DNA of 64,000 nt, from NCBI RefSeq assembly GCF_022834715.1, contig NZ_BQKC01000001.1, positions 1-64,000 on the forward strand. Direction: 5' to 3'. The position numbers and the translations under genes are program-made. This document shows, one piece after another, positions 1-64,000 of the stretch (the first letter of the stretch is position 1; every line of letters begins with the position of its first letter). The notes beneath the pieces are model-generated. The model was not told where the DNA came from and made no database searches. It saw nothing but the letters and a program-made list of their open reading frames with translations. This DNA is from Granulimonas faecalis. GTDB lineage: Bacteria > Actinomycetota > Coriobacteriia > Coriobacteriales > Atopobiaceae.

Positions 1-60
1 TGAGCGATGCAGCCGTCGACGAGTTTTCGACAACGGGCCCGGCGTCGCCGTCCATGCCCC

Positions 61-66
61 TATAAT
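61..66 (+). promoter_or_regulatory. candidate -10 box of dnaA
   Basis: A perfect TATAAT lies 35 bases upstream of the dnaA start codon. No convincing -35 hexamer is visible at 16-18 bases spacing, so only the -10 element is claimed. Just upstream, at 15-32, is a GTCGAC...TTTTCGACA element that recurs on the other side of dnaA (1728-1746) and may be a DnaA-binding site used for autoregulation. Confidence 0.45.
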
Positions 67-100
67 GGTTCTCCCACTGTTTCCCGCACGAGGAGACCCC

Positions 101-1675
101 ATGGACCAATCGATGCAATCGGACGCCCGCCTGCTCTGGGACGACGCCACCGACCTCCTGGCCGGCACCGACGCCCCCGAGCAGCTCGTGCGCATGATGG
201 CGTCGTGCGACCCCCAGGACTTCTCGGGCGGCACCCTCACGGTGGGCGCTCCCTCCGGCTTTGCCAGCCGCGTGCTCGAGCGCGAGCGCCCCCGCCTGGA
301 GGAGGCGCTGAGCAGCGCTGCCTTCGAGCCGGTGACGGTGGCCTTCTCCGCGCCGTCGCGCGAGGTCGCCGCCCCGACCCCGGCACCCGCCGCCCTGACC
401 GCCCCGCCATCCCAGCCGGCACCCGCCGCCCAGGCCCCGGTGCCCGGGACCCAGCCGCGACCGGTCTCCACCGCGGGCGACCCCAACACCATGACCTACG
501 AGGACTACCTCGCCCTGTACGGCAAGGGCTCCCCCTCACAGGAGCCGGCCGCCCCCTCCGGGCAGGACGCCGGGCCCCAACCTGCGGGCCGCGCCGCCAA
601 CCCCCTCGTGGAGCTCTGCGGCGAGGGCGACGCCAGCCTCACCTTCGACACCTTCGTCGAGGCCGACGAGAACCGCTTCGCCCTCCAGGCCGCCAAGCAG
701 GTGGCCAACGGCTCCACGGCCTACAACCCGCTGTTCATCCACGGCAGCTCGGGCCTGGGCAAGACCCACCTGCTCCGCGCCATCCAGAACTACATCGCCA
801 CCAACGACCCGGAGCGCCAGTGCGTCTACCGCGTGGCCAGCGACTTCCGCGACGACTACGTGGCCGCCATGAACGGCAAGGACCGCTCCGTCAAGGAGAA
901 CCTCTCCCGCAACTACAAGGACATCGACGTCCTCATCCTCGACGACATCCAGCACATCGCCAACGCACAGGGGACCATGACGTTCTTCTTCGAGACGTTC
1001 AACCACCTCATCGAGCACGGCAAGCAGATCGTGCTGGCGGCCGACGTCCCGCCGGCCGAGATCGGCATGGACGAGCGCTTCACGAGCCGCATGCTGCAGG
1101 GCCTCCCCGTGGCGGTGCAGTCCCCGTCCCTCGAGTTCAAACGGGTGCTCATCGACACCTTCCACCAGCGCATGAAGGGCGGCGACGGCCCCGAGGCGGC
1201 CGGCGACCTCACCTCCGACGACCTCTCCCTCATGGCCGAGCGCGCCGGCGGCAACATCCGCTCCATCCGCGGCTTCGTGCAAAAGTGCCTGTTCACCTCG
1301 GCGGCCCTGGCGGCCGAGGGCAAGTCCATCGAGCCCGCCGACATCGTGGCCGCGGCCGCCGAGGTCTGGCCCGCCGACGGCGTGCTCATCTCCATCGACG
1401 ACATCCAGCAGATGGTGCAGTCGCAGTTCTCCGTGAGCCGCCAGGACCTCGTGAGCAACAAGCGCAACAAGGAGATCGCCCAGCCCAGACACGTGGCCAT
1501 CTACCTCGCCCGCGAGCTCACCGACTCCACGCTCCAGGAGATCGGCCGCAAGTTCGGCGGGCGTAGCCACGCCACGGTCAAGCACTCCATCGCCTGGGTG
1601 GAGGACCGTATGGACCAGGACCGCCTCTTCCACGACCAGGTCATGCGCCTGCGCGACCGCCTGGGAGGTTCGTGA
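101..1675 (+). CDS. dnaA: chromosomal replication initiator protein DnaA
   Basis: Binds DnaA boxes at oriC and opens the duplex for helicase loading. The product is 524 aa. A short N-terminal domain (about 1-90) leads into a Pro/Ala-rich linker, then the AAA+ core with Walker A GSSGLGKT at 215-222 and Walker B ILDD around 279-282. The C-terminal domain IV carries the DnaA-box-binding signature GGRSHATV near 486-493. The ATG at 101 is chosen because AGGAGA precedes it with good spacing and the sequence MDQSMQSDA then starts a normal domain I; an upstream in-frame ATG at 65 lacks this. The gene is followed by a 221-base non-coding region with origin features and then dnaN. Confidence 0.97.
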   Translation: MDQSMQSDARLLWDDATDLLAGTDAPEQLVRMMASCDPQDFSGGTLTVGAPSGFASRVLERERPRLEEALSSAAFEPVTVAFSAPSREVAAPTPAPAALTAPPSQPAPAAQAPVPGTQPRPVSTAGDPNTMTYEDYLALYGKGSPSQEPAAPSGQDAGPQPAGRAANPLVELCGEGDASLTFDTFVEADENRFALQAAKQVANGSTAYNPLFIHGSSGLGKTHLLRAIQNYIATNDPERQCVYRVASDFRDDYVAAMNGKDRSVKENLSRNYKDIDVLILDDIQHIANAQGTMTFFFETFNHLIEHGKQIVLAADVPPAEIGMDERFTSRMLQGLPVAVQSPSLEFKRVLIDTFHQRMKGGDGPEAAGDLTSDDLSLMAERAGGNIRSIRGFVQKCLFTSAALAAEGKSIEPADIVAAAAEVWPADGVLISIDDIQQMVQSQFSVSRQDLVSNKRNKEIAQPRHVAIYLARELTDSTLQEIGRKFGGRSHATVKHSIAWVEDRMDQDRLFHDQVMRLRDRLGGS

Positions 1676-1896
1676 ACATGACCGCGTTCAAAACGTCGAG
1701 AAAGCCGTTCAAAACCGGCGCCCCGCTGTCGACGGGGTTTTCGACAGGCATCCCGGCTGTCGATTTCACCCCCGGTTGTGAACAGCTACAGATGTTCTGT
1801 TCACACCCGCCCACCTGCACCGTCGACGGTCTTGAACATTTCGACACGTCCTACTGATACCACCATGTATTCTTCTTTCTAAAGAAAGGGTTAGTA
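1676..1896. other. candidate oriC (dnaA-dnaN intergenic)
   Basis: This non-coding spacer is dense in repeats. CTGTTCACA occurs as an inverted pair (1777-1785 minus, 1797-1805 plus) and matches the actinobacterial DnaA box TTGTCCACA at 7 of 9 positions. TTTTCGACA (1738-1746) and ATTTCGACA (1838-1846) also resemble DnaA boxes. GTTCAAAAC occurs twice (1686-1694, 1707-1715), and a CCGTCGACGG palindrome lies at 1820-1829. The stretch near 1850-1900 is AT-rich for this genome and could be the unwinding element. Position between dnaA and dnaN is the usual place for oriC; function is inferred. Confidence 0.65.
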
Positions 1897-3000
1897 ATGA
1901 GATTCACCGTAAGCCAGACGGCCCTGCAGAAAGCCCTTTCCGTGGTGATCAAGGGCACCGCCGCGTCCTCGACCCTGCCCATCCTCACCGGCATCAAGAT
2001 CACCGCCGGGGAGGGGACCCTGGAGTTCCAGGCCACCGACCTCGATATATCCCTCAAGCACCGTATCCCCGCCAACGTCGAGGATGGCGGGACCACGGTG
2101 GTCTCGGGCAAGATGATCGCCGGCATCGTGAAGAGCCTGCCGGACGCGCCCGTGACCTTCGACTCCGAGGGCAACTCCGTGCGCCTCTCGTGCCAGCGCT
2201 CCAAGTTCAACCTCAACACCCTCGACCCCAAGGACTTCCCCGAGTTTCCGGCCGTGGAGGCCGAGCGGTCCGTGGAGCTGCCCGCCGGCGTGCTGGCCAC
2301 CATGGTCGACCGCGTGTACCGCGTGGTGTCCCGCGACCTCTCCAAGCCCATCCTCGGCGGCATCTACCTCACGGTGGACGAGAACCTCGTGCGCCTCGTG
2401 GCCACGGACTCCTACCGCCTGGCCGTCTGCGACACCACCCTGGAGACCTCGACCCTCACCGAGCCCTTCTCCATGATCGTGACCGGCAGCGCCTTCCACG
2501 ACGCCCTGTCCATCGCCGACGCGGACGCCCCCGTGCTCATCGGCGCTGCCGCGTCCCAGGCGGTGTTCTCCTTCGGCGACACGGTCTACGTCTCCCGCCG
2601 CATCGAGGGCACGTTCCCCGACTACCGCCAGCTCCTGCCCAAGAGCTGCTCCACGTCGCTCGAGCTCCCGGTGGAGGAGGCCTCCGAGGGTCTGCGCCGC
2701 GTGTCGCTCGTGGCGGCGCAGAACCCGCGTGTGCGGTTCGACATCGACGCCGACGGCGACCTCGTGACCATGAGCGCCATGGACTCCGACGTGGGCGACG
2801 CGTCCGAGCAGGTGGAGGTGCCCGTGGAGGGTTCCTCCGTGGCCATCGGCCTCAACCACCGCTACGTCTCGGACTGCCTGAGCGCCGTGAGCGACCGCGA
2901 GAAGGTGCTGCTCGAGCTCCAGGGCGAGATGCAGCCCGCGGTGTTCAAGTCGTTCGGCACGCCCAACTACCTGCAGCTCATCATGCCCACGAGGCTCTAG
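1897..3000 (+). CDS. dnaN: DNA polymerase III beta sliding clamp
   Basis: Ring-shaped processivity clamp that tethers the replicative polymerase to DNA. The product is 367 aa, the normal bacterial length, made of three consecutive clamp folds. Recognisable features are the N-terminal MRFTVSQTALQKALSVV start, the mid-protein LATDSYRLAVC segment, and the C-terminal end LIMPTRL, which is close to the canonical clamp terminus. The ATG at 1897 is preceded by AAAGAAAGGG (1881-1890) as ribosome binding site. The recF start codon lies three bases after the stop, so dnaN and recF are almost certainly co-transcribed. Confidence 0.97.
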   Translation: MRFTVSQTALQKALSVVIKGTAASSTLPILTGIKITAGEGTLEFQATDLDISLKHRIPANVEDGGTTVVSGKMIAGIVKSLPDAPVTFDSEGNSVRLSCQRSKFNLNTLDPKDFPEFPAVEAERSVELPAGVLATMVDRVYRVVSRDLSKPILGGIYLTVDENLVRLVATDSYRLAVCDTTLETSTLTEPFSMIVTGSAFHDALSIADADAPVLIGAAASQAVFSFGDTVYVSRRIEGTFPDYRQLLPKSCSTSLELPVEEASEGLRRVSLVAAQNPRVRFDIDADGDLVTMSAMDSDVGDASEQVEVPVEGSSVAIGLNHRYVSDCLSAVSDREKVLLELQGEMQPAVFKSFGTPNYLQLIMPTRL

Positions 3001-3003
3001 TCC

Positions 3004-4098
3004 ATGGGTCTTGCCCTGGTCCGCGCCACGCTGTCCGACTGGCGGTGCGCCCACGAGCTCGAGGTCGGATTCTCCCCGGCCATGACCGTGCTCGTGGGCC
3101 CCAACGCCAGCGGCAAGACCAACACCGTGGAGGTGCTGCAGCTGCTCACGGCCGGGACCTCGTTCCGCCGCCCGTCGCCCGCGGACCTCGTGCGCCAGGG
3201 CTGCGAGGCCGGTCGGGCGGAGCTCCGGCTCGAGGGCGATGGGCGGGTGGTGGACGTCGCCTGCATCGCTACCGTGTCCTCGCGACGTTTCACGAGAAAC
3301 GGCAAGGCGGTCCGACCGTCGGCCGTGCCGGGTACCCTGCTCTCGGTGCTGTTCACCCCCGACGACCTCGACCTCGTGAAGGGGCCGGCCAAGGGGCGCC
3401 GCGGCGAGGTGGACGGCTTTGGCAGCCAGGCCAACGCGGGCTTCTCCCGGGTGTGCCGCGCCTACGCGCGCTCCGTCGAGCAGCGCAACCGCCTGCTCAA
3501 GGACCCTGCCTGCGACCTGTCGGTGCTCGACGCCTGGGACGCCTCGGTGGCCCTGGGCGGCGCTACGCTCCTCTACCACCGCATGGGGCTCGTGCGGAGG
3601 CTCGCGCCCCTCGTTCAGGAGGTCTACGGCGACATCGCGGGAGGGGAGCGCCTGGAGGTGGCCTACCGTTGCACCGTGCCCGGCGTGGAGGAGGGCATGG
3701 GCCGCGACGCCATGGCCGCCGCCATGGCCGCCGCGCTGGCCGCCGGGCGCGCCGACGACCTGCGACGGGGCGCCACCGGCGTGGGGCCGCACCGCGACGA
3801 CGTGGACTTCTCCCTCGAGGGCAGGCCGCTCCGCACGTTCGGCAGCCAGGGCCAGCAGCGCACGGCGGTGCTGGCCTGGAAGCTCGCCCAGGTGCGGTTC
3901 GCCGAGGAGCGCCTGGGTGAGCGCCCGGTGCTTCTGCTCGACGACGTGATGAGCGAGCTCGACGGCACCCGGCGCTCGGCGGTGTCGTCGTACGTGGACA
4001 CCGGCATCCAGACGGTGGTCACCACCACCCACCTGGGGTACTTTGACAGCGAGACGTTGGCGGGAGCCGAGGTGGTGCCCTATGGAGAGCATGCCTGA
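3004..4098 (+). CDS. recF: DNA replication and repair protein RecF
   Basis: SMC-like ATPase that loads RecA with RecO and RecR at single-strand gaps. The 364 aa product has the normal family length. Walker A GPNASGKT is at residues 32-39. Near the C-terminus come an ABC-type signature region (FGSQGQQRT) and Walker B LLLDDVMSELD around 310-320. The gene starts 3 bases after dnaN and its last 17 bases overlap the next gene, which fits one tight operon dnaN-recF-DUF721. Nothing unusual is seen. Confidence 0.96.
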   Translation: MGLALVRATLSDWRCAHELEVGFSPAMTVLVGPNASGKTNTVEVLQLLTAGTSFRRPSPADLVRQGCEAGRAELRLEGDGRVVDVACIATVSSRRFTRNGKAVRPSAVPGTLLSVLFTPDDLDLVKGPAKGRRGEVDGFGSQANAGFSRVCRAYARSVEQRNRLLKDPACDLSVLDAWDASVALGGATLLYHRMGLVRRLAPLVQEVYGDIAGGERLEVAYRCTVPGVEEGMGRDAMAAAMAAALAAGRADDLRRGATGVGPHRDDVDFSLEGRPLRTFGSQGQQRTAVLAWKLAQVRFAEERLGERPVLLLDDVMSELDGTRRSAVSSYVDTGIQTVVTTTHLGYFDSETLAGAEVVPYGEHA

Positions 4099-4651
4099 CA
4101 GGAACGGCGGCGGCCGGGCGCCGGGCCGCGGCGCCGTGGAGCGCCGCTGCGAGGCCGTGCGGGCCGGCGACCTCGTGGGTGCCTGCGTGGACACCCTGGC
4201 GTTCGGCGCCCGGGGCACCGAGAAGGCCGGCTGCGTGTGGAACCGCATCGCCGGCGACTCCGGTCGCCGCCACACCCGCGGCCTCTATGTGGAGGAGGTG
4301 GAGGGGGCCGACCCCGTGCTCCACGTCTACCTGGACTCCTCGCCCCTCATCCAGGACTTCCAGACCGACCACGGCCTCTACGAGCAGCGTCTCCGCTGGA
4401 GCGGTTTCCCCGTGAGCCGCGTGGTGTTCCAGCTCTCCCGCAAGGTGGGCACACCCAAGGCCGACCCGGCCCGCGTCGCCGCGCCGTCCGTGGCCCCGGT
4501 GCCCCCGCTGCCGCCCCTCTCGGCCGCCGACGCCGCCCTCGTGGAGGAGACCTGCGCCGGGTTGCCCGACTCCGTGGCCCATCAGGCGCGCTCTGCCATG
4601 GAGGCCTGCCTGCGCCGCGCCCGCGCACCCCGCCCACGGGGGCGCGGGTAG
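4082..4651 (+). CDS. DUF721/DciA-like replication-associated protein
   Basis: A 189 aa protein with the DUF721 pattern in its middle (NRIAGDSGRRHTRGLYVEEV, then a strand ending HVYLDSSPLIQDF). DUF721 proteins sit between recF and gyrB in many actinobacteria, and DciA is the helicase loader/operator in bacteria lacking DnaC or DnaI. That gives a plausible role in loading the DnaB found at 30.9 kb. The start is the ATG at 4082, overlapping recF; 4091 is an alternative and no strong ribosome binding site separates them. The C-terminus is Pro/Arg-rich. Family call is good; function is inferred from family and place. Confidence 0.75.
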   Translation: MESMPDRNGGGRAPGRGAVERRCEAVRAGDLVGACVDTLAFGARGTEKAGCVWNRIAGDSGRRHTRGLYVEEVEGADPVLHVYLDSSPLIQDFQTDHGLYEQRLRWSGFPVSRVVFQLSRKVGTPKADPARVAAPSVAPVPPLPPLSAADAALVEETCAGLPDSVAHQARSAMEACLRRARAPRPRGRG

Positions 4652-4795
4652 GCGGTTTCAGACCCCGTTGCCCCCTGTCCCGGTATCCGGGTACCTTGCG
4701 GTGCCCCAAAGGCGTCCCAGGGCCGTCGTGGTGGCCGTGGGGGCCATTTGCCCCCTATATCGACGGCCAAAAAAACGATAGACTGGATAAGTTAG

Positions 4796-6769
<1,974 letters not shown>

Positions 6770-6786
6770 ACAGAGAGGTTTGACCT

Positions 6787-9609
<2,823 letters not shown>

Positions 9610-9637
9610 CCGGCCCGTCCCGAGGGTTGACCTCCAT

Positions 9638-9675
9638 GAGGGGCCCGGTCGCGCCACGGTGCGGCCGGGCCCCTC
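9638..9675 (+). terminator. hairpin terminator after gyrA
   Basis: An 11 bp perfect stem (GAGGGGCCCGG at 9638-9648 with its complement at 9665-9675) has a 16-base loop and lies 28 bases after the gyrA stop. There is no T-tract, so it may act as a weak terminator or mRNA-stabilising hairpin. Confidence 0.5.
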
Positions 9676-9873
9676 GCGTCCCCGATGGTCCCCGGATTCC
9701 GGCTGGCGAATCGAGGGCCGTCACCGACGCCCTCGGATGGGACTTCGGCTATGCTAACCATCCAATGCGGTCCACGGTGCCGCCACGGTTTTCTCGTTCG
9801 GATGGGTACGTACGGAACACGGGAGCACAGGCGACTTTCAAGAAGAGCACGCGAGAGACAAAGGAGGCGAGCC

Positions 9874-10398
9874 ATGACGATGATTAGGGTCGACATAGAG
9901 ACGGTGGTCATCGGCGGCGGTCCTGTGGCCTCCTTGGTGGTGCTCAAACCTCGGTCCAACAGCCGGGTTGAGCCCCTTCCCATCCGCATCGGCTCCGTCG
10001 AGGCCACGGCCATCGGCATGGGCGTGGAGCATCCGGGGACGGACCGCCCCATGACCCACGACCTGCTCGGGCAGGCCATCACCGGCCTCGGGGCCACCAT
10101 CACGTCGGTGGCAATCACCAAGGTGGAGGGCACCACGTTCTTCGCGGAGGTCAACCTCACCACGCAGTCCGGCTGCCATCTCTCCCTGGACGCCCGTCCC
10201 AGCGACGCCATCGCGCTGGCCGTGCGCAGCAAGAGCCCCATCTTCGTGGCGGAGTCGGTCATGAACACGGCGAGCTACCCGGATTTCGACGCGGTCAAGC
10301 GCGAGCAGGACCGCCTGGACATCCAGGAGTTCGACAAGTTCATCTCCACGCTCTCGCCCGAGGACTTCACCACGGGTGCCGGCAGCGGCCGTCCCTGA
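9874..10398 (+). CDS. bifunctional nuclease domain (DUF151) protein
   Basis: A 174 aa protein of the BFN/DUF151 family, described as having RNase and DNase activity in plants and found widely in actinobacteria, cyanobacteria and Bacteroidota. The family core is visible as a segment ending RPMTHDLLG, then SLDARPSDAIALAVR near 108-122. The C-terminal tail is charged, as in actinobacterial members. The ATG at 9874 has AAAGGAGG at 9861-9868; longer in-frame openings upstream have no ribosome binding site. It stands alone between gyrA and two tRNA genes. The biochemical role in this organism is not known. Confidence 0.85.
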   Translation: MTMIRVDIETVVIGGGPVASLVVLKPRSNSRVEPLPIRIGSVEATAIGMGVEHPGTDRPMTHDLLGQAITGLGATITSVAITKVEGTTFFAEVNLTTQSGCHLSLDARPSDAIALAVRSKSPIFVAESVMNTASYPDFDAVKREQDRLDIQEFDKFISTLSPEDFTTGAGSGRP

Positions 10399-10472
10399 GG
10401 CACCTCGGAGAAAAAATCCTCCGACGTGGGTTGACGGGGCGGGTTGGAAGGCATAGCATCATTTCTTGCGTT

Positions 10473-10549
10473 GGGCCCATAGCTCAGTTGGTCAGAGCGT
10501 CCGGCTGATAACCGGGAGGTCACAAGTTCGAACCTTGTTGGGCCCACCA
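10473..10549 (+). tRNA. tRNA-Ile (GAT anticodon)
   Basis: Complete cloverleaf of 77 bases with encoded CCA. The acceptor stem GGGCCCA pairs fully with 10539-10545. The anticodon GAT is at 10507-10509 in the loop CTGATAA, and the T-loop TTCGAAC is present. tRNA-Ile(GAT) is usually found inside rRNA operons; here it stands with tRNA-Ala behind a protein gene. Confidence 0.97.
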
Positions 10550-10559
10550 CTTTTTTGAT

Positions 10560-10604
10560 AATAATCGCCCCAGCGTGAGCCGAGTCGCCGCTGGGGCGAT
10601 TATT
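10560..10604. repeat. 16 bp perfect hairpin between tRNA-Ile and tRNA-Ala
   Basis: AATAATCGCCCCAGCG at 10560-10575 is perfectly complementary to 10589-10604, with a 13-base loop. A T6 tract precedes rather than follows it, so it is not a standard plus-strand terminator. It most likely folds in the tRNA-Ile/tRNA-Ala precursor as a processing or stabilising hairpin. Confidence 0.8.
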
Positions 10605-10611
10605 GATATAT

Positions 10612-10687
10612 GGGGACGTAGCTCAGCTGGGAGAGCGCGGGCTTTGCAAGCCTGAGGTCGTGGGTTCGAGACCCATCGTCTCCACCA
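10612..10687 (+). tRNA. tRNA-Ala (TGC anticodon)
   Basis: Complete 76-base tRNA with encoded CCA. The acceptor GGGGACG pairs with CGTCTCC at 10677-10683 with one G-T wobble. The anticodon TGC is at 10645-10647, and the D-arm GCTCAGCTGGGAGAGC and T-loop TTCGAGA are normal. Confidence 0.97.
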
Positions 10688-10698
10688 TTTGACATATC

Positions 10699-10727
10699 GC
10701 CCGAGGCTTGCTCCTCGGGCTTTTTTT
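10699..10727 (+). terminator. rho-independent terminator after tRNA-Ala
   Basis: GCCCGAGG (10699-10706) pairs with CCTCGGGC (10713-10720) around a 6-base loop, followed at once by seven T. A textbook terminator closing the two-tRNA unit. Confidence 0.93.
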
Positions 10728-10807
10728 GTTTGCGGCGTCTGGCGGGTCGGCGTTTTGCCCTGTGTGACTGATTGTGCCGACAACGAGGGACTGCCGGGTC
10801 TTTCGGA

Positions 10808-10828
10808 AATTCGATTTAAAATCGAATT
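10808..10828. promoter_or_regulatory. perfect palindrome upstream of bacteriocin gene, candidate operator
   Basis: Half-site AATTCGATTT at 10808-10817 and its exact reverse complement at 10819-10828 surround a single base. The centre contains TAAAAT (10817-10822), one mismatch from a -10 box, but no clear -35 precedes it. A regulator binding here could block transcription of the bacteriocin gene that starts 88 bases downstream. The element is strikingly AT-rich for this chromosome. Confidence 0.5.
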
Positions 10829-10915
10829 ATGATGGGATGCCACTGGTATCCCAGTGTATCGTCTTTCGTCAAAGAGAGGGACAGATGCCCTCTCGCCGAC
10901 GGTAGGGGGGTTGTG

Positions 10916-11293
10916 ATGCGTAACCACGTGAGCTCCAAGAAGAAGACTGGGGCAGCTGCCTTCTGCCTGGCCGCACTGCTGGCAGGTTTCCTTGTCTGCA
11001 CGCCGGCGCTGGCTCAGGACCTCGACGGCCACGACGGAAAGATTGTGCTCAGCGAGAACACGATCATGCCTCGCACCGTCGTCAGGGTTAAGTACGGTGC
11101 CTCTTGGGACTATGGTTCCATTCCCATCTTGCATGGATGGTCAAACCTCACCAGCTCGTCTCATTGGCACTCCTCTATGGTCACGGCAACTGGTAAATCA
11201 GCTTGCTCAATGGCCGTGGCACCGGGACGCACCTCCTACGCCGATCTTTGGTGGGCAGCGCCTACCTATAACGCCTATTACGACATCTGGTAA
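10916..11293 (+). CDS. lactococcin 972-family bacteriocin precursor
   Basis: A 125 aa secreted peptide precursor. A basic N-terminus (SSKKK), a hydrophobic core and the cleavage site ALA-Q predict a signal peptide of 33 residues and a mature chain of about 92 residues. The C-terminal YNAYYDIW resembles the FYYNFW-type end of lactococcin 972, a lipid II-binding bacteriocin that blocks septum formation. The assignment is strengthened by the two following genes, which match the usual Lcn972 companions. The ATG at 10916 has AGGGGGG in front of it. The single Cys lies near the middle of the mature part. A strong terminator follows immediately. Confidence 0.78.
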   Translation: MRNHVSSKKKTGAAAFCLAALLAGFLVCTPALAQDLDGHDGKIVLSENTIMPRTVVRVKYGASWDYGSIPILHGWSNLTSSSHWHSSMVTATGKSACSMAVAPGRTSYADLWWAAPTYNAYYDIW

Positions 11294-11305
11294 GAGCCCT
11301 TTCAG

Positions 11306-11341
11306 GTGCCGCCGGCAAATCTCGTCCGGCGGCACTTTTTT
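11306..11341 (+). terminator. intra-operon terminator/attenuator after bacteriocin gene
   Basis: GTGCCGCCGG (11306-11315) pairs perfectly with CCGGCGGCAC (11326-11335), followed by six T. Read-through past it would supply the downstream membrane protein and ATPase at a lower level than the bacteriocin itself. The next gene's ribosome binding site (AAAAAGGAG) begins right after the T-tract. Confidence 0.92.
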
Positions 11342-11359
11342 CTTAAAAAGGAGTCCACC

Positions 11360-13510
11360 GTGAGAAGAAATCTTGCATCCTTGGTGTCTGCAGCGCTTCT
11401 CATGGCGTTTGCCTCGGTGTCGCTGATTGCGCTCTGGAACCATCTCGATGCACTGCGGATGGATGCCATTGGAAGCGGTGCCAGTACTGTGACGATTCAA
11501 GTCAGAGATTGCGCGAGTGGCCCCGATGAGGTGTTTGCGGGGGTCTCGGCCGTGTCTCAGGCTAACGACGTCTCGATCTTTCGTGTGTACGACGGCCTCG
11601 ATGACCAAGGCCGCACCACCCGCAGTTTGGTAGGCTGCTTTCAGTGGGACACCTTTCCAGTCGACCAGCTGCGTTTGGAGAGCGGCCGGGTTCCCCAGTC
11701 CCCCGACGGGTTTTTGGCCAGCTATGAGACGGGGGACGATCGGCAGGTGGGTGTTCTCCACGACTTTGGCGGCGGCGACCCCCTTGTGGTGCGGCCGGTG
11801 ACCGCTGCGATGGATTCGATGCCGTCTGTCAACGGCATCTATCGCATTGTGTCCACAAAAACCTATGACACCCAGGTTGTGCTCCAGAGCTTGGCCGGCG
11901 TCTTCGGGCAGTCCCCCGACGCATTGCTCAACGTGGGGACCAAAAGCGTTAGGGGAATTGGCCTTCTGCTCGTGATAGCCGGTGTGATCTCGGTGCTTGC
12001 CCTCGCTGCCTATGTGCTCACGATTGCCTCGGCTGCTGTCTCACGCGCTCCCCGCATTGGCGTCCAAAAAATGCTTGGTTGGTCTACTGGGGCCGTGGTT
12101 TGGGACATCGTGAAGGTGGCCTTCGGGTCCCAGCTGCTCTCTGCGGCGGTAGAGGACGTTGTCATTGTGCTTGTGGTCAAACCGCTTGGAACGACGTTTC
12201 CCGCAGTGCTCGTGGGCGTTCAGCTTGGCCTTGCGATTCTCACGCTTGTCGTGGGGTCCATCGCCGCGACCTTGGTCTCTCGAGGGGTCTCGCCGGTCAC
12301 GTCCGTCAAGGGCGGCGTGTCCCTCAAGGGGCCGCTTTTTATCGGGTATGGGGTGAAAATGGCGTTCGCCGTCATGATTGTGATCTCTTTTGTGGCAGTT
12401 TCTTCCTCCCTGAGCGACATATGGCAGCAGTGGAGGCTGGAAGCCGTGTGGGGTGAGAAAGGAAACGACCTCTATGTGTTGGCTGATTCACGGCTCACCA
12501 ATGAGGAGGTGGAGAGCCTCTCGTCGGGAGATCATTCCTATGGAAATAAATATGAAGATCTATATAAGATGCTCAACGACGAGTATGGGGCCGTTTACGT
12601 CAATGCCAACGCCCCCCAAGAGCAGGTGCAGGCAGGCATTGCGTCGCCCGACCTTGCGGCTTGTACCGTTATGAACGTCAACTCGAACTATCTCAAGCGG
12701 GAGAACGTGCTCTCCGAAGACGGAAGCAGCCTTACGGTTTCGGAGGGGGAGCACGGCCGCGTGGTGGCGGTGCCGTCGACCATGGGCAACGACGAGCGCA
12801 GGCATGTTGTCGATTATTTTAAGTGGCTGTTCGACTCCGAGTATCAGAGCGAGAAGGAGCAGTGGAATGGCTCCATCGAGGTAGTGACCTACCAAGGCGG
12901 CCGCGACTTCTTCTCCTACAACAAAAGGGTGCAGCCAGACCAGGCCAACATGGTCCATGACCCCGTGTTCAATATCGTCACCGATGCAAACGCGACCATC
13001 GTAGATAAGAGCGCGGTCGCCGTGATGGGGCCCGATGCCTCAATTCTCATGCCCATTACCCGTGAGCGAGCCGACGAGCTTGAGGCGTGGCTGGCCCAAA
13101 ACGGGTTTTCCGAAAACCACATCCGCATCGACACGTTGGCCCATGCCTATGGGGAGCTGCTTTCGGCCATGGGCGCCGCAGTCGGGTCGATGCTCGCGCT
13201 TCTTGCGGCAGTGCTCGTGCTCGACGGGTTTGCCAGCGTCTTGATTGCCCGTCTCTTGGTTTTGGGATCGGGACGGCGCTACTGCGTTGAGCGCCTGTTG
13301 GGATGGGGGTGGCTTGCTCGCTACGGAACGACGGTGGTCGCGGTGGCGGCCGTGGTTGCCGCGTCGCTGCTGGTGTCCCTGTTGTTTGGCGTGGGACCCG
13401 TCGCATTCGTCTGCCTCGCGGTAGCTCTAGCAGTGGACTGCGCCGTCTTTTTTCTGGCCCTTGGGACGTTGGAGCGGGTCCGCTCAGAGGCCCTGATAAA
13501 GGAGGTCTGA
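11360..13510 (+). CDS. bacteriocin-associated integral membrane protein (Lcn972 immunity/export type)
   Basis: A 716 aa membrane protein with about eight predicted transmembrane segments: one N-terminal, a group in the middle (about 195-360), then a large outside domain, then a C-terminal group. This architecture matches the multi-TM proteins found with lactococcin 972 peptides and recalls FtsX-like permeases. It probably forms an export or self-protection complex with the following ATPase. The GTG at 11360 is supported by AAGGAG at 11348-11353. Codon choice (many T- and A-ending codons) differs from the chromosome around it, which suggests acquisition. Its stop overlaps the ATPase start by one base. 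Confidence 0.75.
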   Translation: MRRNLASLVSAALLMAFASVSLIALWNHLDALRMDAIGSGASTVTIQVRDCASGPDEVFAGVSAVSQANDVSIFRVYDGLDDQGRTTRSLVGCFQWDTFPVDQLRLESGRVPQSPDGFLASYETGDDRQVGVLHDFGGGDPLVVRPVTAAMDSMPSVNGIYRIVSTKTYDTQVVLQSLAGVFGQSPDALLNVGTKSVRGIGLLLVIAGVISVLALAAYVLTIASAAVSRAPRIGVQKMLGWSTGAVVWDIVKVAFGSQLLSAAVEDVVIVLVVKPLGTTFPAVLVGVQLGLAILTLVVGSIAATLVSRGVSPVTSVKGGVSLKGPLFIGYGVKMAFAVMIVISFVAVSSSLSDIWQQWRLEAVWGEKGNDLYVLADSRLTNEEVESLSSGDHSYGNKYEDLYKMLNDEYGAVYVNANAPQEQVQAGIASPDLAACTVMNVNSNYLKRENVLSEDGSSLTVSEGEHGRVVAVPSTMGNDERRHVVDYFKWLFDSEYQSEKEQWNGSIEVVTYQGGRDFFSYNKRVQPDQANMVHDPVFNIVTDANATIVDKSAVAVMGPDASILMPITRERADELEAWLAQNGFSENHIRIDTLAHAYGELLSAMGAAVGSMLALLAAVLVLDGFASVLIARLLVLGSGRRYCVERLLGWGWLARYGTTVVAVAAVVAASLLVSLLFGVGPVAFVCLAVALAVDCAVFFLALGTLERVRSEALIKEV

Positions 13511-14166
13511 TGAAGCATCAGGCACACACGCCCGCCGTTTCGCTTGCGGGCGTGACCAAGTCGTTTGGAGACCACCATGTGCTCAAGGGCGTCAACCTGC
13601 AGGTTGGATGCGGGTCCATGGTTGCGGTGTGCGGTCCTTCGGGCTGCGGGAAGTCCACACTGCTCGATATCGTGGGGCTGCTTGAGAGCGCCGACGAGGG
13701 GTCGGTCCAGTTGATGGGGCAGTCGGCCCCGCGCCCGAGGACGCGCCGTGCCACGCAGTTTGTCCGCGACAATATCAACTATTTGTTCCAATCGTTTGCC
13801 CTCGTGGAGACGGAGACCGTCGAGAAAAACCTCATGATGGCCCTCCGCTATGTGAAAAAGGTCAAGGCCGAGAAGCAAAGGGCCATTCAAAGCGCACTGG
13901 AAGCGGTGAGGTTGGAGCGGGTGGCGACCACCAAGGTATGCGCCTTGTCCGGCGGCGAACAGCAGAGGGTCGCCTTGGCGCGCGTCATGCTCAAACCGGG
14001 CAAGATCCTGTTGGCAGACGAGCCCACCGGCTCTCTTGACGCGGCGAACAGAGACGGCGTGGTCTCCCTGCTTCGCTCCATGGCCGACGACGGAAGGGCC
14101 GTGCTGGTGGTCACCCATGACCCCGCGGTGGCCCGCGCCTGCGACGTCACGGTCTCTTTGGGGTGA
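13510..14166 (+). CDS. Lcn972-type ABC transporter ATP-binding protein
   Basis: A 218 aa ATPase of the LolD/MacB-like type. Walker A GPSGCGKST is at 42-50, the Q-loop region is FQSFAL, the ABC signature is LSGGEQQR, Walker B is ILLADEP and the H-loop is VVTHD. The ATG overlaps the stop of the membrane protein gene (TGATG), so translation is likely coupled. It is expected to power the adjacent membrane protein in bacteriocin export or immunity. Length and motif order are normal. Confidence 0.88.
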   Translation: MKHQAHTPAVSLAGVTKSFGDHHVLKGVNLQVGCGSMVAVCGPSGCGKSTLLDIVGLLESADEGSVQLMGQSAPRPRTRRATQFVRDNINYLFQSFALVETETVEKNLMMALRYVKKVKAEKQRAIQSALEAVRLERVATTKVCALSGGEQQRVALARVMLKPGKILLADEPTGSLDAANRDGVVSLLRSMADDGRAVLVVTHDPAVARACDVTVSLG

Positions 14167-14219
14167 CGGTCTTTGGCCAAGGGCTGTTAGGATAACTGGA
14201 AGAGGATACGTTGACTGGG

Positions 14220-14285
14220 ACAAGGGGTGCGTCTTACATCCCTGTGAACAGGACGCAGGATTCTGTGTAGCCCTGTTCCCCTTGT
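14220..14285. repeat. nested inverted repeat upstream of glutamine-type transporter
   Basis: ACAAGGGG (14220-14227) pairs with CCCCTTGT (14278-14285). Inside it TGCGTC (14228-14233) pairs with GACGCA (14252-14257), enclosing a CCTG/CAGG mini-hairpin. It could be a leader RNA structure or a terminator for the bacteriocin operon. A -10-like TATAAT (14287-14292) directly follows, so as DNA it could also be an operator. Confidence 0.4.
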
Positions 14286-14286
14286 T

Positions 14287-14292
14287 TATAAT
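14287..14292 (+). promoter_or_regulatory. candidate -10 box for amino-acid ABC operon
   Basis: Perfect TATAAT 40 bases before the ATG at 14332, with no good -35 match upstream. Confidence 0.4.
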
Positions 14293-14331
14293 ATAAGCTT
14301 ACAGTTTATCGCCAGTCCTTGGAGTGTGTGG

Positions 14332-15786
14332 ATGAACGAGAATAAACGCCGCCTGTGCGGCATACTGCCTGTGCTCGGGGCCCTCTGCCTTGCCGTGCTT
14401 CTCGCCTTTCCAGCGCCGACCTTGGCCGACGCTGACTCGGTGAAGGGCAAGACCTTCACCGTTACCACCGACACCACCTTTGCGCCGTTCGAGTATCGCG
14501 ACAGTAACGGCGAGCTCGTGGGCATCGACATGGACCTCATCCGGGCCATCGCAAAGGAGGAGGGCTTCGACGTCAAGATCGAGTCGTTGGGCTTCAACGC
14601 CGCCATGGTGGCCACCCAGTCGGGAAACTCCGACATGACCATCGCCGGTGCCTCCATCACCGACGAGCGCAAGCAGACCTACGACTTCTCAGACCCCTAT
14701 TTCGACTCCGGCGTGCTCATGGCGGTGCCCGAGTCGAGCGACATCACCGGCTACCAGGACCTCTCCGGCAAGACCGTGGCGGTAAAGACCGGCACCGAGG
14801 GCGAGGCCTTTGCCAAGTCCATCGCCGAGAAGTACGGCTTCAAGACCATCTCCGTTGACCAGACCTCCACCATGGTGCAGATGCTTCAGGCCGGTCAGGC
14901 CGACGCCATGTTCGACGACTACCCCATCGTGGCCTATGGTATCGAGCAGGGCAACGGCATGAAGGCGGTCACCGAGAAGGAGGCCGGCAACTCCTATGGA
15001 GCCGTGGTGGCCAAGGGCAAGAACCAAGACCTTCTCCAGGCGTTCAACGAGGGCCTCGCCAAGCTCAAGGCCAACGGTACCTACGACCAGATCATGGAGA
15101 AGTACCTGGGCAACAACGCCGTCAAGGCCGAGCAGCCGAGCTTTGTGGGCCTTCTCCAGCAGAGCGCGCCCGCGCTTCTCACCGGCGTCAAGAACACGCT
15201 GCTGGTGACCGTGGTGGCCTTTGCCGGCGCTTTGGTCCTGGGCATCATCTTCGGCCTGTTCAAGATCGCCCATAACCGCATCCTTCGCGGGCTCGCCTCG
15301 TTCTACGTGTGGCTCTTCCGCGGCACGCCGCTGCTCATCTGGGCCTTCTTCTTCTACTTCGCGCTGCCTCAGGTCGTGGGCGTCAAGTTGTCGGTCTTTG
15401 CCGTGGGCGCCCTGGCCTTGGCCCTCAACGCCGGCGCCTATATCACCGAGATCGTGCGCGGCGCCATTCAGTCCGTCGACACCGGCCAGACCGAGGCCGC
15501 CCGAAGCCTGGGTTGCTCTGCGGGCCTTGCCCTGCGCTCCATCGTTTTGCCCCAGGCGGCCAAGATCGCCACGCCTTCCCTCATCAACCAGCTCATCATC
15601 ATGGTCAAGGACTCCTCGATCCTTCTGGCCATCGGCTTTGGTGAGCTGCTCTACCAGGCCCAGCAGATCTACGCGGCCAACCTGCGCGTCAGTGAGGTGC
15701 TCTTCATCGTGGCCCTGTTCTACCTGGTCACGATCTCGCTGCTCACCATGCTTGCCAACTGGGCCACGAGGAGGTTTTCCGAATAA
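14332..15786 (+). CDS. amino-acid ABC transporter, fused substrate-binding protein and permease
   Basis: A 484 aa fusion. After a signal/anchor segment (about 9-32) comes a family 3 solute-binding domain (about 37-260) with the typical [20 protein letters not shown] start. It is followed by a GlnP/HisM-type permease domain (about 280-484) with the EAARSLGCS cytoplasmic EAA loop. Such fusions import glutamine, glutamate or other polar amino acids in Gram-positive bacteria and carry the binding domain outside the membrane. The exact substrate cannot be read from sequence. The ATG at 14332 is placed 7 bases after GGAG; a GTG two codons earlier is possible. It is coupled to the ATPase by a one-base stop/start overlap. 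Confidence 0.9.
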
Positions 15787-16559
15787 TGAGCGATAAGACC
15801 GCCCCCACCGACGTCCAATCTGCTGACGACGTCATCATCAGCGTGCGCGACCTGCACAAGTCGTTCGGCAAGAACGAGGTGCTCAAGGGCATCGACCTCG
15901 ACGTCAAGCGTGGCGAGGTCATCACCATCATCGGCCCGTCCGGTGGCGGCAAGTCCACGCTGCTGCGCTGCCTCAACCGCCTGGAGGAGCCCACAAGCGG
16001 CACGGTGAGCTTCGAGGGCATCGACCTCACCGACCCCTCCGTGGACATCGACGCCGTGCGCTGCCGCATCGGCATGGTGTTTCAGAACTTCAACCTGTTC
16101 CCGCACATGAGCGTGCTCGAGAACGTCACCTTCGCCCCCATGCACAACCTCGGGGTCTCCAAGGAGGACGCCGAGGCCACGGCGCGCAAGCTCCTGGACA
16201 TCGTGGGTCTTGCGGAGAAGGCCGACGCCATGCCCCGGTCGCTTTCCGGCGGTCAGAAGCAGCGTGTGGCCATCGCCCGGGCCCTGGCCATGAAGCCCGA
16301 CGTGCTGCTGTTCGACGAGGCCACGAGCGCCTTGGACCCCGAGATGGTCAAGGACGTCCTCGACATCATGCGCCGCCTGGCTGCCGAGGGCGACACCATG
16401 ATCGTGGTCACCCACGAGATGGGCTTCGCCCGCGAGGTGAGCGACCGCGTGATCTTCACCGAAGGCGGCCTCATCGAGGCCCAGGGCTCCCCGGAGGAGC
16501 TCTTCTCGGAGAACCCGCCGAGCGAGCGTCTGAAGGAGTTCCTGGGCAAGGTCCTCTGA
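15786..16559 (+). CDS. amino-acid ABC transporter ATP-binding protein (GlnQ type)
   Basis: A 257 aa polar amino-acid transporter ATPase. Walker [10 protein letters not shown] is at 50-58, the signature LSGGQKQR starts at 153, Walker B with D-loop is [14 protein letters not shown] and the H-loop is VVTHEMGFA. It overlaps the fused binding protein/permease by one base, so the two genes form a complete importer. A long GC-rich hairpin follows. Confidence 0.93.
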
Positions 16560-16597
16560 CGTAGGGTCCCGTGCTCCGGGCATCATCGAAAGCAACT

Positions 16598-16637
16598 GGG
16601 ACGGGGGTCCGCATCCACCGATGCAGGCCCCCGTCCC
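16598..16637 (+). terminator. hairpin after amino-acid ABC operon
   Basis: GGGACGGGGG (16598-16607) pairs perfectly with 16628-16637. An inner GCATC/GATGC stem is enclosed. No T-tract follows, so strength as a terminator is uncertain. Confidence 0.55.
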
Positions 16638-16649
16638 CATGGTGCGACA

Positions 16650-16680
16650 CGTGACAGAGGTGCCTGGCCCATCTGTCACG
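16650..16680. repeat. dispersed inverted-repeat element, copy 1
   Basis: CGTGACAG (16650-16657) and CTGTCACG (16673-16680) bracket a 15-base core. Its reverse complement matches 28 of 29 bases of the element at 56649-56677. This is an intergenic repeat family with at least two copies, in opposite orientation, 40 kb apart. Confidence 0.85.
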
Positions 16681-16813
16681 TTGCCTGTTTCTTGTCTGAT
16701 GGCAGGCGCCGACAGGGGCGCGCCCTCGGCTCTCGGAGTGGTGACTCCATGAAGGCGGCCCTTTGGGTGTAGCGTTGTACAGTCGCCACCGCCATGCCGC
16801 AGAGGAGGTCCCC

Positions 16814-17239
16814 ATGATCAGCCCCGAGCTCGACGAGCTGTCGTGCAACCTCATCGGCGAATGCCTCGACCGGTTGGCCGAGAGCGCCGACCTCGGCGTC
16901 GTGGCCACCGCGCTCGACGGGAACTCCATGCGTGTGACCTGCGCCTTCGACGACGACGGGGCCGACATGTGCCTCGAGGCCGCCCACGACTGGGTGCGCC
17001 GCCTCGCGGGTGGCACCCTCAAGGAGCCCGGCTTCTCCAGGCCCGTGTGCTACGCCATCGCCTACGCCGGCGCCGTCGACACGGGGTCGGGCTTCTCCGA
17101 CGCGCTCGTCACGGAGTTTGGGGACAAGGGCAACGACGTCGACTACTCGGCCTTCCTCCTGCTCGACGGGGTGGGTTCGGGCAGCGCCCTCCGCTGGAGC
17201 GACCCGGCCCCGGCGGGGGAGACAGAACCGCTGTTATAA
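16814..17239 (+). CDS. hypothetical protein
   Basis: A 141 aa soluble, acidic protein with no signal peptide or membrane segment. I do not recognise a family. The N-terminal half looks helical ([22 protein letters not shown]) and the rest has beta-like stretches ending in SAFLLLDG. The ATG at 16814 has an excellent GAGGAGG site at 16802-16808. It ends 13 bases before typA and is probably transcribed with it. Codon use is typical of the chromosome, so it is a resident gene. Confidence 0.7.
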
Positions 17240-17252
17240 GAAAGAGAGCTCC

Positions 17253-19091
17253 ATGCTGCAAGAGAACCTGAGAAACGTCGCCATCATCGCCCACGTCGAC
17301 CATGGCAAGACCACTCTCGTCGACAAGCTGCTGCGGGCCACCGACGCCTTCAGGGCAAACCAGCAGGTGGAGGACCGTGTCCTCGACTCCAACGACCAGG
17401 AGCGCGAGCGCGGCATCACCATCCTGGCCAAGAACATCTCCATCGAGTACAAGGGCGTCAAGATCAACGTCATCGACACCCCGGGCCACGCCGACTTCGG
17501 CGGCGAGGTGGAGCGCGTGCTCCGTATGGCCGACTCCGCCCTGCTCCTCGTGGACGCCTTCGAGGGCCCCATGCCCCAGACGCGCTTCGTGCTGCGCCAC
17601 GCCATCGACGCCGGCCTCGCCATCATGATCGTGGTCAACAAGATCGACCGCCCGGGCGCCCGCCCTGAGGCCGTGGTCAACGACTCCCTCGACCTCATGA
17701 TGGACCTCGGCGCCACCGACGGGCAGCTCGAGTTCGCCATGGAGCACGTGGTCTACGCGAGCGCCGTCAACGGCTTCGCCCGCCTCTCCCCGGACGACGG
17801 CAACGACGACATGTACCCCCTGTTGGACATGGTCGTGGACTGCCTGCCCGCCCCCGACTGCGACCCCGACGGCCCTCTGGCCATGCAGTGCGTCACCATC
17901 GACCACTCCAGCTACGTGGGGCGCATCGGCATCGGCCGCGTCTACTCCGGCACCATCCACGCCGGCGAGCAGATCCTCGTGGTCAAGAACGACGGCAGCC
18001 GCGCCATGGCCCAGGCCAAGCAGCTCTTCACCTTCGACTACCTCGGCCGCACCGAGTGCGACGAGATCCGCGCCGGCGACATCGGCGCCGTGGTGGGCAT
18101 CGACCGCACCGACATCGGCGACGTCTACACCGACCCCGAGAACCCCGTGGAGCTGGAGCCCATCGAGATCGACCCGCCCACCCTCTCCGTGGTCTTCGAG
18201 GCCTCCACGAGCCCCCTCGTGGGCCGCGACGGCGACATCGTGGGCGCCCGCCAGCTCAAGGAGCGCCTCATGCGCGAGGCCGAGAACAACGTGACCATGC
18301 GCATCGAGGAGCTGGGCGACAAGACCGGCGTGGAGGTGGCCGGCCGCGGCATCCTGCACCTCTCCGTCCTCATGGAGGCCATGCGCCGCGAGGGCTTCGA
18401 GTTCCAGGTGGGCCGCCCCCGTGTGCTCTTCAAGGAGGACGAGCACGGCCACCGGCTGGAGCCCGTGGAGCTCGCCGTGGTGGAGTGCCCCAACGAGTTC
18501 TCCGGCAAGGTCATCGAGGCCTTCGGCGAGTCCGGCGGCACCATGTCGAGCATGCAGGCCGGCGAGACCCACACGCACCTGGAGTTCAAGATCCCCACGC
18601 GCGGCATCATGGGCCTCAAGAACCGCATCCTCAACGCCACCCACGGCGAGGGCGTCTTCTATCACACGTTCTCCGAGTACGGCCCCTACGCCGGCGAGCT
18701 GGGCGTCCGCAACAACGGCGCCATGATCTCCATGAGCACCGAGAAGTCCGTGGGCTACGCCCTGGGTACCCTGCAGGAGCGCGGCACCATGTTCGTGGGC
18801 CCCGGCGAGGAGTGCTACGAGGGCATGCTCGTCGGCGAGCGCTCCAAGCCCGGCGACATGGTGGTCAACATCGCCCGCACCAAGAGCCTGGGCAACCAGC
18901 GCAGCTCCACCGCCGACATCGCCGTGCAGCTCACGCCGCCCAAGACCTTCACCCTCGAGGAGGCCCTCGAGTACATCATGGACGACGAGCTCGTCGAGGT
19001 GACGCCCAAGAACATCCGCATGCGCAAGCGCATCCTCAACGCCATCGAGCGCAAGAAGGACAACGTGCGCAGGGGCAAGGTTTCCAAGTAG
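17253..19091 (+). CDS. typA: ribosome-associated GTPase TypA/BipA
   Basis: Translational GTPase of the EF-G family that binds 70S ribosomes and aids assembly and growth under stress. The product is 612 aa, the normal length. G1 AHVDHGKTT is at 13-21, G3 is [12 protein letters not shown] and G4 is VNKIDRP. The C-terminal TypA-specific domain contains NNGAMIS and ends [12 protein letters not shown]-like. The ATG at 17253 follows AAGAGAG; the longer open frame upstream overlaps the previous gene in another frame. A strong palindromic terminator separates it from convergent lhr. Confidence 0.96.
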
Positions 19092-19115
19092 CCGTTCGCC
19101 CCCGTCGGCCGCGAG

Positions 19116-19145
19116 CGCCCGGGTCTGGGATCCCAGACCCGGGCG
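19116..19145. terminator. terminator between convergent typA and lhr
   Basis: A 30-base perfect palindrome (15 bp arms, CGCCCGGGTCTGGGA and its complement) is followed by TTTT on the plus strand. It ends typA; being symmetric, it may also stop transcription from lhr. Confidence 0.8.
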
Positions 19146-19203
19146 TTTTGCGTTTCACGTAGAACGTCGGCCAGGCCCGGGCCCGGGCGCCGCGGGGCGC
19201 CCG

Positions 19204-24036
<4,833 letters not shown>

Positions 24037-24181
24037 GGTGGTGAATCATTTCTCGAAAAGTACGACAGATACCGTTCAAGGGAGTTTATCGACCGTTTAT
24101 AGAATTAGGGGACCATCATATCTTTCGATGCAATTGTGCTGCCATTTTAATGACGTGGTTCTAATAAACGAAAGGAGAGAT

Positions 24182-24205
24182 ATGGAAGTCCGTAGATCGA
24201 TGTAA
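24182..24205 (+). CDS. possible 7-residue leader peptide
   Basis: An ATG with a strong GAAAGGAGA site (24169-24177) opens the reading frame MEVRRSM and stops at 24205, two bases before the start of the 71 aa membrane protein gene. That gene has no separate ribosome binding site, so translation of the short frame may deliver ribosomes to it. Confidence 0.35.
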   Translation: MEVRRSM

Positions 24206-24207
24206 AC

Positions 24208-24423
24208 ATGTTTGTCCGGTCATTCATCAAGAACCCCGCCACGTACCTGACGCTCCTCTGGGCGGTGTGCTTCTGGCTCCGGTGGGAGTGGGTCATCCCA
24301 TACCAGGGGATGTACTACTCGTTCCCACCCGGCGGCCTCCTGGTGACATGGGGCGAGATGTGGCTCCCCTGGGCCGTGGTCGCCGTTCTCTGGGTGCGTG
24401 ACGCCCTCGCCCACCGCGGGTGA
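24208..24423 (+). CDS. small membrane protein, function unknown
   Basis: A 71 aa hydrophobic protein with two likely membrane segments (YLTLLWAVCFWLRWEWVI and MWLPWAVVAVLWVRDALA) and unusually many Trp residues. No family recognised. It follows a 7-codon open frame at a distance of two bases and probably depends on that frame's ribosome binding site. The upstream region has TTCAAG (24075-24080) 17 bases before TATAGA (24098-24103), a possible weak promoter. Real coding status is likely but unproven. Confidence 0.5.
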   Translation: MFVRSFIKNPATYLTLLWAVCFWLRWEWVIPYQGMYYSFPPGGLLVTWGEMWLPWAVVAVLWVRDALAHRG

Positions 24424-24563
24424 CGGCCCTGTCCGGGGTCCCGGCCCATGGGCGGCCCCGGTCGGGGGTCTCCGGCCATGCCAAAGAGGCCTTTGGCATG
24501 GCCTCCCGCTGGCGGCGCCGCGGGGCGACGGCAAACGGGCCCGACAGACGTGACAGGCAGCCG

Positions 24564-24596
24564 AAAAAGGAGAAGGCCCGGGGTGCCCCGGGCCTT
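24564..24596 (-). terminator. terminator for minus-strand tRNA-Ser genes
   Basis: AAGGCCCGGG (24573-24582) pairs with CCCGGGCCTT (24587-24596). Read on the minus strand the hairpin is followed by CTCCTTTTT (A5 at 24564-24568 on the plus strand), 12 bases past the tRNA-Ser(CGA) 3' end. Confidence 0.85.
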
Positions 24597-24607
24597 CCGG
24601 CTTTCAA

Positions 24608-24698
24608 TGGCGGAGGAGGAGGGATTCGAACCCTCGTACGTGCGGAGCACGTAAACGGTTTTCGAGACCGCCGCAATCAACCACTCTGCCACCCCTCC
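24608..24698 (-). tRNA. tRNA-Ser (CGA anticodon)
   Basis: A 91-base class II tRNA with encoded CCA (TGG at 24608-24610 on the plus strand). The acceptor GGAGGGG pairs with CTCCTCC with one wobble, the anticodon loop is CTCGAAA, a long variable arm is present (ACGTGC...GCACGT) and the T-loop is TTCGAAT. Serine identity follows from the anticodon, the G discriminator and the long variable arm. Confidence 0.95.
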
Positions 24699-24743
24699 GT
24701 ATATAGGGTGCGCGGCGCCCCGTGGGACGCCGCGTTAGGAATC

Positions 24744-24834
24744 TGGCGGAGAGTCCGGGATTTGAACCCGGGAGACGGGGTTACCGCCTACACGATTTCC
24801 AATCGTGCTCCTTCAGCCGCTCGGACAACTCTCC
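24744..24834 (-). tRNA. tRNA-Ser (GGA anticodon)
   Basis: A 91-base class II tRNA with CCA (24744-24746). The acceptor GGAGAGT, anticodon loop TTGGAAA and long variable arm are clear. It precedes tRNA-Ser(CGA) on the minus strand with 45 bases between, so both are probably one transcript. A TATTCT element at 24854-24859 (minus) is a possible -10. Confidence 0.95.
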
Positions 24835-24922
24835 AGATGCGATTGCAACGGCTAGAATAACACAACGCGCTCATGTGCCACAGCAAAATCGTGAGTCCAC
24901 ACCTCGAGCCGGGGAGCCGTCC

Positions 24923-25948
24923 ATGGAGTCGTTCTTCACGTCGTTGAACCCCCAGTTCTCGGTGCTCGCCATGCCCCAGTGGATCGACATGGCCGCCGTG
25001 GTGGTGGGCGCGGCCTTCGGCGGGCTCACCGCCACCGAGCGCAAGCTCGACCTCTTCGGCGCCGCAGGCCTCGGCATGCTCTGCGGCCTCGGCGGCGGCC
25101 TCATCCGCGACATGATCATGCAGCGCGGCACCGTCTTCATGCTCGACTCCCCCTGGGCCATCCCCGTGGCCGCCGTGGCCGGTATGGTGGCCTTCTTCTT
25201 CTCTGGCCTCTTCCGCCGCATCGACCGCATCACCGCCGTCGTGGACATCCTCTCGGTGGGCATCTACACCGCCACGGGCACCGACAAGGCTGTGGTGGCC
25301 GGCCTCACCTTTGTGGCCTGCCTGCTCATGGGCGTGCTCACGGGCGTGGGCGGCGGCATGCTCCGCGACATCTTCCTGGGCGACGTCCCGCAGATCTTCC
25401 GCCCGGGCAACCTCTACGCCTGCTGCGCCCTGCTCTCGGGTGCCGCGTACTACGGCCTGGTCTACATGGGGCTCGTCAAGGGCGTGGCTGTGGTGGCCTG
25501 CGTGGCCGTGTGCTGCCTCCTGCGCTGGGCGAGCCTCCGCTACAACATCCAGACGCCCTCCCAGGTGGACCTCACGCCGCGGGTCATCGACTACACCCGG
25601 CGCCTCAAGGCGCGGCAGCCCGGCGACGTGAGCTACCACATCCCCTACCGCGCCAGCCGCTACGGCCACGGCGTGCGGGGGTCCCAGGAGCCCACACGGC
25701 CGCTCACCGTGGCCGAGCAGGCCCGCCACAAGCGGGTGGAGGAGCAGGAGCGCGCCCAGCTGAAAGACGAGCTCAAGGCAGAGATCAAGGAGGAGCTCGC
25801 CGCCGAGGAGCGCCTGGCCGACGCCGGTCAGGCCACCGGATCGGCCGAGGCCATCTTCGGCACGCCGGAGACCATGGACCGCCTGGAGCACCGTCGCGGC
25901 GAGGGGGACGGCCCCTCCGATGGCGGGACCGACGGGAAGGGCGCCTGA
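24923..25948 (+). CDS. TRIC/UPF0126-family membrane protein
   Basis: A 341 aa inner-membrane protein. The first 215 residues hold two UPF0126 (YicG/Gly_transporter) repeats, marked by GGGLIRDM and GGGMLRDIFLGD. Bacterial homologues form TRIC-like trimeric monovalent cation channels. A hydrophilic tail of about 125 residues, rich in Glu, Arg and Lys with a likely coiled coil (VEEQERAQLKDELKAEIKEE), extends beyond the usual family length of about 205. The ATG at 24923 has GGGGAG upstream; the frame stays open further upstream through the tRNA but has no start signal there. Function of the tail is unknown. Confidence 0.85.
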   Translation: MESFFTSLNPQFSVLAMPQWIDMAAVVVGAAFGGLTATERKLDLFGAAGLGMLCGLGGGLIRDMIMQRGTVFMLDSPWAIPVAAVAGMVAFFFSGLFRRIDRITAVVDILSVGIYTATGTDKAVVAGLTFVACLLMGVLTGVGGGMLRDIFLGDVPQIFRPGNLYACCALLSGAAYYGLVYMGLVKGVAVVACVAVCCLLRWASLRYNIQTPSQVDLTPRVIDYTRRLKARQPGDVSYHIPYRASRYGHGVRGSQEPTRPLTVAEQARHKRVEEQERAQLKDELKAEIKEELAAEERLADAGQATGSAEAIFGTPETMDRLEHRRGEGDGPSDGGTDGKGA

Positions 25949-26008
25949 GGACGGCCCGGTTTGGGGTACCCTCGTTTCAACCGCGCAGCTCTCGATGAAG
26001 GGGTCTCC

Positions 26009-27286
26009 ATGGCTGACACCGCGTTCGGCAACGGCCACTACCTGTCCCGCGCCTGGGCGATGCTCACCCAGGACAAGGGCTGGTGGAAGCCCGTCCTCGT
26101 CCTCGCCCTCTGCATGTTCGTGCCCATCGCGGGCCCCATCGCCATGATGGGCTACATCTTCGCCTGGGCCCGTCTCACGGCCTGGGGCGTGGACGCCGCC
26201 CCCAAGCAGACCCGGGTGGACGTGGGCGGCTGCTTCAAGGCAGGCTGGACGGCCTTCGTGGTCTACCTCGGCTGGGGCGCGCTGCTGGCCGCCGTCGTGT
26301 ATGTGCTCAAGGCCGCGTTCTCGCCCATGGGTTCCGGAGTCTCCTCCTTCATGAACCTCGTCCTCTTCGTGGGCCAGTGGGTCTGCGGCGTGTTCATCAT
26401 GGTGGCGGCCCTGCGCGCCGTCATCTACGGCAGGATCGGGCCGGGCTACGGCTTTTCCAAGGTGTGGACCATGGTGAGCCACGACTTCTCGGGCCTCGTC
26501 CGGGTCCTGGGCATCGATCTCCTCGGCACCGTCGTCGAGGTGGTCATCGGCATTGCCGTGGGACTCTGTCTCTTTGCCGCCGCGTTCCCCGCGATCGCCC
26601 AGGTCGCGGCCTTGGCCACCTGGGGTGACGGCGACGCCTACGCCCTGTACTGGCTCCTCCAGACCGTCGGCCCGCTCCTCTCGGCGTGGCTGCCCCTCGT
26701 CGTGCTGGCCACCTACGTGACCGTCGCCGTCGAGATCGTGTTCGCCATGCTCGCGGTCACCGCCGCCGCCATCTGGATGCGACAGTTCGATGTCCCGGCT
26801 TGGGGCGACCCCTCCGACCCGGTGCCTGTGGTCGGCGGCCCGGCGACGCCCGTTTCTCCTGTGAATCCGGTCCCGGGCGGTGCCCTGCCTCCCGATAGTG
26901 GGTACCAAGCCCCCAACGACCGACCCAAGGAGGCCCTACCCATGGACTACAAGGCAAACGAGAACGTCACCGCGCCCACCAACGAGGATGTCTGGGACGC
27001 CGCGGACGCCATCGCCGACAAGAGCGGCAGGCTCGACCCCGACGACCAGGCCGTCGACCACATGGAGTACGAGGACGACCCCACGGTGCGCCCCGCCACT
27101 TCCCCCGACAGCGGCGTGACCCCGCCCACCCCCGCCGACACCTACGGCGTGGCCGCCACGGCGTCGGCCAACTCCCCCGAGTACAACTACGCCGACTCCT
27201 CCGTGGCCGCCGCCGAGGAGGTCGCCCAGGACGGCGGCTCCGTGGTCACCCCGCTCATCAAGCACGACGACGAGGACGCCGAGTAG
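26009..27286 (+). CDS. multi-pass membrane protein (DUF4013-like), function unknown
   Basis: A 425 aa protein with about six hydrophobic segments between residues 25 and 270 and a hydrophilic, acidic, Pro-rich C-terminal region of about 150 residues. The N-terminal pattern (GWWKPVLVLALCMFVP, GPIAMMGYIFAWARL) resembles DUF4013-type proteins often seen in coriobacteria and archaea. The ATG at 26009 follows GAAGGGG. No obvious partner; it lies between the TRIC-like gene and the rpsF operon. The family assignment is tentative. Confidence 0.6.
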   Translation: MADTAFGNGHYLSRAWAMLTQDKGWWKPVLVLALCMFVPIAGPIAMMGYIFAWARLTAWGVDAAPKQTRVDVGGCFKAGWTAFVVYLGWGALLAAVVYVLKAAFSPMGSGVSSFMNLVLFVGQWVCGVFIMVAALRAVIYGRIGPGYGFSKVWTMVSHDFSGLVRVLGIDLLGTVVEVVIGIAVGLCLFAAAFPAIAQVAALATWGDGDAYALYWLLQTVGPLLSAWLPLVVLATYVTVAVEIVFAMLAVTAAAIWMRQFDVPAWGDPSDPVPVVGGPATPVSPVNPVPGGALPPDSGYQAPNDRPKEALPMDYKANENVTAPTNEDVWDAADAIADKSGRLDPDDQAVDHMEYEDDPTVRPATSPDSGVTPPTPADTYGVAATASANSPEYNYADSSVAAAEEVAQDGGSVVTPLIKHDDEDAE

Positions 27287-27311
27287 GCCGGTCCTCAGCG
27301 AGGACCTTCTC

Positions 27312-27348
27312 GAGAGGGGCTGCCTCCCACGCGGGGACGGCCCCTCTC
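27312..27348 (+). terminator. hairpin after DUF4013-like gene
   Basis: GAGAGGGGC (27312-27320) pairs with GCCCCTCTC (27340-27348) across a 19-base loop, 26 bases after the stop. No T-tract. Confidence 0.5.
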
Positions 27349-27367
27349 CCATGCCGGGACCTTGACC

Positions 27368-27420
27368 GCGGCGGTCGGGGCCCGGTCGAAAGCCGGTCGG
27401 GAACCGGTCGGAGGCGACCG
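27368..27420. repeat. CGGTCGG-rich dispersed repeat, copy 1
   Basis: Three imperfect tandem CCGGTCG motifs separated by GGAA/AAAG-type bases. A similar stretch occurs at 48000-48036 upstream of the nuclease-like gene. The shared pattern on the minus strand is GACCGG-N-T-N-CCGACCGG-N-TT-N-CGACCG. Confidence 0.5.
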
Positions 27421-27570
27421 CTACGCTGGCCCCAGGGACGCCGCGGCGAGACACTGGTGTGTGTTTGCCGAGGAAAGGCCCGGCGTGTGCTACTATCTTT
27501 CGCCGAACCTTTCCTGCCCCGGGCGCAGACCTTCACGACCCGGGGCCATCAGCCCAGAGGAGGTGAAACC

Positions 27571-27867
27571 ATGAAGGCCTATGAGATCCTGTTCATCGTC
27601 GACCCCACCATCAACGACGAGACGCGTGCCGGCGCCATGAAGCGCATCGACACCGCCATCACCGAGAACGGCGGCGTGATCGACAACGTCGACAACTGGG
27701 GCAAGCGCAAGCTCGCCTACGAGATCGACAAGCTGACCGAGGGCGACTACACCCTCATCAACTTCCAGGCAGACCCCGACCAGATCGCCGAGCTCGACCG
27801 TGTGTGCCGCATCACCGATGCCATCAAGCGTCACATGATCGTGCGTCGTCCCGACCACGAGGAGTAA
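27571..27867 (+). CDS. rpsF: 30S ribosomal protein S6
   Basis: A 98 aa S6 protein, the normal length, with the family start YEILFIVDP and the GKRKLAYEIDKLTEGDY core. S6 binds 16S rRNA with S18, which is encoded two genes later. The ATG at 27571 has GAGGAGGTG in front. First gene of the conserved rpsF-ssb-rpsR-(DUF2232)-rplI-dnaB group. A TACTAT at 27491-27496 is a possible -10 for this operon. Confidence 0.97.
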   Translation: MKAYEILFIVDPTINDETRAGAMKRIDTAITENGGVIDNVDNWGKRKLAYEIDKLTEGDYTLINFQADPDQIAELDRVCRITDAIKRHMIVRRPDHEE

Positions 27868-27918
27868 GCCTTGAAGGAGGCAGGCGGAGCCTGCCGGATG
27901 AGAGGGGCGTGAACGTCC

Positions 27919-28479
27919 ATGAGCATCAATCGAGTCATCATCACCGGCAACCTCACCCGTGATGCCGAGCTTCGTGCCGCGCAGAGCGGGACGAGCATCC
28001 TGCACATCGGCGTGGCCGTCAACGATCGGTGGCGCAACCCCCAGACCGACCAGTGGGAGGACCGCCCCAACTACATCGATTGCGTCATGTTCGGCAACCG
28101 CGCCCAGTCCATCTCCCGTTTCCTCACCAAGGGGACCAAGGTCGCCGTCGAGGGCCGACTCCGCTGGAGCCAGTGGGTCGACCGCGACACGCAGAAGAAC
28201 CGCTCCAAGATAGAGGTCGTCGTGGACGACATCGAGTTCATGGGGCAGCGCGGCGACGGCCAGGGCAACCCCGGTGGCTACGGGCAGGGGGGTTACCCCC
28301 AGGGAGGCCAGGGGTCCTATCAGGCCCAGGCTCAGCAGGCCCCGCAGGTCCGCGAGCCCTACGCCCCCCAGCAGGCGGCGCAGCCCAACTGGGCGGCCGC
28401 CACGCCGGAGACCCCGGCCCCGGCAACGCAGGCCCAGCCCCCTATGGGCGAGACCTACGAGGCCGACATCCCGTTCTAA
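27919..28479 (+). CDS. ssb: single-stranded DNA-binding protein
   Basis: A 186 aa SSB. The OB fold occupies about 1-112 (start INRVIITGNLTRDAELR), followed by a Gly/Gln/Pro-rich flexible linker, and ends in the acidic tip YEADIPF, which binds partner repair and replication proteins. The position between rpsF and rpsR is the classic arrangement. Confidence 0.97.
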   Translation: MSINRVIITGNLTRDAELRAAQSGTSILHIGVAVNDRWRNPQTDQWEDRPNYIDCVMFGNRAQSISRFLTKGTKVAVEGRLRWSQWVDRDTQKNRSKIEVVVDDIEFMGQRGDGQGNPGGYGQGGYPQGGQGSYQAQAQQAPQVREPYAPQQAAQPNWAAATPETPAPATQAQPPMGETYEADIPF

Positions 28480-28524
28480 CTTCCCGGCGGCCCCGCGGCC
28501 GCCGCAATGAAAGGTACCTAAGAC

Positions 28525-28788
28525 ATGGCCACTGAGTATCAGCGTCAGCCGCGTCGCAAGTATTGCCAGTTCTGCAAGGAGGATGTCGAGTTCATCGACT
28601 ACAAGGACACCCAGCTCCTTCGCAAGTACATGACCGACCGCGGCAAGATCAAGCCCCGTCGCGTCACCGGCGCCTGCACGCAGCACCAGCACGACATCGC
28701 CAACGCCATCAAGCGCGCCCGCATCATGGCGCTCCTGCCCTACACGGTTCCCGTGGTCTCCAACCGCGGCGGCCGTCGTCGCGACTAG
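28525..28788 (+). CDS. rpsR: 30S ribosomal protein S18
   Basis: An 87 aa S18 with the signature region [20 protein letters not shown] and TGACTQHQ. The N-terminal CQFC pair and later Cys/His indicate the zinc-binding (C+) version. The ATG at 28525 is preceded by AAAGGTA. It follows ssb at 45 bases in the conserved order. Confidence 0.97.
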
Positions 28789-28806
28789 CACCCGGAGACC
28801 TCGGCA

Positions 28807-29826
28807 GTGGGTCCCGGCGGCAGGGACGGGCGCGACGAGGCGCCCGAGAAGGAGACATCGATCGTCAGGTACGGGGGCAACCGTCAGGGTGACTCCCGCA
28901 GCCTGGTGACCGCGCTGCTCTGGGCCGGGCTCGGCTCGGTGGCGGTCACGGGCCTCTCCGTCATCGGGGTGGCCATGGTCGCGTACGGCGTCTCCTTCGC
29001 CCAGGTCAACGGCCTCTCGCGGCCGCGCAAGGCCCTCGTGGCCCTCGCGTGCGCCGTCGGGTTGGTCCTCGGCCTCCTGTGGGTCCAGGGTGCGGCCGCC
29101 GTCCTGGTGAAGGGTGTCGTCGACTGCGCGCTCGCGTGGGTCGTCGGCTCCCTGGCCGCCGGCCGCCGGGCCACCGTTACCACGGACTACGCGGTGGCAG
29201 CCGTGGCCTGTGCGGCCTATATCGCCATCGACTTCGGGTTCGCGGCCCTCGCGGGCCTCGACGGCGCGGCGGTCCTCACCCAGGCGATCTCGTCCGCGGT
29301 GGACGAGGCCGCCTCGACCTACGGCCTCGACGTCGCCGCCCAGCTCAGGTCATTCTCGTGGCTCCTCGGCCTCCTCTGGCCGTTCGGCTACTTCGTCCTG
29401 GCGGGCATGAACGTCCTGGCCGGCCACTACGGCGGTTTCCTGGCCCGCGGTCCGTCTGCGGGCAAGGTGTCGTGGCGGCCCGTGGCCTTCGACTCGCCCC
29501 TGTGGTCGGTCGTGGTCCTCATCGCGGGCGTCGCCCTGTTCGCCTTCGGCGGCGTCTTCGGGGCCGGCGCGCAGGTGGCCCGGGCCATCGGCCTCACCTG
29601 CGTGCTCGCCGTGAGGTTCGTCTTCCTCATGGACGGCTACGCGGTGCTCACCTGGTGGTTCAACCGCCACGGCGTGGGCTGCCTCCTCCGCACCCTGGTG
29701 CTGGTGGTGGCGATCGACCTCGAGGTCACGTTCTTCGTCGTGAGCCTCCTGGGCCTCGTGGACTTCTGGGCCGACTTCCGCCACATGCGGGCAGGGGACG
29801 GCCGTTCCGGGGCACAGGGGGAGTAG
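28807..29826 (+). CDS. DUF2232 (YybS-like) membrane protein
   Basis: A 339 aa integral membrane protein with about eight hydrophobic segments. Membrane proteins of the DUF2232/YybS family occupy this same place between rpsR and rplI in many Firmicutes and Actinomycetota, and the overall pattern fits, including WRPVAFDSPLW before the last three segments. Its role is unknown. GTG at 28807, with CGGAGA 8 bases upstream, gives a hydrophilic 30-residue leader; the start is not certain. Confidence 0.7.
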   Translation: MGPGGRDGRDEAPEKETSIVRYGGNRQGDSRSLVTALLWAGLGSVAVTGLSVIGVAMVAYGVSFAQVNGLSRPRKALVALACAVGLVLGLLWVQGAAAVLVKGVVDCALAWVVGSLAAGRRATVTTDYAVAAVACAAYIAIDFGFAALAGLDGAAVLTQAISSAVDEAASTYGLDVAAQLRSFSWLLGLLWPFGYFVLAGMNVLAGHYGGFLARGPSAGKVSWRPVAFDSPLWSVVVLIAGVALFAFGGVFGAGAQVARAIGLTCVLAVRFVFLMDGYAVLTWWFNRHGVGCLLRTLVLVVAIDLEVTFFVVSLLGLVDFWADFRHMRAGDGRSGAQGE

Positions 29827-29874
29827 GAAAAGGAAGTGCCGGCCCTGGCGCCGGCGTCAGAAAAGGAGAGTCCC

Positions 29875-30411
29875 ATGAAAGTCATCCTTCTGGGTGAGCT
29901 TCGGGGCAAGGGCGGAGAGGGCGACATCATCGACGTCGCCCAGGGATATGCCGAGAACTACCTGTTCCCCAACGGCATCGCCCAGCCCGCCACCCCGGGC
30001 AACATCAAGCAGCTCGAGCAGCGTCGCAACAACATCGCCATCCGTGAGGCCAAGCGCATCGCCGATGCCGAGGCCCTTCGCGATCAGCTCGACGGCAAGG
30101 TCGTCGTCATCGATGTGAAGATCGGCGACGAGGGCCAGCTCTTCGGCTCGGTCACCAATGCCATGGTGGGCGACGCCCTCAAGGAGCAGTACGGCATCGA
30201 GATCGACCGCAAGCGCATCGAGATCAACAAACCCATCAAGACCGCCGGCCTTCACGAGGTCGTCGTGGGCATCTACCGCACCATCTTCGCCACCATCGGC
30301 GTCCAGGTGGGTGCCCCCGAGGACCTGCCCGAGGGCGACGAGGACGTTCCCGCCGACGAGGAGATTGTCGCCGAGGACGCCTCCGAGGCCACGGAGTCCG
30401 AGGAGGCCTAA
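29875..30411 (+). CDS. rplI: 50S ribosomal protein L9
   Basis: A 178 aa L9. The N-terminal rRNA-binding domain (MKVILLGELRGKG, VAQGYAENYLFPNG), long central helix and C-terminal domain are all present. An extra acidic tail of about 30 residues (rich in Glu and Asp) lengthens it beyond the usual 148-150. The ATG at 29875 has AAAAGGAGAG upstream. A strong terminator lies about 90 bases downstream, separating it from dnaB. Confidence 0.96.
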   Translation: MKVILLGELRGKGGEGDIIDVAQGYAENYLFPNGIAQPATPGNIKQLEQRRNNIAIREAKRIADAEALRDQLDGKVVVIDVKIGDEGQLFGSVTNAMVGDALKEQYGIEIDRKRIEINKPIKTAGLHEVVVGIYRTIFATIGVQVGAPEDLPEGDEDVPADEEIVAEDASEATESEEA

Positions 30412-30856
30412 GGGGTTCCCGGGTACGGCGAGTAGCCCGCTTTCAACAACGGCTTTTCGTCCACCCGTGGCATTCCACCGGCTTTTACCTGCGCGATCAT
30501 AAGAGGGGGCTGTCCGTCAAGGTCGACGGACGGCCCCCTCTTTCCTGTGGTTTACCAAAACAGTGCTATCTACCTGCAACTTTGTGCTGAGCAATGAAAG
30601 AACCGCTGGTAGGGCCCATGGTTCTGTGTGAATACGAACAGAGGTTCTACCAATGTTGACAACTGTCATGGGGGCGCCCGCAAAGTTTGTTGAAAACGTT
30701 TAAAACCGGCGAAGGTCCAGCACGGGGGCCTCTCCTTGGAAACATCGGGGTGATGATAAGGCGGAACGCCCGATTTCCCATAATCAGTCTAACCTCTTAC
30801 CGGTCCCGATGGGCTAGGATACCGGTGCCGCACCCGTTGTGAGCCGAGAGGAGCCC
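30412..30856. other. intergenic region rplI-dnaB
   Basis: 445 bases without a gene. It holds the rplI terminator (30503-30543), a TTGACA at 30655-30660 without a matching -10, an AT-rich stretch around 30680-30705 containing AAAACGTTTAAAAC, and a repeated TACCGGT near 30798 and 30821. The dnaB promoter is probably here but cannot be fixed. Confidence 0.5.
30503..30543 (+). terminator. terminator after rplI
   Basis: A 16 bp stem (30503-30518 with 30525-30540, one wobble), a 6-base loop and TTT following. Ends the rpsF-rplI operon. Confidence 0.85.
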
Positions 30857-32236
30857 ATGGCCATCGCCACCGTGCCGGCGCCCACGTTCGGCGCCGCGCC
30901 CCCCGCCATGCCCCAGGACGTCGAGGCCGAGAAGTCCGTGCTCTCGGCCATGATGCTGTCCCAGGACGTCCTGCAGGAGTGCCTCGTCGAGCTCGAGGAC
31001 AACGACTTCTACCTGCCGCGCAACCAGGTGGTCTACCAGACCCTGCGCGACATGTTCGACAACTCGCTGCCCATCGACCCCCTGAGCGTGGCCGACCGTC
31101 TCCAGAGCGCCAAGAAGCTCGAGAGCGTAGGCGGGCCCGCCTACCTGGCGGAGCTTGCGGCCAACACCTTCTCGCTCTCCTCCTGGCGCCACCACGCCGA
31201 GATACTCCGGCGCGACGCCACCCTGCGCCAGATCATCACGGCCTCGGCCCAGATCACGAGCCTGGCCTTCGACGCCCCGGAGGACACCAAGGAGGTCGTG
31301 GACTCCGCCGAGCGCATGATCCTCTCCGTGACCGACCGCGACGTGCGCTCCAACTACATCTCCATGCAGGACGCCATGCAGGCCCTCTACGCCGAGCTCC
31401 AGGCCCAGGCCGAGAGCGGTGAGGAGATCGCCGGCGTGCGCACGGGCTTTCAGCGCCTGGACGACATGCTCCTTGGCATGCGCGAGGGCCAGATGGTGGT
31501 CGTGGGCGCCCGTCCCGGTGTGGGCAAGACGTCGTTCGCCCTCAACCTGGCCGTGCAGGCGGCCGAGGCCGGCGCCACCGTGGCGTTCTTCTCCCTGGAG
31601 ATGAGCTCGACAGAGATCGCGCAGCGCCTGCTGTCCGCGTACTCGCAGGTGCCGCTCCAGAAGATCCGCTCCGCCAGGATCGCCGGCGAGGATTGGACCA
31701 ACCTCATGGACGCCTCCGCGCGCCTCTCCCAGCTGGACATCCTCATCGACGACACCCCCGGCACCACGGTCACCGAGGTGAGGGCCAAGGCCCGCCGCAT
31801 GCTCCGCAACAAGGAGAAAGCTGTAATCATCCTCGACTACCTGCAGCTCGTGAGCCCGCCGCCCTCCAAGCGCTCGGACTCCCGCGCCACGGAGGTCTCC
31901 GAGATGAGCCGTGGCATCAAGATCATGGCCAAGGACCTCCGCGTGCCTGTGGTAGCCCTGTCGCAGCTCAACCGTACGTCCGAGAACCGCACCGGCAAGC
32001 GCCCGCAGCTCTCCGACCTGCGCGAGTCCGGCTCCATCGAGCAGGACGCCGACATCGTCATCCTGCTCGACCGCTCCTCCACCCCCGAGGAGGCCGAGCG
32101 GGCCGACCGTCCCGACGAGGGCATCACCGAGTTCATCGTGGCCAAGAACCGCTCGGGTCCCGTGGGCACCATCGAGATGGTCTTCCTCAAGGAGTCCACG
32201 CGCTTCATGCAGCTGGACCGCAACCACGACGCCTAG
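30857..32236 (+). CDS. dnaB: replicative DNA helicase DnaB
   Basis: Hexameric 5'-3' helicase at the replication fork. The product is 459 aa, intein-free. The N-terminal domain starts with PQDVEAEKSVLSAMM, Walker A GARPGVGKT is at 217-225, Walker B is VIILDYLQL, and the motif 4 region is LRESGSIEQDADIVILLDR. The ATG at 30857 follows GAGAGGA. It completes the conserved rplI-dnaB neighbourhood, but a terminator separates the two. Confidence 0.97.
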   Translation: MAIATVPAPTFGAAPPAMPQDVEAEKSVLSAMMLSQDVLQECLVELEDNDFYLPRNQVVYQTLRDMFDNSLPIDPLSVADRLQSAKKLESVGGPAYLAELAANTFSLSSWRHHAEILRRDATLRQIITASAQITSLAFDAPEDTKEVVDSAERMILSVTDRDVRSNYISMQDAMQALYAELQAQAESGEEIAGVRTGFQRLDDMLLGMREGQMVVVGARPGVGKTSFALNLAVQAAEAGATVAFFSLEMSSTEIAQRLLSAYSQVPLQKIRSARIAGEDWTNLMDASARLSQLDILIDDTPGTTVTEVRAKARRMLRNKEKAVIILDYLQLVSPPPSKRSDSRATEVSEMSRGIKIMAKDLRVPVVALSQLNRTSENRTGKRPQLSDLRESGSIEQDADIVILLDRSSTPEEAERADRPDEGITEFIVAKNRSGPVGTIEMVFLKESTRFMQLDRNHDA

Positions 32237-32256
32237 CACCGCCGCTCCGTCCCTCC

Positions 32257-32298
32257 ACCCGGACACTTTTGTCCCAATGGTCGGGCACTTCTGTCCCA
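32257..32298. repeat. dispersed 42-base repeat, copy 1
   Basis: Two direct half-units of the form CGG-R-CACTT-Y-TGTCCCA in tandem. The whole 42-base block is repeated at 38808-38849 with one difference. It lies right after dnaB. Confidence 0.9.
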
Positions 32299-32356
32299 CC
32301 GCAATGTTATCATTATAGAAATATGTTTAGTGATGCATTCGACGGGGAGGGGCGCC

Positions 32357-33715
32357 GTGGGCGCTGACGGCCGTGCTTTGAGATGGGTGGTGTTGGCGGC
32401 CTTGGCGCTGCTGTGCCCATCCGCCCCTCTCGCGGCCGCTTGGTCCGGGGTGCTTTGGTTCGTCCTGTCCAGGTCGGAAGGGGGCTTCGGGGACGGTGTC
32501 GCCGACGGCCTTATCTGGGCGGTGGCCCTGGCCTTGTTGATGGTTTCCGCCCGATGGGTTCCGCCGGAAGATTGGGTGATCGTCGACGCTGTTCTATGGC
32601 CTCCGGTGCCGTGCGCCCTCGTGCAGTGTCTGCTTGCCGTGCTCTTTTACCTCCGTGGTCTCGACGTCCAAAGCTTCGTCCTTCCCAGCATCGCCGGCAT
32701 CGTCTCCGGATTGGTTCTCGCGGCCGACATCCCGTCGGCCGTCGTGTACCTCTCGAGCATCGGTTCGATCGCGGTTTTCTCCTATGCCCTCGCAGAGGGG
32801 CGCACCGGGGCGCCCGCTGTCACGAGGGCCGAGGAGAGGGGGATCGTATCAAGTGTTCCAAAGGGGCGTTTGAGTCCGCGTGAGGAGCAGGTTGCCGACC
32901 TTGTGGCTGTCGGGGAGACTCCGGCGGCAGTGGCGGGGGCCCTCGGTATTCGCGAAGGGACCGTTCGTGTGGTCCTCAGCCATGTATACGAAAAGCTCGA
33001 GCTGGATGGAATCGGGTCGCTGAGGAGACTGTACGGTCCGGCCGTTGGGGGTGGAGAAGGGTCTTCTGCCGGCACCTACCGCAGGGGACGAAGCCTGTGC
33101 CTTGGCATAGCCGGCGGCTGCTGCCTTGCGGCTGGCGCTACCGCTGATATGGGCTTCTCTCTTGAGATGCCGCTGCTTGCCGCATCGGTCGTTCTTTTGG
33201 TCGGGTTTGTCCCGCGGCGCGGTATCATCCTGCCGGCTGTCCTCGAGGACCCCTATGGCCTGGCGGTTTTGCTCGTGGGGTCGTTGGTGGGCTGGGTTAC
33301 AACCACATCCTTTGCCTGGGCCTGTGCGGTTGCGGGTCTTGCCGCCCAGCTGCCGCTTGACCTGACCCCGGCGCTGGCGGCCCGCCTTCTCGCGTTTGCG
33401 CTTCCTGTGGCAGTGGCCTTTCTGCCGGCGGTTGTGGGGTGCTTCTCGCCGGCGCCAATGGAGGTGGGTCAGGAGGAGCGCCTGGATCACTATCTGAGGT
33501 ATCGAGGGTGCAGCGCGTTGGAGGCGGCGGTCCTCCTGGCCATCGTCGCCGGAAAGACGGGGCCGCAGATCGCCGAGTCCATCCACTATTCCCTCGGCAC
33601 GGTGAACAGGCTGCAGCGGCGTGGGTACGCGCGGATGGGCGTGCACTCGGTTACCGAGCTCCGAAAACTCGTTGCGGACGCCCTGGCGTCGGACGCACAC
33701 CTACCCCTTTCGTAG
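32357..33715 (+). CDS. membrane regulator with two LuxR-type helix-turn-helix domains
   Basis: A 452 aa protein with an unusual double architecture. Residues 8-155 hold about five membrane segments. A LuxR-type HTH follows at about 172-226 (LSPREEQVADLV ... REGTVRVVLSHVYEKL). A second membrane block lies at about 240-365, and a second, more divergent LuxR-like HTH at about 385-445 (LEAAVLLAIVAGKTGPQIAE ... SLGTVNRLQRRG). Membrane-bound LuxR regulators with one such unit are common in Eggerthellaceae and relatives; this looks like a fusion or duplication. The GTG at 32357 is chosen for GGGGAGGGG upstream; GTG 32330 is possible. Its stop is one base from a convergent gene. Confidence 0.75.
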   Translation: MGADGRALRWVVLAALALLCPSAPLAAAWSGVLWFVLSRSEGGFGDGVADGLIWAVALALLMVSARWVPPEDWVIVDAVLWPPVPCALVQCLLAVLFYLRGLDVQSFVLPSIAGIVSGLVLAADIPSAVVYLSSIGSIAVFSYALAEGRTGAPAVTRAEERGIVSSVPKGRLSPREEQVADLVAVGETPAAVAGALGIREGTVRVVLSHVYEKLELDGIGSLRRLYGPAVGGGEGSSAGTYRRGRSLCLGIAGGCCLAAGATADMGFSLEMPLLAASVVLLVGFVPRRGIILPAVLEDPYGLAVLLVGSLVGWVTTTSFAWACAVAGLAAQLPLDLTPALAARLLAFALPVAVAFLPAVVGCFSPAPMEVGQEERLDHYLRYRGCSALEAAVLLAIVAGKTGPQIAESIHYSLGTVNRLQRRGYARMGVHSVTELRKLVADALASDAHLPLS

Positions 33716-33716
33716 C

Positions 33717-34094
33717 TCAAGAGACTTTGTCTCGCAGGTAGGCCACCCATCCCCTCACCACACCGACGCCCGCGGCAAACCACCAGAACCAGACGGGCAC
33801 GGTGAGAAATGCCGGTCGCGGACCCTGCCATATCGGGATGTAGCGGGTGAAAAGGAAGAGCGTCGCCGCCCCGAACGCGAGCGACGCGACGGTGAGCATC
33901 GTGCCCGGTTGCTCCCCTCCCCGCCAGAACCCCTCGGGAAACCGCATATAGACCCATGTGAGGGCGGGTAACGCGACGACGGGCCATACCTGGTCGGGGT
34001 GGCCCGAGCGCACGGCGAGGAGCCAGCAGGCGACCCCGACGGCGCCCGCCAGCGCCACAGCGCGCATCTCGCGGTTAGGAGGGACGGTTTCCAT
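33717..34094 (-). CDS. small membrane protein, function unknown
   Basis: A 125 aa protein with four predicted membrane segments (from MRAVALAGAVGVACWLLAV to FWWFAAGVGVVRGWV). No family recognised. The ATG at 34094 has a perfect AAGGAGG on the minus strand (34098-34104), so it is a real gene. Its stop faces the stop of the two-HTH regulator with one base between. Confidence 0.7.
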   Translation of the reverse strand: METVPPNREMRAVALAGAVGVACWLLAVRSGHPDQVWPVVALPALTWVYMRFPEGFWRGGEQPGTMLTVASLAFGAATLFLFTRYIPIWQGPRPAFLTVPVWFWWFAAGVGVVRGWVAYLRDKVS

Positions 34095-34242
34095 AGACCT
34101 CCTTCAACGGTTGTCATGCATGCTGGCATCGTGGACCGCGGGGCCGCCCGTGTCTCTATGCACCCCGTATCTTCCCGCGTTTATGACGGTGCGGCTCGGG
34201 TGTCTTGGTCCCCGCCCGGCGACGTCGGTCTGGCCCTTCTCG

Positions 34243-34341
34243 CCGTTTGGTACTTTTTCGCGAACAAGGGGACCGAAAACCACCAAACGGCGGGTTGTTT
34301 GGTGGTTTAGATGAGTTTTGTAATCGAAAAGTACCAAATGG
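34243..34341. repeat. nested inverted-repeat element
   Basis: Outer arms: CCGTTTGGTACTTTTTCG (34243-34260) against CGAAAAGTACCAAATGG (34325-34341), with one mismatch and one bulge. Inner arms: AAACCACCAAAC (34277-34288) with its perfect complement at 34297-34308. TTTGGT therefore occurs four times in alternating orientation. It resembles a small MITE-like or multi-site operator element in the purA upstream region. Confidence 0.8.
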
Positions 34342-34416
34342 CCGAAGCGGGCGCTTCGAGGGGGCGGCGGCTCCCTCCCGCCCCAGCCGGCGCCCTGCCG
34401 GCGCCCCGGTCTTATC

Positions 34417-34422
34417 TATACT
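34417..34422 (+). promoter_or_regulatory. candidate -10 box of purA
   Basis: TATACT (5 of 6 matches to consensus) 59 bases before the purA start; the -35 region does not match. Confidence 0.4.
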
Positions 34423-34480
34423 GGAGGGGTTCCCGCGCCGCGGGGGAAGCGGCGCCACTGTCTGTTAGGGGAGAGAGCGT

Positions 34481-35767
34481 ATGGCCTCGACGATTCTTGT
34501 GGGTACCCAGTGGGGCGATGAGGGCAAGGGCAAGGTGACCGACCTCATCTCCGGTGAATACGACGTGGTCTGCCGCTGCCAGGGCGGCGCCAACGCGGGT
34601 CACACCGTGATGGCCAACGGCCACAAGTTCGGCCTTCACCAGATCCCGTCCGGCGTCATGTACGACGGCGTGGTGCCCGTCATCGGCAACGGCTGCATCG
34701 TCGATCCCTCGGTGGTGCTCGAGGAGTTCGCCACCCTGGACGCCCAGGGCGTCTCCTACGACAACCTCAAGATCAGCGGCAACGCGCATATCGTGATGCC
34801 CTACCACAAGGACCTCGACGGCGCCAACGAGCGGCGCCTCGGCAAGAACCTCATCGGCACCACGCGCCGCGGCGTGGGCCCGTGCTACTCCGACAAGGCC
34901 GCCCGCATCGGCCTGCGCATGCAGGACATGCTCGACGAGAAGATCTTCCGCCAGAAGCTCGAGTGCGCCCTGCTCGAGAAGAACCCCATCCTCGAGAAGA
35001 TCTACGACATGCCCGGCTACACCGTGGACCAGATCTGCGAGACCTACCTGCCCTATGCCGAGCGCCTGCGCCCCTACATCATCGAGAGCTCGCGTTTCCT
35101 CAACGAGTGCATCGACGAGGGTAAGAACATCCTGTTCGAGGGCTCCCAGGCCACCATGCTCGACATCGACTTCGGCACCTATCCCTTCGTCACGAGCTCC
35201 AACTGCACGGCCGGCGGCGCCATCACCGGCTCGGGCGTGGGCCCCAAGCACGTGGACCGCGTGCTCGGTATCGCAAAGGCCTACCTCACCCGCGTGGGTT
35301 CGGGCCCGTTCCCCACGGAGCTGCCCCAGGGCGACGAGATCGGCGAGCTCCTCTGCGAGACCGGCCACGAGTACGGCGTGACTACGGGTCGCAAGCGCCG
35401 TTGCGGCTGGTACGACGCCGTCATCGTCAACTACGCCGCCCGCGTCAACGGCCTCACCGACCTCGCCGTGACCAAGCTCGACGTACTCGGCTGCCTCGAC
35501 ACCATCAAGGTCTGCATCGCCTACGACGTGGACGGCGTGCGCTACACCACGGTCCCCGAGCACCAGTCGCTGTTCTACGACGCCAAGCCCGTCTACATCG
35601 AGCTCCCCGGCTGGAAGTGCGACATCTCGAACGTGCGCAGCTACACCGAGCTGCCCCGCGAGGCCAAGGACTACATCGACCTCATCGAGCGCCTCTCCGG
35701 CGTGCGCGTCTCCATCATCGCTGTCGGCCCCGACCGTGAGCAGACCATCAACCGCCACTGGAACTAG
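34481..35767 (+). CDS. purA: adenylosuccinate synthetase
   Basis: Joins IMP and aspartate using GTP, the first step from IMP to AMP. The 428 aa length is normal. The N-terminal VGTQWGDEGKGK nucleotide loop, the GTTRRGVGPCYSDK segment and the C-terminal GPDREQTI are all present. The ATG at 34481 follows GGGGAGAGAG. It opens a stretch in which six purine genes are scattered over 22 kb. degV starts 39 bases after its stop. Confidence 0.97.
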   Translation: MASTILVGTQWGDEGKGKVTDLISGEYDVVCRCQGGANAGHTVMANGHKFGLHQIPSGVMYDGVVPVIGNGCIVDPSVVLEEFATLDAQGVSYDNLKISGNAHIVMPYHKDLDGANERRLGKNLIGTTRRGVGPCYSDKAARIGLRMQDMLDEKIFRQKLECALLEKNPILEKIYDMPGYTVDQICETYLPYAERLRPYIIESSRFLNECIDEGKNILFEGSQATMLDIDFGTYPFVTSSNCTAGGAITGSGVGPKHVDRVLGIAKAYLTRVGSGPFPTELPQGDEIGELLCETGHEYGVTTGRKRRCGWYDAVIVNYAARVNGLTDLAVTKLDVLGCLDTIKVCIAYDVDGVRYTTVPEHQSLFYDAKPVYIELPGWKCDISNVRSYTELPREAKDYIDLIERLSGVRVSIIAVGPDREQTINRHWN

Positions 35768-35806
35768 GCAAACAGCCCACGACCCCGCTCCGGAAAGGGG
35801 GACCGT

Positions 35807-36745
35807 TTGTTCGCCATCGTGACAGACACGCTGTCAGACCTCCCGCTGGAGTGGTGCGACGAGCACGACGTGCGGCTGGTGCCCATGCACCTGCGCACGC
35901 GGGCCGGCGACTCCCGCGACGTGCTGGAGGTGCATCCCGCCGACACCTATGTGACACTCGCCACCAAGCCGTCGTCCGTGCGCACCTCGCAGCCGTCCCC
36001 ATCGGAGTTCACCGAGGTCTTCGACGGTCTGCTCGACTCCGGCGTGACCCAGATCCTGTGTGTGACGGCCTCCTCGGCGCTGTCCCAGACCTACGACAAC
36101 GCCGTGGCCGCCGCCCGCGCCGCCAACAAGCGCGGCCAGGTGGCCGTGATCGACTCCAAGACGCTGTCGGCGGCCGAGGGCATCGTCGTGGCGGACATCG
36201 TCCACGGCCGCGAGGTCGGCATGGGCTTCGAGGAGGCCGTGGACCACGCCGCCCGCCTCGTGCGCCATGTGACGCTGCTGCTCATCGCCCCGCCCGGCGC
36301 CCGGCTCTTCCCGCGCCCGGGCCACCGCGCGCCCATCAGACGCCTCCGACGCGTCATGGAGGGTTGGATGGGGGCCTACGGGCTCGTCACCCTCGACGAG
36401 CAGGGACGCCTGGTCACGGTGGGCCGTGCCGCGGACCAGCGCATGCTCGCCGGCCGCATCGCGCGCCTCATGAGCCTCGACGCCCAGCGCGACGGGTCCC
36501 TGCGCTACGTTGAGATCTGCGTGGGCTACCCCAGGAGCCTCTCGGTGCTCGAGAAGCCTCTGGACACCAACGAGTTCATCAGCCGCCGCACCTCGGTGGC
36601 CAACGTGTCGGGCGCCGTGGCCTGCCAGCTGGGGCTGGGGTCCGTGGGCATCGCCTACGCGCCGGCTCGCTACCTCGTGGGCGGCGACCTCGACGAGGGG
36701 GCCGGCTACTTCCACGAGGGGGAGCTCGAGGAGGTCGGGCTCTGA
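35807..36745 (+). CDS. DegV-family (fatty-acid-binding) protein
   Basis: A 312 aa DegV-fold protein. The family start [12 protein letters not shown], the [13 protein letters not shown] loop, and ITASSA-like [15 protein letters not shown] match. DegV proteins (FakB in staphylococci) bind fatty acids for phosphorylation by FakA. No fakA is seen in this window. The start is a TTG at 35807, preceded by AAAGGGGG at good spacing, and it gives exactly the expected N-terminus. Probably co-transcribed with purA; a terminator follows. Confidence 0.88.
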
Positions 36746-36748
36746 TCC

Positions 36749-36783
36749 GGGCGGTCCCGCGGGGGAGCGGGGCCGCCCCTTTT
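36749..36783 (+). terminator. terminator between degV and purD
   Basis: A 12 bp stem (36749-36760 with 36767-36778, one G-U), loop GGGGGA, then C and TTTT. Confidence 0.85.
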
Positions 36784-36835
36784 GCGCCCGGCACCGCCGC
36801 GGCGCCCACGAGAGAGAAGAGAGAGGACACAGACC

Positions 36836-38119
36836 ATGGACGTTCTGCTTTTGGGTGCCGGCGGCCGCGAGCACGCGCTGCTCAAGGCCATCCAGGCATC
36901 GCCGGAGTGCGGCCGCGTGTGGGCGGCCCCCGGCAACGGCGGCATGGCGGGCGCCGACGTCGCCCCCATCGACGAGAACAGCCCGGCCGCCGTGGCCCGC
37001 TTCGCCACGGACAACGGCGTCGACCTCGTGGTCATTGGCCCTGAGGCGCCGCTCGTGGCCGGTGTGGCCGACGCCTGCCGCGACGCCGGCGTGCCGGTCT
37101 TCGGCCCCGGCGCCGAGGCTGCGCAGCTGGAGGGGTCCAAGCTCTTTGCCAAGCGGGTCATGGAGCGCGCCGGCGTGCCCACGGCTGCCTATGCCTCGTT
37201 CACCGAGGAGGCCCCTGCCCTGGCCTACGTCGAGGAGCAGGGCGCCCCGCTCGTGGTGAAGGCCGACGGCCTGGCCGCCGGCAAGGGTGTGGTGGTGGCC
37301 CAGACCGTGGAGGAGGCCGCCGAGGCCGTGCGCTCGTGCTTCTCGGGTGCCTTCGGAGAGGCCGGGTCGTGCGTGGTGGTCGAGGAGATGCTCACCGGCC
37401 CGGAGTGCTCGCTCCTCTCGGTGACCGACGGCACCACCGTGGTGCCCCTGGCCTGCGCCCAGGACCACAAGCGCGCCCTGGAGGGCGACCTCGGCCCCAA
37501 CACGGGCGGCATGGGCGTCTACTCGCCGGTGCCCTTTGTGACGCCGCAGGAGCAGGCGGCCATGGAGACCGCCAACGAGAAGGTGGTCCGCACCTTGGCG
37601 GCCATGGGCATCCCGTACCGAGGGGTCATCTACGGCGGCTTCATGCTCACGCCCGAGGGGCCCAAGGTGCTCGAGTTCAACGCGCGGTTCGGCGACCCCG
37701 AGACCCAAGTGATCGTGCCGCGCTTCAAGGGCGACCTGCTGCGGTTCCTCTACGCGGCGGCCACCGGCACGCTGGACGCCGCCATGGCCTCCTGGGACGA
37801 CGACTGGGCCGTGTCGGTGGTGCTCGTCTCGGAAGGCTATCCCGGTTCTTATGAGAAGGGAAAGCCCATCACGGGTATCGAGGAGGCCGAGGAGGTGCCC
37901 GGCGTCACGGTGTACCATGCCGGCACCGCCCTCGCAGACGACGGCACCCTGGTCACCGCCGGTGGCCGCGTGCTCGACGTGACCGCCGTGGCCCCCACCT
38001 TCGAGGGGGCGCGCGACGCCGCGTACGCCGCCTGCGATAGGATCGGGTTCGAGGGCAAGACCCTGCGCCGCGACATCGGCGCCAAGGCCCTGCGGGGCCG
38101 CGAGGCTTGGGAGGTTTAG
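36836..38119 (+). CDS. purD: phosphoribosylamine-glycine ligase
   Basis: Second step of de novo purine synthesis: phosphoribosylamine + glycine + ATP to GAR. The 427 aa product is normal in length. The N-terminal [12 protein letters not shown], the ATP-grasp lid [11 protein letters not shown], and the catalytic [14 protein letters not shown] are present. ATG at 36836 after GAGAGGA. The NUDIX gene starts 3 bases after its stop, so they are co-transcribed. Confidence 0.97.
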
Positions 38120-38122
38120 GAC

Positions 38123-38794
38123 GTGGACGAGCAGACCGAGGACGTGGCCGTGGTGGAGGAGCCTGCGGAGGAGGCCTCCGACGGCTGTGACCACGCGTCG
38201 GGGACGCCTTGTCGGAGGGAGTTCGTGGGTGGGGGAGACGACCCGCGCGACCGCGGCCTCTGCGAGGCCATCGACTCCGAGGAGAAGGCCTGGGAAGGCA
38301 GGATATTCGACGTCGACACGCTGCGGGTGACTCTGCCCGACGGGCGCCCCGCCCGCCGCGACGTGGTGCGACACCCGGGGGCCGTGGCCCTCGTGGCCCT
38401 CACCGACGACGGTCGTGTCTGTCTTGTGCGCCAATATCGCACCGCCCTCGACCGGGTGACCGTGGAGCTGCCCGCCGGCAAGCTCGACCCCGGCGAGGAT
38501 CCGGAGCACTGCGCCCGCCGCGAGCTACTCGAGGAGACCGGCTTCGAGGCCGAGAAGCTCGCCTTGCTCACGTCTATCGTCACGAGCTGCGGCTTCTCCG
38601 ACGAGCTCATCCACATCTACATGGCCACGGGCCTCACGTTCGTCGGGTCCGACCCCGATGCCGACGAGTTCCTCAACGTGGACCTCGTGGACACGGAGGA
38701 GTTCGTCGACGCCGTGCTGGACGGCCGTGTGGAGGACGCCAAGACCGTGGTGGGAGCCTTGGCCCTGGACGCCATCGGCCGCCGCCTCGGCTGA
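38123..38794 (+). CDS. NUDIX hydrolase, ADP-ribose pyrophosphatase type
   Basis: A 223 aa protein. The Nudix box at 119-141 (GKLDPGEDPEHCARRELLEETGF) fits G-x5-E-x7-REUXEEXGU exactly, and a Pro-Ala-Gly motif precedes it, as in ADP-ribose pyrophosphatases. The first 50 residues are an acidic, probably disordered extension absent from typical members (about 180 aa). GTG start at 38123, three bases after purD. The role is likely cleavage of ADP-ribose or related nucleotide sugars; the substrate is not determined. Confidence 0.85.
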   Translation: MDEQTEDVAVVEEPAEEASDGCDHASGTPCRREFVGGGDDPRDRGLCEAIDSEEKAWEGRIFDVDTLRVTLPDGRPARRDVVRHPGAVALVALTDDGRVCLVRQYRTALDRVTVELPAGKLDPGEDPEHCARRELLEETGFEAEKLALLTSIVTSCGFSDELIHIYMATGLTFVGSDPDADEFLNVDLVDTEEFVDAVLDGRVEDAKTVVGALALDAIGRRLG

Positions 38795-38807
38795 CCCCTG
38801 TCCCATC

Positions 38808-38849
38808 ACCCGGACACTTTTGTCCCAACGGTCGGGCACTTCTGTCCCA
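38808..38849. repeat. dispersed 42-base repeat, copy 2
   Basis: Same block as at 32257-32298 with one base changed, same orientation, also directly downstream of a gene stop. Followed by a perfect terminator-like hairpin. Confidence 0.9.
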
Positions 38850-38850
38850 A

Positions 38851-38884
38851 AACGGGGCTGACGCGGATGTGCGTCAGCCCCGTT
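38851..38884. terminator. hairpin after NUDIX gene
   Basis: AACGGGGCTGACGC (38851-38864) pairs perfectly with 38871-38884 around a 6-base loop. No T-tract on the plus strand. Confidence 0.65.
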
Positions 38885-38940
38885 GCCTGTGTCAAAGGGG
38901 ACGGAGGGTTCTATCACATGGCGGGGTCAATCGGTGCCGC

Positions 38941-39126
38941 TCAGCCCTTCTTGATCTCGTCGGCGGCGCTGACCCCCACGACGAGGAGGCAGTAGGCCCC
39001 ACGGACGAGCAGGACGACCCCGATGGCAACCCCGGCGAGCTTGGCGACGATCAGAGGATCCATGGCATAATCCCATCTTCGTAATCGGTTAGCCGTAGTG
39101 AACGCTAGTAACGAGTTGCGATCCAC
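38941..39126 (-). CDS. small single-pass membrane protein
   Basis: A 61 aa protein with one membrane segment (IVAKLAGVAIGVVLLVRGAYCLLVVG) and a charged C-terminus. No family recognised. The GTG at 39126 has AAAAGGAAA upstream on the minus strand; an internal ATG at 39063 would give only the membrane part. A TTGACT (39280-39285) with TATATC (39256-39261) on the minus strand could be its promoter with a leader of about 120 bases. It lies next to an AT-rich segment unlike the rest of the window. Confidence 0.5.
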   Translation of the reverse strand: MDRNSLLAFTTANRLRRWDYAMDPLIVAKLAGVAIGVVLLVRGAYCLLVVGVSAADEIKKG

Positions 39127-39495
39127 TGATATTTCCTTTTAGGAATCGCGTATCTGATGTTTGAATGGAACTGCCTCTACCAATGGGCCTATGACCACTG
39201 TACGTCCCTCTAAGAGTGTCTTACTGATAAGAGTAAAATGTGTCGGTAAAAGGTAGATATATTCACGTAAGCGTAAAAAAGTCAATATTTTACTCACTAT
39301 GATAGAGATATTGAATCAAGTGAATGGTCCATGACGCCATCGGGTCATTCCACCGCCACCGACATCGCCGTGTTGACCAGACCCTCCCACGCCCCAGTCG
39401 CACCCCGCGCCGCAAGTCCCGCCCCGCGCACCTCGCGCGCCCGCGAGGGGTAGAGTCTCTACGGTCCGTCGTTTTCCGTACCCGAGGAGCCGCCC
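39127..39495. other. AT-rich intergenic region
   Basis: 369 bases without a gene between a small membrane protein gene (minus) and an ABC exporter (plus). Roughly 39127-39325 is strongly AT-rich with short A and T runs, in contrast to the chromosome. A minus-strand TTGACT/TATATC promoter-like pair is at 39256-39285. The plus-strand promoter of the exporter gene was not identified. Confidence 0.5.
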
Positions 39496-41265
39496 GTGTC
39501 TTCGCACCGTCCCACCCTGTTCCGCTCGTTCCTCGAGTACTACCGCCCCCACTGGGCCCTCTTCTGGGGCGACACTGCCTGTGCCATCGTGCAGGCCGGC
39601 ACAGAGCTCGCCTTCCCCGTCATCCTCCGCGGCCTGGCCGACGGCCTCTTTTCCGACGGCTCCGAGGCCATCCTCTCCAACCTTTGGTGGATCTGCCTGG
39701 GCCTCGTGTTCATGTACGCCGTGCGCTACGGCTGCCGCTACTTCGTGAGCTGCTGGGGCCACATCATGGGCGCCCGCATGGAAAGCGCCATGCGCCGCGA
39801 CCTCTTCGACCAGTACGAGCGCTTCTCGTTCTCGTACTTCGACCGCCACAACACCGGCGACCTCATGAGTCGCCTGGTCTCGGACCTCTTCGACATAGCC
39901 GAGGCGGCCCACCACCTGCCCGAGGCCATCATCGTGTGCACCATCGAGGTCGTGGGCGCCTTCGTGGTCATGTTCCTCATCAACTGGCAGCTTGCCCTTG
40001 CCATGGCCGTGGTCACCGCGGTGCTCGGCTACTGGTGCCTGCGCGTGAACCGCCGCATGAAGCGCATATTCACCGAGAACCGCGAGCGTATCTCCGACGT
40101 CAACAGCCAGCTGGAGGACTCCCTCGGCGGCGCCCGCGTGGTGAAGTCCTTTGCCAACGAGGACCTGGAGCGTGCCAAGTTCGGCCGCTCCAACGACGCC
40201 TACCTGGGATCAAAGGAGGCCATGTACCGCGCCATGGGCAGCTATCAGGCCGCCGCAGCCCTGCTCACCGGCGCCCTCTACACCATCATCATCGTCTTTG
40301 GCGGCTATCTCGTGGCGGCCGGCTCCATGACCGTGACGGACCTCGCCACCTACGCCCTCTACGTAAGCCTGTTCACCACGCCGCTCCAGACTCTCATCGA
40401 CTTCACCGAGATGTTCCAGAAGGCCCGCGCCGGCTTCAAGCGCTTCGACGAGGTGCTCACCACCAAGCCCGACATCGCCGACGCGCCCCACGCCAAACCC
40501 CTCGAGGTCACCCGCGGCCACGTGCGCTACAGCGACGTCTGGTTCTCCTACGGCGACGACGTCCAGGACACCCACAAGGCCGTGCTCCAGGGCTTCGACC
40601 TCGACATCGAGCCGGGTCGCACCTATGCCCTCGTGGGCCCCTCGGGTGGTGGCAAGTCCACCACCTGCGCCCTGCTCCCGCGTTTCTACGACGTGGACCG
40701 CGGGTCGGTGACCATCGACGGCCAGGACGTGCGCGACGTGCAGCTGGGCAGCCTGCACCGGGCCGTCGGCCTCGTGCAGCAGGACGTCTACCTGTTCAAC
40801 GGCACCATCGCCGATAACATCTCCTACGGCCGCCCCGACGCCACGTTCGAGGAGGTCGTGGAGGCCGCCCGCAAGGCCAACATCCACGACTTCGTCTGCG
40901 GCCTGCCCGACGGCTACGAGACCGAGGTGGGCGAGCGCGGCGGTCACCTCTCCGGCGGCCAGAAGCAGCGCATCGCCATCGCCCGGGTGTTCCTCAAGGA
41001 CCCCCAGATCCTCGTGCTCGACGAGGCCACGAGCGCCCTCGACAACGAGAGCGAGCACGCCGTCCAGGAGTCGCTGGCGCGCCTGGCCGAGGGTCGCACC
41101 ACCCTCGTGATCGCCCACCGCCTCTCCACCATCAAGGACGCCGACGTCATCGTCACGGTGGACGGCGGCCGTGTGGCCGAGGTGGGAACCCATGACGAGC
41201 TGCTGGCCCGCGGCGGCACCTACGCACGCTACTACCGCATGCAGTTCGAGGGGGACCGGGGATAG
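39496..41265 (+). CDS. ABC exporter, fused membrane and ATP-binding domains
   Basis: A 589 aa half-transporter of the MsbA/multidrug type. The six-TM domain (about 20-310) includes SYFDRHNTGDLMSRL. The ATPase domain has Walker [10 protein letters not shown], the signature LSGGQKQR, Walker [15 protein letters not shown] and the H-loop IAHRLST. Works as a homodimer, since no partner gene is adjacent. Substrate unknown (lipid, drug or peptide). GTG at 39496 with GAGGAG upstream. Monocistronic. Confidence 0.92.
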   Translation: MSSHRPTLFRSFLEYYRPHWALFWGDTACAIVQAGTELAFPVILRGLADGLFSDGSEAILSNLWWICLGLVFMYAVRYGCRYFVSCWGHIMGARMESAMRRDLFDQYERFSFSYFDRHNTGDLMSRLVSDLFDIAEAAHHLPEAIIVCTIEVVGAFVVMFLINWQLALAMAVVTAVLGYWCLRVNRRMKRIFTENRERISDVNSQLEDSLGGARVVKSFANEDLERAKFGRSNDAYLGSKEAMYRAMGSYQAAAALLTGALYTIIIVFGGYLVAAGSMTVTDLATYALYVSLFTTPLQTLIDFTEMFQKARAGFKRFDEVLTTKPDIADAPHAKPLEVTRGHVRYSDVWFSYGDDVQDTHKAVLQGFDLDIEPGRTYALVGPSGGGKSTTCALLPRFYDVDRGSVTIDGQDVRDVQLGSLHRAVGLVQQDVYLFNGTIADNISYGRPDATFEEVVEAARKANIHDFVCGLPDGYETEVGERGGHLSGGQKQRIAIARVFLKDPQILVLDEATSALDNESEHAVQESLARLAEGRTTLVIAHRLSTIKDADVIVTVDGGRVAEVGTHDELLARGGTYARYYRMQFEGDRG

Positions 41266-41324
41266 GGCCGCTTTCCGCTACCATCGACTGATTTCGATGT
41301 ATCGTTGGCCGGTTTCTGAAAGAT

Positions 41325-41353
41325 TTGACAGTCCCCAACGGGTAACCTTCTAA
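41325..41353 (+). promoter_or_regulatory. candidate promoter of plsY-like gene
   Basis: A perfect -35 TTGACA (41325-41330), a 17-base spacer and a weak -10 TTCTAA (41348-41353), 35 bases before the GTG start. Confidence 0.35.
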
Positions 41354-41387
41354 AGGCATCCCTACGCCCCGAGCTCAAGGAGGGCCC

Positions 41388-42065
41388 GTGATCGCGACAG
41401 TGTGGATATGGTTCTTCCTCGCGTGCATCGCCATCGGGTACGTGTGCGGCATGTTCCTCACGGCCGACGTCGTGTGCCGGCTCGTGGTCCACAGGAGCGC
41501 GTTCGAGGTGGGGGACGGCAACCCCGGTATGGCCAACATCGGCCACGAGCTCGGTCGGGGCTGGGCCGCGGTCGTCCTCGTCGGCGACTGCCTCAAGGTG
41601 CTCGTGGCCACGCTCATCTGCTGGCACTTTCTCGACATCCTCCTCCCGCTGTCCGCCTCCCTCGCCGGTGTCGGTGCCACCCTCGGCCACAACTTCCCCG
41701 CGTGGCACCGCTTCCGCGGCGGCAAGGGCGTCTCCACCACCTGCGCCGCCATCATCCTGGCGTGGCCGGCGGCGGGTGTGGTCTCCTGCCTTGCGGGTCT
41801 TGCCGCCGTGGTGTTCGGCGGCTACCTCTGCTGGGGTGCCGTGACCATCACCGGCGTCTATGAGCTCTTCTGCCTCCTGCAGCTCCTCGTGGTTCCCACG
41901 GCGAGCCTCTCCGCCTATGTGAGCGCGTGGACCATGCTCGGCTGCGCCACGGTGCTTTTCGCCCTCATGGCGGCCGCGCACGCTCCTGCCATCCGCGGCA
42001 TCAAGGAAGGGGGCACGCCCCGGGCCTCCCTCTCCCAGAAGGTGTTGGGGCGTCGGCACTCGTGA
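41388..42065 (+). CDS. plsY: glycerol-3-phosphate acyltransferase PlsY (divergent)
   Basis: A 225 aa membrane enzyme that acylates glycerol-3-phosphate from acyl-phosphate, the first step of phospholipid synthesis. The conserved loops are present but variant: motif 1 reads VGDGNPGMANI rather than GSGN-P/I-GATN, motif 2 is the expected GHNFPAWHRFRGGKGVST, and a GDCLK stretch replaces D-x-x-KG. GTG at 41388 follows AAGGAGGG. The family call rests on motif 2 and topology. plsX is not nearby. Confidence 0.75.
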   Translation: MIATVWIWFFLACIAIGYVCGMFLTADVVCRLVVHRSAFEVGDGNPGMANIGHELGRGWAAVVLVGDCLKVLVATLICWHFLDILLPLSASLAGVGATLGHNFPAWHRFRGGKGVSTTCAAIILAWPAAGVVSCLAGLAAVVFGGYLCWGAVTITGVYELFCLLQLLVVPTASLSAYVSAWTMLGCATVLFALMAAAHAPAIRGIKEGGTPRASLSQKVLGRRHS

Positions 42066-42137
42066 CCGCCCCTCTCACCGCCCCTCCCTATGGGAGTTGC
42101 GGGGATTGAACGACCCGCACAGGCGCCGTGGGCCCGG

Positions 42138-42151
42138 TTGCCTACAATGGG
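42138..42151 (+). promoter_or_regulatory. candidate -10 region, shared motif
   Basis: TTGCCTACAATGGG contains TACAAT (42143-42148) and lies 52 bases before a start codon. The identical 14-mer occurs at 63311-63324 upstream of the PRD regulator. Confidence 0.4.
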
Positions 42152-42202
42152 CTGGTCATGGACGGGGCCGATCATCGATGGCACGACCGGGTGGGAGACT
42201 CG

Positions 42203-43063
42203 ATGGCGCGTGAGAAGCGGAGCAAGTGGCTGACCGACGACGAGGTCGAGGCCCTGTTCGCCACGGTCGACGAGACCGGCCACTCCAACACCGCCACCGC
42301 CGAGAAGGAGCATCGCCGCCGCCGTCGCAAGGGTGTGGGCCTCGAGGTCGACCCCCTCTCCGGCAAGGACCCCTCCGGTTCCAACGTGGGCGCCGTCATC
42401 GCCCGCACCGCCGTGGCGTTCGTCGTCGTGCTGCTCATCGCCATCGTGGGCGCCCAGGTGGGCTACGGCGTCATGCGCCGCTCCTCCACCGCCAACCTCA
42501 CCGCCAGCGTAACGCCGCAGTCCGTGGCCTCCGCCCTCCAGGGTGGCGTGGAGTGGGGCAACGGCTTCACGCAGTTCCCCGAGGACTTCTCCGTGCAGGA
42601 GGCCGACGAGGCCACCGGCCGCGTGGAGGTCACCGTGGTGGACGTCACCAGCGCCAACGAGATGGAGGCCATGTCGGGCGGCTACATCCAGGCCACGGCC
42701 TTCGCCACCAACGCGCTGCTCAACCCCAACATCAACACCGTGATCTACCACATCGACGTCCACGACGGTGGAGACGGCAAGATCGAGAACGCCCAGCTCT
42801 TCGGCTTCTTGCAGCCCACGACGCCGGTGAAGAACTTCATGACGTTCATCTTCACCAAGGCCACGTCAAAGTCGGGTGGCTTCAACATCTTCTGCACCAT
42901 CACCGGCATCGACGGCCCCACCATGGAACGCCTGCGCGAGAAGATCAGCTCCTCGCCGCTGGACTTCCTGGGCGCAGACTCCCCGGACGCCGACGCCACG
43001 GCCGGCGGCACGTCGGCGTCCGTGCCGACCAAGGCGGCCGGGGGATCGCAGCCGGCGGCCTGA
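42203..43063 (+). CDS. membrane-anchored protein, function unknown
   Basis: A 286 aa protein: a charged cytoplasmic N-terminus (about 1-60, with RRRRR), one membrane segment (VIARTAVAFVVVLLIAIVGAQVG), then an extracellular domain of about 180 residues, ending in an Ala/Ser/Gly-rich tail. No family recognised; similar layouts occur as coriobacterial conserved hypotheticals. The ATG at 42203 follows GTGGGAGA. Monocistronic and convergent with the pyridoxal kinase gene. Confidence 0.6.
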   Translation: MAREKRSKWLTDDEVEALFATVDETGHSNTATAEKEHRRRRRKGVGLEVDPLSGKDPSGSNVGAVIARTAVAFVVVLLIAIVGAQVGYGVMRRSSTANLTASVTPQSVASALQGGVEWGNGFTQFPEDFSVQEADEATGRVEVTVVDVTSANEMEAMSGGYIQATAFATNALLNPNINTVIYHIDVHDGGDGKIENAQLFGFLQPTTPVKNFMTFIFTKATSKSGGFNIFCTITGIDGPTMERLREKISSSPLDFLGADSPDADATAGGTSASVPTKAAGGSQPAA

Positions 43064-43113
43064 CGCCCTGTCACCCTGGTTGGGCTCCCTGCCTGCCACA
43101 TCCCCGGTACCCA

Positions 43114-43146
43114 GGGGGCGGTCCGCGGTGTCCGCAGGCCGCCCCC
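43114..43146. terminator. hairpin between convergent genes
   Basis: GGGGGCGG (43114-43121) pairs with CCGCCCCC (43139-43146), with extra pairing inside the loop. It lies between two convergent stops and could serve both. Confidence 0.5.
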
Positions 43147-43179
43147 CCCGTGTCGCAAGCGGTTGTCGTCCCTGGGGCC

Positions 43180-44064
43180 TTAGGCCTCCAGCAGCTTCGC
43201 CACCTCGCCGAGCCTGGACTCGAAGCTCACGCCGCGCATGGCGTGCTCGGGCTGGTCCTGGGTGACCACCATGGCGTCGTGGACGAACCTGCCCGCGAAG
43301 TCCACGGCGTCGCCGAGGGATCGGCCGCACATGACGGCGGCCAGGAGGCTCGAGCAGAACAGGTCGCCCGTGCCGTGGAGCATGAAGGGCAGCTTCTCGC
43401 CGGAGACCTCCAGGGCCTCGATGCCGCTGCCGGCCACGTAGTTGCGGATCTGTCCGTCGCCGTGGTCCACGCCCTTGACCACCACGGTCTTGGCGCCCAT
43501 GGCCAGCAGCGCCTCCACGTTCTCCTCCACGAAGGCCTCGTCCACGTCCTGGCCTCGGTACTCGATGCCGGTGAGGATGGCGGCCTCGGTGAGGTTGGGG
43601 GTGAGGATGTCGGCGCCCTCCACGAGCCCCTTCATGGCCTCGCAGAGCTCGGGGGTGTAGGTGGGGTAGATCTTGCCGCCGTCGCCCATGACGGGGTCCA
43701 CCACGCGCAGGGCGCCGGGGTGCTCCCGGTAGAGGCGCTGGATGGAGGCCACCTGCTCGGGGGCGCCCAGGAAGCCGGAGTACACGGCGTCGAGCTCCAC
43801 GCCCTCCTCCTGCCAGGCGTCCAGGTAGGGCGACAGCATGTCGGTGGTGTCGAGCATGTAGAACTCAGGGTAGAGCGTGTGGGCCGAGAAGAGCGACGTG
43901 GGCACGGGGCACACGTCGCAGCCGGCGGCGGAGAGCACGGGGATGGCGACGCCGAGGGAGCACTTGCCGTAGCCGCACAGGTCGTGCACGGCCCCCACCC
44001 GGGGGATGTAGGCGCCCTCGCGCTCGTAGAGGTAGACGTCCTTGGGGCTCGCAACGCAGGTCAT
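43180..44064 (-). CDS. pdxY: pyridoxal/pyridoxamine kinase
   Basis: Phosphorylates vitamin B6 vitamers to make pyridoxal phosphate. The 294 aa ribokinase-fold protein has the PdxY/PdxK features: [18 protein letters not shown] near the start, [26 protein letters not shown], and the C-terminal anion-hole [13 protein letters not shown] with catalytic Asp. It starts at 44064 with AAGGAA on the minus strand. Divergent from purE. Assigned as PdxY type by overall resemblance; a pdxK-type specificity cannot be excluded. Confidence 0.88.
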
Positions 44065-44210
44065 GGGTTCCTTCTTTCAGACGTGGACTTATGGACCGAC
44101 GTACCCGCACGATGCTACCCCTCGCGGGCCGCGGATTTATCCCTCGTTCAGGTGTTATCTTTGTCTCGTCAGGACGGGCCCCGGGCACGGGGCGGGAGAG
44201 GGGAGACGCC

Positions 44211-44669
44211 GTGGCACAGCCGCTGGTGGGCATCATCATGGGTTCCGAGTCGGACAGGCCGGTCATGGAGGCATGCTGCACGCAGCTCGACGAGTTGGGC
44301 GTGCCCTGGGAGCTCGTGGTGGCCAGCGCCCACCGCAACCCTGCCAAGGTCCACGAGTGGGCCTCCACCGCGGCGGACCGCGGCCTCAAGGTCATCGTCG
44401 CCGCCGCCGGCAAGGCGGCGCACCTCGGCGGCGTCGTGGCCGCCTTCACGCCCCTGCCCGTGGTGGGCGTGCCCATCCGCACGAGCGACCTCGGTGGCCT
44501 GGACTCGCTGCTCTCCATGGTGCAGATGCCCGGCGGCGTGCCCGTGGCCTGTGTGGCCATCAACGGTGCAAAGAACGCCGCCATTTTCGCCACCCAGATC
44601 CTGGGTGCTACCATGGGCGGGTACCGCGAGGCTGTAGAGGGTCTGAAGGCCTCCATGGCCGAGGGCTGA
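44211..44669 (+). CDS. purE: N5-carboxyaminoimidazole ribonucleotide mutase
   Basis: Class I PurE, 152 aa. It converts N5-CAIR to CAIR in purine synthesis. GSESD is at 11-15, SAHRNP follows, and [15 protein letters not shown] is the active-site loop. Class I enzymes need PurK to make N5-CAIR; no purK is in the window. GTG at 44211 follows GGAGAGGGGAGA. Confidence 0.95.
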
Positions 44670-44710
44670 CACCTCGCCCAACCATCAAACCATCATCTAG
44701 GGGGCACCCT

Positions 44711-45160
44711 GTGGACAAGAGTCAGCTGCTCGACCAGATCAAGGACGCCATGCGCGCCAAGGACAAGAACCGCCTCTCCATTCTGCGCCAGGTCAACCAG
44801 GCCATGAAGCAGATCGAGGTGGACGAGCGCCGCGACGTCACCGAGGCCGACCTCACCGCCGCCGTCAAGAAGCTGCAGAAGGTCACGAAGGAGGAAGAGG
44901 AGGCCATCGAGCGCGCGGGCGCCGCCGGCCACGAGGAGCGCCTCGCCATGCTCCGCGAGCAGGGCGAGGTCCTCAAGGGCCTGCTGCCCGCCCAGCTCGA
45001 GGGTGACGAGCTCCGGGCCCGCATCGACGCCATCATCGCCGGGGAGGGTCTCTCCACCAAGCGTGACATGGGCAAGGTCATGGGTGCGCTCACCCGCGAG
45101 ACCCAGGGCAACTTCGACAAGCCGGCCGCGGCGGCCTACGCCGGGTCCAAGCTCTCCTAG
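44711..45160 (+). CDS. YqeY/GatB-tail domain protein
   Basis: A 149 aa helical protein of the YqeY family, related to the tail domain of GatB and able in principle to contact tRNA. Typical features are LLDQIKDAMRAKDKNRLSILR at the start, RLAMLREQGEVLKGLLPAQL, and the ending DMGKVMGALTRE...FDKPAAAAY. GTG at 44711, 41 bases after purE. Molecular role is unproven. The sortase gene follows 10 bases later. Confidence 0.88.
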   Translation: MDKSQLLDQIKDAMRAKDKNRLSILRQVNQAMKQIEVDERRDVTEADLTAAVKKLQKVTKEEEEAIERAGAAGHEERLAMLREQGEVLKGLLPAQLEGDELRARIDAIIAGEGLSTKRDMGKVMGALTRETQGNFDKPAAAAYAGSKLS

Positions 45161-45170
45161 GGAGGCGTCC

Positions 45171-45980
45171 GTGGCCAAGAAGCCCAGGAGAAAGTGGACT
45201 TTGCGGCGCAAGGTGCTCTTCTGCCTGCTGCTGGTGCTCGACGTCGTGCTCATCGGCGCCGCCCTGTGGTTCTGGTTCGACCGCATGGGCCAGGAGCAGA
45301 CCGTGGCCGACCAGGTGACCCAGGCCCAGACCCACGTGGAGGCGGGTACCGCCGACACCCCGCCCAAGGTGGACTGGGCGGCCCTCAAGGCCGAGAACCC
45401 CGACGTCTGTGCCTGGGTGCAGATTCCGGGCACGCCGGTGAACTTCCCGGTGTACCAGGGAGAGACCAACGACACCTACCTGCGTACGGGCGCCGACGGC
45501 AACTACTCCCTGGGAGGGCTCATCTTCATCGACTCCCAGAACACGGGCCCGGACCTCACAGACCAGCAGACCATGGTCTACGGGCACCACATCAACAGCC
45601 AGGACCCGGCGAGCTCCATGTTCGCCTGGATCGACACCTACAACGACCAGCAGGTCTTTGACGAGCACCCCCTTGTGTGGTGGGTCACCGAGCAGCAGAC
45701 GTGGCGCCTGACGCCGCTCTACTCCTACGTGCTGCCCGAGACCGACCACATGGAGGTGCCGCTGTCGTGGCCCACCGAGCAGGAGTTCCGCGACTACCTG
45801 CGCCATGACCTGTCCATCGCCGAGACGAGCCGGCCAGACGCCGACGCGGTCATCGACGCCACAGACCGTGTGCTCACCCTTGTGACCTGCAACTACGACA
45901 AGTACGGCCGGGGCCGCACCCTCGTGGTGTGCGTGCCCCAGCAGACCGTGGACGAGGCGTCCCGGACACCCGCGGCCTAG
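45171..45980 (+). CDS. class B sortase
   Basis: A 269 aa membrane-anchored transpeptidase. One N-terminal membrane segment (about 15-36) is followed by the sortase fold: VCAWVQIPGTPVNFPVYQ, catalytic His139 in YGHH, catalytic Cys240 in TLVTC, and Arg at 247/249 in KYGRGRT. Class B sortases attach specific surface proteins or build pili, but no protein with a sorting signal is seen in this window. GTG at 45171 has GGGAGG 5 bases upstream. Tightly linked to the yqeY-like gene and purF. Confidence 0.9.
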   Translation: MAKKPRRKWTLRRKVLFCLLLVLDVVLIGAALWFWFDRMGQEQTVADQVTQAQTHVEAGTADTPPKVDWAALKAENPDVCAWVQIPGTPVNFPVYQGETNDTYLRTGADGNYSLGGLIFIDSQNTGPDLTDQQTMVYGHHINSQDPASSMFAWIDTYNDQQVFDEHPLVWWVTEQQTWRLTPLYSYVLPETDHMEVPLSWPTEQEFRDYLRHDLSIAETSRPDADAVIDATDRVLTLVTCNYDKYGRGRTLVVCVPQQTVDEASRTPAA

Positions 45981-46019
45981 GGGAGGCCGGGGTCGGGGGA
46001 CCTCCGGACGAGGAGAGAG

Positions 46020-47606
46020 ATGCATCCTGTCAACACCGTGCCGGCCGCAGACGGCGATACCCTGCACGAGGAGTGTGGGGTCTTCGGCGTCTGGGCCCCG
46101 GGCCTCGACGTGGCCCGCATGACGTACTTCGGCCTCAAGGCCCTCCAGCACCGCGGGCAGGAGTCCGCCGGCATCGCCGTGGGCAACGGCTCCACGGTGC
46201 TCGTGCGCAAGGACGAGGGCCTGGTGGACCAGGTCTTCACCGACGCCGACCTCAAGGCCATGCCCGGCAAGGTCGCCTGCGGCCACGTGCGCTACGGCAC
46301 GAGCGGCGGTGGCGGCTGGGAGGGCGCGCAGCCGCACCTCTCCACCATCAACGACACCATCATCGCCCTGGCGCACAACGGCACCCTGGTGAACACCGAC
46401 GCCATGCGTCGGGAGCTCATCAACATGGGCATCCCGTTCCGCACCCACACCGACTCCGAGGTGGCGGCCAAGCTCATCGGCTACTTCACCCAGGAGACCC
46501 ACCGCATCCGCGAGGGCATCGCCAGCACCATGGCCATGCTCGAGGGTGCCTACGCCATGGCCCTTGTGCGCGAGGACGCCATCTACGCCTTCCGAGACCC
46601 CGACGGCATCCGCCCCCTCGTGCTCGGCGAGCTGCCCGGTGGCAAGGGTTGGGTCGTGGCCAGCGAGACCTGCGCTCTGGACATCGTTGGGGCCTCCTAC
46701 GTGCGCGACGTCGAGCCGGGCGAGATCATCAAGATCAGCGACGACGGTCTCGAGAGCCAGCAGGAGTACCGCTCCGCGGTGCCGTCCCCCTGCATCTTCG
46801 AGCAGGTCTACTTCGCCCGCCCCGACTCCGTCATGGGAGGCGGCACGGTCTACTCGGCCCGTCGCCGCATGGGCGAGCGCCTGGCCCGGGAGGCGCCGGC
46901 CGATGCAGACCTCGTGATCGGCGTGCCCGACTCCGGCCTGCCGCCCGCGGAGGGCTTCGCCCGGGCCAGCGGCCTGCCGTTCGGCGAGGGCCTCATCAAG
47001 AACCGTTACGTGGCGCGCACCTTCATCCAGCCCACCCAGGAGCTCCGTGAGATGGGCGTGCGCCTCAAGCTCAACGCCCTCAAGGACGTCGTGGCCGGCA
47101 AGCGTCTCGTGCTCGTTGACGACTCCATCGTGCGCGGCACCACCATGGCTCAGATCGTCCGCATGCTGCGCGACGCCGGTGCGGCCGAGGTGCACGTGCG
47201 CATCAACTCGCCGGAGGTGCGCTGGCCCTGCTTCTACGGCATCGACACCGACACCCAGGACCAGCTCATCAGCGCCAACAAGTCGGTGGACGAGATCCGC
47301 GAGTTCATCGGGGCCGACTCCCTGGCGTTCCTGTCGGTGGAGGGGCTGCTCGCCTCCGTGCCGCCGGCGCCCGGCCACTGCTGCGCCTGCTTCACCGGCG
47401 ACTACCCCGTGGCCATCCCGGAGGTCTTCTCCCGGGGCAGCTTCCTCGAAGGCTACGAGCCCACCAACCTCGCCGACCCGTCGCCGACGGCCCTCATGTC
47501 GGTGCAGGAGGTGGCCGACGTCTTAGAGGTGTGCCGCGAGGAGTCCGAGAACGCCTGGGGCCACGAGGTCGTGGGTGCCTCCGGCCGCGGCGAGCAGGAG
47601 GGCTGA
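46020..47606 (+). CDS. purF: amidophosphoribosyltransferase
   Basis: Committed step of purine synthesis: PRPP + glutamine to phosphoribosylamine. The 528 aa product is of the Bacillus type. The N-terminal nucleophile Cys19 sits in HEECGVFGVW, implying an 18-residue propeptide. The PRPP loop is LVDDSIVRGTTM, and HCCACFTGDYP near 456-466 supplies Fe-S cluster cysteines. ATG at 46020 after GAGGAGAGAG. Directly followed by a palindrome array instead of purM. Confidence 0.97.
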   Translation: MHPVNTVPAADGDTLHEECGVFGVWAPGLDVARMTYFGLKALQHRGQESAGIAVGNGSTVLVRKDEGLVDQVFTDADLKAMPGKVACGHVRYGTSGGGGWEGAQPHLSTINDTIIALAHNGTLVNTDAMRRELINMGIPFRTHTDSEVAAKLIGYFTQETHRIREGIASTMAMLEGAYAMALVREDAIYAFRDPDGIRPLVLGELPGGKGWVVASETCALDIVGASYVRDVEPGEIIKISDDGLESQQEYRSAVPSPCIFEQVYFARPDSVMGGGTVYSARRRMGERLAREAPADADLVIGVPDSGLPPAEGFARASGLPFGEGLIKNRYVARTFIQPTQELREMGVRLKLNALKDVVAGKRLVLVDDSIVRGTTMAQIVRMLRDAGAAEVHVRINSPEVRWPCFYGIDTDTQDQLISANKSVDEIREFIGADSLAFLSVEGLLASVPPAPGHCCACFTGDYPVAIPEVFSRGSFLEGYEPTNLADPSPTALMSVQEVADVLEVCREESENAWGHEVVGASGRGEQEG

Positions 47607-47612
47607 GGAGGA

Positions 47613-47941
47613 CCTCCCGTGGGGCTTCTGCGGGTGGCAGTGGGGCTCGAACCACCCGGAGAACGTCCTGCGGGTGGCAGTGGACTACCAGACCACCCGG
47701 AGAAGCTTCCGTGGGTACTTTTCCACCCGGAGAAGCTTCTGCGGGTGCCGATGAGCCCACCGATCACCCGTAGATCGTTCTGCGGGTGCCGATGCCGCCC
47801 TGGACCACCCACAGAACGTTTTGTGGGTGGCAGTGGGCCCCCAAACCACCCATAGAACGCCTTGCGGGTACTTTTCCACCCACAGATGCTTCTGCGGGTG
47901 CCGATGAGCCCCCGGATGACCCGTAGATCGTTCTGCGGGCG
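47613..47941. repeat. left array of nine palindromic hairpin units
   Basis: Nine units of about 26 bases approximating CCACCCG-N-AGAA-NN-TTCT-G-CGGGTGG. Cores lie near 47613, 47652, 47693, 47723, 47764, 47805, 47846, 47876 and 47917. Spacers are not random: they are GGCAGTGG-type, GCCGATGAGCC-type or a short ACTTTT linker. Units 2-5 and 6-9 form two copies of a 153-base block. Arms covary: CCACCCACA with TGTGGGTGG in unit 6, against CCACCCG with CGGGTGG elsewhere. The array fills the space between purF and the nuclease-like gene. Confidence 0.95.
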
Positions 47942-47999
47942 TCGGCCCGTCTCGCCATCCGTCCATGGCCCGCGGCGTCGCCCTGACCGTCACCGTCAG

Positions 48000-48036
48000 G
48001 ATGCGGTCGGAAACCGGTCGGAACCCGGTCAGGGCC
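48000..48036. repeat. CGGTCGG-rich dispersed repeat, copy 2
   Basis: Three CGGTC motifs spaced by GGAA bases, similar to 27368-27420. It lies 20 bases before the nuclease-like gene and may include its promoter region. Confidence 0.45.
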
Positions 48037-48055
48037 GTCCTGTACCGTGGGTCCC

Positions 48056-49087
48056 ATGAGTACCGTGCTGTGCGACCTGGGTGCTTGGATCGTATACGCC
48101 TCTCGAGCCCCGTTCACCGTGATCCCGAAGGAAGAGGCGGCCCCTATCCTGCGTGACGCCGCGTGCGGCGCCCGACAGGCGGAGGGGCTCTGCCGGCTGC
48201 CGGCCTTCCAGGAGCTCCTCGACCTCGCCCACTGGCTGGCCGAGACGCCCCGGGACCGTCGGGTCGTACCGGACCTCCTCGTCACCGACGACCGACGCCG
48301 CCATGGGTCGGGCGCCTGCCGTCCCCATCTTTCTCCCAAGGGCATCGGGCCGTTCTCCCTGCTCCGCATGGAGGGCCCCTTCGCCGAGGCGGAAGAGCCG
48401 CTGTACGTGGTGCCGCCCGACCTCTACCTGCTCATGCGCGCCCGGGAGCTGGATGTGACCGCCTTGGCGATGGTGGCGACCACGCTGTGCTCGACCTATG
48501 TGCCGAGACCTGACCTGGGTGAGTGCCCGGGCAGACGCGAGCCCCTTGTGGGGAAGGCGGTCTTGGAGGGCTTCTCCGAGAACCTGCCTGCCCGGTGTCA
48601 GGGCGCCTCCACGTTGCGCCGCGCCCTTGCCATCACGGCGGAGGGGTCGCGGTCGCCCATGGAGACGGCACTGAGTGTGGGGCTCTCCGCACCGGGGCCC
48701 CTCGGCGGCTACGGTCTCCCGCTTCCCCGGCTCAACCACCGCGTCGACATCCCCCAGGAGCTCGGCAGGCTCATAGGGGGCCAGCGGACGATGTTCCTCG
48801 ACCTCTGCTGGCCCGAGGCGGGATGGGCGGTGGAGTACGACAGTGCTATGCACCACAGCGAGGGGCGGGCCGTCGCCAAGGACCGCCGGCGCCGCGCCGT
48901 GGCCGACGCCCTGGGGATCTCCATCGTTCCCTGGGACAACCTCACGGTGGCGGACCCGGTCTCACTGGGCCTTGCCGTCGAGAGCCTCGCCGGCCACCTG
49001 GGTTGCCCGTTCTCTTGGGACCATTCCCTCTCGCAGGCGCGACGTGGGCTCCATGACCGGATCATGGGGCCCCACAGGTTCTGGTGA
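48056..49087 (+). CDS. DUF559/Vsr-like PD-(D/E)XK-type protein inside palindrome arrays
   Basis: A 343 aa soluble protein. The C-terminal 145 residues resemble the DUF559/Vsr-like nuclease fold of actinobacterial AbiEi-like proteins: SRSPMET (Glu203), then FLDLCWPEAG (Asp249) and WAVEYDSAMHH (Glu260, His266-267), then a basic KDRRRR helix. The first 190 residues are unrecognised, with several Cys (6, 37, 46, 88, 145, 157, 181). The ATG at 48056 is chosen; GTG 48047 is an alternative and neither has a good ribosome binding site. The gene lies between two arrays of the same palindrome and splits purF from purM. Nuclease activity and any action on the palindromes are inference. Confidence 0.6.
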   Translation: MSTVLCDLGAWIVYASRAPFTVIPKEEAAPILRDAACGARQAEGLCRLPAFQELLDLAHWLAETPRDRRVVPDLLVTDDRRRHGSGACRPHLSPKGIGPFSLLRMEGPFAEAEEPLYVVPPDLYLLMRARELDVTALAMVATTLCSTYVPRPDLGECPGRREPLVGKAVLEGFSENLPARCQGASTLRRALAITAEGSRSPMETALSVGLSAPGPLGGYGLPLPRLNHRVDIPQELGRLIGGQRTMFLDLCWPEAGWAVEYDSAMHHSEGRAVAKDRRRRAVADALGISIVPWDNLTVADPVSLGLAVESLAGHLGCPFSWDHSLSQARRGLHDRIMGPHRFW

Positions 49088-49119
49088 GGGGATAGGTGCG
49101 GGGCGGCCCGTCGGGGGTG

Positions 49120-49297
49120 CCGCCCGCAAAAGCTTCTGCGGGCGGCGGCAGGCCTCCGGATCACCCGTAGAACGTTCTGCGGGTGGGAACGGCGCCCCAG
49201 ACCACCCGTAGAAGCTCTTGCGGGTACTTTTCCACCCGTAGAAGCTTCTGCGGGTGGCGGCGGGCCTCAAAATCGCCCGCAGAAGCTTTTGCGGGTG
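49120..49297. repeat. right array of five palindromic hairpin units
   Basis: Five units of the same family as at 47613-47941, at 49120, 49162, 49202, 49232 and 49274. Unit 1 has fully paired arms CCGCCCGCA and TGCGGGCGG. Unit 4 is a near-perfect 26-base palindrome with centre AGAAGCTTCT, unit 2 has AGAACGTTCT. Units 3 and 4 form the same doublet with an ACTTTT linker seen twice in the left array. Begins 32 bases after the nuclease-like gene and ends about 90 bases before purM. Confidence 0.95.
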
Positions 49298-49387
49298 GTG
49301 CCGTCCTCGATGGGACGGCCTGCCGTCTCGCGGGGAGGAGTCCCCCAATGGGATAAGGTTGGGGGAGCAGAGAGAGACGGGAGAGAC

Positions 49388-50452
49388 ATGAGCGAGCACA
49401 TGAGCTATGCCGACGCCGGCGTGGATGTGGACGAGGGCGCCCGCGCCGTGGACGCCATCAAGGGGGCCGCGGCCTCCACGGACCGCCCTGGCGTCATGGA
49501 GGGGTTGGGCGGCTTCGGCTGCCTGTTCGACGCGGCGCCGTTCAAGGCCATGGAGCACCCGGTGCTCGTGAGCGGCACCGACGGCGTGGGTACCAAGCTG
49601 GCCCTGGCCCAGCGTCTGGGCCGCAACGACACCGTGGGCGAGGACCTCGTGGCCATGTGCGCCGACGACGTGGTGGTCACCGGCGCCGAGCCGCTGTTCT
49701 TCCTGGACTACGTGGCGGTGGGCAAGCTCCGCGCCGAGGAGATGGCCCAGGTGGTGGGCGGCATCGCCGCGGGGTGCCGCAAGGCCGGCTGCGCCCTCAT
49801 CGGCGGCGAGATGGCCGAGCACCCCGGCGTCATGGCCGCGGACGACTACGACCTCGCCGGCTTCTGCGTGGGCGTGGTGGACGCGCCCAAAATGCTGGGC
49901 AAGGACAACGTGCGCGAGGGCGACGTCATCCTCGGCCTGGCCTCGAGCGGCATCCACTCCAACGGCTACTCCCTCGTGCGCGCGGCCGTGACCGACCGCA
50001 TGGACGACGCCGGGCTGCTGGAGCCCCGCGCCGAGCTGGGAGGCGAGTCGCTGGCGGACGCTCTGCTGGCGCCCACCGCCATCTACTCCGGCGCCGTGGT
50101 GCGGGCCCTCGCGGCGGGCGCCCACGTGCACGCCCTGGCCCACATCACGGGCGGCGGCATCACCGAGAACCTCGACCGTGCCATGCCGGCCGATCTCGAC
50201 GCCCTGGTGGAGCGCGGCGCCGACGGCTCGGTGGCCTGGGACGTGCCGCCGGTGATCGGCTACGTGAGCCGCGCCGCCGGCCTCACGCCCGACGAGGCCT
50301 TCAAGACCTTCAACATGGGCGTGGGCATGGCCGTGGTCTGCGCGCCCGAGGACGCCGAGCAGGTCTCCGCGGCCTTCGCCGAGCAGGGCTTCCCGACGTT
50401 CGCCGTGGGCACCGTGGTGCCCGGCGAGGGCAAGGTGCGCTACACGGCGTAG
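49388..50452 (+). CDS. purM: phosphoribosylformylglycinamidine cyclo-ligase
   Basis: AIR synthetase, fifth step of purine synthesis; 354 aa, normal length. SYADAGVDVDEGARAV opens the protein, then SGTDGVGTKL, MCADDVVVTGAEPLFFLDY, GGEMAEHPGV and ITGGGITENL follow in order. ATG at 49388 after GGGAGAGA. It is normally adjacent to purF and purN; here each junction is occupied by an accessory module. A terminator follows. Confidence 0.97.
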   Translation: MSEHMSYADAGVDVDEGARAVDAIKGAAASTDRPGVMEGLGGFGCLFDAAPFKAMEHPVLVSGTDGVGTKLALAQRLGRNDTVGEDLVAMCADDVVVTGAEPLFFLDYVAVGKLRAEEMAQVVGGIAAGCRKAGCALIGGEMAEHPGVMAADDYDLAGFCVGVVDAPKMLGKDNVREGDVILGLASSGIHSNGYSLVRAAVTDRMDDAGLLEPRAELGGESLADALLAPTAIYSGAVVRALAAGAHVHALAHITGGGITENLDRAMPADLDALVERGADGSVAWDVPPVIGYVSRAAGLTPDEAFKTFNMGVGMAVVCAPEDAEQVSAAFAEQGFPTFAVGTVVPGEGKVRYTA

Positions 50453-50486
50453 GAGGCACCTCAAGAGATCGGCCGATCAACGAGAG

Positions 50487-50520
50487 GCGGGGTCTGGGCA
50501 TGCGACCTGGCCCCGCTTTT
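50487..50520 (+). terminator. terminator after purM
   Basis: GCGGGG (50487-50492) pairs with CCCCGC (50511-50516), extra pairing is possible in the loop, and TTTT follows. Confidence 0.7.
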
Positions 50521-50588
50521 CTGTGGCATTTCTGAGGCACAACCGAGGCCTGCTTGCGTATCGACGACCGTGGAACCTCCCTTAATCT

Positions 50589-50605
50589 CACTTTTAAGTT
50601 AAGTG
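50589..50605. promoter_or_regulatory. short inverted repeat upstream of ABC/TCS module
   Basis: CACTT (50589-50593) and AAGTG (50601-50605) enclose TTAAGTT, 16 bases before the permease start. Possible operator for the nearby response regulator; weak evidence. Confidence 0.3.
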
Positions 50606-50621
50606 ACAGGAGGGAGTGGCC

Positions 50622-51716
50622 ATGGGTCAGGTTCGCACGGTCGCCACGGTGACGATGAGGACGCCGTGGATATATGTCCTTCCCGCGCTGGTGGCGCTCT
50701 TTCTCCTCCTTCCCTCTCTCTATCCCGAGGCGTCGACCGGTGGTGCCGACATTCTCGAGCGATACGGTGCGGAGAACTACATGGAGACGTCGCGTCGCCT
50801 CCAACAGTGGAGGGAAGACGGTGTGGACGGCGAGCTCGTGGCGCTTGAGGAACGGGCTCTCGAGGCCCTCGGTCGCGCCCGGGAGGCAACCGATGACAAG
50901 GCGTTCTTCCAGGCGGCGGCGGACTACGAGAACGTCTCGTTGGCCCTTGTCGAGCGTGGCGTGTGGGAGGATGACGAGCTCTTTATGAGGGCGAACTCCC
51001 TCAACGTCGTAAGGGTCGCTGGGCTGGTGGAGCCGGTGGTCTACACCACGGTGGGCGAGCTTCCGGCTCTTCCATACCTGGCGTTCGTCTACGAGCAGGT
51101 GCCGTGGCTCCTTTGGGTGGGTGCCCCATGCCTGGTCGCCCTTGCCGGCGTTCTCTCCCGGACCAACGGGAGGCTCTTGGCCCTTGGCCCCTGTCAGGTC
51201 ATCGGATCGCTCGGGTCCGGGTTGTTCGCCGGGCTGCTCGCGTGGGCCATGGTCATGGCGGCCTTTCTCCTTGCCGCCCTCGTCATCGCTGTACGAAACG
51301 GATGGGGCGACCCTGCCTATCCTGCGGTGTTCGTGCAAGGTGACCGGCTTGAGACATTGGGGTGCGCCGATGTCCTTCTCCGGGCGTCTGCGGTGCTCCT
51401 CGCACTGTCCCTGTTCGTCGGGATGCTCGTGGAAGCAGCCTTCTCCTTGGTGGACGATGTGCGTCTCCCCGTGGTCGCTGTGGCGGTCTTCGCCCTGCTC
51501 CCTATGGTCGTCGGGCATGACGGCGTTCCGTGGGCACCGTGGTCCCATGTCTATGTGGCCCAGACTGCCGGTGTGTGCGCCTACTTCAACGGCGGCCCCC
51601 TCTCGGAGACGCCGCAGGCCTTCCCCTTGGCATTGACCGTCTTGTTCGGATGGGCGGCCGGTCTGTCGGTCCTCGCGCTTGTCGGAAACGCCCTACGGCG
51701 AACGAACCGTATTTAG
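50622..51716 (+). CDS. ABC-2-type permease, peptide export/immunity module
   Basis: A 364 aa membrane protein: one N-terminal membrane segment (WIYVLPALVALFLLLPSLY), a soluble outside domain of about 100 residues, then about five more segments from residue 155. This layout is usual for ABC-2/BcrB-like permeases. The ATG at 50622 fits CAGGAGGG at 50607-50614; the GTG at 50616 is too close to it. The ATPase gene starts 9 bases after its stop, so they form one transporter. No closer family recognised. Codon use is less GC-extreme than the purine genes. Confidence 0.65.
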   Translation: MGQVRTVATVTMRTPWIYVLPALVALFLLLPSLYPEASTGGADILERYGAENYMETSRRLQQWREDGVDGELVALEERALEALGRAREATDDKAFFQAAADYENVSLALVERGVWEDDELFMRANSLNVVRVAGLVEPVVYTTVGELPALPYLAFVYEQVPWLLWVGAPCLVALAGVLSRTNGRLLALGPCQVIGSLGSGLFAGLLAWAMVMAAFLLAALVIAVRNGWGDPAYPAVFVQGDRLETLGCADVLLRASAVLLALSLFVGMLVEAAFSLVDDVRLPVVAVAVFALLPMVVGHDGVPWAPWSHVYVAQTAGVCAYFNGGPLSETPQAFPLALTVLFGWAAGLSVLALVGNALRRTNRI

Positions 51717-51725
51717 GAGGTCACC

Positions 51726-52424
51726 ATGTATAGCGTGGAAGGCCTGTCCATCTCCCGCAAAGGGCGTCCGATCTTCAGGGACACGTCGTGCACGGTGCGC
51801 CCTGGCGAGGTATTGGGGCTTGTCGCGCCCAATGGCATGGGGAAGACCACGCTGCTGCGCTTTCTGGCAGGGGCGTGGGCCCTCGGGTCGGCCTCGACGG
51901 TGACGCTGGGCGAGGACAGGGTGAAAGACCCCAAATCGCTCGGGCGGCACGTCTTCTATGTCTCAGGTGATAGGAGCCCCCTGTACCCTGGTCTGTCCCC
52001 GCGCCAACATCTTCAGATTGTGGGTCGTATCTGGGGAGCGCCCGTCGATGTGGGTGGCTGGATCGAGCGGTGCGGAATGGGCGGATATGCGGACGTCCCG
52101 GTACGCCGCCTTTCGAGGGGGATGGCGCAGCAAGCTCTCTTGGCCGTGGCGTTCGCCGCAGGCCCGCGCTATCTCCTGTTTGACGAGCCTTTTAACGGCC
52201 TCGACCCATCGGCTGTGAGGCGGAACGAGGAGATCGTGAGGGAGCTGGTGGAGAGAGGGGCCGGTGCCTTGGTCTCGTCCCATCTCCTCCCACAGCTCGG
52301 CAGGTTGGCTGACAGGCTGGCCTATATCGATGAAGGAACTATCCGCATCGACGGTCGGGTGGAGACACCTGCGGGTGCGGAGGAGCTGTACCGGCGCGTA
52401 TACGGGGAGGTGAGGACTGGGTAG
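51726..52424 (+). CDS. ABC transporter ATP-binding protein, ABC-2 export type
   Basis: A 232 aa ATPase. Walker A APNGMGKTT is at 34-42 and Walker B is YLLFDEP. The signature reads LSRGMAQQ instead of LSGGQ, which is common in ABC-2 exporters for antibiotics and lantibiotic immunity. The H-loop is VSSHLL. Partner of the preceding permease. Regulation by the two-component system encoded downstream is likely from context. ATG at 51726 preceded by AGGAGG. Confidence 0.85.
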   Translation: MYSVEGLSISRKGRPIFRDTSCTVRPGEVLGLVAPNGMGKTTLLRFLAGAWALGSASTVTLGEDRVKDPKSLGRHVFYVSGDRSPLYPGLSPRQHLQIVGRIWGAPVDVGGWIERCGMGGYADVPVRRLSRGMAQQALLAVAFAAGPRYLLFDEPFNGLDPSAVRRNEEIVRELVERGAGALVSSHLLPQLGRLADRLAYIDEGTIRIDGRVETPAGAEELYRRVYGEVRTG

Positions 52425-52466
52425 CGTCGTTTTTCATATCAAGAGTGCAGAGAAAGGAAGCAAAGA

Positions 52467-52820
52467 ATGAAGCGCAGTCGGTTCACGGTTATGGGTGTTC
52501 TCGGGATGCTGATGTTCGCTCTGATTATGGGGGGTGCCCCCGCTGGTGCTCTGGCAAAGACCTCCGACCCCGGTGGTGTCGCCGAGCCGCAGGCCATTGT
52601 CGATACGGTGGTGGACACCTTCAAGATGTGGAGCTGCAATACGACTCCGTCCCATGACAAGAGCTATTGCAAGCCGACGTACAAGACGATCAGTTATCGT
52701 GTCCGCTACGATCGAACCGGCCCTCACTTCCTACGGGCCGAGTCCGGTGTGGGGGAGTGCATCTCGGGCCATCGCGGTACATATCGGGTTTACCAGTACA
52801 AATACTTCCTTGTAAACTGA
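52467..52820 (+). CDS. small secreted cysteine-containing peptide, function unknown
   Basis: A 117 aa precursor. A basic start (MKRSR), a hydrophobic core and the site ALA-K predict a 30-residue signal peptide and an 87-residue mature product. The mature chain has three Cys (WSCN, SYCKP, GECIS) and an aromatic-rich end (YRVYQYKYFLVN). I do not recognise the family. Size, secretion and place after an ABC-2 transporter and before a two-component system suggest a bacteriocin-like or signalling peptide, by analogy with the Lcn972 locus at 10.9 kb. ATG at 52467 with AAAGGAAG upstream. A hairpin follows. Confidence 0.6.
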   Translation: MKRSRFTVMGVLGMLMFALIMGGAPAGALAKTSDPGGVAEPQAIVDTVVDTFKMWSCNTTPSHDKSYCKPTYKTISYRVRYDRTGPHFLRAESGVGECISGHRGTYRVYQYKYFLVN

Positions 52821-52839
52821 ATCAACACTGATTGACCTT

Positions 52840-52866
52840 GGCCCCGGCCGTTCAGCGGCCGGGGCC
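52840..52866 (+). terminator. hairpin between secreted peptide and response regulator genes
   Basis: GGCCCCGGCCG (52840-52850) pairs perfectly with 52856-52866 around TTCAG. Only TT follows. It may partly terminate transcription so that the peptide is made in excess over the regulators, as at 11306. Confidence 0.6.
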
Positions 52867-52885
52867 TTCCGGCGCGAGGGGAGCC

Positions 52886-53581
52886 ATGTCCACGGTCTGC
52901 GTAGTCGACGACAATCCGGAGCTTCTTGACCTTGTCGGTGCGTTTCTCGTCAACGACGGGTTCGACGCCCGGCTTTTCCCCACTGGAGAGGATTTCCTCG
53001 CGGGCCTGATGGCTATCGACCCCGATCTCGTGGTGCTCGACCTCATGCTTCCGGGGCTGGACGGTTTCGAGGTGCTGCGTCAGGTGCGTGCGCGGTCCAG
53101 TGTCCCCGTGATCATCCTGACCGCCCGCGGTGATGACGGGGATTATTGTCGCGGGTTGGCTCTCGGCGCCGACGACTACGTGGCCAAGCCCTTCAAGCCC
53201 CATCTCCTCATGGCAAGGATCAAGGCCTTGCTTCGACGCGTCGACTACGACCGCCCGGAATCCGATACCGGACAACCGGTGTCCCTTGGGAATGTGGGGT
53301 TCGACCCGGCCCGAAACCAGTTCGTGGTGGAGGGGAAGCCGCTTGGGCTGACTGCCCAAGAGCGGCGACTTTTGAGCTTCTTCCTTGAGCATCCCGGTGA
53401 GGCGCTGTCGAGGGACCGTCTCTTGGAGGCGGTCTGGGGCTTCGAGGAGGGCCGGATTACCCAGACGCGGGCCGTCGACGAGGCCAACCGACGGTTGCGA
53501 AAAAAGCTGCTTGCCGCAGGGGCCACCGCCTACAACCGGACGGTGCGGGGCGTCGGTTACGAGTTCTCGGACGGTCGGTGA
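52886..53581 (+). CDS. OmpR/PhoB-family response regulator
   Basis: A 231 aa two-component regulator. The receiver domain has the acidic pair Asp8-Asp9, phosphoacceptor Asp52 (VVLDLMLPG), Thr79 and Lys101 (AKPF). The winged-helix DNA-binding domain (about 130-230) shows LTAQERRLLSFFLEHPGEALSRDRL and ends TVRGVGYEF. ATG at 52886 with GAGGGGA. Overlaps the histidine kinase start by four bases. Likely controls the adjacent transporter and peptide genes. Confidence 0.93.
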   Translation: MSTVCVVDDNPELLDLVGAFLVNDGFDARLFPTGEDFLAGLMAIDPDLVVLDLMLPGLDGFEVLRQVRARSSVPVIILTARGDDGDYCRGLALGADDYVAKPFKPHLLMARIKALLRRVDYDRPESDTGQPVSLGNVGFDPARNQFVVEGKPLGLTAQERRLLSFFLEHPGEALSRDRLLEAVWGFEEGRITQTRAVDEANRRLRKKLLAAGATAYNRTVRGVGYEFSDGR

Positions 53582-54762
53582 CCGTCATGGGACCCATGAG
53601 CATCGGTCGCCGGCCGACACGTGGTCTGATGTTGTTCGTCGTTGGCGCACTCGTATGCGTCTTGGCCTTCCCGGTCGTGTATATGGCGTTGGAGCGCGGC
53701 TCCGTCGAGGCTCAGGCTGGGGAGGCGCTGATGGCGGTGGTCGTGGGTCCGGCATCCACCGACCCCGGTCTGCCGCCGGTCATACGGGTCGACCTTGCGG
53801 TGCCCGGAATGGGGGATACGGAGACCTACGGATACTATCCGACGCTGACCTCCCATATCAAAGATGCCGGTATCGTCCCGGGTGACGGGGTACAGCGGTT
53901 CGAGAACGACGGTAGGACCCTCTTCTACGTCGTTGAGGGGACGCCCAACCCACAGGCTGTTGATCACAGGGTGTCCAGTGCCTTGGTTGTGGACGTGACG
54001 CCCCAGCTCTCGGTCATCGGTCATACGGCTGTCGCCCTGTTCGGCCTGTCGTTCGTGGCCGCAGGGTGTATCGCTGTGCTCGGGTATCGTTTGACGAGGT
54101 CGAGCAGGGACCATGAACGGCGCCTCAGTGAGTTCTTTGCCAACACGTCCCATGAGCTGAAGACCCCGATAGCCGTGATAGACGGCTATCGGGAGGCAAT
54201 GGCGACTGGGGTGGTGGATCCCTCCGACGGCCTTCCGGTGATGGAGAGGGCCACCGACTCGATGAGACGGCAGGTGGAGGACATCCTCGCCCTTTCGAGG
54301 GCCGATGCCGGCGCGTTGAGGCCGGTGATGGAGACGGTGGACGCCCGGGAGCTCGTGTGCGACGTATTGGAGGACCTCGATATGGTCGCCGATGGGGAGG
54401 GCGTCTTCGTTTCCCTCGACGACCCCGGGACGATCAGGGGGGAGACCGACGAGCGCATGTTGGCGGCCATGGTCACGAACCTCGTGACCAATGCCGTACG
54501 ACATGCATCTGCACATGTCTGGGTCTCAGCGGTAGCGGAAGAAAGCACTCTTCGGGTTATGGTGGCGAACGACGGCGAGACCCTTTCTCCCGAATCCGCG
54601 GCACGGGCCTTCGACCGTTTCTATCGTGGCGAGGGAGGGTCTTGCGGTCTCGGCCTTCCTGTGGTGGCTGCTTATGCGACGGCTCTGGGGGGAGAGGTCT
54701 CGCTCGGGGTCGAAGGCGACCGAACCGTAGCGAACCTATCCATTCCTTTTACTAAATGCTAG
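53578..54762 (+). CDS. sensor histidine kinase
   Basis: A 394 aa membrane kinase. TM1 (about 17-37) and TM2 (about 147-170) enclose an outside sensor domain of about 110 residues. No clear HAMP domain. The H-box has His192 in NTSHELKTPIAV, the N-box is NLVTNAVRHA, and the G2 region is SCGLGLPVV; the G1 Asp-x-Gly motif is poorly conserved (VANDGE). GTG at 53578 overlaps the response regulator stop (GTGA); an ATG at 53587 is possible. Pairs with the preceding regulator; the signal is unknown, perhaps the secreted peptide or an envelope antibiotic. Confidence 0.9.
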   Translation: MTVMGPMSIGRRPTRGLMLFVVGALVCVLAFPVVYMALERGSVEAQAGEALMAVVVGPASTDPGLPPVIRVDLAVPGMGDTETYGYYPTLTSHIKDAGIVPGDGVQRFENDGRTLFYVVEGTPNPQAVDHRVSSALVVDVTPQLSVIGHTAVALFGLSFVAAGCIAVLGYRLTRSSRDHERRLSEFFANTSHELKTPIAVIDGYREAMATGVVDPSDGLPVMERATDSMRRQVEDILALSRADAGALRPVMETVDARELVCDVLEDLDMVADGEGVFVSLDDPGTIRGETDERMLAAMVTNLVTNAVRHASAHVWVSAVAEESTLRVMVANDGETLSPESAARAFDRFYRGEGGSCGLGLPVVAAYATALGGEVSLGVEGDRTVANLSIPFTKC

Positions 54763-54798
54763 ATTGGTTGCATACTCCATAGAAGCGGGAGGTGCCCC

Positions 54799-55206
54799 AT
54801 GGGAGCTGCGAGCCCCGTCCGTTCCGTCATCCCCGGCCTGTGCGTCGTCGCGGTCGGCGTCGTGGGCATGGCGTGCTACGCCACGGGGGTCGAGGCGCAC
54901 CTGACGGCGGCCTCGGCGGACCTCCTCTGGCGCGGCGCGCTCCTGTTCCTGGGGGATCTCCTGTGGGTGGGCCTCGGCATGGTGGCAGGCGCGCTCGTCA
55001 CCGTTTCCGAGGGGAGGCATGGGCGCCTCGGGGCCGTGACCGTCGCGGCGGCTGTCGCCTTGTTCACTGTCTGCTGCGCCTTCCGCCTGTGGGCCGAGAT
55101 GGGCGGCGTCTACTGGGCCCTCGCGCTCGGGCGCCCCGTCTGGCTGGTCTACCTGGCAGTAGGTGCCCTGCTCGGCCGTGGCATCCGGCTGCTGCGCGCG
55201 GGGTAA
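54799..55206 (+). CDS. small four-TM membrane protein
   Basis: A 135 aa hydrophobic protein with four predicted membrane segments and short loops. No family recognised. ATG at 54799 with GCGGGAGG in front, 36 bases after the kinase, so it may belong to the same module (for example as a self-protection protein), though this is only positional inference. Confidence 0.6.
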   Translation: MGAASPVRSVIPGLCVVAVGVVGMACYATGVEAHLTAASADLLWRGALLFLGDLLWVGLGMVAGALVTVSEGRHGRLGAVTVAAAVALFTVCCAFRLWAEMGGVYWALALGRPVWLVYLAVGALLGRGIRLLRAG

Positions 55207-55217
55207 GGACAGCCGAT

Positions 55218-55295
55218 TTCTAACGCCAAAATAGTGTCGTTAGAACCGGCTCACAACTTCTAACGCCAAAAAACGGGCGAAAAAAGCCGTTAGAG
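55218..55295. repeat. two tandem TTCTAACG hairpins
   Basis: The 14-mer TTCTAACGCCAAAA occurs at 55218 and again 40 bases later at 55258. Each left arm TTCTAACG finds its partner: CGTTAGAA (55238-55245) and CGTTAGAG (55288-55295). They lie between a plus-strand and a minus-strand gene. Confidence 0.8.
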
Positions 55296-55380
55296 CTAGA
55301 AAAGATGGCCCACCCTACTCGCCTGCCACCAGATGACGGGTCGTCGCGTCTCCGGGTCGTGGCGGGTCCTTCACTGCGCC

Positions 55381-55737
55381 CTATCCGGGGTAATGTGACG
55401 CCAGTACCCAACCTTCAACGCTGCTGTCACCGGGTATGAGAAAGACGGTGATACGCTCTCCCACCCTTAGGCTTCCGTCGTCCTCAAGGGGGATTGCATA
55501 GCGAAAATCCAGGTCGAAGGTTTCCCCTGCGTCGGTTCTCAAGGTGCCAAAGCCGTTCGAGTAGCTGGTGATAACCCCGGTGTGCTCCTCGCCCGTTTCG
55601 TCGGACACGGTGCCCCCTGGCTGGTTGGTTGTATCAGTTATTGATATACCGTCGCTCGCAGAACCGCACGCACAGACCGAAAGGCCGCAAAGAGAGCAGA
55701 CAAGGAGGAGTTCGAGCGCTGTGCGGAGCCTAATCAA
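55381..55737 (-). CDS. putative small lipoprotein
   Basis: A 118 aa protein with an N-terminal hydrophobic segment (LELLLVCSLCGLSV) ending in a lipobox-like VCAC-GS, then a Gly/Ser/Thr linker and a beta-rich domain of about 75 residues (HTGVITSYSNGFGTLRTDAG, VGERITVFLI). No family recognised. The start is taken as TTG at 55737 because AAGGGG lies just upstream on the minus strand and this gives a normal signal peptide; a GTG at 55767 would add ten residues. Convergent with the TCS module. Confidence 0.6.
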   Translation of the reverse strand: MIRLRTALELLLVCSLCGLSVCACGSASDGISITDTTNQPGGTVSDETGEEHTGVITSYSNGFGTLRTDAGETFDLDFRYAIPLEDDGSLRVGERITVFLIPGDSSVEGWVLASHYPG

Positions 55738-55871
55738 AGAAAGCCCCTTGTAGGTCGGTGTAGGCACTTGATGCGTAGTTGAGATACACGCAACTCATCC
55801 ACCCATCGAAAACATGGAGACAGGGAAGAGGCGGGTATCTGATCGTGGCCGGTGATCGGGTGCCTTGAGCC

Positions 55872-56489
55872 TTACTCGGCCGCCACCACGTGCACCCGTC
55901 CCAGGGCGTCCATCTTCACACGGTCGGCCGCAAGCCAGCGGAGCACCTCGGGGTAGAGCTCGTGCTCCACGTCGTGGATGGCGGCCTCGAGGTCATCGAC
56001 GGACCAGCCCTCCTCCACGGCCACGGGCCGTTGGGCGATGATGGGCCCGCGGTCGTACTCGGCGTTGGCCACGTGCACGGTCACGCCGGTGACCTTGACG
56101 CCGTAGTCGTAGGCCTCCTCGATGGCGTGGGCGCCCGGGAAGCTCGGCAGGAGCGCCGGGTGCAGGTTGATGACCGAGTTGGGGAAGCACGCGAGCACCG
56201 CCGGGCCGATCTTGCGCATGTAGCCGGCCAGCACCACGTAGTCCACGTCACGGGCCTTGAGTTCGGAGGCGATGACCTCGTCGGCCACCTGGGGGTCGGC
56301 GTAGACCTCCTTGGAGAGGGCCATGACGGGGATGCCCGCCTCGGCCGCGCGTTTGAGGCCGTAGGCCTCGGGGCGGCTGGACAGCACGAGCTCGATACTG
56401 GCGTCGAGACTGCCCTCCTCTACGGCGTCGATGATGGCCTGGAGGTTGGTGCCACTGCCGCTGATGAGGATGGCGAGCTTGATGGTCAT
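55872..56489 (-). CDS. purN: phosphoribosylglycinamide formyltransferase
   Basis: Third step of purine synthesis: formyl transfer from 10-formyl-THF to GAR. The 205 aa product has ILISGSGTNLQAIID at the N-terminus, NLHPALLPSFPGAHAIE with catalytic Asn and His, and EYDRGPIIAQ with catalytic Asp. Inverted relative to purF and purM. Start at 56489 with AGGGAG on the minus strand. Normal in all respects. Confidence 0.96.
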   Translation of the reverse strand: MTIKLAILISGSGTNLQAIIDAVEEGSLDASIELVLSSRPEAYGLKRAAEAGIPVMALSKEVYADPQVADEVIASELKARDVDYVVLAGYMRKIGPAVLACFPNSVINLHPALLPSFPGAHAIEEAYDYGVKVTGVTVHVANAEYDRGPIIAQRPVAVEEGWSVDDLEAAIHDVEHELYPEVLRWLAADRVKMDALGRVHVVAAE

Positions 56490-56648
56490 GGGCGCTCCCT
56501 GGGTCTCGTTTGCCTCTGCCCTGCCAGTATAGAGGGACCGCCGTGGCGGGCGAGGCCGGGTGCGCGGCCGCGGGCATTCCTGGCACGAGGGGCCGCTCGG
56601 TCCCGGGGCCCGGGCCGTCCGGCAATCATAACCTTCGCAATAGGCGAA

Positions 56649-56677
56649 GTGACAGATGGGCCAGGCACCGCTGTCAC
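56649..56677. repeat. dispersed inverted-repeat element, copy 2
   Basis: GTGACAG (56649-56655) and CTGTCAC (56671-56677) bracket ATGGGCCAGGCACCG. The reverse complement of the 16.65 kb element matches it at 28 of 29 bases. Lies between purN and the LuxR gene. Confidence 0.85.
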
Positions 56678-56697
56678 GCGTGGCTGGGGGCGTCGCC

Positions 56698-57739
56698 TCA
56701 CTCGCTCCAGAAGAGCTCCTTGAGGTCCGCGCGGTTCTCAGCGTCGCACTTGCGCACGATGTTGTGCACGTGGGTCTTCACGGTGCCCACGGAGACCACG
56801 AGGGCGTCGGCCATCTGCTGGTTGGTGCGTCCCTCCAACACGAGCCCCAGCACCTCGCGCTCCCGGGTCGTGAGACCGTGGGCCGAGGCAAAGCGCGGCA
56901 TGAGCTCGTCCACGTGGTCGGAGAAGGCGTCGCCGGCCGTCGGCGCCGCGGCGACCGTCTCGGCCACCGGTGCGGCGGTCGCAGGTGCCGTGGGCACCGC
57001 CGGTGCGGGGGGTGGGAGGTGCCGCGGGCGTGGCCGTCAGGCGGAACGAGATCTCCCTCCAGGCGATGCGGTCCAGGGCCGCGGCCAGCACCACCATGAG
57101 CACGTTCTCGCAGAAGTTGCGCTCGGAGAGGTAGAGGGGCAGCCCCCCCGACTTGGCGGGCTCCATGACGAGGATGACGAGGGAGTCCTCGGCCACGGTG
57201 AGCGCAACACCCACCATGAAGAACAGGAGCAGCCGGCGGTGCCGGCCCATCCAGGCGCGCTGCTCGTCGGTGGGGGCCGCCCGCCAGGCCCGCCAGGCAA
57301 AGAGGCCCATGGCGGCGCAGAACACCTGACGGCAGGTGTAGAAGAGGAACTGACGCAGGGCACCGTAGGGAAGGAGCGCCAGGCAGGCCACCTGTGCCGC
57401 CGCGAACAGCGTCACGGGCCAGAGCAGGCGCTTCCTGGAGTAGGCGTCCACGGCCGTGAGCACCCAGGCCCAGAGCGAGCCCCAGAGCATGCAGGCGATG
57501 GCCACGCGGGCCACCGGGTAGGTCACGGCGTAGTAGGCCTCGGTGGGGAAGACCACGTTCTGGTGCAGGTGCTCGTCGAGGAATATGACGCCGAGCTCCA
57601 CGAAGTAGGCCGAGAAGAACCAGCCCGCGGCCACGAAGGCGCGGCTCCGCTTGACGCTCCACGCCATGGCTTGCAGGACCGTGGAGACGAGGCACACCGC
57701 GAGCACGGCCAAGGTGTAGGCAAAGAAAAAACCGTCCAC
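56698..57739 (-). pseudogene. membrane-bound LuxR-type regulator, split by a frameshift
   Basis: Two overlapping frames make one regulator. The first part (from 57739) encodes an N-terminal domain of about seven membrane segments. It leads into an Ala/Pro/Thr linker, where the frame changes at a run of six C (plus-strand G6 near 57007-57012). The other frame then continues to a LuxR-type HTH (LTTREREVLGLVLEGRTNQQ ... GTVKTHVHNIVRKC) ending at 56698. Removing one base from the run gives an uninterrupted 346 aa protein of the type common in coriobacteria. It may be a sequencing error, a phase-variable switch or a true mutation. It diverges from the agmatine cluster and is its likely regulator. 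Confidence 0.75.
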
Positions 57740-57814
57740 AGGCGCCCCCTTCCCGCTGCGGGTTCGGTTTCGAGTCTAACGCATGGTCAACCGTCGGTCT
57801 GTGCGGCTGAACAG

Positions 57815-57830
57815 GACCTAAACCTAGGTC
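57815..57830. promoter_or_regulatory. dyad GACCTA-AACC-TAGGTC, candidate LuxR operator
   Basis: A perfect 6 bp dyad with a 4-base spacer, midway between the divergent LuxR regulator and ptcA. A second inverted repeat, GGGGTTTA/TAAACCCC, lies at 57847-57854 and 57893-57900. Confidence 0.5.
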
Positions 57831-57992
57831 GGCGAGCGGCGTGCCCGGGGTTTATCTTGGGTTGATTTCCGCCAACGGCCTCTAAACCCCAAATAACCTC
57901 GACGGATTCGCATATCAGACCGCATAGTCGGGCCATGGATAGATGGCGGGCGCCAAGGACCCGCCCTACTTCTAGCAGAGAAGGAGCACGCC

Positions 57993-59078
57993 ATGGCCGC
58001 AGGGTTCCCCAAGGACTACATCGACTCCAACGAGCTCACCAAGGAGCAGATCCTCAAGATCGTGGACCTCTCCATCGCCCTCAAGAAGTGCATCAAGAAC
58101 GGCTACTACCCCCACCTGCTCCAGGACAAGACCCTGGGCATGATCTTCCAGCAGGTGTCCACCCGCACCCGCATCTCCTTCGAGACGGCCATGACCGACC
58201 TCGGCGGCCACGCCCAGTTCTACGGCCCCGGCACCATCCAGCTCGGCGGCCACGAGTCGGTGGAGGACACGGCCCGGGTCATGGGCTCCCTCGTGGACAT
58301 CCTCATGGCCCGCGTCAATCGTCATAAGGATGTAGTGAGCTTGGCGAAGTACTCCGCGGCCCCCGTCATCAACGGCATGAGCGAGTTCAACCATCCCACC
58401 CAGGAGCTCGGCGACCTCATGACCATGATCGAGAACCTGCCCGCCGGTAAGAAGATCGAGGACTGTAAGTTTGCCTTCATCGGCGACGCCACCCAGACCT
58501 GCGTATCGCTCATGTTCATCTGCTCGAAGATGGGCATGGACTTCGTGCAGTTCGGGCCGAAGGGGCATCAAATTCCCGACGGTGCCCTGCATGTAGGCAC
58601 CGATGAGGAGCGCGCTGCCTTTGGCAAGCAGCTCATGGCTATCGGCGAGGAGAACTGCAAGGTCTCCGGCGGCGCCATCACCGTTTCCGACGACCCCGAG
58701 TGCATCAAGGGCGCTGACTTCGTCTACACCGACGTCTGGTACGGCCTCTACGACGAGCAGGTGGACGGCGCCTCCTACATGGACGTCTTCTATCCTACTT
58801 ACCAGGTGACCATGGACATGATGAACCTGGCCGGCCCCGACTCCAAGTTCATGCACTGCCTGCCCGCCACTCGCGGCGAGGAGGTCACCGACGAGGTCAT
58901 GGACGACCCCGAGCGCTCCCTCTGCTGGGTCGAGGCCGAGAACCGCAAGCACTCCATCCGCGGCCTGCTCGTCACCTTCTGCCCCTGGAACGTCGTGACC
59001 GACGAGGTCGACGCCGCCAAGCAGCAGCTCGTCGGCGCCCTCGAGGCCATGGACCTTCCCGCCTCCTCCGTCGAGTAG
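57993..59078 (+). CDS. ptcA: putrescine carbamoyltransferase
   Basis: Phosphorolysis of N-carbamoylputrescine to putrescine and carbamoyl phosphate in the agmatine deiminase pathway. The 361 aa product has the carbamoyl-phosphate loop [18 protein letters not shown] and [10 protein letters not shown]. The segments [14 protein letters not shown] and [12 protein letters not shown] match putrescine rather than ornithine transcarbamylases, as does the length beyond 340. ATG at 57993 with GAGAAGGAG. First gene of the agu cluster. A 13 bp hairpin follows, perhaps lowering downstream expression. Confidence 0.92.
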
Positions 59079-59088
59079 GCCCATCCCC

Positions 59089-59123
59089 GGGGCCCGGCCG
59101 CCCTGCCTCCGCGGCCGGGCCCC
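59089..59123 (+). terminator. hairpin between ptcA and antiporter gene
   Basis: GGGGCCCGGCCGC (59089-59101) pairs perfectly with 59111-59123 around a 9-base loop; TT follows. Likely a partial terminator or mRNA stabiliser inside the operon. Confidence 0.6.
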
Positions 59124-59152
59124 TTCCTTCCTCAAGAGAAAGGAGGAGCGCC

Positions 59153-60592
59153 GTGGCCGGCAAGAAGTTCTCGTTCCTCGACGTGATCCTCTCCGTGATC
59201 TGCGTCGTCTTCGTGGCCGAGGCCGCCGCCCCCGCGGCCGCCATCGGCAATGCCCAGTTCTTCTGGTGGATCTTCCTGATCGTCACGTTCCTTTTGCCCT
59301 ACGGCATGGTGGTGGCTGAGCTCGGCACCACCTACGACTCCGACGGCGGCCTCTACGACTGGGTCCGAGACGCCCTGGGAGACAGGTGGGGCTCTCGCGT
59401 CGCCTGGTACTACTGGATCAACTTCCCCCTGTGGATCGCCTCGTGCGCCACGCTCTTCCCCGACATCATCGGATTCGTGACCGGCATGGAGTTCACGGTG
59501 CTCGGCAAGCTGGCCATCGAGCTGGCCTTCGTGTGGATCGTCGTGCTCATGGCCACGTCCAATGTCTCCGACTCCGCGTGGGTGCTCAACGGCGGCGCCA
59601 TCCTCAAGGTGGCCATCGCCGTGGTGGTGGGATGCCTGGGTATCTGGTACGCCACGGCCAACGGCTTCGCCAACGACATGAGCCCGGCCACGTTCCTGCC
59701 CGACCTCACCAACGTGAGCGCCCTGACGTTCCTGTCCATCATCCTGTTCAACTTCATGGGTTTCGAGGTGGTCACCACCTTCGCCGACTCCATGAAGAAC
59801 CCGGAGAAGGACATCCCCAAGGCCATCATCCTCGGCGGTCTCGCCATCGGTGCCATCTACCTGTTCTGCGGCTTCGGCATCGGCGCCGCCATCCCCACCG
59901 CCGATATCGACCCCGACTTCGGCATGATCCTCGCCGTCCAGACCATGGTGGGCGACTCCCCGCTCTTCGCCGTCATCTGCATCGTGTTCCTGGTGACGCT
60001 CTTCGCCAACATGGCCAGCTGGTCGTTCGGTGTGAACTTCGTGGCCGACTACGCCGCCAAGCACGGCAACATGCCCAAGGTGTTCGGCATCGAGTCCAAG
60101 AAGACCGAGATGCCCAACGGCGCCAACGTGGTCAACGGCGTCGTGGCGAGCCTCGCCCTCATGCTGCAGCTCATCCCTGTCGACTTCATCTCCGACCAGA
60201 TCTTCTGGATGCTCTTCTCGATGAACGTCGTCTTCCTGCTCATCAGCTACATCCCGATGTTCCCGGCCTTCCTCAAGCTCCGCTCCGTTGACCCCGACCG
60301 CCCGCGCGTCTTCACCTTCCCGTTCAAGGGCGCGGCCATGAAGGTGGCCCTCGCGGTGCCCGCCATCGAGCTGGTGCTGTCCATCGTCGCCACCATCGTC
60401 CCGCTCAACGGTTCGGCCGACGAGCTCTCCAAGGTCCCGATGCTCGTGGGCGTGCTCATCTTCGTGGCCCTGGGCGAGGTCGTGCGCATCGTCTCCGCCC
60501 GCGGCCGCGCCGAGGAGTTCGCAGGCCTCACCCCCGAGCTCGCCGCGGAGCGCCTGGCCGACGAGGCCGAGCACGGCGAGGACCACCAGTAA
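59153..60592 (+). CDS. aguD: agmatine/putrescine antiporter (APC family)
   Basis: A 479 aa transporter with about 12 membrane segments, of the amino acid-polyamine-organocation family. It opens with KKFSFLDVILSVICVVFVAEA and contains FNFMGFEVVTTFADSMKNPEKDIP, the unwound-helix region typical of this family. It would exchange external agmatine for putrescine. GTG at 59153 follows AAAGGAGGAG. Function is assigned by its place between ptcA and aguA. A close paralogue is encoded at 61877. Confidence 0.85.
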   Translation: MAGKKFSFLDVILSVICVVFVAEAAAPAAAIGNAQFFWWIFLIVTFLLPYGMVVAELGTTYDSDGGLYDWVRDALGDRWGSRVAWYYWINFPLWIASCATLFPDIIGFVTGMEFTVLGKLAIELAFVWIVVLMATSNVSDSAWVLNGGAILKVAIAVVVGCLGIWYATANGFANDMSPATFLPDLTNVSALTFLSIILFNFMGFEVVTTFADSMKNPEKDIPKAIILGGLAIGAIYLFCGFGIGAAIPTADIDPDFGMILAVQTMVGDSPLFAVICIVFLVTLFANMASWSFGVNFVADYAAKHGNMPKVFGIESKKTEMPNGANVVNGVVASLALMLQLIPVDFISDQIFWMLFSMNVVFLLISYIPMFPAFLKLRSVDPDRPRVFTFPFKGAAMKVALAVPAIELVLSIVATIVPLNGSADELSKVPMLVGVLIFVALGEVVRIVSARGRAEEFAGLTPELAAERLADEAEHGEDHQ

Positions 60593-60647
60593 CCCCGTCG
60601 ACCCCGACGGTTCCCGACCCGCCTGACCCACCGAAAGGAGCCCCACC

Positions 60648-61790
60648 ATGAAGGTCATCCCCGAGTCCGTCTCCAATCCCGCCGCCGACGGCTTCCACAT
60701 GCCCGCCGAGTTCGAGCCCCAGGACCGTGTCTGGATGCTCTGGCCCCGCCGCACCGACACCTGGAGCTTCGGCGCCAAGCCGGCCCAGGCCCAGTACGCC
60801 CAGATCGCCCGCACCATCGCCCGCTTCACCCCGGTCTACGTCTGCGTGAACGAGCCCGACTTCAAGAACGCCCAGGCCGTGTTCGACGGCGTTGACAACG
60901 TCCAGGTCGTCGAGCTCACCTCCGATGACGCCTGGATCCGCGACACCGGCGCCACCTTCGTGGTCAACGGCGCCGGCGAGCTGCGCGCCGTTGACTGGCA
61001 CTTCAACGCCTACGGCGGCCTCTACGACGGCCTCTACTTCCCGTGGGACAAGGACGACGAGATCGCGTCCAAGATGGCGGGCATCGTGGGGTGCGACCGC
61101 TACCGTCCCGAGGAGTTCATCCTCGAGGGCGGCTCCATCCACGTGGACGGCGAGGGCACCTGCCTCACCACCGACATGTGCCTGCTCTCCCCGGGCCGTT
61201 CCGCTTCCGTCAACGGCCTCGAGCCCTGGAGCGAGGAGCTGCGCGCGTGGTGCGAGGAGAAGCTCCGCGCGTACCTGGGCGTCGAGAAGGTCATCTGGGT
61301 CAAGGACGGCATCGACCCCGAGGAGACCAACGGCCACATCGACGACGTGGCCTGCTTCGTGCGCCCCGGCGAGGTCGTGGTTATCGACACCGACGACGAG
61401 GACTACCCCTTCTACAAGGAGGCCAAGGCCGCCCAGGCCATCCTCGCCGCCACCACCGACGCCCGCGGCCGCACCCTCAAGGTGCACACCCTCTGCCTGC
61501 CCAAGAAGCCTCTGTACATGACCCAGGAGGCCTGCGACACCATCGACGTCGACGAGAACGCCGAGCCCCGTGTGGCCGACGAGCCGCTCATCGCCAGCTA
61601 CCTCAACTACCTCGTGACCAACAAGGGCGTCATCGTGCCCCAGTACGGCGACGAGAACGACGCCCTGGCCATCGAGCAGCTCCAGGCCATCTACCCCGAC
61701 CGCGAGGTCGTGGGCTGCCAGAGCTGGGAGGTCGTCTACGGCGGCGGCAACATCCACTGCATCACCCAGCAGCAGCCGAGCGTCGCCTAG
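60648..61790 (+). CDS. aguA: agmatine deiminase
   Basis: Hydrolyses agmatine to N-carbamoylputrescine and ammonia. The 380 aa product is of normal length for the guanidino-modifying family. Catalytic features: WIRDTGATFV, the His/Asp motif NGHIDDVACF, and the nucleophilic Cys in GGGNIHCITQQ near the C-terminus. ATG at 60648 with AAAGGAG. With aguD and ptcA it gives ATP-yielding, alkali-producing agmatine catabolism if carbamate kinase is encoded elsewhere. Confidence 0.96.
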   Translation: MKVIPESVSNPAADGFHMPAEFEPQDRVWMLWPRRTDTWSFGAKPAQAQYAQIARTIARFTPVYVCVNEPDFKNAQAVFDGVDNVQVVELTSDDAWIRDTGATFVVNGAGELRAVDWHFNAYGGLYDGLYFPWDKDDEIASKMAGIVGCDRYRPEEFILEGGSIHVDGEGTCLTTDMCLLSPGRSASVNGLEPWSEELRAWCEEKLRAYLGVEKVIWVKDGIDPEETNGHIDDVACFVRPGEVVVIDTDDEDYPFYKEAKAAQAILAATTDARGRTLKVHTLCLPKKPLYMTQEACDTIDVDENAEPRVADEPLIASYLNYLVTNKGVIVPQYGDENDALAIEQLQAIYPDREVVGCQSWEVVYGGGNIHCITQQQPSVA

Positions 61791-61821
61791 CGGCGGTCCT
61801 GCCGAGAGGCTCATCTGACAA

Positions 61822-61853
61822 GGGACCCGCGTCTACCCGTCGGCGCGGGTCCC
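61822..61853 (+). terminator. hairpin between aguA and second antiporter
   Basis: GGGACCCGCG (61822-61831) pairs perfectly with CGCGGGTCCC (61844-61853). No T-tract. Confidence 0.5.
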
Positions 61854-61876
61854 CCATACCTTGGGAGGAGGCCGCC

Positions 61877-63274
61877 ATGCCGGCCAAGAGGTTCTCGTTG
61901 GTAGACGTGGTGTTGTCCGTGATCTGCGTGGTGTTCACCATAGAGGCGGTGGCGCCGGCGTCGGCCATGGGCAACGTGCAGTTCTTCTGGTGGGGCGTGC
62001 TCATCGTCACGTTCCTTTTGCCCTACGGCATGGTGGTGGCCGAGCTCGGCAGCACCTTCGACTCCGAGGGCGGCCTCTACGACTGGGTGCGCTCGGGGCT
62101 GGGCGACGCCTGGGGGTCGCGGTGCGCCTGGTACTACTGGGTGAACTTCCCCCTCTGGATCGCGAGCGTGGCCTGCATCTTCCCGAGCGTGCTCGCGGGC
62201 GTCTGGGGCGTCGCGCTGCCGCTCTGGGCGCGCATAGGCGCGGAGCTCGTCTTTGTCTGGGGCGTCACGTGGGCCGCATGCTCGCCCGTGAGCGACGCCG
62301 ACTGGATCCTCAACGGCGGCGCGGTCATCAAGGTGTTCATCACGCTCGTCGTGGGCGGCGTGGGTGTGTGGTTCGCGGCGGAGAACGGGTTCGCCAACCC
62401 CATGGGGCCCGAGACCTTCCTGCCCGACCTCGCCAACCCCGACTCGCTCACGTACCTCTCCATCATCCTGTTCAACTTCATGGGCTTCGAGGTGGTGGCC
62501 ACCTTCGCCGGGTCCATGGACAACCCCCGCCGTGACATCCCCGTGGCCATCGTGGTGGGCGGCGTCACCATCGCGGCCGTCTACATCCTGTGCGGTGTGG
62601 GCATCGGCGCGGCCGTGCCCGCCGAGGCGCTCAACCTCGACTCCGGCATCGTGGATGCCGTGACCGCCATGGTGGGCGGGTCGTCGCCCCTCGTGTGGGT
62701 GGTGGGCGCCGCGTTCCTCGTCACGCTCTTCGCCAACATGGTGAGCTGGTCGTTCGGCATCAACTCCGTGGCCTGCCGCGCCGCCGAGGACGGCAACATG
62801 CCCCGGCCCTTCGCCCGGAGGTCGGCCGCCACCTCCATGCCCGACGGCAGCGCCCTCATGACGGGCGTCGTGGCGAGCCTGGTGCTCCTGCTCCAGGTGC
62901 CCCTCGGCGAGGACTCCGAGGTCTTCTGGGTGTTCTTCTCCATGAACGTCGTGTTCCTGCTCCTGAGCTACCTGCCCATGTTCCCGGCCTTCGCCCGGCT
63001 GCGGCGCACCGACCCCACCGAGCGCGTGTTCCGCGCGCCGTTTGGCGGCCGCGCCCTCGCCGCGGTGCTGGCGGCCCCCATGGTCGAGATCGTGCTCGCC
63101 GTGGCGGCCACGGTGGTGCCGCTCGGGCCCGGGCCCGACGAGGCGGCCAAGTTCCCGCTGCTCGCCGGTACGGTCGTATTGCTCGCGGCCGGAGAGGCTG
63201 TGCGGCTGGCATGTCGCCGGGGCGGGTCCCGGGGGCGTGCCGCCGGCGCGGGGACGCCGGCGCCGGGCGCCTGA
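61877..63274 (+). CDS. second agmatine/putrescine-type APC antiporter
   Basis: A 465 aa paralogue of the transporter at 59153, alike from end to end (KRFSLVDVVLSVICVVFTIEA, FNFMGFEVVATFAGSMDNPRRDIP) but clearly diverged, with a GC-rich Ala/Gly tail. It may carry a different polyamine or amino acid, or work under other conditions. ATG at 61877 with GGGAGGAG. Lies where carbamate kinase (aguC) is often found. The substrate is inferred from the neighbourhood only. Confidence 0.8.
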   Translation: MPAKRFSLVDVVLSVICVVFTIEAVAPASAMGNVQFFWWGVLIVTFLLPYGMVVAELGSTFDSEGGLYDWVRSGLGDAWGSRCAWYYWVNFPLWIASVACIFPSVLAGVWGVALPLWARIGAELVFVWGVTWAACSPVSDADWILNGGAVIKVFITLVVGGVGVWFAAENGFANPMGPETFLPDLANPDSLTYLSIILFNFMGFEVVATFAGSMDNPRRDIPVAIVVGGVTIAAVYILCGVGIGAAVPAEALNLDSGIVDAVTAMVGGSSPLVWVVGAAFLVTLFANMVSWSFGINSVACRAAEDGNMPRPFARRSAATSMPDGSALMTGVVASLVLLLQVPLGEDSEVFWVFFSMNVVFLLLSYLPMFPAFARLRRTDPTERVFRAPFGGRALAAVLAAPMVEIVLAVAATVVPLGPGPDEAAKFPLLAGTVVLLAAGEAVRLACRRGGSRGRAAGAGTPAPGA

Positions 63275-63310
63275 GCCCGGCACCCGCCATAACCGTCGGT
63301 TTTCCGGCCA

Positions 63311-63324
63311 TTGCCTACAATGGG
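63311..63324 (+). promoter_or_regulatory. candidate -10 region, shared motif
   Basis: TTGCCTACAATGGG with TACAAT at 63316-63321, identical to 42138-42151; 36 bases before the PRD regulator start. Confidence 0.4.
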
Positions 63325-63359
63325 GGTGGCGTGTCGGCGGGGGAGAGAGGAGTGGCGGC

Positions 63360-64000
63360 GTGGACGAGCGGCTCAAGGCCTTCACGGCCTACGTCATGGC
63401 CCACCCCGGCGCCACCGTCGACGAGGTGGCCGAGCGGTTCTCCGTGAGCGACCGCACGGTGCGCGACTACCGCAAGCGCGCCAACTACGACCTCGCCGGT
63501 GCCGCCGAGGTCGTGCTGTCCCGCGGCCACCTGCGCGTCGAGGTCGTCGACGGCGCCCGGCTGCGCGCCCTCATCGCGGACGGCCCTGTCGACGCCGCCC
63601 AGGCCGTGGAGGAGGAGGGGCACGACCTCCCCCTCGAGCTTTCCGGAAGGGCCTGGGAGGTGGCGGGCTCCATGGTGGAGGCCGCCGAGGAGGCCTTCTC
63701 CCACGGGTTCTCCGACGACCTCGAGCTGCGCATGAACCTCGCCCGCCACGTGGAGCCCCTGGGCGAGCGCCTACGGTCCGGCGAGACGGTGGAGAACCCG
63801 CTGCTGGGAGACGTCAAGAGCCGCTACCCGCTGGCCTTCGCCATGGCGGCCTCGACCTCCGGCGTGCTCGAGGGGGCCTACGGCTCCAAGCCCTCCGACG
63901 ACGAGCTGGGCTACATCGCCCTCGCCTTCGCCCTGGCCCTCGAGCGGGGTCGCGAGCGCGTGCCCCGCAAGAACATCGTGGTAGTGTGTGCCACGGGCCA
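63360..64000 (+). CDS. PRD-domain transcriptional regulator (BglG/MtlR type), 3' end outside window
   Basis: The frame is open from the GTG at 63360 (GAGAGAGGA 8 bases upstream) to the window edge, 213 codons. Residues 1-50 form a helix-turn-helix (ATVDEVAERFSVSDRTVRDYRKR). About 85-195 resembles a PTS regulation domain, with a conserved His in NLARHVEPLGERLRSG and ENPLLGDVKSRYP. The last visible residues, KNIVVVCATG, look like the start of a PTS EIIB-like domain. Such proteins activate sugar or polyol operons under PTS control. It could instead control the agu genes upstream, but this cannot be judged from a partial gene. Confidence 0.8.
   Translation, partial: MDERLKAFTAYVMAHPGATVDEVAERFSVSDRTVRDYRKRANYDLAGAAEVVLSRGHLRVEVVDGARLRALIADGPVDAAQAVEEEGHDLPLELSGRAWEVAGSMVEAAEEAFSHGFSDDLELRMNLARHVEPLGERLRSGETVENPLLGDVKSRYPLAFAMAASTSGVLEGAYGSKPSDDELGYIALAFALALERGRERVPRKNIVVVCATG

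What the first reader, a model, noticed from the sequence alone, without database searches (positions are those of the whole stretch)
47613..49297. Nuclease-like gene enclosed by two arrays of covarying palindromes
A DUF559/Vsr-like gene (48056-49087) is flanked by nine hairpin units on the left and five on the right, all variants of one 26-base palindrome. Arms change in a compensated way (CCACCCACA/TGTGGGTGG, CCGCCCGCA/TGCGGGCGG, CCACCCG/CGGGTGG), and the centre alternates between GC and CG while staying self-complementary. This points to selection on the hairpin or on a dyad-binding protein. The layout recalls REP/BIME arrays with RAYT transposases, but the gene is not a Y1 transposase. I know of no described system pairing this protein type with such arrays; it may be a new mobile, regulatory or defence element.
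Basis: partly seen in the sequence, partly recalled or inferred. Interest (0 to 1): 0.85.

Follow-up and report, generated by a model that had tools for sequence, protein, structure and literature searches.

The report
Nuclease genes with private palindrome arrays
In one order of bacteria, genes of a family of predicted DNA-cutting enzymes often sit between two copies of a palindromic repeat of their own, and for most of the repeats checked further copies are scattered through the genome, an arrangement I know only from an unrelated kind of transposase.

Summary
The window gene (48056-49087, between purF and purM) lies between nine (one degenerate) and five copies of a 26-bp palindrome. In its genome the palindrome forms nine clusters elsewhere, none within 3 kb of a family gene. 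The other paralogs lack this palindrome because loci tend to have their own repeat: left and right flanks share one (blastn E<=1e-8) at 30 of 69 family loci against 0 of 45 control ORFs, 0 of 22 purF loci and 0 of 300 mismatched flank pairs; in 40 further loci 11, against 0 of 77. Most shared repeats are palindromic; three of four repeat families searched genome-wide are dispersed. Between two congeneric species, one locus is repeat-gene-repeat against a single repeat; at another the whole unit is absent. The protein is predicted to be an AbiEi-like domain plus a Vsr/I-Bth0305I-like nuclease with nearly invariant catalytic residues. The organisation matches REPtrons (RAYT plus REP), but the enzyme is unrelated; two RAYT-like genes with other repeats exist in this genome. 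Best reading: a nuclease that recognises and propagates its cognate palindromes. Recognition and mobility are inferred, not shown. Arm covariation is weak.

The parts
47613..47942 (.). Left palindrome array: nine units (the first, 47613-47637, degenerate), linkers 4 or 15 nt
   Evidence: fold z -5.7
48056..49087 (+). 343-aa protein: residues 1-196 AbiEi-antitoxin-like domain, about 200-317 Vsr/EDxHD-like nuclease domain (E203, D249, E260, H267, D276, R279)
   Evidence: ORF; structure; residue conservation over 69 family members
49120..49298 (.). Right palindrome array: five units of the same family
   Evidence: fold z -9.5
46020..47606 (+). purF (left neighbour; name from recall of the translation); in relatives purM follows directly without this gene in 18 of 25 purF loci, purM not seen in the stretch of the other 7; family gene in none of the 25
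49388..50452 (+). purM (right neighbour; name from recall of the translation)
34276..34290 (+). Dispersed copy of another palindrome family (AAAACCACCAAACGG), the one that flanks the paralog at G000:C1:1801504-1802520

Best explanation
The gene belongs to a family of predicted DNA nucleases (AbiEi-like domain fused to a Vsr/EDxHD-type PD-(D/E)XK domain) that is widespread and multi-copy in Coriobacteriales. Many members sit between copies of a locus-specific palindromic repeat, which in most cases checked is also scattered in clusters through the genome. SHOWN: the arrays, their dispersal, the repeat-gene-repeat arrangement across the family with different repeats at different loci, related repeats beside some close homologues, presence/absence of repeat-plus-gene between sister species, conserved catalytic residues. 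INFERRED: the nuclease recognises its cognate palindrome (as duplex dyad or extruded hairpin), nicks or cuts there, and repair by recombination or copying multiplies the repeats in trans and at times the whole repeat-gene-repeat unit; so it works like a REPtron, with a nuclease unrelated to RAYT.
For: Flank sharing: 30 of 69 loci at E<=1e-8 against 0/45 control ORFs, 0/22 purF loci, 0/300 mismatched pairs; 29 of 63 after dropping one of each of six orthologous pairs; further set 11/40 against 0/77. The same test finds the two RAYT-like genes of this genome (E 1e-20 and 3e-8). Inverted repeats of score >=12 within 450 bp: 60/69 against 13/50; in 36 of 50 loci at most 1 of 20 far segments is as palindromic as the shared repeat. 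Dispersal: window palindrome 24+25 strand hits against 0+0 for the control, nine further clusters; paralog L042's palindrome 20 hits against 1, seven further clusters; L083's repeat 12 hits in G022 (four at the gene) and 12 in G046 against 0 and 1. Empty sites. Homologues sharing repeats: L044/L095 (70% identity, different genera), L083/L085/L086 (56-57%). Fold: I-Bth0305I Z 9.3 (rmsd 3.0, 96 aligned), NGO0050 8.5 (2.8, 91), Vsr 7.2 (3.4, 108), TnsA 6.1 (3.8, 129); N-part AbiEi Z 7.5 (3.6, 123). Catalytic positions kept in 64-68 of 69.
Against: No biochemistry: recognition of the repeat by the protein is not shown. 34 of 69 loci of the first set and 24 of 40 of the second do not pass the two-sided test at E<=1e-5, and 0 of 9 loci from named records (two of them loci of G022) pass it. 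The repeat of L095 has only one further site in its genome. No target-site duplication or clean repeat insertion was found; two further comparisons were rearranged or ended before the repeat. G046 lacks the L083 gene yet keeps dispersed copies of its repeat (it does have the relative L085). Evidence that repeats follow the gene rests on few pairs: at 40-70% identity 2 of 27 pairs share a flank match of score 15 or more, and L044/L095 just reach 15, a score met by 31 of 2311 pairs below 40%; for that pair the repeated palindrome seen in both loci is the better argument. Covariation weak. AbiEi's DNA-binding part is its other domain (recalled), so the role of the N-part is uncertain. Z values under 8 may mean only a common arrangement (note).
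Confidence: 0.5

Rival explanations
1. Homing or cassette model: the nuclease spreads its own gene. The unit sits at pre-existing repeats; cleavage of an empty repeat elsewhere and homologous repair through the flanking repeats copies the gene in. Dispersed repeats are landing sites, not products.
For: The best fold matches include a homing endonuclease catalytic domain (I-Bth0305I) and Vsr. In G022 the L083 gene lies between two direct copies of a repeat where G046 has one copy: what gain or loss by recombination at a repeat would give. 31 of 50 best flank matches are direct repeats. In G022 two related genes, L083 and L086, share a palindrome.
Against: 19 of 50 best flank matches are inverted. 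Apart from L083/L086 and a tract shared by four loci of two family-f2 genomes, repeats differ between loci (0 of 300 mismatched pairs at E<=1e-5), so one repeat family rarely holds several gene copies. L095 is absent from G022 together with both repeats, so that site held no repeat. Repeats flanking the gene would also be cut unless protected.
Confidence: 0.22
2. Operator arrays: the palindromes are binding sites through which the AbiEi-like part represses its own gene, and the dispersed clusters are a small regulon. The nuclease acts elsewhere (for example in defence).
For: N-part resembles AbiEi (Z 7.5), and AbiEi antitoxins autoregulate through inverted repeats (start of the abstract of PMC7319586, seen in the listing). 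Periods of 30 and 41 nt are near whole helical turns (inference). Upstream inverted repeats are enriched (score >=15: 20/69 against 3/50).
Against: Downstream inverted repeats are at least as frequent (33/69 against 4/50). The two dispersed clusters whose surroundings I read lie between unrelated genes (leuB-like/threonine-dehydratase-like and murI-like/rph-like, names recalled). In four loci units of 119-361 bp are 95-100% identical on both sides (L130, L300, L296, L284), unlike operators. The N-part matches AbiEi residues 67-195, not its DNA-binding part (recalled).
Confidence: 0.13
3. Passive association: ordinary REP/MITE-like repeats collect around poorly constrained accessory genes; the nuclease has nothing to do with them.
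For: Other REP-like families exist here (RAYT repeats), and intergenic spots hold several families together.
Against: Passive collection predicts the same abundant families beside different genes; instead repeats are private to the locus: 0 of 300 mismatched pairs at E<=1e-5, no own-genome paralog with the window's palindrome. Controls at E<=1e-8: 0 of 122 ORFs; at 1e-5, 3 of 122. The controls were random ORFs and purF, not accessory genes of like age, so this is not excluded.
Confidence: 0.12

Closest known systems
REPtron: RAYT/TnpA-REP (HUH Y1 transposase) with REP/BIME/REPIN
   Same: One gene flanked by palindromic repeats that are also dispersed in intergenic regions; each gene type has its own repeat family; several families can coexist in a genome (passages of PMC6006769 and PMC8266576).
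   Different: The enzyme is a Vsr/EDxHD-like PD-(D/E)XK protein with an AbiEi-like domain, no Y1/HUH domain. Up to 13 family matches per genome. The window's palindrome has tens of copies, not hundreds. The GT[AG]G foot was not tested systematically.
CGTC-tagged REPs without a dedicated transposase (PMC3733652, passages)
   Same: Dispersed palindromes not tied to a tyrosine transposase.
   Different: Here a repeat family can be tied to a nuclease gene; no CGTC tag was looked for.
EDxHD homing endonuclease I-Bth0305I and Vsr endonuclease
   Same: Fold of the C-terminal domain; E, D, H, D residues conserved (which residues make the motif is recalled).
   Different: No intron or intein host gene; N-terminal AbiEi-like domain; flanking palindromes.
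AbiEi antitoxin (type IV toxin-antitoxin)
   Same: Fold of residues 1-196; AbiEi binds inverted repeats (PMC7319586, start of abstract in listing).
   Different: No AbiEii toxin gene next to it (neighbours purF, purM); fused to a nuclease.
TnsA of Tn7
   Same: A PD-(D/E)XK protein that works as part of a transposase (recalled); fold match Z 6.1.
   Different: Neighbours are purF and purM, no TnsB/C partner beside the window gene; weaker match than Vsr.

Membership tests
REPtron (RAYT + REP) | Gene flanked by palindromic repeats on both sides | tested here: met
   Window; family 30/69 and 11/40 at E<=1e-8 against 0/122 control ORFs; not every member
REPtron (RAYT + REP) | The same repeats dispersed in intergenic regions of that genome | tested here: met
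   Window family, L042 family, L083 family in G022 and G046; a fourth, L095's, has only one further site
REPtron (RAYT + REP) | Y1/HUH transposase (PF01797) | tested here: not met
   No PF01797 hit in the protein; the genome's three PF01797 genes lie elsewhere and none of this palindrome is in their loci
REPtron (RAYT + REP) | GT[AG]G foot at the base of the hairpin | not tested
   GTAG occurs inside the arm of many window units, not at the foot; no systematic test
EDxHD/Vsr-like nuclease | Fold and catalytic residues | tested here: met
   Z 9.3/8.5/7.2; E203 68, D249 67, E260 67, H267 66, D276 64, R279 65 of 69; predicted structure only, activity not tested
Homing endonuclease | Gene occupies a site that is intact in empty alleles | tested here: inconclusive
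   Two empty sites between G022 and G046; one keeps a single repeat, one has none; cleavage not testable here
AbiE toxin-antitoxin | Adjacent AbiEii toxin gene | tested here: not met
   Neighbours are purF and purM
Insertion sequence / MITE | Target-site duplication at element ends | tested here: inconclusive
   No clean junction; at the L095 site G022 has about 135 unaligned bases
Known anti-phage defence gene | Match to a defence model | tested here: not met
   PADLOC: no hit for the window protein at E<=1; best of four family members E 0.028

The most novel reading that the evidence does not exclude
A second, independently evolved way of making REP-like repeats: a Vsr/homing-type nuclease with an AbiEi-like domain, each copy specific for its own palindrome, generates and spreads that palindrome family and moves with it. 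It would be a nuclease-driven counterpart of the RAYT/REPIN system, and might supply the missing enzyme for other REP families that have no transposase.
Probability: 0.4. Interest if true: 0.93.

Novelty: new variant of a known kind. Interest (0 to 1): 0.84.

Why it matters
Some REP-like palindrome families have no known enzyme behind them (CGTC repeats: PMC3733652, passages). A nuclease family in which many members are paired with a private palindrome gives many natural enzyme-substrate pairs in one bacterial order, so recognition and spread become directly testable; it would make REP-type repeats a convergent outcome rather than a peculiarity of one transposase family. If the proteins cut their palindromes they would also be a new source of specific nucleases.

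Tried and rejected
One palindrome, all paralogs: looked for the window palindrome beside the eight other family loci of the genome; absent in all eight. For a while this suggested coincidence; comparing left with right flanks overturned it.

RAYT as owner of the window palindrome: three PF01797 genes found, none with the palindrome in its locus. Two have their own repeats, read by eye and confirmed by the flank test. In one search the flank test missed both because I gave wrong gene ends.

Known RNA: Rfam best hit below gathering (26.1 of 46.9 bits).

Shared core CCGCAGGTAGATGA as a dispersed family: with one mismatch 245 hits against 119 for the reversed control over 80 genomes (68 and 56 genomes with a hit); a twofold excess, no clear dispersed family. 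Beside the genes the 8-mer ACCTGCGG is enriched (17 of 69 near-flank sets against 1 of 69 far; found by ranking k-mers, so not a blind test).

Element insertion polymorphism: L260 against G022 and L266 against G046: the first is rearranged, the second alignment ends before the repeat; neither usable.

Phage, defence and NCBI family models: nothing for the window protein at E<=1; weak chance-level hits for some relatives.

tRNA-linked integration: tRNA genes in 3 of 32 loci scanned (L041, L135, L099); not general.

Clade restriction: repeat-positive genes are scattered over the tree (20 changes; 50 of 500 shuffles as low; quick tree, the careful search did not finish).

Foldseek alone gave no match at E<=0.001 for either model; the fold statements rest on VIA-align 2, a weak profile hit and conserved residues. 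An absent family in those lists excludes nothing.

Data dropped: three loci (L060, L063, L065) had overlapping flanks on short contigs; those hits are artefacts and were not used. The first 60 other-genome loci were taken down the ranking, leaving out rows close to contig ends and lower rows; 20 of these 60, and the eight own paralogs, had been looked at. The other 40 of the 60 pass at 19 of 40 (E<=1e-8), the 20 seen ones at 6 of 20. The 40 loci had not been looked at. At E<=1e-3 the test discriminates poorly (19/40 against 16/77). One search found 50 loci at E<=1e-5 where together count 51. The two pieces of each split gene (L040, L125) were treated as one gene for the flanks; in L113 only the better of two tandem hits was used.

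Full report
WHAT IS THERE. The window gene (48056-49087, +, 343 aa) lies between purF (46020-47606) and purM (from 49388) and is enclosed by palindromes: nine to the left including one degenerate (47613-47942) and five to the right (49120-49298), consensus CCACCCGTAGAANNTTCTGCGGGTGG, linkers of 4 or 15 nt. Chance is excluded (16 matches at nine sites, 0 in 100 shuffles). Both arrays fold far better than shuffles (z -5.7 and -9.5). In 18 of 25 purF loci from 24 relatives purM follows, with 12-510 nt between the match ends; in the other seven purM was not seen in the fetched stretch; the family gene matched in none of the 25.

DISPERSAL. In the 2.23-Mb genome the palindrome (up to 3 mismatches) has 24 + 25 strand hits, many of them both strands of one site, against 0 + 0 for the reversed pattern. 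Besides the window there are nine clusters of two to five units, with mostly the same 4/15-nt linkers. The two clusters whose surroundings I read lie between genes (L032 between leuB-like and threonine-dehydratase-like frames, L034 between murI-like and rph-like frames; names recalled from the translations). None of the nine is within 3 kb of a family gene. Of 80 genomes only this one has the palindrome.

THE GENE FAMILY. Nine loci in this genome, one of them broken in two; 56 of 80 genomes of the order have members at E<=1e-5, up to 13 matches each. None of the eight other loci here has the window palindrome. This is the obvious test of the finding, and it is negative. It turns out to be the wrong test.

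LOCI HAVE THEIR OWN REPEATS. Comparing left with right flank of each gene, an ungapped repeat of score >=16 is shared in 34 of 69 loci, against 2 of 700 mismatched left/right pairs and 1 of 39 control ORFs. With gapped blastn over 600 bp at E<=1e-8: 30 of 69, against 0 of 45 control ORFs, 0 of 22 purF loci, 0 of 300 mismatched pairs; at 1e-5: 35, 1, 0, 0. Dropping one of each of six orthologous pairs leaves 29 of 63. In this genome 5 of 9 loci pass. The association was first seen; loci of the first set not looked at there pass at 19 of 40, those seen at 6 of 20. Forty further loci, unseen: 11 of 40 against 0 of 77 control ORFs at 1e-8; 16 of 40 against 2 of 77 at 1e-5. As a positive control, the same test on the genome's two RAYT-like genes gives E 1e-20 and 3e-8. 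Against: of nine loci from named records none passed 1e-5; the best was Adlercreutzia hattorii NZ_AP022829.1 at 2e-4.

WHAT THE REPEATS LOOK LIKE. Shared stretches of roughly 20-360 bp, many with inverted ends: L103 TTTCTTTCGATAGGAGCAT...ATGCTCCTATCGAAGGAAA; L083 CTCGTTATTA...TAATAACGAG around CTGGGGTTTTACAAAACCCCAG; L130, 119 bp identical on both sides; L118, a near-perfect AGTTGTATGCGGAATCCGCATACAACT. Inverted repeats of score >=12 occur within 450 bp in 60 of 69 loci against 13 of 50 controls. In 36 of 50 loci at most 1 of 20 far segments is as palindromic as the shared repeat; in the other 14 the shared repeat is not distinctly palindromic; the best flank match is direct in 31 and inverted in 19. 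Some loci without a two-sided repeat have a one-sided inverted repeat (L101, L109, L120). Several otherwise unrelated elements carry an internal CCGCAGGTAGA.

OTHER REPEAT FAMILIES. The palindrome of the paralog at 1801504-1802520 (AAAACCACCAAACGG) has 20 hits against 1 in the control, in seven clusters away from the gene, one of them inside the window at 34276. The repeat of G022's L083 gene has 12 hits in G022 (four at the gene) and 12 in its sister species G046 against 0 and 1 in the controls. L095's repeat has one further site in G046 and no exact match in the other 79 genomes, including this one, where the relative L044 has a diverged form. So three of four families searched are clearly dispersed.

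REPEAT AND GENE GO TOGETHER IN SOME HOMOLOGUES. L044 (this genome) and L095 (G046, another genus) are 70% identical; both have several TCAGTGAG/CTCACTGA palindromes and share CCGCTCACTGAGCAC. L083 and L085/L086 (56-57%) share CTGGGGTTTTACAAAA(C/G)CCCAG. Of 2311 pairs below 40% identity 31 reach a flank score of 15, among them a tRNA-Leu beside L041 and L135 and a tract shared by four loci of two genomes of family f2; of 27 pairs at 40-70%, two do; of eight pairs at 70% or more, all do, but six of these are orthologues of the two sister species whose whole neighbourhoods align. This evidence is suggestive, not strong.

EMPTY SITES. G022 and G046 are of one genus. G022 has repeat-gene-repeat at C12:817337-818917; G046 has a single repeat and no gene, with conserved sequence on both outer sides. 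G046 has repeat-gene-repeat at the L095 locus; G022 has about 135 unaligned bases instead of about 1797, without that repeat. The direction (gain or loss) is not known.

THE PROTEIN. AlphaFold model mean pLDDT 87.8 from nine sequences. Residues about 200-317 match I-Bth0305I (Z 9.3, rmsd 3.0, 96 aligned), NGO0050 (8.5, 2.8, 91), Vsr (7.2, 3.4, 108) and TnsA (6.1, 3.8, 129); between them in the list stand two mitoribosomal chains at 7.8 and 7.4. A sequence profile also finds I-Bth0305I first (E 0.008). Residues 1-196 modelled alone (pLDDT 84.4) match AbiEi antitoxin (Z 7.5, rmsd 3.6, 123 aligned) and MenAT1 entries (5.9, 5.5). E203, D249, E260, H267, D276 and R279 are kept in 64 to 68 of 69 members, as expected of working nucleases.

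HOW IT MOST LIKELY WORKS. Shown: private palindromes flank many family genes, most of those searched are dispersed, and repeat and gene are gained or lost together at two sites. Inferred: the protein recognises the palindrome and cuts there, so that repair or replication multiplies repeats and at times the unit. This is what RAYT/TnpA-REP is thought to do for REPs (passages of PMC6006769, PMC8266576, PMC3733652). By membership it is not a REPtron, since the Y1 enzyme is lacking; by organisation it resembles one. The same genome has two RAYT-like PF01797 genes with different repeats of their own, GGGACAAAAGTG and GTGACAG...CTGTCAC, an internal comparison.

NOVELTY. Full-text searches of the held library found no paper on such a pairing: DUF559 with palindromic, repeat and flank, 0 papers; REPtron, 4 papers in the listing, three on tyrosine transposases and REPs and one unrelated; DUF559, 14 papers, none on repeats by title or start of abstract; Coriobacteri- with repetitive extragenic palindromic, 2 papers, unrelated by title and start of abstract; others. 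Subscription papers and preprints outside PMC were not searched. I file it as a new variant of a known kind, because the organisation is that of a REPtron; if the nuclease is shown to drive the repeats it would deserve a class of its own.

Noticed in passing
L049 (G000:C1:2023727-2024056): RAYT-like Y1 transposase flanked on both sides by inverted GGGACAAAAGTG / CACTTTTGTCCC repeats; the same repeat lies beside several clusters of the window palindrome.
   Followed up: partly
window 32264-32297 and 38815-38848: Copies of the RAYT-associated GGGACAAAAGTG repeat in the window (4 matches with one mismatch allowed, 0.11 expected).
   Followed up: partly
L050 (G000:C1:1621491-1621820): Second RAYT-like gene, with another repeat family (GTGACAG...CTGTCAC) on both sides.
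   Followed up: partly
L118, L123, L126, L129, L134, L135, L124: Internal motif CCGCAGGTAGA or close variants shared by otherwise unrelated repeat elements of different genera; meaning unknown.
   Followed up: partly
window 47701-47779: Sub-threshold Rfam match to dinG RNA (26.1 of 46.9 bits, E 0.15) over the array; taken as chance.
   Followed up: no
L041 2753-2839 and L135 4331-4417: Two family genes of different genera sit next to a tRNA-Leu(CAG) gene; not general.
   Followed up: partly
L040 (G000:C1:1352023-1353038): One paralog of the genome is broken into two overlapping frames and has no two-sided repeat.
   Followed up: no
L120 upstream of gene: Perfect 41-bp inverted repeat around a 20-nt loop on one side of a family gene.
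   Followed up: no
L048 (G000:C2:74450-74803): A third PF01797 gene followed by a TnpB-like frame, looking like an ordinary IS200/IS605 element (recalled from the sequence).
   Followed up: no
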